Notes under the pieces: model-generated
Database searches by the model: none
Seen by the model: the letters and a program-made list of their open reading frames with translations, nothing else
Told to the model about the DNA's origin: nothing
Assembly: GCA_028353405.1 (NCBI GenBank)
Contig: JAOMOG010000016.1
Coordinates: forward strand, 1-36,603
From: Candidatus Poseidoniaceae archaeon
Lineage (GTDB): Archaea > Thermoplasmatota > Poseidoniia > Poseidoniales > Poseidoniaceae
DNA: 36,603 nt
Reading direction: 5' to 3'
Translations under genes and position numbers: made by a program
Part shown: positions 1-36,603 of the stretch, piece by piece
How the letters are laid out: every line of letters begins with the position of its first letter
Numbering within the stretch: the first letter of the stretch is position 1

Positions 1-2
1 GT

Positions 3-359
3 GTAGAAAGTGGAGATGATGCTGCGCATTTACTAATAAAAAATCATGATTGGAAACATTTGGTGGTAGTTTGTGGAGCAGCCGGAGTTACAATCTATTC
101 CGCAGACGGAAGTTCTGTCCATGCAGAATGTACATTGACAGACCTGCGACAAATGATTGGTTTAGTAGATGCTGCAGTGGTTGCTATTGCAGTTGCGATT
201 TCAGAAAAACTAGGCGTTTCACATACCGCACAATTAGTAAATGCGGCATGCGAATGTATTCTTGCAGCAAGTAGTTCAGACTCATTTGTATTGAATCGTG
301 ATGATTTAGTGGATAGAATAGGCGAAATGGCTTGGAATCTCCAAGTATCCAAGCGTTGA
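3..359 (+). CDS. PfkB/ribokinase-family kinase, C-terminal fragment
   Basis: This is the 3' end of a gene that begins before the window; the frame is open from base 3 to the TGA at 357-359, so any internal ATG (for example at 60) is not the true start. The visible part fits the C-terminal lobe of PfkB/ribokinase-type sugar kinases: a VVVCGAAGVTIY strand-turn with the family's 'G..G' pattern, then a segment where the family normally has D-T-x-G-A-G-D. Here that segment reads MIGLVDAA, so the Asp of the catalytic base position appears kept but the Gly-Ala-Gly anion hole is altered. A helical LVNAACECILAAS segment follows, as in the RfaE/HldE-like branch. The substrate cannot be told from this fragment. 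The stop overlaps the Shine-Dalgarno site of the next gene, so the two are probably co-transcribed. Confidence 0.65.
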   Translation, partial: VESGDDAAHLLIKNHDWKHLVVVCGAAGVTIYSADGSSVHAECTLTDLRQMIGLVDAAVVAIAVAISEKLGVSHTAQLVNAACECILAASSSDSFVLNRDDLVDRIGEMAWNLQVSKR

Positions 360-365
360 GGTGAT
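358..365 (+). promoter_or_regulatory. Shine-Dalgarno site of archease
   Basis: GAGGTGAT lies 3 nt before the ATG at 369 and overlaps the TGA stop of the upstream kinase gene (357-359). It matches the AUCACCUC 3' end expected of archaeal 16S rRNA and supports both the chosen start and translational coupling of the two genes. Confidence 0.7.
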
Positions 366-368
366 ATT

Positions 369-869
369 ATGAGTTATTGGCCAAGGCCAACCACTGCCGA
401 TATCGGTTTACGTGCATTTTCTAATTCACCAAATAATTTAATGGTGGAGGCTGCCCTTGGAATGCAAAATATTCTATTGGATGATGAATCGAATTCACAT
501 CTAAATAAGCATCTAAGACACAATTCGCAATGGAATGTTAGTATTGATTGTGAAGAAGATGAATTTAATTATGATCTGCTTTTGTTAAAATGGTTGGACG
601 AAATCCTTTATCGCAGCGAAATCAAACAACAATGGTTTGTTGATGGACAAGTGATTGTCAGCCATTCAAACGGAAAACTGAATTTGCAGGCACAAGTTTC
701 ATGGATCGATTGTGAATTAATTACTCGTGAAATTGAAATCAAGGCAGTCACAAGTCACCAGTTAAAATTTGAAGAAGTGTCTCATCAACATGAGATTATC
801 AGTAAATGGCCAGAAGTTCCATCGTTTCAAGGACCTGGATGGTTTTGTGATGTCATCTTTGACATATGA
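369..869 (+). CDS. Archease (RtcB RNA ligase activator)
   Basis: Archease family protein of 166 residues, slightly longer than the usual 135-150. Archease is a small metal-binding protein that speeds guanylylation and turnover of the tRNA-splicing ligase RtcB. Family hallmarks seen: the N-terminal TTADIG motif (D11) followed by a helix ending AALGMQNIL, a central segment LLLKWLDEILYRSE (the family's hydrophobic 'WL.E.LY' helix), and the C-terminal EIKAVTSHQLKFEE strand followed by a terminal DVIFDI. The acidic residues in the N-terminal and C-terminal motifs are those known to form the metal site in the family. The start ATG is fixed by a strong GAGGTGAT site. No rtcB is in this window. It converges on the SRP RNA gene, whose 3' end is only a few bases from this stop codon. 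Confidence 0.9.
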   Translation: MSYWPRPTTADIGLRAFSNSPNNLMVEAALGMQNILLDDESNSHLNKHLRHNSQWNVSIDCEEDEFNYDLLLLKWLDEILYRSEIKQQWFVDGQVIVSHSNGKLNLQAQVSWIDCELITREIEIKAVTSHQLKFEEVSHQHEIISKWPEVPSFQGPGWFCDVIFDI

Positions 870-874
870 ATAAA

Positions 875-1170
875 GGTGGGAATCCGAGGGTGGACGCTCG
901 TTCCTATTAGCCAAATCTGTACACTTCCTCCATCCCGAAACCCCACAGCACTCATGGCCCCGAGTAGGGCTGCTCCGTTCCCGGCCTGACCTAATCCCTC
1001 GGTTATCTAATTCCCGTTTTCTTCCGAAGACGGTTTATAGCACCCGAATCATGTGGGGGCGAGACATCAATGTCCGCATACAGAAACCAATAAGCCGCTT
1101 TCGCCGCCCCAAGGCTTTCAGCCCACCATAAAGACGATTTGTGGTATAGGGTACGCCTAGCTCCCCACCT
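875..1170 (-). ncRNA. Archaeal signal recognition particle RNA (7S RNA)
   Basis: This non-coding, GC-rich stretch stands out from AT-rich surroundings. Read on the minus strand it contains the SRP RNA helix 8 signature: GTCAGGCC, a GGAA tetraloop closed by CCG/CGG, then GGAGCAGCC (about 967-989), all enclosed by a CCGAG/CTCGG stem. This is the SRP54-binding site. A hairpin with paired CCGTCTTC and GAAG..ACGG arms just upstream fits helix 6 (SRP19 site). The ends can pair (GGTGGGG near 1162-1168 with TCCCACC at 875-881), as expected for archaeal helix 1. The length of about 296 nt agrees with archaeal SRP RNAs (about 300). The 5' end is estimated from a TATA-like box at 1194-1201 and the 3' end from terminal pairing; both may be off by several bases. 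It is encoded downstream of ccmE and converges on archease. Confidence 0.92.
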
Positions 1171-1193
1171 ATCCCATCCAATCCTAACACAGG

Positions 1194-1201
1194 CTATATT
1201 T
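1194..1201 (-). promoter_or_regulatory. Putative TATA box of the SRP RNA gene
   Basis: On the minus strand the sequence AAATATAG lies about 25-28 nt before the estimated 5' end of the SRP RNA (near 1170). That is the usual archaeal TATA-to-start distance. No clear BRE is visible. The assignment rests on position and composition only. Confidence 0.45.
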
Positions 1202-1229
1202 GAACAACTCGCTTTGGCAGCAAGGAATA

Positions 1230-1628
1230 TTATTCCGATTCCTGTTCAACTTGTTCTTCATATTTTGATGGACAGGAGGTTTTGATGATTTCTGCCTCAA
1301 AGATATATTGATTATTTTCAAATCTTAAAATCCCTTCAGCGTATACCGTTCTATTATCTCCAAGTCCATTGGATACTGAAGCTTGAGAAAAATCAATAAT
1401 AACAGATTCACTATCACCATGCAGAATAAATGTTGATGTTTCATTGTCAATGCTTCCATCGGAAACTTCACCTCTAATAGCAATTGATTTGCCAATCAAT
1501 GAATCAGGATCATCCATTAGAACATCTACAGTTCTAGTGGGTTCTGGCGCTTCTAATATTATGACACCAAGAAGGAAGATGGTAATTAATCCACCAATTA
1601 TTAGGAATCTTGTTCTTCTTGCAATCAT
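1230..1628 (-). CDS. ccmE: Cytochrome c maturation haem chaperone CcmE, CxxxY type
   Basis: A 132-residue membrane-anchored protein that fits CcmE, the periplasmic haem chaperone of System I cytochrome c maturation. Residues about 7-26 form one transmembrane anchor (RTRFLIIGGLITIFLLGVII). A small OB-fold domain follows with the family pattern VDVLMDDPDSLIGKSIAIRGEV and later VYAEGILRFENNQYIFEAEII. The C-terminal haem-binding motif is C119-P-S-K-Y123, that is CxxxY. Most bacterial CcmE proteins use HxxxY here; Cys variants are known in archaea and some sulfate reducers. An acidic tail ends the protein. Its ATG directly follows the TGA of pyrD (TGAATG) and a strong GAGGTGAT lies inside the end of pyrD, so the pair is co-translated. 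No other ccm genes are in the window. Confidence 0.8.
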   Translation of the reverse strand: MIARRTRFLIIGGLITIFLLGVIILEAPEPTRTVDVLMDDPDSLIGKSIAIRGEVSDGSIDNETSTFILHGDSESVIIDFSQASVSNGLGDNRTVYAEGILRFENNQYIFEAEIIKTSCPSKYEEQVEQESE

Positions 1629-2756
1629 TCAATCACCTCTGTGAGAACTGCCTATGGCTTGATCCAAGGTTGAATAACCGTTTTGCTTCATTTTCTTATC
1701 AATACCATTTACTACCTGCTTTGTCAAGGATGCTCCCTCAAAAACAAATCCACTATAGGCTTGTATCAATGATGCTCCAGCGCATATTTTCTGCCATGCA
1801 TCTTCTCCAGACATTATTCCACCAACTCCAACTATTGGGAACTCTCCATCAGTCATTTTATAAATTTTTGAAATCATTTCGGTAGATTTTTGCTGGATAG
1901 GTAAACCACTCATGCCGCCATTTTGAGTGAATACCCCTTGTTCCTTGCCGTTAATTTCGTTCGGGCGGCTCGTGGTAGTATTTGATGCAATAATGCCGTT
2001 ACAGCCATTCGAGCGGGCTGTATTGACTATTGCAATCAATTGGTCATCATCCAAATCTGGAGAAATCTTAACCAATATTGGTTTTAGAGATATCCCATGT
2101 AACTTTGATTCAGATTCATTAACAGTCTTACAAGACTCAATTATCTCCTTCAGATCATCATCTTTCTGTAACTCTCTGAGATTAGGAGTATTTGGTGAAG
2201 AGACGTTTATGACAAAAACATCTGCATATTTCCATAACCTTTGCATAGTAGTTGCATAATCTGCGGCAGCATCTTCAAGTTCAGTCAATTTTGATTTGCC
2301 TAAATTTATCCAAAGTGGAATTTTTGGCTGCCCATATTTTGAAAAATGCTTATTGAGTTGTATTGCAGTCTTCTCACTACCAGGATTATTGAAACCCATT
2401 CGATTTACTAAAGCCTTTGATTTTCCTGCCCGAAACATTCTAGGTTTTGGATTGCCCAATTGTTCAAGCATTGTAATTCCACCAATTTCCATGAACCCTA
2501 AACCCAGTGATTCCCAGCCACGCAATGCTTCTGCTCTCTTATCCATCCCAGCAGCAATTCCGAAAGGATTCTTGAAATCTAAGCCAAATCTCGTTGTAGG
2601 AATACGTTTAGATGGTTTGTACATTAGTGATACTGAACTTCTAGTTATTGGATTGGAAACCATCATTCGTAATAATTTCAAGGCTCTACTGTGCGCTTTC
2701 TCTGAATCTTGAATTGCCAATAAGGGCTTGGCGATGATGCTGTATCCAAGTCCCAT
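1629..2756 (-). CDS. pyrD: Dihydroorotate dehydrogenase, class 2 (quinone-linked)
   Basis: An FMN enzyme that oxidises dihydroorotate to orotate in pyrimidine synthesis and passes electrons to the quinone pool. The 375 residues show class 2 features: an N-terminal helical segment (SIIAKPLLAIQDSEKAHSRA, the membrane/quinone-tunnel domain), then FGLDFKNPFGIAAGMDK, MEIGGITMLEQLGNPKPRMFR, NRMGFNNPG, and the active-site loop NVSSPNTPNLRELQ with the class 2 catalytic Ser. Later come VKISPDL, ASNTTTSRP, MSGLPIQ and the phosphate-binding IVGVGGIMSGEDAW. I chose ATG 2756 because it gives the normal class 2 N-terminus. The frame stays open further upstream, but that part has no family similarity and overlaps the divergent gene at 2800. 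It is followed by ccmE with abutting stop and start. Confidence 0.92.
   Translation of the reverse strand: MGLGYSIIAKPLLAIQDSEKAHSRALKLLRMMVSNPITRSSVSLMYKPSKRIPTTRFGLDFKNPFGIAAGMDKRAEALRGWESLGLGFMEIGGITMLEQLGNPKPRMFRAGKSKALVNRMGFNNPGSEKTAIQLNKHFSKYGQPKIPLWINLGKSKLTELEDAAADYATTMQRLWKYADVFVINVSSPNTPNLRELQKDDDLKEIIESCKTVNESESKLHGISLKPILVKISPDLDDDQLIAIVNTARSNGCNGIIASNTTTSRPNEINGKEQGVFTQNGGMSGLPIQQKSTEMISKIYKMTDGEFPIVGVGGIMSGEDAWQKICAGASLIQAYSGFVFEGASLTKQVVNGIDKKMKQNGYSTLDQAIGSSHRGD
1632..1639 (-). promoter_or_regulatory. Shine-Dalgarno site of ccmE inside the end of pyrD
   Basis: On the minus strand GAGGTGAT sits 3 nt before the ATG at 1628 and lies within the last codons of pyrD. It fixes the ccmE start and indicates translational coupling. 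Confidence 0.7.
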
Positions 2757-2799
2757 ATTAGGTGGGTGATGAAAGGTATTCTTCAAGACTTGTGCTTGT

Positions 2800-3246
2800 A
2801 TGGCCACAAATATGCGCATCACTGACCCCCAATGGCCAGCACTGCGCGAGGCTGCGAGAAGGATTTTGAGATTAAAGGAAATACGAATTATAATTCCTCC
2901 CGAATACCATTCCATCACAAATGAAATGATAGTAGGACTTGGAGAAAAACAGCCAGCGCGACTAACATTTCCACAATTAGTTGAGGGACCCGTCATCACT
3001 GTTGAAATGTTAACTCTGGAAGAAGAACTCAATGGAAAAATAATACAAATCTCTCACAATGAACCTGATTCAGATATTCTTTGGATCAAGGGTGATAATA
3101 TTTTGTGGCTTGACATCATAGATGCTTGTGAAGAGTTGCTATCTGCTGGATACCCAGGTTGTATCGGATGTGGAGGTCCTAACTCAGAACAAAAATGGAA
3201 CGAATCAAATCAAAGAATTGTCACAAGAAATATTAGTCCCCGCTAA
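2800..3246 (+). CDS. Conserved-looking hypothetical protein with a C-terminal Cys pair
   Basis: A 148-residue soluble protein that I do not recognise. It starts 43 nt from the divergent pyrD start. The N-terminal 40 residues are basic and helical (REAARRILRLKEIRI), the middle is mixed alpha/beta, and near the C-terminus is a Gly/Cys-rich stretch, YPGCIGCGGPNSEQ, whose CxxC could bind a metal. No membrane segment or signal peptide is visible. The start could be ATG 2800 or ATG 2812 (MRITDPQW); neither has a clear Shine-Dalgarno site, which fits a leaderless mRNA. It is called as coding because it is a full-length open frame in an otherwise non-coding interval with ordinary amino acid composition. 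Confidence 0.6.
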   Translation: MATNMRITDPQWPALREAARRILRLKEIRIIIPPEYHSITNEMIVGLGEKQPARLTFPQLVEGPVITVEMLTLEEELNGKIIQISHNEPDSDILWIKGDNILWLDIIDACEELLSAGYPGCIGCGGPNSEQKWNESNQRIVTRNISPR

Positions 3247-3367
3247 CCGTGATAATTTCAAAAAAAAATATGTTACTTTTGACTAGATACTAAAGTATCT
3301 ATTTGCAGACCCTTTCAAATCTACTTTAGAGAGGGTTCAAGTATTGTCGCCATTGGCCTTCAAATCC
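3247..3367. other. Intergenic region before the topoisomerase gene
   Basis: AT-rich, no coding frame. It holds a poly-A run (about 3261-3269), the inverted repeat at 3285-3300, and a GAGAGGGTTCAA block at 3329-3340 that recurs in the valS leader (TTTAG/GAGAGG/TTCAA at 29781-29797). Confidence 0.5.
3285..3300. promoter_or_regulatory. Perfect inverted repeat upstream of the topoisomerase gene
   Basis: AGATACT-AA-AGTATCT is a perfect 7-bp inverted repeat with a 2-base centre, in the 121-nt gap before the topoisomerase start. A TATA-like AAAATATG lies around 3266-3273, so the repeat would fall near the expected transcription start. That suggests an operator for a dimeric regulator, but a 3' hairpin of the upstream gene is also possible. 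Confidence 0.4.
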
Positions 3368-6127
3368 ATGGTAGTTCTCATCCTCGCTGAAAAACCAAGT
3401 GTTGCTGCTGATGTTGCTAATGTGCTTGGAGCTAATAATAAGCATGAGACTCATTGGCAAGGAAATGACTTGGTTGTCACATGGGCAATAGGTCATTTAT
3501 TACAATTAAAGTACATGGACGACTATGATGCAGATTTTAAAGATTGGAGGAAAACAGTGGAAAGATTGCCATTCATTCCTGAGGAATTCCAGTATAAAGC
3601 AATAGGTGGTAGAGGAAAGAAACAACTTACTGCTATTACAAAATTGATTAAAGACAAAACTGTAACTGAGATTGTTAATGCTTGTGACGCTGCAAGAGAG
3701 GGTGAATTAATTTTCAGAACTATTGTAGCACATAGCAAGTCAAAATTGCCTACGAGCAGAATGTGGTTGCAATCGATGACGCAGGATTCAATTCAAAACG
3801 CGTGGGATGATAGAAAGCCTGGTGAAGAATATAACTCACTCAGAGATGCAGCTTATTCACGTAGCGAGGCTGATTGGATAATTGGTATGAATGGTTCTAG
3901 AATTGCCAATTCATTCCTCCCTAAGAAGAGAAATGAAAAGAGTGCTATTTCACTCGGTCGTGTGCAAACCGCAACGCTTGCCATGATAGTTGATCACGAG
4001 TTAGAAGTTCTAGCACATCAACCAGTTCCATACTGGCAATTGGAGGCTAAATTTACCGCAGGTGATGCAACATGGAATGCTCGTTGGGAAAGAAACGGGC
4101 ACAAGGATGATGAAGACAGACCAGAATATAAGTCGCATAGAATAATTGAAGCATCTGAAAAAGAAAAACTTGAGACAATCTTATCTTCTAACACAAAGGC
4201 TGATGTGACACAAAAAAATAGAGACTCTGTTGAAAAGCCACCACTCAATTTTGATTTGACTGCTTTGCAAAGAGAAGCAAACAACATCTGGTCTTGGTCG
4301 GCAAAAAGAACACTTGGCGTAGCACAGGCTTTGTATGACACTTACAAATTGACAACTTATCCACGTACCGATTCGCGATACTTACCTGAGGATATGTTCG
4401 AAGAAATTACCAACACAATTCATAAGTTGGCTGCACAGGACAAATATAATTCACATGCACTAAAAATTGTGGATGCGAAAAATACCTCTGGTTCTGGCAT
4501 GAATAATACAAAACGCAATTTTAATAATGCTAAAGTTAGTGATCACTTTGCAGTAATTCCTACTGGGAAAATTCCAGATGGACTCAGTGGAGATCATGCT
4601 AAATTGTATGATTTAATAGTGCGAACTTTCCTTGCTTCATGGTATCCTGAGGCGACTTGGGATGTACAGAAGAGAACCGCATCTATCGAAGGTGAAAATT
4701 TCATCAAAGAATCTCGCTGTCTAAAAGTTCCTGGATGGAGAGAAGTCAAGCCTAAAAAGCAAGATTTGCCTGAAGGTTGGAATTCATTACCATCAAACCC
4801 ATGCAAAGCAGACATCACAGAATCTGAATTCAAAGAGGAGAAATCTAAACCGAAAAACCGTTTGAAGGAAGCAGGCTTGCTAAGATTGATGGAACATGCT
4901 GGTAAGCAAATCGATGATGATGACTTAGCAGCTGCAATCAAAGACAAGGGTCTTGGAACTCCAGCAACAAGAGCAGATACCATTGAAAAGTTAGTTGATA
5001 GAGGATATATTATCCGTTCACGTAATGGCTCGATAAGTGGGACTGCGCATGGAATTAGAATTATTGATGTCCTACGAAGAATCCCTGTTGATTGGATTAC
5101 TTCGGCTGAACTAACTGGAGAAATGGAATCATCGCTTCTAAATGTTCAACGAGGTGAAGAACCAAGAGAGACATATATGCAAAGTATCGTTGCTAAGACT
5201 ACTTCGATGGTCAATTTAATCCGCGACCACGACCGAGTTGAACTTTATGCGGATGAACCTTCATTGGGTGATTGCCCGAAATGTGGTAACCAAATAAAAG
5301 AGACTACATTGTCATACCAATGCACCGAAAATAAAGGACGCGACAAAGGTTGTCCATTCGTATTTTGGAAAGATACATCAGGCCGTTGGTTTGATAGAAT
5401 CACCGCTACACGCTTAATTGAAAATAAATCAATAACTGATTTGCATGGATTCTTTAATCGCAATGGTGAAAGTTATGATGCAACAATCACTTTAGAAGAA
5501 GATGGTAAAGTAAAATCAGCAGGTGGCGAGACAACCGCTAAAATAACCGATGAAGAGTTGTGCCCTTGTCCTGCTTGTGAACATGGTACAATCCGCATTG
5601 GAACTAATGTATATGCTTGCGATTATGATGATTGTAAATTTAGAGGCGTTTCAAAGGAGATGTGTAAAAGAGCTATAACTGCTGAAGAGGCAAAGATGAT
5701 TCTTACTGACGGAAAGTCACCACTACTGAAAGATTTCACATCTAAGAAAAACCGCCCATTCAATGCATTCCTAGTTCTGACTGGAAATAGAATAAGCTAT
5801 GAATTCCCTCCTCGTGATGCACCTGCAGATGCAAAGAAGTTCCCTATTGTTGCAGGAGTTGTTGCTATTTGTCCGATTCATAGTGTTAATATTGTTGAAA
5901 CTGAAACTACATATCAACCAGAGGAAGCAGGTTCAGGTTGTAGCATTCAATTGATGCGGGAAATCTCAAAAAGAGAGATCACACGTGAAGAAGCAAAGCA
6001 GTTAATTGAGAAGAAATCCCTCGGACCTTTTGATGACTTCCTCTCTAAGAAAACTCAAAAACCATTCGCTTCATCTCTTTATCTAAAGAAAAATGAATCT
6101 GTAGGATATAAATTCGCTAAGCGTTAA
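3368..6127 (+). CDS. Type IA DNA topoisomerase, TopB/TopA-like with C-terminal repeats
   Basis: A 919-residue type IA topoisomerase that relaxes or decatenates DNA through a transient 5'-phosphotyrosine bond. The TOPRIM domain (about 1-145) opens with VVLILAEKPSVAADVA and holds CDAAREGELIF, the TopB-like form of the acidic motif. The cleavage domain contains LGRVQTATLAMIVD and the catalytic motif TTYPRTDSRY with Tyr331; GLGTPATRADTIEKLVDRGYI follows. After residue about 630 there is a zinc-finger segment (CPKCG...C...C) and three related C-terminal repeats of the 'topoisomerase C-terminal repeat' kind, each ending in a block like PFNAFLVL or PFASSLYL. ATG 3368 gives the family N-terminus. A TTG at 3344 would add eight residues and has a GAGAGGG eight bases upstream, so it remains possible. 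The architecture is more bacterial TopB-like than archaeal. Confidence 0.9.
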   Translation: MVVLILAEKPSVAADVANVLGANNKHETHWQGNDLVVTWAIGHLLQLKYMDDYDADFKDWRKTVERLPFIPEEFQYKAIGGRGKKQLTAITKLIKDKTVTEIVNACDAAREGELIFRTIVAHSKSKLPTSRMWLQSMTQDSIQNAWDDRKPGEEYNSLRDAAYSRSEADWIIGMNGSRIANSFLPKKRNEKSAISLGRVQTATLAMIVDHELEVLAHQPVPYWQLEAKFTAGDATWNARWERNGHKDDEDRPEYKSHRIIEASEKEKLETILSSNTKADVTQKNRDSVEKPPLNFDLTALQREANNIWSWSAKRTLGVAQALYDTYKLTTYPRTDSRYLPEDMFEEITNTIHKLAAQDKYNSHALKIVDAKNTSGSGMNNTKRNFNNAKVSDHFAVIPTGKIPDGLSGDHAKLYDLIVRTFLASWYPEATWDVQKRTASIEGENFIKESRCLKVPGWREVKPKKQDLPEGWNSLPSNPCKADITESEFKEEKSKPKNRLKEAGLLRLMEHAGKQIDDDDLAAAIKDKGLGTPATRADTIEKLVDRGYIIRSRNGSISGTAHGIRIIDVLRRIPVDWITSAELTGEMESSLLNVQRGEEPRETYMQSIVAKTTSMVNLIRDHDRVELYADEPSLGDCPKCGNQIKETTLSYQCTENKGRDKGCPFVFWKDTSGRWFDRITATRLIENKSITDLHGFFNRNGESYDATITLEEDGKVKSAGGETTAKITDEELCPCPACEHGTIRIGTNVYACDYDDCKFRGVSKEMCKRAITAEEAKMILTDGKSPLLKDFTSKKNRPFNAFLVLTGNRISYEFPPRDAPADAKKFPIVAGVVAICPIHSVNIVETETTYQPEEAGSGCSIQLMREISKREITREEAKQLIEKKSLGPFDDFLSKKTQKPFASSLYLKKNESVGYKFAKR

Positions 6128-6201
6128 TTACTACATATTTGGCGATTTATCTTTAATTTCAATGAGAAGGTTGATGGCTAATCGGTTGCGGTTGCAGTTT
6201 G

Positions 6202-7416
6202 ATGACACAGCAATTGTGGGACGTTGTCATTGTCGGCGCAGGTCCAATCGGTGGTCGTTGTGCCACTTTATTGGCTGAAAGAGGTCACTCCGTGTTATTG
6301 CTAGAAGAACACAATGAAATTGGCCGTCCATTTCAATGCGCTGGATTAGTCAATCCAAGAGCAATGCGTTCTGTATCACTGGAAGATACCATTCTTCAAG
6401 AAATTGATGGGGCACTAATACATGGGCCAAGTGGAACTTTAGTTCCAGTAGGAGAAAAAAATAATCCACGGACATATGTTGTATGTCGTAAGAAATTTGA
6501 TCAGGGTGTTGTTCAACAATCTTTGCAAGCAGGTACAGAACTTTGGCTCAATTCGATGCCAGTAGATGCTTCAGTAGATGATAATGAAGTTAAATTAACA
6601 ATCAATAGGGATAACGAGATTATTAACTTGAAATGTAAACTATTACTCGGGTGTGATGGTGCTCAATCTTGGACTAGAAGATATTTCAAAATGGGTAAAC
6701 CTAAAGAATTGATGATTGGTTTTCAAGCAGAAGTTGTTGGCTATCAAAGCGATGATAGATGGCTAGAAATGTATAGCGGTTCGAAAGTGGCTCCAGGTTT
6801 TTTTGCATGGGTTATACCTTCTGGACTCGGTACTCACAGAATTGGAATATGGTCAACTGCTGAACATTTGAAAGGTCGTTCAGTTGAACAGTGTTATCAC
6901 GATTTAATCAATCACCCACTCTGGGCTGAAAGGTTTAGCGAGATTCAAGAAACTGCAAGATACTGCGGGCCGATACCGAGTGGAATGGTAAAGAATCCCA
7001 TTAAAAATAGAGTTATGCTAATCGGTGATGCAGCTGGTATGGCAAAACCTACCACTGGGGGGGGTATCGGGCCAGGATTCAAACAGATTGAGATGATTAT
7101 TGATGATCTTTCAACAGCGATTAACAATAATCAATTATCACAAAAGGAATTGCAAAAAATTGCCCTGAAAAAGTGGCATGAGATGAAAAGAACTCAAGAT
7201 AAAGCAAGAGCATTAAGGGATTTGTTAGTTAGTAATTGTACCGATGAAGAGTTAGATCTTCATTTTGAGAATTTTTCTAAGCCTGAAGTTTTACAATTGA
7301 TCAACTCAGTCGGAGATATTGAAAAACCAGTTCCATTAGGGTTGGCGCTATTGAAAAAAGTACCAGCTTTCCGAAAACTTGCCCTGAAGGCAGGGGTCAA
7401 GTTATTATTCACATGA
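6202..7416 (+). CDS. Geranylgeranyl reductase family FAD-dependent oxidoreductase
   Basis: A 404-residue flavoprotein of the geranylgeranyl reductase family. In archaea such enzymes saturate the isoprenoid chains of membrane lipids. The N-terminal Rossmann motif VVIVGAGPIGGRCA binds FAD, followed by LLEEHNEIGRPFQCAGLVNPRA, with the Cys often seen in this family. A second FAD motif is LLLGCDGAQSWTRR, and the third is LIGDAAGMAKPTTGGGIG (about residues 273-290), typical of the family. Length matches the usual 390-410. I chose ATG 6202; an in-frame TTG lies just before it. The next gene, a membrane protein, starts 9 nt after the stop, so the two are probably an operon. Chlorophyll- or menaquinone-directed relatives exist, so the substrate is inferred from the archaeal context. 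Confidence 0.85.
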   Translation: MTQQLWDVVIVGAGPIGGRCATLLAERGHSVLLLEEHNEIGRPFQCAGLVNPRAMRSVSLEDTILQEIDGALIHGPSGTLVPVGEKNNPRTYVVCRKKFDQGVVQQSLQAGTELWLNSMPVDASVDDNEVKLTINRDNEIINLKCKLLLGCDGAQSWTRRYFKMGKPKELMIGFQAEVVGYQSDDRWLEMYSGSKVAPGFFAWVIPSGLGTHRIGIWSTAEHLKGRSVEQCYHDLINHPLWAERFSEIQETARYCGPIPSGMVKNPIKNRVMLIGDAAGMAKPTTGGGIGPGFKQIEMIIDDLSTAINNNQLSQKELQKIALKKWHEMKRTQDKARALRDLLVSNCTDEELDLHFENFSKPEVLQLINSVGDIEKPVPLGLALLKKVPAFRKLALKAGVKLLFT

Positions 7417-7425
7417 GGGTTAGAG

Positions 7426-8568
7426 ATGGGTTTACTGGAAGTACAACATTTGGTTAAATACCCTCCATTTGAGGCACATAGATTAGTCGCATCAGAGTTG
7501 CCAATCTCAAAGAATAATGAAATCCTCGCAGATGATATTGACCTACAACAGGCTTTAGAAATTGTTTCAAAATCAATTCCAAGTTTCAAAATTGGAGAGA
7601 AATCAAGTTGGTTGATAGAGCGAAGATATTTGTTTGATGGAGATACAATCAAGCATGAAGTCTATGATTATGGTGTCGAGGACGATTCAGAGTGGCCAAT
7701 AATAGTAGAAAAACAACGTAGAGGGTGGTACTTAACTCCTCATCCAATACATGCAACTGCTAGAAGATTCATCAATAGAGTAGTTTATGTTCTACTGCTT
7801 TCACTTCTATATTTGTTCATCGAACCTTTACTTCATTCAATAGGAATTCCCGGAATCGGAACTGAAACTGTTCGTATAGGACTACTTGATTACCCGTTAC
7901 TGGCATTGGTAGTAGTACCGCTCTTTTTTATTCCTCTCGGATTACGTGTTGCAGCAAATTTCAGTGATTTACAAAAACAAAAACGATTCCTCTCCGATCG
8001 ACCCTTGATTCCAGAAATAGAAATTATCGGTGACGCAACCGCTGATAAAAACTTGAAATTAGAAGTTAAATTTGAGAAGATATATGATAATTGGAAATCA
8101 ATTTCTGTTTATTGGAGAGTAGGTGCACTACCCCCAGCTAGGGATGCCGTTTTTTCAGCTTTGAATCGTACAATTGAAGGTCAACCACCTCCCGGGTTAA
8201 CTACCAAACTACCACACCATTGGGAAGTGGGCTTGGATGATGGAACCGGGGCAGGAGAAGATTCTCCAATGCAACGACAAGGGGTGAGAGGTGGGCTATT
8301 TTTACGTCCTATGCGCGTTATGCAATCTGGTGGTAAAGTTGAGCACAGTGAGGGTGAAATCGTTCTGAATAATCCACAAAACTCATGGCCGGGAACCACG
8401 ATAACCCCTCTTGTGAGAATTCATTGGGAAATTATAGTTCAAATTGAAAGAGAAAATGAAGGTCCTTTATTGTGGGTCGAGCCACTTAGAGTGAAACATT
8501 CCTCCGAACATGTTGAGCAGAAGACTTTGATGGTCAATGACGGTAGAACTGAGTCCAATATTATTTGA
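7426..8568 (+). CDS. Unknown membrane protein, two transmembrane segments
   Basis: A 380-residue protein I do not recognise. An N-terminal soluble part (about 1-115) is followed by two strong hydrophobic segments (about 120-142, VVYVLLLSLLYLFIEPLLHSI, and about 152-175, YPLLALVVVPLFFIPLGLRV), then a soluble domain of about 200 residues rich in beta-strand pattern (WKSISVYWRVGALPP, TPLVRIHWEIIVQI). The two segments look like a hairpin that leaves both soluble parts on the same side. ATG 7426 is preceded by GAGGG, 8 nt before the start. It directly follows the geranylgeranyl-reductase-like gene, which hints at a membrane or lipid role, but no function can be assigned. Confidence 0.75.
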   Translation: MGLLEVQHLVKYPPFEAHRLVASELPISKNNEILADDIDLQQALEIVSKSIPSFKIGEKSSWLIERRYLFDGDTIKHEVYDYGVEDDSEWPIIVEKQRRGWYLTPHPIHATARRFINRVVYVLLLSLLYLFIEPLLHSIGIPGIGTETVRIGLLDYPLLALVVVPLFFIPLGLRVAANFSDLQKQKRFLSDRPLIPEIEIIGDATADKNLKLEVKFEKIYDNWKSISVYWRVGALPPARDAVFSALNRTIEGQPPPGLTTKLPHHWEVGLDDGTGAGEDSPMQRQGVRGGLFLRPMRVMQSGGKVEHSEGEIVLNNPQNSWPGTTITPLVRIHWEIIVQIERENEGPLLWVEPLRVKHSSEHVEQKTLMVNDGRTESNII

Positions 8569-8616
8569 TGCCTGTTATGCAACACATTGAAGGGTTGGCT
8601 TAATCCATGCAAATAC

Positions 8617-11600
8617 ATGGGCAATCAGCGTAGTACTGCGGTGATTTTGATTTTCGTGATGTTGAGCGCTGGTTGTTTCGGCGCTGCAGATGATATCGCC
8701 GAGGAAGAGATAGTTCCTGCAGTCAATGAATTGAGTCTCAGTGTACTGTTTATTGAAGCGCAATCGAGTGCATTATTAGGTGAGATTGTGAGTCTTGAAA
8801 TTTCAGTTCAAAGTCAAGGGGAAGGGGATTGGCTCGCTACAGTTTTAATTTATCCAGAAGTTGAATTTGCTATGACACAATCTGATGATAGCGTAAATAT
8901 TATTTTCATACCAAACGAAATTGTTAGTTACAGTATTGCGGCGACATTTGAGGCAGCTAATGCAGAAACAATAATTATTGATAGTCCAGTAATTGCAACG
9001 CATGAAATATTGGTTTCACCTCCTGTTGAAGGTGCACCAATTTTGAATTCTCCACCTCTATTATCGCTAGAAGATTTTGGATTAATATGGGTCTCAGGCT
9101 CGATTACACACGATTACATAGATAGTTGTTCTTTGAGTTACTCGAGTGAGGGAGATCAAGGTCAAGTCGATGTAAAATCTGATGGAACTTGGAAAATGCT
9201 CACTGAGTTATATGATGGCGTGGCAGAAGTAACAATCACACTTGTCGCAACTTGTGGAGAATGGACAGTACTTAGTGATACATCAACGACAACTATCATT
9301 GTTGAAAATGCAGGAACTGATGCTGATGGTGATGGAATCCTGGATGAGAATGATAACTGTCCTAATGGTATTGGAGAAGCCGAGGGTTGGATTTCTTCTA
9401 CTACAGACGATATCGATTCTGATGGTTGCAGGGACCGTGATGAGGATGACGATGACGATGGTGATGGGATTGAAGATGTCAATGATAATTGCCCTAATTC
9501 TGTCGGTTGGATAAGTACCTTAGATGCAGATTATGATCAAGATGGATGCCATGATGAATCTTTTGATTTGGATGATGATGGTGATGGCGTTAACGACTTA
9601 GATGATTCCTGTCCGATGGGACTAACTGGATGGACTTCTAATCTATACAGTGATTGGGATGGCGATGGATGTTCTGATTTAGATGAAGATGATGATGATG
9701 ATAACGACCAAAGAAATGATACTATTGATTCATGTTCTAAGGGATTAACTTCTTGGATTCGAGATGAATTGAATGATTTTGATAATGACGGATGCTACGA
9801 TAGTTCCGAGGATGATGATGATGATAATGATGGAATAAGTGACTATAATGCAACTGGTGCAATATTAGATCTTTGCCCACGTACTCCATTATCTGGCATT
9901 GATGTTGACGAAGATGGTTGTGCATCAATTGAGAGAGATAGCGATTCCGATGGAGTTCACGATTTCTATGATATGTGCGAGGGGACTCCAGCCAACATTG
10001 TAGTAAACGCAGTTGGATGTGCCGATATCGATGATGATGGTATATTTTCAAATGTCGATATTTGTCCTGATACGCCTCAGCGTTGGACTGCAAATAGTTC
10101 TGGATGCGCAGTTATTCAACAACCTATTGCTTGGACTTCAGCAACAACATTGAATGGTCCAATGCAAGAAGTGCCACATTTCAGTATCCCCACTTTGGAT
10201 GGAACATTCTATTTTGAACAGGTTTGGAGTGGAGAAGATGTTTACTTATTTATGTTCAAATATACAAATAGTGATGGAAGCTCTAATTCTGCCACATGGG
10301 GTCAAAACCCTGGGAAATTAATTCGCGCTCTTCCAGATAATACACACTTGTTCTTCGGCTCATTTGATTCAACTTATCACAATGATGTTACTCAGCGGAA
10401 ATCGGCTGTAATTGCAGCACTAAACCCTTCAGAGGAAACAAAATGGCAAGATAGAATCCACTATATTGACCAACGTGCAAGCAGTATAGGTGGAGGATTA
10501 GGTCAAATGATTAATTCATTCAACAATCCAGCATACATGGGAATTGACCGATTCCAACTTTCTCGCGAAGTCGGTTCATTCTATGATTGGCCAACCCAAG
10601 CAAATGACCCAAGCCATATCGCATTTGAACCAGTTCAGTGGAATGTTGAATTCCCAACAAAGGTGAGAGAATTAGACCCAGCTGTCGAAGTTGTAACAAT
10701 TATGGATTTCCAAAATCATGCTGGTGGCTGGAGTGGCGGATTCAGTAGTTTTTCAAATGCTACATTTGACTTAACAAATAATATCAGTTCCTATGATACT
10801 CTCGAAGTATTTCATGAGCATGCTTGCCCTGATAGGGAAAATAGGCATAGCAACTCCGACGGTAGTTCAGGCGGCTGTCACGAATGGGATTATCTTGCAA
10901 ATCTGTATATTTGCAATGCTCAAAATAGTTCAGTGTGTAATACTGAAATTATGCGATGGATCACCACATATGGAAGAGAAGGTATGTGGCTAACCGATAT
11001 TTCACCATACTTGTTCATGATAGATGATGGAGAAGACCGGCGATTCAAATATGGTGGTGCCAATAAGGGTGATTTAACAGTAAAATTCCTCTTCAGTAAT
11101 TGGGGTAGTGGTGAGCGCTCGTATGAAGCTGATTACGCATTCTCTGGAGGACAATTCGATGGAACATATAATAACGAATCTAAGTACGATAGACAGATGA
11201 ATTTTACAGTACCATCGTGGGCAACTAAGGTATCATTGGTTGCTACAATTACAGGGCACGGTTTCAATAAAGATGCTGCTAATTGTGCAGAATTTTGTGA
11301 TCATGAACATCACTATTACATGAATGGAAGCCACACCTATGAATGGCATCCAGTTGCTCATAATCAAGCCAATGGATGCAAGGTTGAAATCGCCAATGGC
11401 GTTGTTGCAAATCAATATGGTTCTTGGCCATATGGTCGAGCTGGTTGGTGTGCTGGCCAGGATGTGAAACAGTGGACCTACGATATCACTTCATGGAGTA
11501 ACATGGATGGTGGAAATAATCATCTAACCTACAGAGGTTTGTACAATGGTCAAGAATATACTCCAAGCGAAAATATTGGAAATGGTCAACGTGAGATTAG

Positions 11601-11643
11601 AGCTGTAATCTATGTGGTCTATTCTGCTCCAACTATCAGTTGA
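8617..11643 (+). CDS. Secreted lipoprotein: calcium-binding TSP3-like repeats and PNGase F-like domain
   Basis: A 1008-residue surface lipoprotein. The N-terminus has a short signal peptide ending in the lipobox LSAG-C20 (VILIFVMLSAGC). Residues about 235-500 are tandem Asp-rich thrombospondin type 3-like repeats of the form DxDxDGxxDxxDxCP. Residues about 690-1008 resemble peptide-N-glycosidase F, the enzyme that releases N-glycans by cleaving the Asn-glycan amide bond. Matches include CHEWDYLANLYICN (D758 aligns with PNGase F catalytic Asp60), CAEFC (E892 aligns with Glu206), and GC...SWPYGRAGWCAGQ with the family disulfide Cys. The position of Glu118 appears to be Ser827. The region between (about 505-690) is unassigned. 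ATG 8617 gives a proper signal peptide; a TTG at 8587 is in frame. Its stop abuts the stop of the convergent mqnC. Confidence 0.85.
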   Translation: MGNQRSTAVILIFVMLSAGCFGAADDIAEEEIVPAVNELSLSVLFIEAQSSALLGEIVSLEISVQSQGEGDWLATVLIYPEVEFAMTQSDDSVNIIFIPNEIVSYSIAATFEAANAETIIIDSPVIATHEILVSPPVEGAPILNSPPLLSLEDFGLIWVSGSITHDYIDSCSLSYSSEGDQGQVDVKSDGTWKMLTELYDGVAEVTITLVATCGEWTVLSDTSTTTIIVENAGTDADGDGILDENDNCPNGIGEAEGWISSTTDDIDSDGCRDRDEDDDDDGDGIEDVNDNCPNSVGWISTLDADYDQDGCHDESFDLDDDGDGVNDLDDSCPMGLTGWTSNLYSDWDGDGCSDLDEDDDDDNDQRNDTIDSCSKGLTSWIRDELNDFDNDGCYDSSEDDDDDNDGISDYNATGAILDLCPRTPLSGIDVDEDGCASIERDSDSDGVHDFYDMCEGTPANIVVNAVGCADIDDDGIFSNVDICPDTPQRWTANSSGCAVIQQPIAWTSATTLNGPMQEVPHFSIPTLDGTFYFEQVWSGEDVYLFMFKYTNSDGSSNSATWGQNPGKLIRALPDNTHLFFGSFDSTYHNDVTQRKSAVIAALNPSEETKWQDRIHYIDQRASSIGGGLGQMINSFNNPAYMGIDRFQLSREVGSFYDWPTQANDPSHIAFEPVQWNVEFPTKVRELDPAVEVVTIMDFQNHAGGWSGGFSSFSNATFDLTNNISSYDTLEVFHEHACPDRENRHSNSDGSSGGCHEWDYLANLYICNAQNSSVCNTEIMRWITTYGREGMWLTDISPYLFMIDDGEDRRFKYGGANKGDLTVKFLFSNWGSGERSYEADYAFSGGQFDGTYNNESKYDRQMNFTVPSWATKVSLVATITGHGFNKDAANCAEFCDHEHHYYMNGSHTYEWHPVAHNQANGCKVEIANGVVANQYGSWPYGRAGWCAGQDVKQWTYDITSWSNMDGGNNHLTYRGLYNGQEYTPSENIGNGQREIRAVIYVVYSAPTIS
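9316..10110 (+). repeat. Asp-rich calcium-binding repeat region (TSP3-like)
   Basis: Degenerate tandem coding repeats based on GAT-rich codons encode repeated DxDxDGxxD loops with spaced Cys and 'D.CP' ends. At least six units are recognisable. Spacing varies between about 35 and 50 residues per unit, so this is a protein repeat, not a simple satellite. The loops are expected to bind Ca2+ and stiffen a stalk. Confidence 0.8.
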
Positions 11644-12834
11644 TTACTGAATAGGAGTAGGTGCTTTCATAGAGGATACTTCTGCTGTTAGTATAGAAGT
11701 TGGAAGTAGATTGTAGTCAGAATCCCTTCTCATGGGCTTGAATCCTGCCCTAAAGATTACATCTTGTAATTCTTCTTCACTTGCGCTTAGTTTTGTAGTA
11801 CCTGATGCAGAAACAACGTTTTCTTCCATCATGGTAGAGCCAACATCGTTAGCACCACCAAGTAATGCCATTTGAGCGACTGCAACACCCATTGTTGGCC
11901 ATGATGATTGAATGTTTTCAATATTATCAAGGAACAGACGAGATACCGCTACATGGCGAAGATATTCACTTGAACCTGCACCTAATTCGAATTTGTTTTG
12001 CCCTTTATTGCGCCTTCCAAAACTGTTTACTTCAAGTTGAACTGGCCAAGCGATAAATGATGTAAATCCTATCTTGTATTGTTGTAAAGATTGGTCCTGT
12101 AATTCTCTTAGTCTAAGCATGTGTTCGACCCTCTCGATCGCACCTTCACCGAAACCAAACACATTCGTAGCACTAGTAGTTAATCCAAGAGATTGTGCCT
12201 CTTGCATAACTCTAAGCCAATTCTTCGGAAGGCCTTTTTTGGGAGAAACATCATTCCTAACCGACTCAACTAGCATTTCTGCTCCACCACCAGGAAGACC
12301 ATGCATTCCAACAGATTGGAATTTTTTGAGAACTTCAAGGGTCGTCAAACCACTAACTTCTGCAATGCCTTCAATTTCAATAGGTGAAAAACAATCTAGG
12401 TCAATAGTTGGGTGATTTATTACTAGTGAAGAAATTAAATCTTGATACCATTTTATCGGCAACTCAGGATTTACTCCCCCTTGCATCAAAATTCTACTTC
12501 CACCAATTTCTTCCAATTCCACTATCCTTGCGCTAATCTCTTCAAACGTTTGAGTATATGTCTCCGGATGGTTTGGAGGGCGGTAAAAAGAGCAGAATTG
12601 ACAATTAATTGTACAGACATTTGTATAATTTATATTTCTGTCAATTAGATAAGTTACATTTCCTTCAGGGTGCATAGATTTTCTTCTAGCCATTGCCGCT
12701 GCCATTAATTGATGCAATGGAGCGTTGTCATACAACTCAATTGCCTGTTCAGGAGACAATCTATATTCAGAACTATTCGTTTTTGACCAATCGGCCTGTT
12801 GCTTTAATATCTGAATCCAATCCAATCGGAACAC
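11644..12834 (-). CDS. mqnC: Radical SAM cyclase of the futalosine menaquinone pathway (MqnC-like)
   Basis: A 396-residue radical SAM enzyme that best fits MqnC, which cyclises dehypoxanthine futalosine to the cyclic product in menaquinone synthesis. The [4Fe-4S]-SAM motif C-TIN-C-QF-C (Cx3Cx2C) lies in VTYLIDRNINYTNVCTINC, and 'RNINYTNVC..C.FC.FYR' is the MqnC wording. Next come MQGGVNPELPIKWYQDL, FSPIEIEGIAEVSGL and LPGGGAEMLVE, all as in MqnC; then FGFGEG.IE..EH and the FTSFIAWPVQLE segment. CofH (F420 synthesis) and MqnE are the nearest alternatives but differ in these motifs. The GTG start follows the TAG of pepP directly (TAGGTG), so it is the last gene of a tight four-gene minus-strand run. 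The stop abuts the convergent lipoprotein gene. Confidence 0.78.
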   Translation of the reverse strand: MFRLDWIQILKQQADWSKTNSSEYRLSPEQAIELYDNAPLHQLMAAAMARRKSMHPEGNVTYLIDRNINYTNVCTINCQFCSFYRPPNHPETYTQTFEEISARIVELEEIGGSRILMQGGVNPELPIKWYQDLISSLVINHPTIDLDCFSPIEIEGIAEVSGLTTLEVLKKFQSVGMHGLPGGGAEMLVESVRNDVSPKKGLPKNWLRVMQEAQSLGLTTSATNVFGFGEGAIERVEHMLRLRELQDQSLQQYKIGFTSFIAWPVQLEVNSFGRRNKGQNKFELGAGSSEYLRHVAVSRLFLDNIENIQSSWPTMGVAVAQMALLGGANDVGSTMMEENVVSASGTTKLSASEEELQDVIFRAGFKPMRRDSDYNLLPTSILTAEVSSMKAPTPIQ

Positions 12835-14208
12835 CTACTCGAAGTCTTTTCCAATCAATGATTCCAAATCTAAAATAGTTTTAGGACAGTCTTTGGTTAA
12901 TACATCTGGATCAGTAGAAGTAACAAGAACATCATCCTCTATACGGATACCAATATTTTCATATCTTTCTGGGCAATCAACATCTGGCCTCCAAGCTCCA
13001 AAATATAGTCCAGGTTCAACGGTTAGACACATTCCTTCTTCAAGCAAACGTGGTTCACCATTCGGTTTGTATATCCCAACATCATGGACATCCAAACCAA
13101 TCCAGTGTCCGGTGTTATGCATGTACCACATTTTGAGTTGGCCATTTTCCATGCATAGGGCTTCATCTAAAGTTTGAGTAATTACACCTAGTTCAATCAA
13201 TCCTTCAGCTAGAACTCTTCTAGCAGCCTCATGAGGGGCGTTGTAGGGCCTTCCTACTCGGCATTCATCAATCGCTGCTAATTGTGCATTGAGAACGAGT
13301 TGATAAATCTCTTTCTGAGGAGTGGTGAATTTTCCATTTATTGGCCAAGAACGAGTGATATCTGCGGCATAGCCGTTGTATTCTGCACCAGCATCTATCA
13401 ATATAATCTCACCATCTTGACAGATGTCATCATTTACAGTATAATGTAAAACAGTTGCATTTTCCCCACAACCTACTATTGAAGGATAAGCCCATCCACT
13501 TGTTCCAGCGTAAGAAAAGAAGCCCTCGATTACCGATTGTAATTGATACTCTCTTCTACCCACTGCGGAATGACGCATTGAGATCTCGTGTGCGAGTGAA
13601 CTTATTTGTGATGCATGGCGCATTTGAGAAATTTCTGCTGCAGATTTTCTCAATCTTAATTCTGCTATTTTTGCAGAAGGGTCTTCAATAGAGATTGGAC
13701 CATTTCCGAACTGTTGGCGACCTCTATCTCTCCTTTCAATGGCATCGTTGACCATGTTGTCCACGAATGAATTGATACCACTTCTAAGCAAGATTCGATT
13801 TGCTTTAGCAATCATTTGTGCTAATATTGTGGAAGCATCTTCTATTGAATGTGCAGAATCAATTGCCCATCCTTTTAATGCACCCTCAACACCCTCTCTT
13901 CGACCTTCCCATATCTCTTTGAGTGTATCTTTTGGTTGAACAAATAGTGTGACAATCCACGATTCTCCATCATTATGTGCTGTCATTAAGGACTCCGGAT
14001 CTTTCCAGCCGGATAAATAAAGCATATCGCTGCTACTACGGTAAGGGTAATGGACATCATTGGAACGAGTAGATTCCATGTTTGGGCAAATAATTAACAG
14101 GTCATCAGGCCTCAACTGCGACAACAATCTACTTTGCCTTGAACGAAACTCATCGATGCTAATATCTGCAGGTTTTTCACCAATCTGCAACATCGCCGTC
14201 TCGAACAT
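12835..14208 (-). CDS. pepP: Xaa-Pro aminopeptidase (aminopeptidase P family, M24B)
   Basis: A metallopeptidase that removes an N-terminal residue before proline. The N-terminal creatinase-like domain holds NDVHYPYRSSSDMLYLSGW, typical of aminopeptidase P. The C-terminal pita-bread domain carries the five dimetal ligands: two Asp in IDAGAEYNGYAADITR, His in MHNTGHWIGLDVHD, Glu in LTVEPGLYF and Glu in GIRIEDDVLVT. The length of about 457 residues is normal. No signal peptide is seen, so it acts in the cytoplasm. The start is uncertain: ATG 14208 is chosen, but GTG 14247 (2 nt after the upstream stop), ATG 14232 and ATG 14193 are all in frame. It is translationally coupled to mqnC and downstream of two surface-protein genes, suggesting a shared transcript. 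Confidence 0.9.
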   Translation of the reverse strand: MFETAMLQIGEKPADISIDEFRSRQSRLLSQLRPDDLLIICPNMESTRSNDVHYPYRSSSDMLYLSGWKDPESLMTAHNDGESWIVTLFVQPKDTLKEIWEGRREGVEGALKGWAIDSAHSIEDASTILAQMIAKANRILLRSGINSFVDNMVNDAIERRDRGRQQFGNGPISIEDPSAKIAELRLRKSAAEISQMRHASQISSLAHEISMRHSAVGRREYQLQSVIEGFFSYAGTSGWAYPSIVGCGENATVLHYTVNDDICQDGEIILIDAGAEYNGYAADITRSWPINGKFTTPQKEIYQLVLNAQLAAIDECRVGRPYNAPHEAARRVLAEGLIELGVITQTLDEALCMENGQLKMWYMHNTGHWIGLDVHDVGIYKPNGEPRLLEEGMCLTVEPGLYFGAWRPDVDCPERYENIGIRIEDDVLVTSTDPDVLTKDCPKTILDLESLIGKDFE

Positions 14209-14249
14209 AATGACAGCCAAGGGCCACCCCATTTTCAACCGTTGCACTG

Positions 14250-15845
14250 TTAGATATTATCTTCAGCGGATTTGTTGGCCCATATGTCATCTTCAATGGT
14301 ATCTGTCGATATATTATTTTGTTCTCCATCCACATTTTTGCCCCCGCCCCATTTCGGGATATCCCCGGATGATGCCGAACCTCTGGATTTAACGATCATG
14401 TTTCGCATTACGATGAGTCCAGATATCAATGCAGTCAATCCAATAATTACAATTATTGCCAAGGAATTATCATCTTTACCAATTTCTTCTTCAACAAAGA
14501 ATGTAAAATTAATTTGTGATTCTGCTCCATCATTATCAGTAACCACTAGTATTACCTCTTTATGTCCTGAAAATGAATAGTCGGCTTGAGTTAATATTGA
14601 ATTTCCACTTAACACAGCATTTCCATCTATGTACCACACGTACTGCAAAGTGTGTATATCATCTAATGTGTCTGAGCTTGCAGAGCAATTTAACACCCAA
14701 TTATCCGTATTTGCAGGAGTTAACAAACTACCATTGTTAACTTCAAAACCATCCAATGTAAGGTGTGCATGAGGGGCACTGTTTGATACAGTGAATGAAT
14801 GATTAGTGGTAACAAAGTGACCACCTATATCCCTTACAAGTAAATCAATAGTCCACTCTCCTGAAAGGGTTGGAATTAAATTCAATGAATAATCATCTTG
14901 AATCTCTTCATTTGTAGGACTGCGTACCTTACCATCTGGTGAATGAATCATCCAAACGATATTTTCACTCGAACCACTGTAGCCATCATCGATAAAGGCT
15001 GAAATGAAAATAGTTTGAGATTCTATAACCTGTCCTAGTCCACTTAAATTTACTATTGGCGCATGGGTGTCAAGAACTATAGCTAGAGTTTCAGTGTTCG
15101 AATTCAATAACAAGGCATCAGTAATATAAAATTCCAATTGATAAATACCATCCTCAATTTCCATTTGCAATGGGTCTAACGTAATTGTAACTGTACCATT
15201 GTTATCAGATTGATTGAATGTTATCGGATGAAAGTCCTCAAAACAAACCCCATGAGGTGCTTCGCAAATGGTGGAAAAAACTGTAACTCCAGTGTGATTG
15301 ATATTCGATGTAACATATTCTAGTTCTATTGAAACTGGCTGTTCACCGACTATTGTCGTCTCATATTGAAGATCTAATATCATTGGTCTATGCTCTGATA
15401 CTCCAAGATAAACAATGATTGATTTTGTCATTGGGTCTAATCCATTTGGAATTGAAACGGTAAGCAAACAAGTGCAATTAATTTCTGCAATATTAATTTC
15501 AAGTGTCCAATTCCAAATATTTTCAGATACTGGGGTGACATCACTAAAGTGTGAACCTGAATCCTCAAGGTTCCAACCTGAAATCCCATCACCTACATTC
15601 CATAATTCCCATGTTGCTTCACTTGGAGCAAGTGTAGTTGTTCCATTTAGAAGTATATTTTCGGTGAAATGAGTACCATCTTCTTGCTGGATAACTAAAC
15701 TGTAAGTATCTTCTTCAATATGATGCGCAGAGACAAGCATAGCAAGTGTCGAAATGCCAAACAGGAGGCATACTAGGAAGGTTGCAATCGACCTACCTTC
15801 GCCCATGTATGTCGTTGCAATGCTATAAGACATCAAGTTTAGCAT
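14250..15845 (-). CDS. Membrane-anchored surface protein with Ig/PKD-like domains
   Basis: A protein of about 531 residues with an N-terminal hydrophobic signal (SIATFLVCLLFGISTLAMLVSA), a long extracellular region of beta-rich, Ig- or PKD-like character (patterns such as WELWNVGDGISGW, NFTFFVEEE and the PKD-like YVWYIDGNAVLSGNSI), and one C-terminal transmembrane helix (LAIIVIIGLTALISGLIVM) followed by a hydrophilic cytoplasmic tail of about 50 residues. No catalytic motif is visible. It lies between the giant calcium-repeat protein and pepP in the same tight run. The start is uncertain: ATG 15845 is used, ATG 15806 (MGEGRSIATF) gives the most classical signal peptide, and a TTG at 15863 is also in frame. 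Likely a cell-envelope or adhesion protein. Confidence 0.75.
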   Translation of the reverse strand: MLNLMSYSIATTYMGEGRSIATFLVCLLFGISTLAMLVSAHHIEEDTYSLVIQQEDGTHFTENILLNGTTTLAPSEATWELWNVGDGISGWNLEDSGSHFSDVTPVSENIWNWTLEINIAEINCTCLLTVSIPNGLDPMTKSIIVYLGVSEHRPMILDLQYETTIVGEQPVSIELEYVTSNINHTGVTVFSTICEAPHGVCFEDFHPITFNQSDNNGTVTITLDPLQMEIEDGIYQLEFYITDALLLNSNTETLAIVLDTHAPIVNLSGLGQVIESQTIFISAFIDDGYSGSSENIVWMIHSPDGKVRSPTNEEIQDDYSLNLIPTLSGEWTIDLLVRDIGGHFVTTNHSFTVSNSAPHAHLTLDGFEVNNGSLLTPANTDNWVLNCSASSDTLDDIHTLQYVWYIDGNAVLSGNSILTQADYSFSGHKEVILVVTDNDGAESQINFTFFVEEEIGKDDNSLAIIVIIGLTALISGLIVMRNMIVKSRGSASSGDIPKWGGGKNVDGEQNNISTDTIEDDIWANKSAEDNI

Positions 15846-15868
15846 TGAATGCTTAACTTTCAATGAGA

Positions 15869-18800
15869 TTATTCATCAAACGGATTACACAACTCACCCT
15901 GACCAGGATATGATAATGGGTTTCGTGGATTTGTATCCCACTTGTATTCACAGAAGTTTACATGGCCATCGCCGTCAGTGTCCACCATTCTATCTGCAGC
16001 ATCGTCAGGATCAAACTTGAAATGGTATTCCCATCCAGTTGCCATACCATCATTATCGTGGTCTTGGTAGTAAACCTCAGGTCCATCATTCCACTCATCA
16101 CCGTCTGTATCATTTGAAACAGGGTTAGTCATGTTCTGCATTTCTTCAAGGTTGGTATAATTCTCCAAGTTATCATAGAATTTCTTTCCATCCGGAGTTT
16201 CAGGGTCAATATGACAATCGGAGTTAGTAGTATCATTGTAACCAGGACAATATTTCTTAATCAATCCTGAACGATTCAAACCGTCTCGATCAGGGTCTTC
16301 TTCACCATCCCATGTGCCATCTAAGTCACTATCTGGCATAGAAGGGTCCATCACACCACGAGCACCGTAAACGCTGGTCGTTGAATTATCGGTTAGTCCA
16401 AGTTCAAGAGCGACTTCAGAGTAATGCACTTCCCACCCATCTGGAAGACCATCTCCATCAGTATCATCGTCAACAGGATTTGTATTCCACCTGTCTGGTG
16501 CCTCAGCACTATTAGGTAAAGTGTCATTATCTACATCGAAAGTATCATCTTTCAATGAATCTAATGATGGATCTAGTGCCCATCTACCTGAACAACCATC
16601 ACAATTGGAATTAGATGGCATCGAGAATCCGGTTAGATTCATTTCAGATACTTCGTACTTAGCTGTTTGAACGAATCCTCCAAGCCAATTTTGCCAAACA
16701 TATCCACCAGCACTCATAGAACAATCATCATTTTGGCTAGGTGTACAACTTGGTCTCTGCCAAGATGATGTTGCAACCCATAGTGAATGGGAATTAGTAT
16801 TCTCTTCCGTTGATTTAACTTGCATTTCCCAACCATCAAGCATTCCATCAGAATCTGTATCATTAATCAGTGGGTTTGTTGGATTCTGGAATGGCCTTGG
16901 AACAAATAATACCTCATGTCCGTCGATTAGGCCATCTGCGTCAGTATCCGAATTGTTTGCGTGAGTCAAGAAGTTATCAGCACCTGCAATGACTTCTTCT
17001 CCATCTTCAAGACCGTCATTATCTGTGTCAAACATACATGGGCTTGTAAAATATGATTCACCTTCCCAAGAGAAACCAGCTAATGATTCTGATTGATCTC
17101 CTAATCCATCACCATCAGTATCAGGGTTAGAGGCGTTCGAACCTTGGTTACAAATTGTTGCAAACTCGTCATAGTCGCTCAATCCATCTGCATCTGTATC
17201 ATACAAACCAGGGTCAGAAGTAACCCAAGTTCTTTGGACACCATTATTGACAACAAGAATTTCCCAACCCATTACTTCTATTCCATCAATTAAACCATCA
17301 CCATCAGTATCCGCATTCAACGGGTTTGTAGAGCGTCCATCAATAATGCCATCTCCATCCCTATCTCTAGCATTATATTCCATAAGATTAGTGAATTGTT
17401 CTTCTGGTTCTACGATTTCAAGCCAGACATCTAGTCTTGATTCAATAGTTTGTCCCAAAACAACATGAATTTCATAGACATAACCATCAACTGGTGCTGT
17501 AAGAGGAATTGTTTGTTTATTTCCACCACCAAGAGTAATTTGAGCACGTGCGACTGTTTGGTTCGCGACTACCCATTGGTCTTCTTGTACATCAATTCCA
17601 ACAACTACTGCTGTAAGTTCCAATGTGTCATAACGTACTGCTCCATCTCCGTCAGCATCCCAGCCATCATGGTCTGGGTCAAGATCACCGTTAGAACCAT
17701 CTCTAGGATGAAGTCCATTAGATGACTCCCAGCCATCAGGCATTCCGTCAAGATCTGTATCAAGTCTCCAAGGAGATGTGAAATTTGTTGGTCCAAAAAT
17801 AAGTGCAACCTCATATTCCTCAAGGTTATTCATTCCATCTTCGTCCCAGTCACCATACCCATCAGAGGCATTGGAAGGGTCAAGTGTTAGAAAATCATTC
17901 ATTTGAGGAGCTTCTAATTGATGAGAATAGCAATACTCGAATCCATCAGGCATTCCATCTCCATCAGTATCCCAATCCGAAGGACCGTTGTTTTTTCCGT
18001 CATTATCCATGTCTTGTAAGAACCATGCTTTTTCCATTCCCATGAATGGTGCTGCTCTGTTAATCGATTCTAACAGTGGGACATTACAATCCTCACCAGA
18101 TCCAACGAATAAGGAAACTGATGTATTAGAAACTTCAACGATATCGTCTATAAGATCCATATCTGAATCTCTTGAAGTTGGATTTGTCCCAAATTGTTCT
18201 TCCTCGAAATTTGCTAGACCATCATCATCTGTGTCAAGGACCATATCACAGGAATGGATTCCTGCAGGGTTTGCTAAATCATCCCAATTAGCATTACCAT
18301 TTTCTCCATCAAATCTCTCTGAGAGGGCATCTGTCATAGCTTGGTCTAAAAGTAGACAATCCCAGTTCCCAGATAATGGGTCGAATAAATCCACAGTTCC
18401 ACCAGGGGTTTGAACTGTTGTAGTGTAAAGTGATTCCCAACGGTCACCAAGTCCATCATTGTCTGAATCAGACCTTTGTGGGTCTGTTCCTAAATCTGCT
18501 TCCTCTTGATTAGTCAAGCCATCTCCATCTGGGTCACCGGTTGGACCTTGATTTGGATCTGGCCAAGATTCTGTTTCGTTCTTTTCAGATGCATCTTCGG
18601 TATCCGCTTGGCCTGGTTCTGTTTCCAAGTCCTCAGATTCACCATTATCTAGCGGATTTAGGCCGTGTTCTACTTCCCAACCGTCACTCATTCCATCATT
18701 ATCTGTATCCGGATTGTCTGGATCAGTACCGTATTGAGTCTCTTCTAGATTATCCGCAAGTCCATCCCCATCACTATCCATAGCAGTTGAACTAGTCGTG

Positions 18801-18952
18801 CCTTTGCCATACAAATCATCTTCTACTGCACTATCGTATTGACCGATAGATTCACTGGTTTGATAGTATCCAGAGGCGCCAACAAAAAGGGAACCAAAAA
18901 TTAGAGTCGAAACGATTGCTACATAGGCCATTTGGTTGTGAGTTAGGGACAT
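15869..18952 (-). CDS. Large secreted surface protein with many calcium-binding TSP3-like repeats
   Basis: A 1027-residue exported protein composed mostly of Asp-rich repeats. The N-terminal signal segment is MAYVAIVSTLIFGSLFVGASG. From about residue 58 to the end, units of the type DTDxDGLxDGxEExxGTDPxxxDTD recur more than ten times, the TSP3/calcium-binding architecture common in marine archaeal and bacterial surface proteins. Two non-repeat insertions are visible, one at about residues 450-500 (beta-rich) and one in the region of ENTNSHSLWVATSSWQRP. The C-terminus ends in a repeat with no membrane anchor or sorting motif I recognise. ATG 18952 is chosen because AAGGTG lies 6 nt upstream; ATG 18970 is also in frame. 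It heads a four-gene minus-strand run with the membrane-anchored protein, pepP and mqnC. Confidence 0.85.
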   Translation of the reverse strand: MSLTHNQMAYVAIVSTLIFGSLFVGASGYYQTSESIGQYDSAVEDDLYGKGTTSSTAMDSDGDGLADNLEETQYGTDPDNPDTDNDGMSDGWEVEHGLNPLDNGESEDLETEPGQADTEDASEKNETESWPDPNQGPTGDPDGDGLTNQEEADLGTDPQRSDSDNDGLGDRWESLYTTTVQTPGGTVDLFDPLSGNWDCLLLDQAMTDALSERFDGENGNANWDDLANPAGIHSCDMVLDTDDDGLANFEEEQFGTNPTSRDSDMDLIDDIVEVSNTSVSLFVGSGEDCNVPLLESINRAAPFMGMEKAWFLQDMDNDGKNNGPSDWDTDGDGMPDGFEYCYSHQLEAPQMNDFLTLDPSNASDGYGDWDEDGMNNLEEYEVALIFGPTNFTSPWRLDTDLDGMPDGWESSNGLHPRDGSNGDLDPDHDGWDADGDGAVRYDTLELTAVVVGIDVQEDQWVVANQTVARAQITLGGGNKQTIPLTAPVDGYVYEIHVVLGQTIESRLDVWLEIVEPEEQFTNLMEYNARDRDGDGIIDGRSTNPLNADTDGDGLIDGIEVMGWEILVVNNGVQRTWVTSDPGLYDTDADGLSDYDEFATICNQGSNASNPDTDGDGLGDQSESLAGFSWEGESYFTSPCMFDTDNDGLEDGEEVIAGADNFLTHANNSDTDADGLIDGHEVLFVPRPFQNPTNPLINDTDSDGMLDGWEMQVKSTEENTNSHSLWVATSSWQRPSCTPSQNDDCSMSAGGYVWQNWLGGFVQTAKYEVSEMNLTGFSMPSNSNCDGCSGRWALDPSLDSLKDDTFDVDNDTLPNSAEAPDRWNTNPVDDDTDGDGLPDGWEVHYSEVALELGLTDNSTTSVYGARGVMDPSMPDSDLDGTWDGEEDPDRDGLNRSGLIKKYCPGYNDTTNSDCHIDPETPDGKKFYDNLENYTNLEEMQNMTNPVSNDTDGDEWNDGPEVYYQDHDNDGMATGWEYHFKFDPDDAADRMVDTDGDGHVNFCEYKWDTNPRNPLSYPGQGELCNPFDE
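15960..18779 (-). repeat. Tandem Asp-rich calcium-binding coding repeats
   Basis: The gene body consists of degenerate tandem units encoding DxDxDGxxD(G)xE loops, seen on the plus strand as recurring ccatcaccatcagtatc-like blocks. Unit length varies, and two unique insertions interrupt the array. It is a protein repeat array, not a CRISPR or satellite. Confidence 0.8.
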
Positions 18953-19132
18953 TAGAAACACCTTGCACATACGTACAAAATCCCCGACTCTATGTATCGG
19001 TTATAGTCCTTAACTATGGATGGGCATAAAAATACTCATAGAGAACTAGATTTTAGTGAAGAAAATTTTAATATTTTATAATCAAATATGCCTAAAAAAA
19101 GCAATAAATACCACTATTTGGACGAAATATGA
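18953..19132. other. Intergenic region upstream of the large surface-protein run
   Basis: 180 AT-rich bases between two minus-strand genes. It probably contains the promoter of the surface-protein operon; I see no tRNA and no clear terminator. Confidence 0.4.
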
Positions 19133-20209
19133 CTAAACATATTCTAACTTTGAACTTATTTTGACAAAACATTGCTTTTCGGAGAAAATAATGTCCATTT
19201 TAGCAATTCTACCATGGGCTCTTTGCCAAAACGCCATCAATGCTCCAACTGAAAATGGAAGCGTTGGCGAGTGATTAAATGAAAATTCAACCGCTCCATT
19301 TTCACCAATTGATGAAACTTCGGTAGGACAAATAAAACCAAAATTTCCTAGAAGATGCTGGCACTTATCAATCCACTCAGAATCTGAAAGAATGTATATC
19401 GGCCGTTCGCTTTGTTCAATTACATTCGCCATTGAAAATGCAGTGCAAAGAAATGTTGATTTTTCTGCATCATTTAATCCAACAAAAGTCACCGACTGCG
19501 ACAATTCATCACCTATATTCAATGTTCTCGACTGTGTATTGTATAGCAATCTAGTCAGTATATTGGCTGGAATGAAAACCATTCTTTCTCCTTCATAATC
19601 CCAACCGCCATTTTTTCTGACCACTTGAAAGTCACCGACTTCAAAGAGTGGAGAATAATTGAGATGGCAATCCGTTGTCCAAGTAAATTCAGTAACTTTC
19701 TTTGAAGGAGAAATATCGCGGAATTCTTCCTTTAGATTTAGAATTATTAATTCAGAATTGGGCTGAGTCCAAGAAACCTTGAACCTACTATCTCTGCAAT
19801 ACTCAATAGCAGCCAGGGCAACTCCTACAGTAAAAGGAGCTATTGTTGGAGACAATATTTGCTCATCATCGATTTTTAATTCACCCCAACCATATTGCAA
19901 CCATCTGGATGCAATGACCTTTTTTCTACGGGATTTTTTGAAAAAACCACCTACGTTGAATTGGCTATTATTCATTAAATGAAACTCTTCCTCGTCGGTT
20001 GCTGCATTTACCAGTTTTCTTCCCATGGGGACACCTATTATTTTTTCAAAATGAATCCACCAAGATTCAAATTCCATGGCCTTCCATAAGAGAAGGTGAT
20101 TGCCATCTGAATCAAAAATATGCCCATTCATATCTTTCTTGAGTATACTCTCAAGTGCTTTACTCAATTCATAATCGATGAGTTCATCTTCACCATCGAC
20201 TAAGGGCAT
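19133..20209 (-). CDS. Unknown protein with an apparent internal duplication
   Basis: A 358-residue soluble protein I do not recognise. Two similar segments end its two halves: one around residues 106-165 (YGWGELKIDDEQILSP, then PFTVGVALAAIEYCRDSRFKVSW) and one at the C-terminus (GAVEFSFNHSPTLP, then PFSVGALMAFWQRAHGRI). Both read 'G...(E/V)...SP..(A/L)PF(T/S)VG.L.A' followed by a helix and two strands, so the protein may be a tandem pair of one small alpha/beta domain. The layout loosely recalls V4R-type ligand-binding domains, but that is a guess. It lies 45 nt after glyA on the same strand. A gap of 180 nt separates it from the large surface protein downstream. Confidence 0.65.
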   Translation of the reverse strand: MPLVDGEDELIDYELSKALESILKKDMNGHIFDSDGNHLLLWKAMEFESWWIHFEKIIGVPMGRKLVNAATDEEEFHLMNNSQFNVGGFFKKSRRKKVIASRWLQYGWGELKIDDEQILSPTIAPFTVGVALAAIEYCRDSRFKVSWTQPNSELIILNLKEEFRDISPSKKVTEFTWTTDCHLNYSPLFEVGDFQVVRKNGGWDYEGERMVFIPANILTRLLYNTQSRTLNIGDELSQSVTFVGLNDAEKSTFLCTAFSMANVIEQSERPIYILSDSEWIDKCQHLLGNFGFICPTEVSSIGENGAVEFSFNHSPTLPFSVGALMAFWQRAHGRIAKMDIIFSEKQCFVKISSKLEYV

Positions 20210-20254
20210 AACTGCCCCTTATCAAAATCTTCTTTGACTGTTACTATGCGATGT

Positions 20255-21568
20255 TCAAAATGGGTAACCATTGAGATTATCTTCATTGAAGCAATAACGA
20301 ATGGTTTGGAACTCTGATTTTAATTGTTTTACATCCTTCTTGACGCTTTGTGTATCTTCACCTTTGATCAATACCCTTGCGTAAAGTGCTGCGACCTCTT
20401 CCATTTGGGTTTGGTCCATGCCGACGCGAGTTAATTCTTGCACACCAAGCCTCAAACCAGATGGAGTTAGCGCTTTTGTATCCCCAGGGAGCATATTCAT
20501 GTTGGTAATAATTCCTGCATCTTCTAGTAATCTTGCAGCCTTTGCGCCGGCGCCTGAATCTAGATCACCATGGCGAGTCAAAACTTGGTGAGTGGCTGTA
20601 TATCCTCTCGATTCAGCTAATACATCAAAACCTTCAGAAGCCAATGCAGATGCGAATGCTTTTGCATTTGCAACTGTATCTTGTGCGTAGGCTTGACCAT
20701 ATTCTTCAAATTCTGCTAATGCAACTACTTTTCCAGCTACATGGTGAAGATGGTATGAAGAACATACTCCGGGGAATATTGAATTGTTCAACTTCCTATG
20801 GAATTTTTCATCCTCACTAGATGAGAGGAGAAATCCACCCTGTGGACCAGGGAAGGTTTTGTGAGATGAACCTGTCATCACATCAGCCCCTTCTTTCAAT
20901 GGATCAGGGAATACTCCACCGGCTATTAATCCTAACACATGCGCACCATCGTACATTACTTTTGCACCAACTTCATGTGCAGCATTAGCAATTTCACTAA
21001 GTGGGGTAGGGAAAAGAAATACTGATTGTCCAATTAGTGCAACTTTAGGTTCAATATCTCTAATCAGATTACATGCACCATCTATATCAGGCTCCATTCT
21101 ATCCTCATTCCAAGGATATGTGGATAAATTAAGATCTCTAAGACCAACAGCGCCCATTCTAGCATGAGATATATGTCCGCCATCTGCTGTTGATACTGCT
21201 GTTATTTGATCTCCTGGTTTTGCTAGGGCTTTTAGCGCACCAATATTGGAAACTGTTCCGGATGTGGATTGGATATTGGCAAACGGTGCATTGAAAACTT
21301 TCTTAGCCAAATCAATACCAATTGATTCAATTGTATCAAAATCATCACAGCCTTGGTAATATCTCTTCCCTGGCAACCCTTCTGCGTACCTTCCATGCAA
21401 GTCACTAGAAACTATTTTTTGAACCATTGGAGAAACAATATTCTCTGATGCGATCATACCGAAACCATCTCGGTACAAATTACCGCTGGCTTGTGCAGCA
21501 TCCATCACTGCCATTGCCTTACTCAAATTAGATTGTGAAGGAGACCATGCTCCTCTTCCCTCGGACAT
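20255..21568 (-). CDS. glyA: Serine hydroxymethyltransferase
   Basis: A PLP enzyme that converts serine plus tetrahydrofolate (or a pterin analogue) to glycine and the methylene-carrier. The 437 residues cover the full family length. Visible motifs: MIASENIVSPMVQ near the N-terminus, the HGRYAEGLPGKRYYQGCDDFDTIE block, YDGAHVLGLIAGG, and the PLP-lysine motif MTGSSHKTFPGPQGG. The family C-terminal domain (EEVAALYARVL) is present. Start ATG 21568 fits the expected N-terminus. No Shine-Dalgarno site is visible and an 82-nt AT-rich gap precedes it, so it may have its own promoter. Together with SerA at the other end of the window it gives serine, glycine and one-carbon supply. Confidence 0.95.
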   Translation of the reverse strand: MSEGRGAWSPSQSNLSKAMAVMDAAQASGNLYRDGFGMIASENIVSPMVQKIVSSDLHGRYAEGLPGKRYYQGCDDFDTIESIGIDLAKKVFNAPFANIQSTSGTVSNIGALKALAKPGDQITAVSTADGGHISHARMGAVGLRDLNLSTYPWNEDRMEPDIDGACNLIRDIEPKVALIGQSVFLFPTPLSEIANAAHEVGAKVMYDGAHVLGLIAGGVFPDPLKEGADVMTGSSHKTFPGPQGGFLLSSSEDEKFHRKLNNSIFPGVCSSYHLHHVAGKVVALAEFEEYGQAYAQDTVANAKAFASALASEGFDVLAESRGYTATHQVLTRHGDLDSGAGAKAARLLEDAGIITNMNMLPGDTKALTPSGLRLGVQELTRVGMDQTQMEEVAALYARVLIKGEDTQSVKKDVKQLKSEFQTIRYCFNEDNLNGYPF

Positions 21569-21650
21569 AATACAAGGCTTTCATGTACGGTCTTTGAATT
21601 AATGGATGATTTATTTTAATAAAAACGAGCAAAGATGAAAATATTGTTGA

Positions 21651-24600
21651 TCAAAGGAACGATATATCGTCATCTAAATCATTTTCAGTATTCTTGCGTC
21701 GTGGAACTATTCCTTCGGTTGGTTTTAAGCTACCAATTCTGGAAATCGGTTCACTCGAAAAACTACGGTTAGATTTACGTTCAGAAATAATGGTGTTAGA
21801 AGGTATTTCTAACCGCTTTAAATCAACTTTAGAAACTGGTTTAGGATTGCCGGCAACTCTCCCTCGGGGACGGCTCGCCTTACCTTTCTTACGTTCAACA
21901 TATTGTTGCCTTCCCCGGTATGCTGCTGGCCCAATCAATCTCTCCAAAGCAGGTATTTCAGCACCATCTTCTTTAGGTCTTTTCAGCCACCAACCTTCGC
22001 CAAGAGGTTGCAATCTTGGTGGACGCGATTTATTAATAATATTAGCCTGTCTTTTTAATTTAGATCTGACTACTTTTTCAGTATCTTTAGGAAGCCTTAC
22101 AGTCAACCAACCTGGCATACCGACATCCAAAACTACTCCATTAACAGTGACTAGTATACCAGATAACAACAAATGAGTTCCTATTGGTAAATTCCCTTTT
22201 GAAGGAATTACTTTACTCCTTTTCATTCTTTTTGCATAGGCGACCATCGCTCGCTGATCACGATGGCGAACAACTCTCCTTTGCTGCTTCGATAAACGTC
22301 TGAAACCGAAATGGGATAATAATAATGCAACAACAACCGCCATACCTTGTGCCTCTCCTCTAATTGAAGAAACATAGATTCCCGCAATTAACCATGAAGG
22401 AATTAATACAAAATAATGCATGATTATGTTTAGCACACCTGGTGAGTATCTAGGTGCCATTCCTCTTTTTACTGCTTCGTGACTAGCGATTAGAATATTT
22501 GCATTAATCGCTTCATCCATCCCACCCTTGACCGAAAGAGCAGCCACAGAATTAACTGGTGCTTCATTGATAAATTTCTTCATTTTATTCTTATCTGAAT
22601 TTACTAAGGCAACTTCTAATTCTTCCTCGTCTTGTGGTTGTCCTAATATGTATGATAATGCTAAAACTCTTGGATCATGTGGGTCACTGTCCATTAATTC
22701 AACCATTATCGAGCGTGCAGAATGCCAATCTCCTTTATCGACTAAGCACAATGCTGCTGCAATTCTTGGGCGCACTGAAACCGGTTCTTCTTTGACCAAC
22801 TTAAGAGCAAGTTCTAATGCATCATCATGCTGTCTTTGGGCTCTCAATAATGCAACAATAGATAATTGTGCTACGCGGAAAAGGCGGTCATTGTGAACAT
22901 TGTTAGCAGGTGGGTTTGCTTTCCACCCACGGAGCATACTCATCAGCATTTGTAGATGATCTATACATGAATTATTTTCCCAGTCCCAAATATCATCTTC
23001 GGTAACATTGCCTTGCCATGGGTCCATCCATTCACAGATAAACGCCAATAATTCAGGCTCATCATATCCTTCTGGTTGCTGTAATCCGTGCAATGCCTCC
23101 CTTGCAGCATCTAGTCTTCTTGAAGCAATCTGCCCCGTAGCTACAATCATTCTTGCTTCATCATCGTTACCTCCAGATTGGGCCAAAACTTTTCTTGCTT
23201 CCTCAATAGCTGTTGGCCAAAGTCCCCTAATAGCCATCTCCCACATCTTAGCACGTGCTTTTTCGTGCCGAACAATTGCAGCATCTTCGCTAATAGAGCG
23301 CCTTTGGAATGCGATAAGCGAATCTAAATCTTCGCTACGGGCAGCAACTTCAACTGCCTGTCTCATCCAACCACCGCCCTCTAACTTTACTGCTCCATCT
23401 CTTCTTTCATCAGGATTCAAATCAAATTTTAAATTACTAAGTTGAGAGAACTTAATGATTGACAATAACCAGGTTATGAGGAAAATAGCTTGACCAACGG
23501 CAATAAACATCCATGTAGTGAGAAGCCTCATTCCTTCATCGAACCCTTCCGATTCTAGCCAATCAGTAAACGGCATTAAGGCGCCAAATTCTTTGTAACT
23601 TACCAATATCAATAGGAATACTGTGTATCCTGAAAATCCAGCAAATGCGAACGTTAACTGTCTTGCTTGAGCAGATTTCTCAGTTCTAATTTCCCTAGGA
23701 GTGTCAAGAGTAACACCAAATAATCCTCCGAACGATTGACCACCTAAAACTAAATTTCTAGTCAATTCAAAAATGAATGCTAATCCAACTATCGCAATAT
23801 TCATCGTAAGATAAATAGATAAAAATTGTGGCATAGCTTTAATGAATTGCCAATGGAATAACAATTCTGAAATTAAATCGATTCTAACATAAATGGAATG
23901 ACCTACAATCCCACCATAATTCAAAACTTCAGTAGCATTATTCGGTTCATTTACTAGAATATAGAATACTGTGACTATTCCATTAAGAGCAGTAATTGGC
24001 ATGGTAGCCAAAAAGATGACTAAAATTAAAGAAAATAATCTAGAAACGAACCCTGCTTTATCTGGATCTATTGGATTTGGTCTACCATTAGCAGTTCTCC
24101 ATTTATTGATAAGAAGCATATTCCAAGAAGCTCCCATGATTCTACCATAGGCAATAATGGTTGGTGCCATAAAAGTTAGCATAGCCGCAGCGACCCAAAC
24201 GGCAGTGAGTGAGCCCGCTGTTTGGATTCCAAATATTGTAGTTCCGATAGTGGCTGCAATTAGAAGAGCTAATGTCAAAACGCGGCGGAATCCTCTCCGG
24301 AAGAGACGGCTTTTAATAGCGCTCTTTTTGCGTTTCCCAATCAGTTGTGCATTGAGTGTTTCCCATGGCGAAATAATTACAGGTATTGCAATGAGGACTC
24401 CTATCAAAAATAAATTGGGCCCATAGTATACCTCTGCATTAAACAACAATTCAGTAATCAGTAACAGTACACCAGTCATTCCCATCATGTACAAACCGAC
24501 ACCAATAGAAACAGATCGGTCTCTAAGTAGATTCCTTGCATCAGGTAAACCATTGGTTATTCTATGGACTTCGTATAGATCATCATCAATCTCAAAAGCA

Positions 24601-24800
24601 ACTTGTAAATTCGATAATTGTTTAGGAATAAACCACACCCAAACTGGAATTGCAATTGTAAAAGCAATCAAAGCAGGGAAAAGATAGCGCATTTGAATAT
24701 CGCTTGGGTTGGCGATTGTTGCTGCTTGCACACTAGGTAAAGCAATAATCCCGATTAATGAAAAGAAATAGAGGAAACGGGTATAGTTTACTCTCTTCAT
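21651..24800 (-). CDS. Large polytopic membrane protein with a TPR-like soluble region
   Basis: A 1049-residue protein I do not recognise. The N-terminal half has about nine to ten hydrophobic segments, beginning with a signal-anchor (LYFFSLIGIIALPSVQA) and including YMMGMTGVLLLITELLF, LFLIGVLIAIPVIISP and LSIYLTMNIAIVGLAFIFE. Residues about 480-730 form a soluble alpha-helical region with TPR-like repetition (ARKVLAQSGGNDDEARMIVATGQI, ALELALKLVKEEP and SARSIMVELMDSDP). Two further hydrophobic segments (about 790-840) and a strongly basic C-terminal tail follow. No HExxH protease motif or transporter signature was found. ATG 24800 has GGTG five bases upstream; ATG 24824 is an alternative. It may be an envelope-assembly or sorting factor, but this is not shown. 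Confidence 0.75.
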   Translation of the reverse strand: MKRVNYTRFLYFFSLIGIIALPSVQAATIANPSDIQMRYLFPALIAFTIAIPVWVWFIPKQLSNLQVAFEIDDDLYEVHRITNGLPDARNLLRDRSVSIGVGLYMMGMTGVLLLITELLFNAEVYYGPNLFLIGVLIAIPVIISPWETLNAQLIGKRKKSAIKSRLFRRGFRRVLTLALLIAATIGTTIFGIQTAGSLTAVWVAAAMLTFMAPTIIAYGRIMGASWNMLLINKWRTANGRPNPIDPDKAGFVSRLFSLILVIFLATMPITALNGIVTVFYILVNEPNNATEVLNYGGIVGHSIYVRIDLISELLFHWQFIKAMPQFLSIYLTMNIAIVGLAFIFELTRNLVLGGQSFGGLFGVTLDTPREIRTEKSAQARQLTFAFAGFSGYTVFLLILVSYKEFGALMPFTDWLESEGFDEGMRLLTTWMFIAVGQAIFLITWLLSIIKFSQLSNLKFDLNPDERRDGAVKLEGGGWMRQAVEVAARSEDLDSLIAFQRRSISEDAAIVRHEKARAKMWEMAIRGLWPTAIEEARKVLAQSGGNDDEARMIVATGQIASRRLDAAREALHGLQQPEGYDEPELLAFICEWMDPWQGNVTEDDIWDWENNSCIDHLQMLMSMLRGWKANPPANNVHNDRLFRVAQLSIVALLRAQRQHDDALELALKLVKEEPVSVRPRIAAALCLVDKGDWHSARSIMVELMDSDPHDPRVLALSYILGQPQDEEELEVALVNSDKNKMKKFINEAPVNSVAALSVKGGMDEAINANILIASHEAVKRGMAPRYSPGVLNIIMHYFVLIPSWLIAGIYVSSIRGEAQGMAVVVALLLSHFGFRRLSKQQRRVVRHRDQRAMVAYAKRMKRSKVIPSKGNLPIGTHLLLSGILVTVNGVVLDVGMPGWLTVRLPKDTEKVVRSKLKRQANIINKSRPPRLQPLGEGWWLKRPKEDGAEIPALERLIGPAAYRGRQQYVERKKGKASRPRGRVAGNPKPVSKVDLKRLEIPSNTIISERKSNRSFSSEPISRIGSLKPTEGIVPRRKNTENDLDDDISFL

Positions 24801-24856
24801 GCTCACACCACAAGTATTAGACACATCAACTAATCGCCAACAAAATTACTAATGTA

Positions 24857-26068
24857 TCAACGATTATTTTGTAAAAATCGTTCAATTCGGTCAAATGCTT
24901 CATTCAATATATCCATATTTGGCAGATACACGATTCTGAAATGTCCCTTGCCCAATTGTGGTGAAAAACCACTACCATGCACGACTAAAACATGTTCTTG
25001 GTGCAGTAAATCAAGAACAAATTTCTTATCATCTTGAGCCCACTTTTCATCAGTCAATTTTACGAACATGTAGAATGCACCACCAGGTGCCTGAACTTCT
25101 AAACCATCAATTGCAGCAATTCTTTTGATGCAAAGGTCACGTTGGTCAATCACTTTCTGTTTGTACGCATCCATCCAAGTTCTGTCATCATCCAATCCTG
25201 CAAGGTATCCTAATTGGGCTGGCGTGGAAGCGCACAGTCTTGAGCGAAGCATTCTTTCGATACCATCCCTCACCAGGTTCATTCTTCCCTGCGGGTCATG
25301 AATTGCCATGTATCCAATTCTCCAGCCAGGAGCATAGTATACTTTTGAAACCCCGTTTAGTGAGAATACAGGAACGTCTTGTGAACGACTGGCTACGCTT
25401 ACTTGGTGTCCGGTAAAATCCAACCCGTCGTAAATTTCATCGGCTACGACCATACAATTTGGCCATTTACTTGCAATTGATAATAATCTGTCTATTTCAG
25501 CAACAGTAGCGACATTTCCGCAAGGATTATTTGGATTAATAATCACTAATAAGCGCACAGATTCATTCATTTTTGATTCTATATCATCAAAGTCAATCTT
25601 CCAACCATCATCTTGATTTAATCTATATTCAATGGTTTTAGCACCGTATCCCTGAGGGTATGCCATGTATGGTGGATAATGCGGACCTGGTGCTAAAACA
25701 ACATCTCCTTCCGATAATGTGGCTGCAAAAATTATCTGCAGTGCTTCGGTGACTCCATGACAAACATAGACATCATCGGCCGAAGCTTTCCACCCTTTAT
25801 TGGATTCATCTTCCGCAATAGCAGTTCTTAATTCAGGTAATCCGTATGAAGGAGAATATCCATTTCTTCCATCATGTAGTGCCTTAGCGTATGCTTCTAC
25901 CATGTGTTGTGGTGTCGGTAAGCCGGGATATGCAATCGGATCACCAATGTTCAATTTGATAATTTCATGGCCTTGTGCTTCAAGGATTGTTGCAGGAACT
26001 ACAACATCACGAATTGCATATTCAATATTGGCAGCACGTGATGCTACTGGTATCTGCTCTGTACCCAT
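24857..26068 (-). CDS. Aspartate/alanine-type aminotransferase (class I, AlaA-like)
   Basis: A 403-residue PLP-dependent class I aminotransferase, close to alanine-synthesising transaminases. The N-terminal SRAANIEYAIRDVVVPATIL followed by EGHEI-like GHEIIKLNIGDP is the AlaA/AlaC pattern. Substrate and cofactor motifs include RNGYSPSYGLPELRTAIA, VCHGVTEALQIIF, INPNNPCGN (with the conserved Asn), VADEIYDGLDF, and the PLP-lysine in LNGVSKVYYAPGWRIGY. The C-terminal Arg motif GHFRIVYLPN binds the carboxylate. ATG 26068 is chosen because GGGGTGA lies just upstream; a GTG nine bases earlier overlaps that site. The exact amino donor and acceptor cannot be read from the sequence; alanine/glutamate is most likely. 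Confidence 0.88.
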   Translation of the reverse strand: MGTEQIPVASRAANIEYAIRDVVVPATILEAQGHEIIKLNIGDPIAYPGLPTPQHMVEAYAKALHDGRNGYSPSYGLPELRTAIAEDESNKGWKASADDVYVCHGVTEALQIIFAATLSEGDVVLAPGPHYPPYMAYPQGYGAKTIEYRLNQDDGWKIDFDDIESKMNESVRLLVIINPNNPCGNVATVAEIDRLLSIASKWPNCMVVADEIYDGLDFTGHQVSVASRSQDVPVFSLNGVSKVYYAPGWRIGYMAIHDPQGRMNLVRDGIERMLRSRLCASTPAQLGYLAGLDDDRTWMDAYKQKVIDQRDLCIKRIAAIDGLEVQAPGGAFYMFVKLTDEKWAQDDKKFVLDLLHQEHVLVVHGSGFSPQLGKGHFRIVYLPNMDILNEAFDRIERFLQNNR

Positions 26069-26106
26069 GATATTCACCCCACTATCATCCCACTATCAAA
26101 CTTAAC

Positions 26107-26583
26107 CTACAAATCATTTCTTGACATTCCAACCATGTCTAATATCGCATCGAAATGGACTTCCTCAACCGGTTGAACTGATAGGCGCTGCCCTTTTCTA
26201 ATCAACAACATCCCCTCGCAACGGTCATTCTCTCTTATTGAAGAAAGCGAAATGATACTAGGCAATTCACAAACTGGTTCAATATCGACCATCATCCAAC
26301 GAGGTTTTTCTTTGGAAGATTTTTCATCAAAATATTTGCTGTTACGATCCCATGATGTGTGGTCTGGATAACCTTCTCGACAAACCCTAGCAACCGCTGC
26401 CACATGTGGTGGTTTTGTATTGGAGTGATAGTACAAAACTAAGTCTCCTGCCTTCATATCATCACGCATAATATTTCTTGCTTGATAATTTCTAACCCCA
26501 TCCCAATGAGTTGAACCATCTTCTACAAGTTGTGAGTATGGGTATACATCAGGCTCTGATTTCATCAACCAATAGTTTGCCAT
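26107..26583 (-). CDS. EVE-domain protein (modified-base reader family)
   Basis: A 158-residue protein that consists of one EVE domain, a PUA-like fold thought to bind modified bases in DNA or RNA. The family pattern is nearly complete: YWLMKSEPDVYPYSQL at the N-terminus, THWDGVRNYQARNIMRDDMKAGDLVLYYHSN, VARVCREGYPDHTSWD, PRWMMVDIEPV, and LLIRKGQRLSVQPVEEVHFDAIL. The start ATG 26583 matches the family N-terminus; upstream in-frame codons add only unrelated residues. It lies between the RND exporter gene and the aminotransferase, all on the minus strand. Stand-alone EVE proteins occur widely, and nothing nearby (methylase or nuclease) suggests a restriction role. Confidence 0.9.
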   Translation of the reverse strand: MANYWLMKSEPDVYPYSQLVEDGSTHWDGVRNYQARNIMRDDMKAGDLVLYYHSNTKPPHVAAVARVCREGYPDHTSWDRNSKYFDEKSSKEKPRWMMVDIEPVCELPSIISLSSIRENDRCEGMLLIRKGQRLSVQPVEEVHFDAILDMVGMSRNDL

Positions 26584-26639
26584 GAAGCGTTTGAAGAAGT
26601 GGCACTCTATGACTATTACTGGATTAGTAAAATTATTAT

Positions 26640-29600
26640 TCACCACGAATCAACGACATCATCAACTAAAGCAGCATCTAAAACATCAATTTCATTTCTT
26701 CTTCCAACAGCCCCCAATCCAAGTTTCTTGGCCATACCAGAAGGCCCTCCAACTGAACCAATTCCCATTTTCTCCAGGGTTACGAAAATTGCAGGTAGCA
26801 ATATTAGTGCGGATGCTGCTGCGACCCATAACAAAATGATAATGACGTTAATGAAAGGTTGAATTGCGGGTATGGGTATGCTCTTTGCAGTAATTAATCC
26901 AAGAGATGTCACAGTAGCTGCCTCAAAGAGCGACATCCCGGTACCGATAGCAGCGGTTTTGATTGCAGGTATTCCCCCACCTAATTCCTTTATCCGATTG
27001 GCAATGTGAATTGAAAAGTCAACACCAACTCCAACTAGAATCGATCCTATCATCACAGTTACAAGAGATAGTGATACATCCAATTGCCACATGAATAGCC
27101 ACTGTAAAGCAACTGTTGCAATAACTGGGGAAGTTGTCCAAAACGAATATCTAATGTCTCTGAAAACAATTGCTAATGTGATTAATGTTAGAATAATTGC
27201 GAAGCCTAAAGAAGTCCATTGTGAACCAACAATTAACTCATTTACTTCAATTACAGTTGCTGCCACTCCAGTTAAATCTTCTGCAGATTCACCATGCCCA
27301 CCGCTAAAAGATTCGGTATGAGCATTTACCGCATCTACATATTCAGAGGTTTGAGCAACTGGAACAAAGGGCATATCAACAAAGATTAGTGTTCTATCAA
27401 AATCTTCATTGATGAAAATTTCTCTTGTTTCTTGAGTAATTGATGCATAAAATACATCCAGTAAAAAGATTTGACTCTGCTTTGTTCCAGGTAAGCCATA
27501 ATCTTCGGGAGTCATTAGTAAGTCCCAGAATGAAGCACCTCCTGTCACTTCACGATCTAACAGAACTTGGGCTGTATCTTTGATATCTTCAGGCAAACCA
27601 GGTAAGTCCTCAATAAAGTCGGACAACTGTGTACCAGAAACAGCCAATTCTAAACCAGTAGATTTCATCAAGAACACAATTGAAACTGCTGATGTATTTT
27701 CGATTCCGTTTAATTTACCTTCAAGGGCATCGATAATATCCAAATTACTTGCAGGGTCATCATTTGCCGGATCACCATCGTTGATATCTCCACTAACATT
27801 TGCATGGATCAGAATCATACCTATTTGACCAGCCTCAAACTCTTCACTATATTGAATCATTTTTTGTACTGATAATTCTGTTTCCGGTGCCATGCCCAGA
27901 AGATCAATATCTTCCCTAACATTTTGCTGTCCTATAGTAGCAGAAAAGAGAATAAGAATTAGGAATACCGTAATAACTGGAACATTATATTTTACAGGTA
28001 GTTCAACTACTTTTTCAAATACTTTTAACGGAGGATGATTTGGTTTTCTTAAATCCAATAATAAAGTCAGATTAGGGACCATAAACATAGTCAAAATATA
28101 AACTACAACTATACCTCCTGATAATGCAATACCAACTGTTTGAATAGGTGCCATTGGAGTGAAAACTAATGAAATAAAACCAATAACAGTGGTTACAGCG
28201 GATAAAAATACAGCTTTTCCTGTAGAACTGAGTGAAGCCTTCATTTTTTCATGTTTGGTTCCATCTTCTTCTGCATAGCGATTGGTGATGTGTAAGCCAT
28301 ATGAGACTCCTAGTGCGAGAAGAATTGGCCCTACGATAATCACCGTCATCGTCACTTCATAATTGGACCAACCAATTATCCCCAGCGTCCAAAATACCGC
28401 ACACAGAGTTGGAAGTCCTGCAATAATAACCACTTTAAGTCCTTGAAGAGGGCGTATTCCATTCAACCCCCCTTGGAGAATATCGGAATGGAATACGAAT
28501 AAACCTAATGCAACTAAGACACAAGCATTCGGGAATATATCCCAGAATAAGACGAATGAAAACTCAGTTACCGCATTGGTGATCGGTACTGCTCCGGTTA
28601 GGGTCATTGTCATCCCAAAATCATCCCATGTGCACATTTCACCATTCGCTGGAGCCCCATTCTCATCATATTCACATGGCCTTGGTGTTGTTGAAATGTT
28701 ATCGAGTGTTTTCTGAGTGCTTTCAATGACGTCCTTTGCTGTTTTCCCTTCTTCATCTGAAACTAAAACTGCGACCGCCATAATCGCTCTATCTAATGTG
28801 CCATCCGGACCTCCTGTCAATGGGTCACCCTTTACATCCCGGGCTAATTTGTCCAAACCGGGGGATGCGCTTCCATCATCTTCATACATTTCTTGAACAA
28901 TTAAATTAATAGTTTGCTGTGATGGAATCTCATAACCACCACCAACAGCACCGTCGGTTATTGCAAGCGCTTCATTAATTTGGCTAGCAGCGATCGCACT
29001 AGCACAATCGTCTTGTCCAGATAAGCAGCCTAGTTGTCCCAATTCGGTTACAACCGCTTCTCTAACTCTAGGTACACTTGAATTTACTTCTTTGAGAACC
29101 GTGGAGAGTGATAAAATGTAAATAACTTGGTCGTCAACTGAATTAGAAAGATGCGGATTTAGGATGTTTTCAACATATGAAATTTCTTGCAAGATTCTTT
29201 TATCCGTAATATTTCTATCAGTATCTTCATCTAATTCGATATAGACTACCATTACATTTGTACTCCAGTCTTCTTCAATTAATTCAATAAGTTCGCCTAC
29301 ATGGCTCCCTTCTGGAAGATATACCTCCATATCTCCGTTGACATTCAATGATGATTCTCCAGGTTTGTCAAGGAATCCTGATTGGGTGACGAAAAAACCA
29401 GTTATGAAAAGAAAAATCAGTATAGTTATGATTGGGAATTTGGTTATTGCCCCTGTAGCACCATGCTTTTGCCACTCTCTTTTGAAACGTTCTGGTGCTT
29501 CTAATACTGCATCGAATACTACTTTCGTATCAAAGTCTTTGACTCTCTTTCCTAAGTCAGAAGCACCAGTTTGTAACTTTCCTTTGCTATAATCAGCAAT

Positions 29601-29657
29601 CGCCTCAAAACGCTCACCTACAGAGGTTTCGCCATCATTGATTTTATCTCTTGACAC
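26640..29657 (-). CDS. RND/MMPL superfamily exporter
   Basis: A 1005-residue membrane transporter of the RND superfamily (MMPL/HAE3/patched-like). It shows the expected duplicated layout: one transmembrane helix (FPIITILIFLFITGFFV, about 75-91), a large extracytoplasmic loop (about 95-365), five helices (about 370-540) including GPILLALGVSYGLHITNRYAEE, then a second half with TM7 (VPVITVFLILILFSATIG), another large loop (about 575-790) and five helices including GSILVGVGVDFSIHIANRIKE. The 'G..Y/D..H..NR' motifs after TM4 and TM10 are the MMPL signature. The GTG start at 29657 has AGGGGG 8 nt upstream. Such proteins move lipids or hydrophobic compounds in a proton-dependent way; the substrate is unknown. 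Confidence 0.88.
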   Translation of the reverse strand: MSRDKINDGETSVGERFEAIADYSKGKLQTGASDLGKRVKDFDTKVVFDAVLEAPERFKREWQKHGATGAITKFPIITILIFLFITGFFVTQSGFLDKPGESSLNVNGDMEVYLPEGSHVGELIELIEEDWSTNVMVVYIELDEDTDRNITDKRILQEISYVENILNPHLSNSVDDQVIYILSLSTVLKEVNSSVPRVREAVVTELGQLGCLSGQDDCASAIAASQINEALAITDGAVGGGYEIPSQQTINLIVQEMYEDDGSASPGLDKLARDVKGDPLTGGPDGTLDRAIMAVAVLVSDEEGKTAKDVIESTQKTLDNISTTPRPCEYDENGAPANGEMCTWDDFGMTMTLTGAVPITNAVTEFSFVLFWDIFPNACVLVALGLFVFHSDILQGGLNGIRPLQGLKVVIIAGLPTLCAVFWTLGIIGWSNYEVTMTVIIVGPILLALGVSYGLHITNRYAEEDGTKHEKMKASLSSTGKAVFLSAVTTVIGFISLVFTPMAPIQTVGIALSGGIVVVYILTMFMVPNLTLLLDLRKPNHPPLKVFEKVVELPVKYNVPVITVFLILILFSATIGQQNVREDIDLLGMAPETELSVQKMIQYSEEFEAGQIGMILIHANVSGDINDGDPANDDPASNLDIIDALEGKLNGIENTSAVSIVFLMKSTGLELAVSGTQLSDFIEDLPGLPEDIKDTAQVLLDREVTGGASFWDLLMTPEDYGLPGTKQSQIFLLDVFYASITQETREIFINEDFDRTLIFVDMPFVPVAQTSEYVDAVNAHTESFSGGHGESAEDLTGVAATVIEVNELIVGSQWTSLGFAIILTLITLAIVFRDIRYSFWTTSPVIATVALQWLFMWQLDVSLSLVTVMIGSILVGVGVDFSIHIANRIKELGGGIPAIKTAAIGTGMSLFEAATVTSLGLITAKSIPIPAIQPFINVIIILLWVAAASALILLPAIFVTLEKMGIGSVGGPSGMAKKLGLGAVGRRNEIDVLDAALVDDVVDSW

Positions 29658-29665
29658 ATTAACAA

Positions 29666-29671
29666 CCCCCT
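29666..29671 (-). promoter_or_regulatory. Ribosome binding site deciding the GTG start of the RND exporter
   Basis: On the minus strand AGGGGG lies 8 nt before GTG 29657. No ATG alternative exists nearby in this frame, so this site supports the GTG start. Confidence 0.55.
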
Positions 29672-29763
29672 TATGTTCTCACTGAGACGCAATGCCTTTG
29701 AAAGGTATGCCTACTAATGTTTACAAAATCACTGTTTTGAGGATGTTTTTATTTTAACGAAAC

Positions 29764-29772
29764 AATATATTT
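29764..29772 (+). promoter_or_regulatory. Putative TATA box of valS
   Basis: AATATATTT lies in the 205-nt region between the divergent RND exporter and valS. It would place transcription start near 29793, giving valS a leader of about 70 nt. Inferred from position and composition only. Confidence 0.45.
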
Positions 29773-29850
29773 CACTTAATTTTAGGGAGAGGTTCAAAGG
29801 TGACTTGCTTGAGCGCCGCATGGAGTCGCACTGTTTACTTGTGCGCAGCC

Positions 29851-29858
29851 GAGGTGAG
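29851..29858 (+). promoter_or_regulatory. Shine-Dalgarno site of valS
   Basis: GAGGTGAG lies 4 nt before ATG 29863 and has the same form as the sites before archease and ccmE. It supports ATG 29863 over the upstream in-frame GTG at 29800. Confidence 0.65.
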
Positions 29859-29862
29859 GCCA

Positions 29863-32355
29863 ATGCCAGCCCCTACATTACCGGAAAAAAGATGGTCGAT
29901 TGACCTAGAAAAGAAAATTCAAGAAGCTCATTCTGAGAATGAGCAAGAATACACTGCTAGATACGGATTTAATCCGGATAGCGGCAAGGAGATATTTGTC
30001 ATTGATACTCCACCACCGTATCCATCTGGAACTTGGCATATTGGCGCTGTTGCCCAATACTCAATGATCGATGTTATCGCCCGCTCACAGCGTTTGCTCG
30101 GAAAAGAAGTTTATTTCCCATGGGGTGTTGACCGCAATGGAATAAACATTGAATTCGTTGTTGAACAAAATACAAAAAGAAAGATGAAAACATATGATAG
30201 AGAGGAATTTCTTTCACTTTGTAAAGAGACTATTGAGGAATTTACACAAGCTATGAGAAATACTGCAAAGCGTGTGGGATTATCCTGTGACTTTAGCAAA
30301 GAATACCTTACTGACTCTCCAGAGTATCGCCAAGTTACACAAGCTATTTTCGTAGAACTATTCAAGAAAGGAGAAATTATTGAAGACCTTAGACCTAATA
30401 TTTACGATCCTGTGGAAGGAACTACAATTGCAGAAGCAGAGGTTGAACGATTATCTCGAAAGACTAAGTTAGTTGACATCAAATGGTATACAGAGGATGG
30501 TGTTGAAGTAATAATTTCAACTACAAGGCCCGAATTAATTTGTGCTTGTGGAATTGTCGTAGTTCATCCAGAAGATGAAAGATACAAGGACTTAGTTGGC
30601 AAAAAAATAATCCTGCCAGTTCCAGTTAGCGGAAGAGAGACAAGTGTTGAAATCAAAACCCATGCATCTGTCAAATCTGATTTCGGCTCTGGTGTGCTGA
30701 TGGTATGTTCATTCGGCGACCAAAACGATGTTGCAATTTTCAGAGATATGGGATTAACTCCGTTTAGAGCGATTGATTTAGATGGTTGCATGACCAGTAT
30801 TGCAGGACCTTGGAATGGAAATAAAGTAATAGAGGCTCGCAAGGCAGTGATTGAATATCTAGAAGAAAATGGTAAAATTCATGATATCGTCGAACGTGAC
30901 CAAGAAATACCTGTTTCTGAGAGAGGTAAAAATCCAGTTGAAACGATTCTACTAAAGGAATGGTATGTCCGTCAAACTCACATCCAAGATAGGATGAAGG
31001 AACATATTGAAGAAATTAAATTCCATCCTGTTAGAAATAAACAGTTTTTGATAGATTGGATGGATAACATCAGCATTGATTGGCCTATTTCGCGAAGAAG
31101 ATGGTATCACACAGAAATCCCAATATGGTATTCACAAGATGAAACTAAAGTCATAGTCCCTCCAAGTGGAACATACGTTCAACCTTGGAAGGATTCACCA
31201 CCAATTGACAGCAGAGTGTTAGATCGAGAAACTCGAGAAGACATGGGTTCATATCAAGAATTGAAACAGAGTCTTGGAGAAATAAGTGGAGAGGAAAAAG
31301 TGTTTGATACTTGGATGGATTCTTCCAACTCCAACCTATTCGTCAGTGGATACCTAAATCACCCTGAAATCTTTGAGAAGGCATTCCCTACTGCTCTAAG
31401 ACCACAAGGAAAAGAAATCGTTCGAACATGGCTTTACTATACTTTGTTAAAATCAACATTGCTATTGGATAAGCCTGGTTTTAATCATGTTTGGATCGAT
31501 GGTTTAGGAATGGACCCATGGGGCCGAAAAATGAGTAAATCACTTGGTAATGGTATAGATGCAGATTCTGTTCTGGAATGTGGGGCAGGTGGTAAAACAG
31601 GCTCTTGGAAGGTTAAAGGTCCAGATAAGAGCGTCAGTTTACGAGCAAATAAAATCGGCTCCGAATGTTTCCGTTTATGGAAGGCCTGTGATGCCCAAGT
31701 AGGAGATGATTTCCATATTAATCCTGAAGAAATTGAAAAGAAATATTATGGAATCTTGACCAAGGTTTTCAATGTTGCAAGATTTGCTTCTATGTTCCCT
31801 TGTCCTGATGATTTAGAAACAACCCCTACTGATTTAGCAATAGAGGATAAATGGATTATAGCTGAATTCCAAAGCATGATGTCAATAGTTGAAAAATCAT
31901 GGCATGAACTTGATATTTATACTGCAACTCAGGCATTAAAATCATTTGCTACAGGCGTATTACCGAGCCATTGGCTAGAGATGGTAAAGAGTAGATTATA
32001 TGATGATGATGAAGCAGCAGCATGGACAATTCATAGAATTGTTAGAGATTTCCTTAGTGCATTCTCTCCGATATGCCCGTTCTTCTCACATCATATATCC
32101 CTAACAATTTATTCCAAGTCAGCTGTTGATGTTGATTCATTCCCAATTAATATTGTTGATGAATTGGCAGTTGATATGGAACAAGGTGATGATTTGAGAA
32201 AACTAACAAGTTCTATTCAAGAATTTAATTCTTCAACTTGGAATGGTAAGAAAGATGCAGGAATCTCTCTAAATAAACCAATTTCTGGGATTTCAATTCC
32301 TGCAGAACTAAGTGAATTTACAGCGATCTTGACCAGTATGCATTCATTAGAGTGA
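29863..32355 (+). CDS. valS: Valyl-tRNA synthetase (archaeal type)
   Basis: An 830-residue class I aminoacyl-tRNA synthetase that charges tRNA-Val. The HIGH-type motif reads PPPYPSGTWHIGA (His59), the wording of archaeal valyl enzymes, followed by VDRNGINIEFVVE where most relatives have 'NGLP.E'. The CP1 editing domain has STTRPELICACGIVVVHPEDERY and FGSGVLMVCSFGDQNDV, as in ValRS. The KMSKS loop is K556-MSKS560 in GLGMDPWGRKMSKSLGNG. An anticodon-binding helical domain follows (SHWLEMVKSRLY). The length is near the archaeal norm, and there is no coiled-coil extension. ATG 29863 is selected by GAGGTGAG just upstream; a GTG at 29800 would add 21 residues of non-family sequence. IleRS and LeuRS are less likely given these motifs. 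Confidence 0.9.
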   Translation: MPAPTLPEKRWSIDLEKKIQEAHSENEQEYTARYGFNPDSGKEIFVIDTPPPYPSGTWHIGAVAQYSMIDVIARSQRLLGKEVYFPWGVDRNGINIEFVVEQNTKRKMKTYDREEFLSLCKETIEEFTQAMRNTAKRVGLSCDFSKEYLTDSPEYRQVTQAIFVELFKKGEIIEDLRPNIYDPVEGTTIAEAEVERLSRKTKLVDIKWYTEDGVEVIISTTRPELICACGIVVVHPEDERYKDLVGKKIILPVPVSGRETSVEIKTHASVKSDFGSGVLMVCSFGDQNDVAIFRDMGLTPFRAIDLDGCMTSIAGPWNGNKVIEARKAVIEYLEENGKIHDIVERDQEIPVSERGKNPVETILLKEWYVRQTHIQDRMKEHIEEIKFHPVRNKQFLIDWMDNISIDWPISRRRWYHTEIPIWYSQDETKVIVPPSGTYVQPWKDSPPIDSRVLDRETREDMGSYQELKQSLGEISGEEKVFDTWMDSSNSNLFVSGYLNHPEIFEKAFPTALRPQGKEIVRTWLYYTLLKSTLLLDKPGFNHVWIDGLGMDPWGRKMSKSLGNGIDADSVLECGAGGKTGSWKVKGPDKSVSLRANKIGSECFRLWKACDAQVGDDFHINPEEIEKKYYGILTKVFNVARFASMFPCPDDLETTPTDLAIEDKWIIAEFQSMMSIVEKSWHELDIYTATQALKSFATGVLPSHWLEMVKSRLYDDDEAAAWTIHRIVRDFLSAFSPICPFFSHHISLTIYSKSAVDVDSFPINIVDELAVDMEQGDDLRKLTSSIQEFNSSTWNGKKDAGISLNKPISGISIPAELSEFTAILTSMHSLE

Positions 32356-32364
32356 TTTATCACC

Positions 32365-33519
32365 CTATAATTGCAATGTTATTTGCCGTGAAATTGGCAT
32401 TTCTAAATTGCCAAGTCTAAATCCAATAAGACGAACTTTTTCTTTATGTTGAAGATTATTAGCAAAGAGTTGTTGGGCAAGGCGAGAAAATACCTCCGCA
32501 TCATCCATCGCTACAGGTATAGAGCGCCCATGAGTATGTGTTTCAAAGCCAGTATACCTTATTTTTACCTCAGCCAACCTTCCAGATACCCCCATCTCCT
32601 GAGCCCTCTCCAAAACAGTTGTAACCAATTGGTTAAGTCTTACCAAAACTATCTCTGAATCTGACTGGTCAACATCAAAAGTATGTTCCTTACCAACAGA
32701 TTTTCTACTCCTCAACGGACTCACTTCATTAGTGGTTTTCCCATCTGCAAGCCGAATTATCCAAGATGCAAATCTCTCGTTTGTCATTCTCGCTAGAGCC
32801 AATTCACCCACATCATATGCTTCATCAACACTGGTAATTCCCCATTCTGCCAGCATTGTTGCTGTTTTAGGGCCGACACCGGGTACTTCTCTAACCGGCC
32901 TATCAGCAAAAAATTCTTGAATTTCATCAGGCAATATTCTGAAGATTCCGTTGGGTTTGTTTATTTCACTTGACATCTTTGCCAATATCCTAGTTGGACC
33001 GATGCCAAATGAAGCTGTTAATCCAACTTTCTTGTATATTGATTGTTGTAACTTACGGCACAATGCAAAGGCTGAATCCCAATCGCCATCAACCGACTCT
33101 GTAATATCCAAATAGGCTTCATCAATACTGGCTTTCTCAAATTTTATTGCTGAAGGCTTGAGAACTTCCATGACCTTTCGACTTGCTCTACTATACAACC
33201 CTCTAGTTCCACTAATATAGATGGCATTTCCATATGGCGCCCCAGGACACCTCCTCCATGCTTCTCCAATAGGCATAGCAGAATGAATACCATATTTCCT
33301 CGCTGGATAATTGCAAGTTGAAACAATTCCTCTAGCACGACCTTGATTGGGATCAGAACCGATAATTAGAGGAACCATTGGATCTAAGTCGTGATGTAGT
33401 GTCTCAACCGCTGCAAAGAAAGCATCTAAGTCACAATGAACAATAATTCTCTCTGAACTCCTACTGTCATTATCTAGAGTTGTACCTCCATCAGGAGATT
33501 TGAGTCCAGCATCAGCCAT
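32365..33519 (-). CDS. dinB: Y-family translesion DNA polymerase (Pol IV/DinB)
   Basis: A 384-residue lesion-bypass DNA polymerase. The palm motif IIVHCDLDAFFAAVE contains the metal-binding DxD. Then come VPLIIGSDPNQGRARGIVSTCNYPARKYGIHSAMP (the nucleotide-contact Tyr/Arg segment) and the second catalytic motif KASIDEAYLDIT with its Asp-Glu. The thumb HhH region is RPVREVPGVGPKTATMLAEWGI. A little-finger domain (KSVGKEHTFDVD ... EVKIRYTGFETHTHG) completes the fold. Length is slightly above Dpo4 (352). The last residues do not form a clear PCNA-binding box. ATG 33519 is well placed. It converges on valS (9-nt gap) and is divergent from a PD-(D/E)XK-like gene across 135 nt, so a shared regulatory region is likely. 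Confidence 0.93.
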   Translation of the reverse strand: MADAGLKSPDGGTTLDNDSRSSERIIVHCDLDAFFAAVETLHHDLDPMVPLIIGSDPNQGRARGIVSTCNYPARKYGIHSAMPIGEAWRRCPGAPYGNAIYISGTRGLYSRASRKVMEVLKPSAIKFEKASIDEAYLDITESVDGDWDSAFALCRKLQQSIYKKVGLTASFGIGPTRILAKMSSEINKPNGIFRILPDEIQEFFADRPVREVPGVGPKTATMLAEWGITSVDEAYDVGELALARMTNERFASWIIRLADGKTTNEVSPLRSRKSVGKEHTFDVDQSDSEIVLVRLNQLVTTVLERAQEMGVSGRLAEVKIRYTGFETHTHGRSIPVAMDDAEVFSRLAQQLFANNLQHKEKVRLIGFRLGNLEMPISRQITLQL

Positions 33520-33654
33520 TGATATTACTTGACTGTCAGCGGTGTTTAACTATAACTCAAAATAAGGAAATATTTGGCTTAGTTAAAATAGTGTTAATCT
33601 TTACATAGATTGAATGAACTCCATGCGAGGCTTATTCACTAATAGGCGATAAAA
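33520..33654. other. Divergent promoter region between dinB and the nuclease-like gene
   Basis: 135 AT-rich bases between two divergent starts. It must hold promoters for both genes; AT-rich boxes are present on each strand but none is clear enough to name. No RNA gene is visible. Confidence 0.45.
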
Positions 33655-34917
33655 ATGGAAAAGGTATTTGATGAATGGATTAAATGGTTTAAAGCGACTT
33701 ACGAAACAGAACCTATTGTTCTGTACGGTAAAGGAATAAACGACTCAAAACAACAACAACTGATACGTATTTGGATATCTGCCAATGGAGAGGTACCCCC
33801 AGGTGGAAAGTTACTTACCCAAAGTCTTTTTTTAGATAAAAAGAAAACAAAAGCAGCGAATGGTTTAGTCATATTTAGAGCAAAAGGAAACCCACCCATC
33901 ATATTTTCAACCAATTCCTATATCGCAGAAGGAGATTTGAAATTTAATCAAAGTCCGAAAAAGAAGTCTGTGAATAAGAAAGCAAAAAAGACTAGCGGAA
34001 ATGAAAAAAGGAGGTCACTGCCACTAAAAAAGCCATTCCATTGGAGGTGTCGAGAGTGTGGTGAAGTAGGGGTGAGTGAAATACTTGAGAAGCACTGTGA
34101 TTTACAGCCAAAGCAGTTGGCCCCGTTATCAGCTGAAGGTAAAATATGGTTTGAAAAATTCCTGGATAGTGTCGAATGGAAGTATGTTTCAATAGATAAA
34201 TTAATGACTATTCCAAATATTTCAAATGAAAGTAAAGCACTATTAATTGCTGAAGAAGCTGGCCGTAGCCTTGAACAAATAATGCGTGGACTAAGTCTAG
34301 AATGCCCGTCTCATTATGAATTATATGATCGTAGAAATACTCATCTTAGGACTTCAGATCTAAAAACAAAAAAGGGCTTCAATGATGCATTAAAAGATTC
34401 TATAAAAAACCATGGAAAGATTCTATCTGCTATGAGAACTGCTCCAATTGATAAAATTGAACTCGGGCATATTTTTGATGAATTCTTAACAAATATATGT
34501 GAATTAGTAGTCAGCGATATTTGGAAGAAAGGAGAAAAAATACGTTACTATTCACCATCGTTGAGGGTAGCGGTAACTGGAACTCCAGACTTGAAATATT
34601 TGGATATTCCCGTGGAAATGAAAACTATTGAGAATCTACCGTATAGGCATATTGAAACGAATAAAAAGAATAATTTTAGATCAAAAGTAAAATCAAATTA
34701 CATGACGCAGGTTTCAATCTATAGTAAGGCGGTAGGACGCAGATGGCTTCTTGTCCTTTTAATCTCTAGACAAAGTGGAGAATTTACTATATTGCCGATG
34801 AGTAATGTCGAATATTTGCCGCGATTAGAAAAGAAATTGATAAACTGGAGTGAAGAGCCGGAATCAGCATCATTGCTGAAAAAATATCATAAACTGAAAG
34901 GATCCCCTGAATCCTAG
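33655..34917 (+). CDS. Zinc-finger protein with a PD-(D/E)XK (RecB/Cas4-like) nuclease domain
   Basis: A 420-residue protein with no family I can name. The N-terminal part (1-100) is mixed alpha/beta. A highly basic linker follows (about 102-125, KKKSVNKKAKKTSGNEKRR). A likely zinc site is C132-x2-C135 ... H147-C148. The C-terminal third has the marks of a PD-(D/E)XK nuclease: H272 in GHIFDEFL (motif I position), GTPD312LKYLD, then VE321MK323, and the RecB/Cas4-type motif Q352-VSI-Y356 in a helix. These are the spacings expected of RecB-like exonuclease cores. No iron-sulfur cysteine set typical of Cas4 or AddB is seen at the C-terminus. It is divergent from dinB, suggesting DNA repair rather than defence; no CRISPR or cas genes are nearby. 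Confidence 0.7.
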   Translation: MEKVFDEWIKWFKATYETEPIVLYGKGINDSKQQQLIRIWISANGEVPPGGKLLTQSLFLDKKKTKAANGLVIFRAKGNPPIIFSTNSYIAEGDLKFNQSPKKKSVNKKAKKTSGNEKRRSLPLKKPFHWRCRECGEVGVSEILEKHCDLQPKQLAPLSAEGKIWFEKFLDSVEWKYVSIDKLMTIPNISNESKALLIAEEAGRSLEQIMRGLSLECPSHYELYDRRNTHLRTSDLKTKKGFNDALKDSIKNHGKILSAMRTAPIDKIELGHIFDEFLTNICELVVSDIWKKGEKIRYYSPSLRVAVTGTPDLKYLDIPVEMKTIENLPYRHIETNKKNNFRSKVKSNYMTQVSIYSKAVGRRWLLVLLISRQSGEFTILPMSNVEYLPRLEKKLINWSEEPESASLLKKYHKLKGSPES

Positions 34918-34927
34918 AGAATTGTAA

Positions 34928-35911
34928 TCAAAGTAGATGTTTATTCACCGTTGTTTCACATTCCGCACCTGAAAGTACAGCCATTATTGCGTTGGCAATA
35001 TCCCTGCCGACTCTTGCCTGTGCTTCTAATGTGGCTGCGCCAATATGTGGTGTTCCGTGGAAATTATCATGCTGAATTAGAGCATAATCAGGTGCTACTG
35101 GTTCGGATTCAAATACATCCAAGGCCGCTGAAGAAATCACCCCTTGTTCTAATGCTTGTAGCAATGCTGTCTCGTCAATGATTCCGCCACGAGCACAATT
35201 CACAATATGATTTCCACATTTGATTCCATCTCTAGATTTCCCAGGCATCATAGCCATTCTATCCTCATTTACTAGATGATGGGTTTCTTCAGTCAAATTA
35301 CAATGTATTGAGATATGAGTACATTTTTTGAATAAATTATCTACAGACTTATGCAGAGTTGTATTTTGTGATTTAGCAATTTTAGCAGGAAGATATGGGT
35401 CAAATGCATGCACTTCCATTCCCATTGCTTGCGCTACTGCTCCGACTCCTTGGGCGATTCTACCAAAGCCAATTAATCCCAAGCATTTACCACTTAATTC
35501 AGTACCACCCATGATTTTTTTCTCCCACTTACCCTCTCTCATTCCCTTATTTGCCTTAGGCAAGTGACGAAGGCTAGCGAGTAAGTGTCCAATAGTCAAT
35601 TCAACAACTGATTGGGTTGATGCTCTAGGTGCATTGACAACAGGAATTCCTGCCTCTGCAGCTGCTTTGATATCTATATTGTCAACACCTACTCCAGCAC
35701 GCCCGATGACCTTCAAACGTTCACCGGTAGCAGATATTACTTCAGCAGGTATTTTGGTAGCACTGCGGACTATAATAGCATCGAAGTTAGATAGCTCACC
35801 GGCAAGTAAATCAGTAATACTAATTGATTTGTTGACCACTTCATGCCCTGCTTTTTCAAGCAATTCTATAGCCGCTGGAGCCATACCATCAGTGACTGCA
35901 ATTCTAGCCAT
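34928..35911 (-). CDS. serA: D-3-phosphoglycerate dehydrogenase, short form
   Basis: A 327-residue NAD-dependent 2-hydroxyacid dehydrogenase, first step of serine synthesis. The N-terminal substrate domain has DAIIVRSATKIPAEVI and GRAGVGVDNIDI.AA.EAGIPVVNAP, the typical SerA pattern. The NAD site is LGLIGFGRIAQGVGAVAQAMGMEV. The catalytic Arg lies in NCARGGIIDE, the Glu in DVFESEP and the His in TPHIGAAT. It lacks the ACT and ASB regulatory domains (longer SerA proteins have 400-530 residues), so serine feedback through ACT is not expected. ATG 35911 matches the family start. Downstream it converges on the nuclease-like gene, and 58 nt separate it from the upstream partial gene. Confidence 0.92.
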   Translation of the reverse strand: MARIAVTDGMAPAAIELLEKAGHEVVNKSISITDLLAGELSNFDAIIVRSATKIPAEVISATGERLKVIGRAGVGVDNIDIKAAAEAGIPVVNAPRASTQSVVELTIGHLLASLRHLPKANKGMREGKWEKKIMGGTELSGKCLGLIGFGRIAQGVGAVAQAMGMEVHAFDPYLPAKIAKSQNTTLHKSVDNLFKKCTHISIHCNLTEETHHLVNEDRMAMMPGKSRDGIKCGNHIVNCARGGIIDETALLQALEQGVISSAALDVFESEPVAPDYALIQHDNFHGTPHIGAATLEAQARVGRDIANAIMAVLSGAECETTVNKHLL

Positions 35912-35969
35912 TATCTTGGGGCTACTGACTAAGTCTCATCAACTTTCGCTCGTAAATCGAAACAAGACC

Positions 35970-36603
35970 CTAATTTATTGGGTTATTTGGAATCACATCA
36001 GAAGTATTACTTTTAGGGAGGTTTTGTAATGCTTCAAAGGACATTTGATTTGCTGGTAATTTAGAAATCGTTTCTATTCGCTCCTCCATTGTCATTCGTA
36101 CTCTAAAATCAATTCTTCCTTTATTGCGCGTTAGATCATAGGACAATGGTGCCAATCCTTGGATAATTTGCATCTCAAAAATAGACCTAACACTATTTCC
36201 TCGCCACAATGAATATCCCCACCGATAAGCAATCCCTACAATTGCAGCTCCGTATAGGAGAGAGAGTACGGTTGTCGCAAACAATACAGGATTTCCACCT
36301 CTTGCCTCATCAAGTAAGTTTCTAACGATTAAAAATAGTAAACCAATTCCGACAATCGGTTTGAGAATACTCTCCAGCCATTGATCCACTGGCACCAATC
36401 TTCCTTTTGATGGATCTACGAATACTAAATCGGACTCAAATGCAGTATTAAGTACACTCAAAACACCCAATAAGATAATGTAAAGTCCTGCTGCAAGTGA
36501 TAGTTCGAGACCGAATGAATCCATTTTCAATGTCCAATGAACCATCAACCATGCAAACAATCCAAGAAAGGTTCCTTGAGGGACTTGCGAGAAGTGTACC
36601 ACA
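35970..36603 (-). CDS. Unknown membrane protein, 5' end outside the window
   Basis: The frame is open to the window edge, so the start is not visible; the GTG at 36602 is probably internal. The visible 210 residues have four hydrophobic segments (TFLGLFAWLMVHWTL, LSLAAGLYIILLGVLSVLNTAF, ILKPIVGIGLLFLIVRNLL, PVLFATTVLSLLYGAAIVGIAYRWG) and a soluble C-terminal tail of about 70 residues containing EERIETISKLPANQMSFEALQNLP. I do not recognise the family. It precedes serA on the same strand. Confidence 0.6.
   Translation of the reverse strand, partial: VVHFSQVPQGTFLGLFAWLMVHWTLKMDSFGLELSLAAGLYIILLGVLSVLNTAFESDLVFVDPSKGRLVPVDQWLESILKPIVGIGLLFLIVRNLLDEARGGNPVLFATTVLSLLYGAAIVGIAYRWGYSLWRGNSVRSIFEMQIIQGLAPLSYDLTRNKGRIDFRVRMTMEERIETISKLPANQMSFEALQNLPKSNTSDVIPNNPIN

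What the first reader, a model, noticed from the sequence alone, without database searches (positions are those of the whole stretch)
8617..11643. PNGase F-like domain on an archaeal calcium-repeat lipoprotein
The C-terminal region (about 690-1008) matches the PNGase F fold motifs, including the positions of catalytic Asp60 and Glu206 and the disulfide Cys patterns (CAEFC, GC...GWC). It is fused behind a lipobox and a TSP3-like stalk. A surface deglycosylase would let a planktonic archaeon attack glycoproteins, or trim its own N-glycoproteins, which archaea make in abundance.
Basis: partly seen in the sequence, partly recalled or inferred. Interest (0 to 1): 0.75.

Follow-up and report, generated by a model that had tools for sequence, protein, structure and literature searches.

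The report
Archaeal surface sugar-chain-removing enzyme (N-glycanase)
Abundant, uncultured ocean-surface archaea carry a membrane-anchored protein on a calcium-binding stalk whose head is almost certainly an enzyme that cuts sugar chains off proteins, and its closest relative of known structure is not the familiar bacterial laboratory enzyme PNGase F but a fish-egg enzyme described in 2025.

Summary
Window 8617-11643 (+) encodes a 1008-aa lipoprotein: lipobox Cys20, two beta-sandwich domains, twelve DxDxD(G) calcium-type repeats and a C-terminal PNGase F-like domain. PF09113 scores 80.9 bits against a cut-off of 25. AlphaFold (pLDDT 88, pTM 0.86) matches PNGase F structures. D758 and E892 align with D60/E206 and are invariant in 45 homologues.

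The shared similarity includes a redox-dead thioredoxin-like domain at 515-660. The archaeal protein lacks the PA domain that lids the Ngly2 active site. It shares His881 with Ngly2 (Trp191 in PNGase F) but not Ngly2's His422 (here Tyr759).

The gene is widespread in class Poseidoniia, monophyletic, under strong purifying selection (dN/dS 0.01-0.03 in the PNGase domain) and at a fixed site. Eight genomes lack it cleanly while keeping AglB.

Best reading: a cell-surface peptide:N-glycanase that strips foreign N-glycoproteins before proteolysis. Fold and catalytic residues are shown; activity and substrate are inferred. It is a new archaeal variant of a known enzyme kind; I found no earlier description in the papers searched.

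The parts
8617..11643 (+). Whole gene: 1008-aa lipoprotein with TSP3-like stalk and C-terminal N-glycanase
   Evidence: orthologues in 53/100 relatives
8617..8676 (+). Signal peptide and lipobox LSAGC; lipidated Cys20
   Evidence: sequence; a lipobox is visible in 19 of 20 orthologue N-termini printed (the 20th is cut before that point)
8722..9306 (+). Two N-terminal beta-sandwich (Ig-like) domains, residues about 36-230
   Evidence: full-length AlphaFold model, pLDDT mostly 80-91 there; fastest-evolving part, dN/dS 0.14-0.21
9319..10116 (+). TSP3-like calcium-type stalk, residues 235-500: 12 DxDxD(G) motifs, regularly spaced Cys
   Evidence: Asp/Cys pattern nearly invariant in 21 full-length orthologues; TSP_3 E 0.0028, below Pfam cut-off
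10159..10596 (+). Thioredoxin/peroxiredoxin-like domain, residues about 515-660, without any Cys (redox-dead) and without the PA insertion of Ngly2
   Evidence: matches Ngly2 Tx-like domain, i-E 2.1e-5; Foldseek to Bcp1 peroxiredoxin 3drn 4.3e-4; no Cys in 500-672
10609..10674 (+). Linker helix (residues 665-686) between thioredoxin-like and PNGase domains, as in Ngly2
   Evidence: AlphaFold model H166-187 of the fragment; linker helix described for Ngly2 (PMC12753239)
10675..11640 (+). PNGase F-like double jelly-roll catalytic domain, residues about 687-1008
   Evidence: PF09113 9.8e-23; 9lwg and 1pnf matches; structure
10888..10890 (+). Asp758, equivalent of PNGase F D60 / Ngly2 D421 (catalytic)
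   Evidence: alignment; invariant 45/45
11257..11259 (+). His881, equivalent of Ngly2 H546, at the PNGase F Trp191 position
   Evidence: invariant 45/45
11290..11292 (+). Glu892, equivalent of PNGase F E206 / Ngly2 E555 (catalytic)
   Evidence: invariant 45/45
7426..8568 (+). Context: upstream flank of the conserved locus, 380-aa predicted membrane protein, no family; abuts CofH in genomes without the PNGase gene
11644..12834 (-). Context: downstream flank of the conserved locus, CofH/MqnC-like radical SAM protein, convergent

Best explanation
It is a surface-anchored peptide:N-glycanase. The lipid on Cys20 holds it to the outer face of the archaeal membrane, and two Ig-like domains plus a calcium-stiffened TSP3-like stalk lift the catalytic head away from the cell. 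The head (a structural, redox-dead thioredoxin-like domain joined to a double jelly roll) hydrolyses the amide bond between asparagine and the first GlcNAc of N-glycoproteins, using D758 and E892. The Asn becomes Asp and the intact glycan is freed. Because the PA domain that covers the active site in animal Ngly2 is absent, the site should be open, as in PNGase F, and able to take folded glycoproteins. The likely targets are N-glycoproteins from phytoplankton and other plankton in organic matter; removing the sugar exposes the polypeptide to the cell's peptidases. Shown: gene, anchor motif, stalk repeats, predicted fold, catalytic residues, purifying selection, presence/absence at a fixed site. 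Inferred: catalytic activity, open active site, foreign substrate, feeding role.
For: Family and fold. Catalytic D/E invariant in 45/45 diverse homologues; the equivalent D421A/E555A mutations abolish Ngly2 activity (PMC12753239). dN/dS of the PNGase domain 0.012-0.031, lowest of all regions. Lipobox and stalk conserved in orthologues. PA domain absent here; among bacterial homologues it was seen only in L021. Eight genomes lack the gene cleanly at the same locus yet have AglB, so it is not needed for the cell's own N-glycosylation. No GH20 or GH92 in 40 relatives, which argues against feeding on the released glycan by that route. Published transcript evidence that Poseidoniales metabolise proteins (PMC9723583).
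Against: No activity has been measured. E118 of PNGase F is not conserved (Phe810 region; also absent in active Ngly2). Trp191 is replaced by His and Arg61 by Tyr, so sugar contacts differ. Ngly2 Trp480, important for the inner glycan, is Tyr812 here. The cells have their own N-glycosylation, so an own-surface substrate is not excluded. Only two glycosidase families were checked.
Confidence: 0.68

Rival explanations
1. Own-surface role: the enzyme removes or recycles N-glycans from the archaeon's own AglB-modified surface proteins, for remodelling, release from particles or turnover.
For: AglB/STT3 found in 95/100 relatives; the enzyme is anchored on the cell's own surface (lipobox).
Against: Eight genomes with AglB lack the gene cleanly at the conserved locus, including same-genus members. 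No Alg14 family protein in 31 relatives, so a chitobiose core is not evident; this is weak, because that model also misses the chitobiose maker Sulfolobus acidocaldarius.
Confidence: 0.17
2. A non-catalytic or adhesive protein: the domain binds N-glycans on particles or algae and works as an adhesin, with the fold kept and hydrolysis lost.
For: TSP3-type proteins are associated with adhesion in this group (PMC6461757); several sugar-contact residues differ from PNGase F.
Against: Both catalytic acids, Arg941 (PNGase F R248), Trp944 and all three Cys pairs are invariant in 45/45. Selection is strongest in the catalytic domain. Ngly2, with E118 and W191 also replaced, is active (PMC12753239).
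Confidence: 0.1
3. An amidase for a different Asn-linked or amide-linked sugar, for example bacterial or archaeal glycans rather than the eukaryotic chitobiose core.
For: R61, W191 and E118 positions differ from PNGase F; close homologues lie in Myxococcota-type bacteria.
Against: Ngly2, which shares the His at the W191 position, cleaves ordinary GlcNAc2 glycans (PMC12753239).
Confidence: 0.1
4. Contamination or mis-binning of a bacterial contig.
For: Nearest non-archaeal relatives are Myxococcota-type bacteria.
Against: Same gene order across tens of Poseidoniales contigs from independent surveys, also in a single-contig genome (G056); archaeal sequences are monophyletic, 100/100 and 98/96.
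Confidence: 0.01

Closest known systems
Zebrafish Ngly2, acid peptide:N-glycanase (si:dkey-256h2.1; PDB 9lwg; Honda et al. 2025, PMC12753239)
   Same: Closest solved relative by sequence (8.6e-49) and structure (TM 0.78 on the query); thioredoxin-like domain without redox Cys, linker helix and double jelly roll; catalytic D/E; extra Cys pair 766/774; His at the PNGase F Trp191 position.
   Different: No PA domain inserted; Tyr759 instead of H422; Tyr812 instead of W480; lipoprotein on a TSP3-like stalk rather than a lysosomal soluble dimer; archaeal.
PNGase F, Elizabethkingia meningoseptica (1pgs, 1pnf, 3pms)
   Same: Double jelly roll, D60/E206, three disulfide Cys pairs, R248, W59; PF09113.
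   Different: No thioredoxin-like domain; soluble; E118, R61 and W191 not kept in the archaeal protein; only 8e-10 by sequence.
Thioredoxin-like/PNGase lipoproteins of Myxococcota-type bacteria (L022-L028, L031, L032, L039 and others; unnamed)
   Same: Same thioredoxin-like plus PNGase module, mostly no PA, N-terminal lipobox in several; one group is sister of the archaeal clade (91/95, 93/95).
   Different: About 550-750 aa, no long TSP3 stalk in the cases inspected, 26-39% identity.
Anaerolineae L021 protein (911 aa)
   Same: Thioredoxin-like plus PNGase; catalytic residues.
   Different: Carries a PA domain (PF02225, 6.5e-14) and so has the animal Ngly2 architecture; groups with Ngly2 in the tree (long branches).
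PNGF-II and Bacteroides PNGase-like structures (4r4z, 7zgn, 3ks7, 4qhb)
   Same: Same double jelly-roll superfamily (Foldseek 1e-9 to 1e-11 range).
   Different: Other additional domains; 10-13% identity.

Membership tests
PNGase F superfamily (PF09112/PF09113) | PF09113 N-glycanase_C above curated cut-off | tested here: met
   80.9 bits against 25
PNGase F superfamily (PF09112/PF09113) | PF09112 N-glycanase_N detectable by sequence | tested here: not met
   no match at E 0.1 in the window protein; homologues give sub-threshold hits; the N-terminal jelly roll is supported by structure instead
PNGase F superfamily (PF09112/PF09113) | Double jelly-roll fold | tested here: met
   AlphaFold model pLDDT 88, Foldseek to 1pgs 1.8e-15, TM 0.71 on target; strands not counted individually
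PNGase F superfamily (PF09112/PF09113) | Catalytic D60 and E206 | tested here: met
   D758 and E892, invariant 45/45
PNGase F superfamily (PF09112/PF09113) | Third acidic residue E118 | tested here: not met
   alignment puts Phe810/Tyr812 in that region; also absent in active Ngly2, so not treated as defining
PNGase F superfamily (PF09112/PF09113) | Three disulfide Cys pairs | tested here: met
   737/754, 890/894, 921/945 invariant; bonding itself not tested
PNGase F superfamily (PF09112/PF09113) | Release of N-glycans with Asn-to-Asp conversion | not testable with these tools
   needs an assay
Ngly2 (animal acid PNGase) | Thioredoxin-like domain without redox Cys before the PNGase domain | tested here: met
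Ngly2 (animal acid PNGase) | PA domain inserted in the thioredoxin-like domain | tested here: not met
   no insertion between the Tx match (to about 635-650) and the GIDRFQ segment; no PF02225 hit
Ngly2 (animal acid PNGase) | Active-site His422 and His546 | tested here: inconclusive
   H546 kept as H881 (45/45); H422 is Tyr759
Ngly2 (animal acid PNGase) | Activity only at acidic pH | not testable with these tools
   needs an assay
TSP3-type calcium repeats | Tandem DxDxDG calcium motifs with spaced Cys | tested here: met
   12 motifs in 235-475, conserved in 21 orthologues
TSP3-type calcium repeats | Pfam TSP_3 above cut-off | tested here: not met
   17.7 bits against 25
Lipoprotein | Hydrophobic leader with lipobox Cys | tested here: met
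   LSAGC, Cys20; lipobox visible in 19 of 20 orthologue N-termini; lipidation itself not tested

The most novel reading that the evidence does not exclude
An archaeal deglycosylation cycle: the enzyme acts on the cell's own AglB-made surface glycans, shedding or remodelling its coat, which would be the first intrinsic N-glycan removal system in archaea and would imply chitobiose-like glycans in Poseidoniales.
Probability: 0.13. Interest if true: 0.8.

Novelty: new variant of a known kind. Interest (0 to 1): 0.5.

Why it matters
[quoted passage not shown] An anchored N-glycanase, kept under strong selection in most Poseidoniaceae and lost cleanly in others, gives a concrete and testable handle on how they reach glycosylated protein in marine organic matter. 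It also shows that the module of the animal acid PNGase (thioredoxin-like plus PNGase domain) is wider than the fish paper reported, occurring in archaea and several bacterial lineages, mostly without the PA lid. The archaeal and myxococcal versions are natural candidates for PNGases with different pH and substrate ranges.

Tried and rejected
Contamination was considered and rejected by synteny and tree. Incomplete assembly as the cause of absence in some genomes was rejected in eight of eight loci examined by finding the empty site. A redox function for the thioredoxin-like domain was rejected for lack of any Cys. The Alg14 search was uninformative, because its positive-control behaviour is poor. 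STT3 was not found in the window's own 66%-complete genome but is near universal in relatives, so the first result is put down to incompleteness. The full-length structure model is too weak (pTM 0.46) to say how head and stalk sit together; only its N-terminal sandwiches are usable. NCBIfam gave only weak hits far below cut-off. An attempt to sample Myxococcota through a handle returned one genome only. Literature searches found no description of archaeal PNGase F-like proteins in the held library; most subscription journals are not held.

Full report
THE GENE. Window 8617-11643 (+) is an intact ORF of 1008 aa. The organism is a marine planktonic archaeon of Candidatus Poseidoniaceae (Marine Group II). 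The same-genus genome G001, contig C57 (37609 bp), has the length of record JAPKFC010000010.1, 'Candidatus Poseidoniaceae archaeon isolate ANT-132' (L053), and its protein is 97% identical. The window's own genome is 1.38 Mb and 66% complete.

ANATOMY. Residues 1-20 are a leader ending in a lipobox, LSAGC; 19 of 20 orthologue N-termini printed show one, the 20th being cut short. Residues 36-230 are two beta-sandwich domains. Residues 235-475 hold twelve DxDxD(G)-type motifs with regularly spaced cysteines, almost invariant in 21 full-length orthologues. The Pfam TSP_3 model is below cut-off, so 'TSP3-like' is the right wording. Residues 515-660 are a thioredoxin-like domain without any cysteine. 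Residues 665-686 form a linker helix. Residues 687-1008 are the PNGase domain.

THE PNGASE DOMAIN. PF09113 matches with E 9.8e-23, 80.9 bits against a cut-off of 25. In the PDB, phmmer gives zebrafish Ngly2 (9lwg) 8.6e-49 and PNGase F about 8e-10. A 45-sequence profile gives Ngly2 1.5e-98 and PNGase F 5e-23. AlphaFold on residues 500-1008 with that alignment reached pLDDT 88.4 and pTM 0.86. Foldseek ranks Ngly2 first (2.8e-35, TM 0.78 on the query), then PNGase F (1.8e-15, TM 0.71 on the target), then PNGF-II and Bacteroides relatives. The thioredoxin-like part matches the Bcp1 peroxiredoxin 3drn. D758, E892, R941, W944, H881 and Cys 737/754/890/894/921/945 are invariant in all 45 sequences. 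D758 and E892 are the counterparts of Ngly2 D421 and E555, whose alanine mutants are inactive (PMC12753239). Differences from PNGase F: R61 to Tyr759, W191 to His881, and no E118. By the same alignment Ngly2 also lacks E118 and W191 and is active.

The protein belongs with Ngly2, not only with PNGase F. Ngly2 has a thioredoxin-like domain (58-185 plus 319-343) with a PA domain inserted at 186-318. The archaeal protein has the thioredoxin-like domain without the insertion, and the bacterial homologues read look the same except one. That one, from an Anaerolineae MAG (L021), has the PA domain (6.5e-14); it was the only one with it among the proteins scanned against Pfam. The Ngly2 authors connect its inactivity on a cyclic glycopeptide with the PA domain over the cleft; by inference the archaeal enzyme should have an open site like PNGase F.

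DISTRIBUTION AND HISTORY. PF09113 is found in 53 of 100 close relatives, one copy each. In a phylum sample it is in 51 of 293 genomes, all in three family codes of the window's class. I take these to be Poseidoniaceae (f1, supported by the L053 link), Thalassarchaeaceae (f2) and a Marine Group III lineage (f3); the last two names are inferences. Archaeal sequences form one clade (100/100; 98/96 with f3 included), with f3 outside f1 plus f2, as the species relations would have it. The nearest bacteria are Myxococcota-type lineages (91/95 and 93/95, not quite at the starred level). Ngly2 pairs with the Anaerolineae protein in both trees, but both are long branches and the join may be false. The gene sits between a 380-aa membrane protein gene and a convergent CofH-like gene across Poseidoniaceae and in most f2 carriers; f3 carries it elsewhere. 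In eight non-carriers from f1 and f2 the two flanking genes abut, 12-157 bp apart by match ends, so absence is real. One ancient acquisition in the class followed by several clean losses fits best. dN/dS against four close relatives is 0.012-0.031 in the PNGase domain, 0.034-0.070 in the stalk and 0.14-0.21 in the N-terminal sandwiches.

FUNCTION. Poseidoniales have their own N-glycosylation: AglB/STT3 in 95 of 100 relatives. All eight tested non-carriers have it too, so the enzyme is not a fixed partner of that pathway. GH20 and GH92, two common families for digesting N-glycans, were not found in 40 relatives, while published work shows high transcription of peptidases and likely protein metabolism in both families (PMC9723583). 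The best reading is therefore deglycosylation of foreign N-glycoproteins to open the polypeptide to peptidases, carried out at the cell surface on a stalk. Catalysis is predicted strongly; substrate and role are inferences. In the f2 family the carriers have larger genomes than the non-carriers (about 1.6-2.1 against 1.2-1.7 Mb), consistent with loss during streamlining.

NOVELTY. The fold, chemistry and domain pair are known. New here, as far as the held literature shows, are the archaeal occurrence, the surface anchor and TSP3-like stalk, the PA-free Ngly2-type architecture in archaea and bacteria, and the fixed-site presence/absence pattern. The Ngly2 paper mentions animals and bacteria, not archaea (one search finds no 'archaea' in its text).

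Noticed in passing
L121:15-9518 (and most AglB matches): The AglB/STT3 oligosaccharyltransferase of Poseidoniales lies in a giant open frame of about 3,100-3,300 aa in most genomes; in L121 (3168 aa) STT3 is at 404-802, a carboxypeptidase-regulatory-like domain at 2480-2537, and most of the rest matches no family.
   Followed up: partly
L021:3864-6596: An Anaerolineae MAG encodes a thioredoxin-like + PA + PNGase protein, the animal Ngly2 architecture, in a bacterium; it pairs with zebrafish Ngly2 in the trees (long branches).
   Followed up: partly
PMC12753239, section on the catalytic site: The Ngly2 paper pairs Trp420 with Trp191 and Trp59/Arg61 with His422/His546; the sequence alignment here instead pairs W420 with W59, H422 with R61 and H546 with W191.
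   Followed up: partly
L049: Record labelled uncultured Rhodobiaceae bacterium carries a Poseidoniaceae contig by gene order and tree; likely mislabelled or mis-binned.
   Followed up: partly
window 15872-18970 (-): A second large repeat protein (1033 aa, Bacterial TSP3 repeat PF18884, 1.6e-22), conserved next to this locus across Poseidoniaceae; the part covered by the loci is very conserved (about 72-84% identity).
   Followed up: no
window 7426-8568 (+): A 380-aa predicted membrane protein with no family match, beside the PNGase site in nearly all carriers and kept when the PNGase gene is absent.
   Followed up: partly
G100 and G101 (bacterial genomes of L042 and L024): Two PF09113 genes each, of different length, so paralogues exist in Myxococcota-type bacteria.
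   Followed up: no

What the first reader, a model, noticed from the sequence alone, without database searches (positions are those of the whole stretch)
33655..34917. Zinc-finger plus PD-(D/E)XK protein facing dinB
All core marks of a RecB/Cas4-like nuclease are present (H272, D312, E321-M-K323, Q352-x3-Y356), preceded by a basic linker and a C2HC-like zinc site. The N-terminal domain is unknown. The shared divergent promoter with a translesion polymerase suggests a DNA damage role. This may be an undescribed archaeal repair nuclease.
Basis: partly seen in the sequence, partly recalled or inferred. Interest (0 to 1): 0.65.

Follow-up and report, generated by a model that had tools for sequence, protein, structure and literature searches.

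The report
Accessory archaeal zinc-site RecB/Cas4-like nuclease
This gene of a marine archaeon very probably encodes a DNA-cutting enzyme of a well-known superfamily, with an extra zinc site and a small front domain of unknown kind; it is carried by only some relatives, and its position beside a DNA-repair polymerase gene is local rather than a conserved partnership.

Summary
The ORF (33655-34917, +, 420 aa) is real, under purifying selection, and its six proposed catalytic residues (H272, D312, E321, K323, Q352, Y356) are invariant in all 13 relatives that cover them; the zinc ligands C132/C135/H147/C148 are invariant in all 14 that cover them. An AlphaFold model (pLDDT 82) puts these residues on the expected elements; the best solved-structure matches are RecE, Cas4, MGME1, lambda-type exonucleases and EXO5. 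So the nuclease reading holds. Sequence profiles place it in neither Cas4 nor PF12705, and the Fe-S cysteines of Cas4 are absent. The N-terminal domain models confidently (pLDDT 91) without a PDB match, and occurs only in this gene.

The repair link fails. Only 2 of 15 relatives lie beside dinB; 59 of 62 genomes of the genus have dinB but only 2 the nuclease; in four close relatives serA and dinB abut without it, keeping the same dinB upstream element. The gene is an accessory, Poseidoniales-restricted nuclease found at several sites, nearly fixed in two small genera. I favour an accessory DNA-end-processing nuclease, an analogue of solo-Cas4, with defence somewhat more likely than repair. Activity and role are untested.

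The parts
33655..34917 (+). Accessory nuclease gene, 420 aa
   Evidence: relatives in 15 of 318 Poseidoniales genomes (one further hit discarded); dN/dS 0.12-0.23 between close relatives
33655..33942 (+). N-terminal domain, residues 1-96, alpha/beta, found only in this gene; absent from G313/L018
   Evidence: model of residues 1-97: pLDDT 90.6, pTM 0.81; no PDB match; profile hits only this gene, 13 of 318 genomes
33943..34032 (+). Lysine-rich variable linker, residues 97-126
   Evidence: pLDDT below 50 at residues 100-117; length varies, mostly lost in L016
34048..34098 (+). Zinc-type site C132-x2-C135-x11-H147-C148
   Evidence: invariant in 14 of 14 rows covering it; weak zinc-ribbon matches, below cut-off, in 7 of 15 members
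34339..34902 (+). PD-(D/E)XK nuclease core, residues 229-416
   Evidence: PHROG 1990/1706 Cas4-type families at E 1.3e-3 / 1.3e-4 for this protein
34468..34470 (+). H272, in the first core helix
   Evidence: 13 of 13; helix 267-285
34588..34590 (+). D312 (GTPD motif)
   Evidence: 13 of 13; turn between strands 305-309 and 313-315
34615..34623 (+). E321-x-K323
   Evidence: 13 of 13; strand 318-325
34708..34722 (+). Q352-x3-Y356
   Evidence: 13 of 13; helix 335-359
33520..33654 (.). Divergent intergenic region: dinB-side part conserved with or without the nuclease; nuclease-side part shared only with G047
33534..33558 (-). 25-bp element upstream of dinB, kept in all six genomes of the clade, four of which lack the nuclease; single copy in G000
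32365..33519 (-). dinB (translesion polymerase), core gene; neighbour, not part of the system
   Evidence: 59 of 62 genomes of the genus
34928..35911 (-). serA-like D-3-phosphoglycerate dehydrogenase; abuts dinB when the nuclease is absent. Name from sequence, no family search run

Best explanation
The gene encodes a metal-dependent PD-(D/E)XK nuclease with a RecB/Cas4/lambda-exonuclease-like core. By analogy, D312 and E321 (with H272) hold the divalent metals, K323 assists hydrolysis, and Q352-x3-Y356 positions the DNA strand (inferred). The H plus Q-x3-Y set is typical of exonucleases acting on DNA ends (recalled knowledge). The zinc site and N-terminal domain probably bind DNA or a partner and set specificity (inferred). 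It is an accessory, chromosomal gene with its own upstream region, gained and lost at several sites in Poseidoniales and nearly fixed in two small genera. Its role is most likely stand-alone DNA-end processing, as proposed for solo-Cas4, with degradation of foreign DNA somewhat more likely than repair of the cell's own.
For: Six catalytic residues 13/13, four zinc ligands 14/14. Core element order with the motif residues on the expected elements. PDB top hits RecE 3h4r (E 7.7e-4), Cas4 SSO0001 4ic1 (9.2e-4), LHK-Exo, MGME1, AddAB; VIA-align Z up to 7.8 over residues about 229-416 with RecE, SSO0001, MGME1, EXO5, lambda exonuclease. Phage Cas4/exonuclease families, best E 3.2e-6 and 4.8e-6 in relative L018. 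Purifying selection. Patchy: 15 of 318 order genomes, but 8 of 9 and 3 of 3 in two genera. Clean absence at the same junction in four close relatives. A defence-type ATPase near one relative (L027, NsnB model E 2e-54) and an HNH gene overlapping another by 4 bp (L024).
Against: No biochemical data. Fold matches are modest (E about 1e-3, Z under 8, which the tool warns can be background); what carries weight is that they agree with one superfamily and with the motif. Profile comparison gives no support for Cas4 (probability 0.1%) or PF12705 (2.5%), and the best PHROG E-values belong to one of 15 members. Flanks are mostly housekeeping genes (pyrI, ttuA, ribD, folC-like, serA), not defence islands. 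Near-fixation in two genera and purifying selection fit a cellular role as well as defence. The HNH partner is not conserved: the relative L016, with the same downstream gene, lacks it.
Confidence: 0.5

Rival explanations
1. A DNA-damage repair nuclease working with DinB, co-regulated from the shared divergent promoter.
For: Divergent neighbours 135 bp apart in G000, and the same arrangement in G047. The nuclease class includes repair enzymes (AddAB, EXO5, Dna2, MGME1).
Against: dinB neighbours 2 of 15 relatives; the nuclease is in 2 of the 62 genus genomes, 59 of which have dinB; the dinB upstream element persists without the nuclease and occurs once in the genome. G000 already has five PF12705 matches (not all places listed; the window protein itself has no PF12705 hit).
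Confidence: 0.15
2. A dedicated anti-phage or anti-plasmid nuclease in which the N-terminal domain and zinc site recognise foreign or modified DNA or a phage component, like a one-gene restriction enzyme.
For: Patchy distribution and clean presence/absence; faster protein divergence than its neighbours between G000 and G047 (62% versus 88% dinB and 83% serA); a defence-type ATPase pair near L027 and an HNH gene next to L024.
Against: No PADLOC match for this protein; best among 15 members E 0.012, not credible. No recurrent defence neighbour. Near-fixed in two genera.
Confidence: 0.3
3. A gene of a selfish or viral element stranded in the chromosome (homing-like nuclease or virus-derived exonuclease).
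For: Several insertion sites; closest sequence families are phage Cas4-type exonucleases.
Against: No relative in two scans of viral contigs nor a credible one in phages and plasmids; RecB/lambda-type cores are end-processing rather than site-specific enzymes (recalled); no integrase or viral hallmark gene noticed beside it.
Confidence: 0.08
4. The core is a PD-(D/E)XK fold acting on RNA (DXO/Rai1-like).
For: Rai1/DXO chains appear in the VIA-align list at Z 6.0-7.0.
Against: The top ranks go to DNA exonucleases, and the only credible sequence-family matches are labelled as Cas4-type DNA enzymes.
Confidence: 0.05

Closest known systems
Solo-Cas4 / Cas4 family nucleases
   Same: PD-(D/E)XK core; stand-alone archaeal gene; fold match to Cas4 SSO0001 4ic1
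   Different: No Fe-S cysteine set; no Pfam PF01930 match; profile probability 0.1%; extra zinc site and N-terminal domain
RecB/AddB-type nucleases, Pfam PF12705
   Same: Same kind of core; AddAB and AdnAB among fold matches
   Different: No PF12705 match; profile probability 2.5% against 91% for PF12705 versus Cas4 as control; no helicase
RecE / lambda exonuclease / YqaJ phage exonucleases
   Same: Best fold match is RecE (Z 7.8, 3.9 A over 162 residues); YqaJ and RecE-type predicted viral proteins among matches
   Different: No sequence-family match beyond one weak RecE-like PHROG hit (E 0.031); chromosomal; zinc site and N-terminal domain
PHROG 1990 (Cas4-domain exonuclease) and PHROG 1706
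   Same: Only detectable sequence relatives; alignment spans the motif region
   Different: Phage families of about 290 positions; matches weak and in few members (1990: 5 of 15; 1706: 3 of 15 at E up to 1)

Membership tests
PD-(D/E)XK nuclease superfamily | D and E-x-K catalytic residues conserved in the family | tested here: met
   13 of 13 rows
PD-(D/E)XK nuclease superfamily | Core alpha-beta-beta-beta-alpha-beta arrangement with motif residues on the right elements | tested here: met
   DSSP of the model, fold matches; predicted, not solved; distances between residues could not be measured
PD-(D/E)XK nuclease superfamily | Metal-dependent nuclease activity | not testable with these tools
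   needs an assay
Cas4 family (PF01930/COG1468) | Four conserved cysteines for an Fe-S cluster (stated for all Cas4 in PMC5704561, passage read) | tested here: not met
   No cysteine conserved in the nuclease half; the conserved site is C2HC upstream of the core
Cas4 family (PF01930/COG1468) | Sequence membership | tested here: not met
   No Pfam hit; hhalign 0.1%
RecB-like PDDEXK_1 (PF12705) | Sequence membership | tested here: not met
   No Pfam hit; hhalign 2.5%, E 0.019; ten column-shuffled controls on a cruder target alignment reached 0.5% for PF12705 and 6.9% for Cas4
Lambda exonuclease / RecE / YqaJ | Fold and sequence membership | tested here: inconclusive
   Best fold match RecE, Z 7.8, but no Pfam hit
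dinB-linked repair module | Conserved neighbourhood with dinB | tested here: not met
   2 of 15 relatives; unequal flanks of 1.5-8 kb, some cut by contig ends
Zinc-binding protein | Conserved ligands | tested here: met
   14 of 14; metal itself not testable
Known anti-phage systems (PADLOC) | Match to a model | tested here: not met
   None for this protein; best among 15 members E 0.012

The most novel reading that the evidence does not exclude
A previously undescribed, Poseidoniales-specific one-gene genome-defence nuclease: a private N-terminal domain (possibly a new fold) plus a zinc site recognise foreign DNA or DNA ends, and a divergent RecB/Cas4-like core without Fe-S cluster degrades it.
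Probability: 0.2. Interest if true: 0.6.

Novelty: new variant of a known kind. Interest (0 to 1): 0.33.

Why it matters
Poseidoniales are abundant uncultured surface-ocean archaea whose DNA processing and defence are little characterised (recalled). A small accessory nuclease family with a domain of no recognised fold, and a zinc site where related enzymes have an Fe-S cluster, would extend the solo-Cas4/RecB-like group and offers a compact protein for expression and structure work. The finding also shows that neighbourhood to dinB in a single genome is a poor guide to function.

Tried and rejected
dinB partnership: tested by gene order, co-occurrence and the empty site; rejected. Shared regulatory element: the 25-bp element upstream of dinB is single-copy in G000 and independent of the nuclease. 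Conserved HNH partner (L024): HNH relatives are in 38 of 318 genomes, and only G280 is on both hit lists; the relative L016, with the same downstream gene, lacks it. N-terminal domain shared with other effectors: none, 13 of 318 genomes, all this gene. Virus or plasmid origin: two viral scans without relatives; phage tblastn with the window protein gave six Acinetobacter phage matches at E 0.04-0.9, not credible; L026 gave none in phages or plasmids. N-terminal fold search: best Foldseek E 1.1, no VIA row with Z 2 or more; this does not prove a new fold. PDB sequence searches gave nothing credible. Phylum-wide search: 6 of 389 genomes, five of them Poseidoniales with this gene; the sixth, G532, is a lysine-rich zinc-ribbon ORF, discarded. 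G144 is cysteinyl-tRNA synthetase by its sequence, discarded. Horizontal origin by composition: GC 35.7% versus 41-42% in dinB and serA, but GC3 nearly equal (0.29 versus 0.28-0.30); no conclusion. The dinB tree used 18 of 30 loci, because my script picked rows by an exact peptide and dropped 12; it leaves the order of gains and losses in the six-genome clade open. Literature: searches (listings seen) showed no description of this family; searches gave nothing of use; most subscription journals are not held.

Full report
Observation. The ORF is present as described: 33655-34917, plus strand, 420 aa, ATG start, 135 bp from the divergent dinB start. In the window's own genome (G000, 66% complete) it is single. 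Close relatives differ mainly at silent sites (dN/dS 0.12-0.23 in six close pairs), so the gene is kept by selection as a protein.

Where it occurs. A profile search found 16 of 318 genomes of the order; one hit (G144) is cysteinyl-tRNA synthetase and was discarded, leaving 15. Record titles of the independent genome-contig scan name Poseidoniales, Thalassarchaeaceae or Euryarchaeota (11 loci). A phylum sample of 389 genomes added none outside the order: 6 hits, five Poseidoniales, one discarded. Within the genus of the window only G000 and G047 have it, of 62 genomes, but 8 of 9 and 3 of 3 genomes have it in two other genera, g7 and g12. None of the 35 order genomes at 90% completeness or more has it, but no genome of g7 or g12 reaches that completeness, so this says little. 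No virus or plasmid relative was found.

The nuclease core. In an alignment of 15 relatives (A4), H272, D312, E321, K323, Q352 and Y356 are identical in all 13 rows that reach them. The AlphaFold model (12 sequences, mean pLDDT 82.4, pTM 0.65) has H272 in helix 267-285, D312 in the turn between strands 305-309 and 313-315, E321 and K323 in strand 318-325, and Q352/Y356 in helix 335-359, the order of a PD-(D/E)XK core. Foldseek's best PDB matches are RecE, Cas4 SSO0001, a phage exonuclease, LHK-Exo, AddAB and MGME1 (E 7.7e-4 to about 4e-3). VIA-align gives Z up to 7.8 (RecE, 3.9 A over 162 residues; SSO0001, 4.5 A over 167), with MGME1, EXO5 and lambda exonuclease close behind. Scores this low can be background; their agreement with one superfamily and with the independent motif is what persuades. 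The viral library agrees (42 matches at E 0.001 or better, many named PD-(D/E)XK or exonuclease). By sequence, only PHROG 1706 and 1990, labelled CRISPR/Cas-associated and Cas4-domain exonuclease, match credibly: E 1.3e-4 and 1.3e-3 for the window protein, 3.2e-6 and 4.8e-6 for L018. Pfam, NCBIfam and PADLOC give nothing credible.

What it is not. All Cas4 proteins carry four Fe-S cysteines (PMC5704561; abstract, section 8 and passages read). This family has no conserved cysteine in the nuclease half. Profile comparison gives 0.1% for Cas4 and 2.5% for PF12705, while PF12705 against Cas4 gives 91%; ten column shuffles on a cruder version reached 0.5% for PF12705 and 6.9% for Cas4, so neither value means anything. 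It is a divergent branch of the superfamily rather than a Cas4 or PF12705 member. G000 has five PF12705 matches and a Cas4-profile match on another contig, so such nucleases are not rare there.

The other parts. C132-x2-C135-x11-H147-C148 is invariant in 14 of 14 rows, with weak zinc-ribbon resemblance. The lysine-rich linker is disordered and variable. Residues 1-97 alone give a confident model (pLDDT 90.6, pTM 0.81) without a PDB match, and a profile of this domain finds only this gene (13 of 318 genomes). G313's copy (L018) starts at the zinc site and lacks it, so the domain is not needed in every lineage.

The dinB question. Of 30 dinB loci read (of 59 genomes with dinB), the nuclease is present in 2. 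In G001, whose dinB and serA are 96-97% identical to the window's, and in G133, G049 and G007, serA and dinB abut without it. All six genomes of this clade keep a 25-bp element just upstream of dinB, nuclease or not, found once in G000. The nuclease-side upstream sequence is shared only by G000 and G047. Both copies sit in the same place although their dinB genes are not each other's nearest in an incompletely resolved tree: one old insertion with losses, or exchange at the junction. Outside this genus the gene lies elsewhere: near pyrI and ttuA in g12; beside a 584-aa protein of unknown function, or before a membrane-protease-like gene, in g7; beside a folC-like gene in G313; beside a dihydrolipoamide-dehydrogenase-like gene in G132 (the last one and the protease are named from sequence alone). 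dinB was seen in none of the 13 other loci, with flanks from 1.5 to 8 kb, some cut short by contig ends.

Role. Two flanks hint at defence: an OLD/AAA_15 ATPase (NsnB model E 2e-54) with a companion gene near L027, and an HNH_5 gene overlapping L024's copy by 4 bp (its Pfam score of 25 lies just under the cut-off of 27.5). Neither recurs. Most other flanks are housekeeping. Near-fixation in two genera, selection typical of ordinary genes, and absence of a constant partner resemble what the Cas4 study reports for solo-Cas4, for which it proposes uncharacterised defence or repair functions. I therefore commit to an accessory DNA-end-processing nuclease, leaning to defence, at about even odds for the whole statement; the nuclease core itself I hold at about 0.9.

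Shown: ORF, selection, motif and ligand conservation, distribution, empty site, lack of dinB linkage. Predicted: fold and domain layout. Inferred: activity, metal, substrate and role.

Noticed in passing
L024:9242-10411; relatives L069-L082: An HNH_5-type protein whose N-terminal 200-240 residues recur in Poseidoniales (38 of 318 genomes with a match) in open frames of varied length, suggesting one HNH module joined to different C-terminal parts.
   Followed up: partly
L027:9398-12029 (-): A defence-type AAA_15/OLD ATPase (NsnB model E 2e-54) followed by a 382-aa protein without credible Pfam or PADLOC match, between the nuclease and a threonyl-tRNA-synthetase-like gene (named from sequence): a possible uncharacterised two-gene defence unit.
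   Followed up: partly
window 33534-33558: A 25-bp element upstream of dinB, kept with at most one change in six related genomes but not found in 24 other dinB loci of the genus; single copy in G000.
   Followed up: partly
L018:2382-2702 (-): A small ORF with a KHARERLEERV stretch lies directly upstream of the nuclease copy that lacks the N-terminal domain; no Pfam or PADLOC match.
   Followed up: partly
dinB-serA junction, L044-L046, L051, L054-L056, L059-L061, L065, L067: In 12 of 30 dinB loci read, serA is not within the held flank (1.5 kb or less, contig ends included), so other genes may sit at this junction.
   Followed up: no
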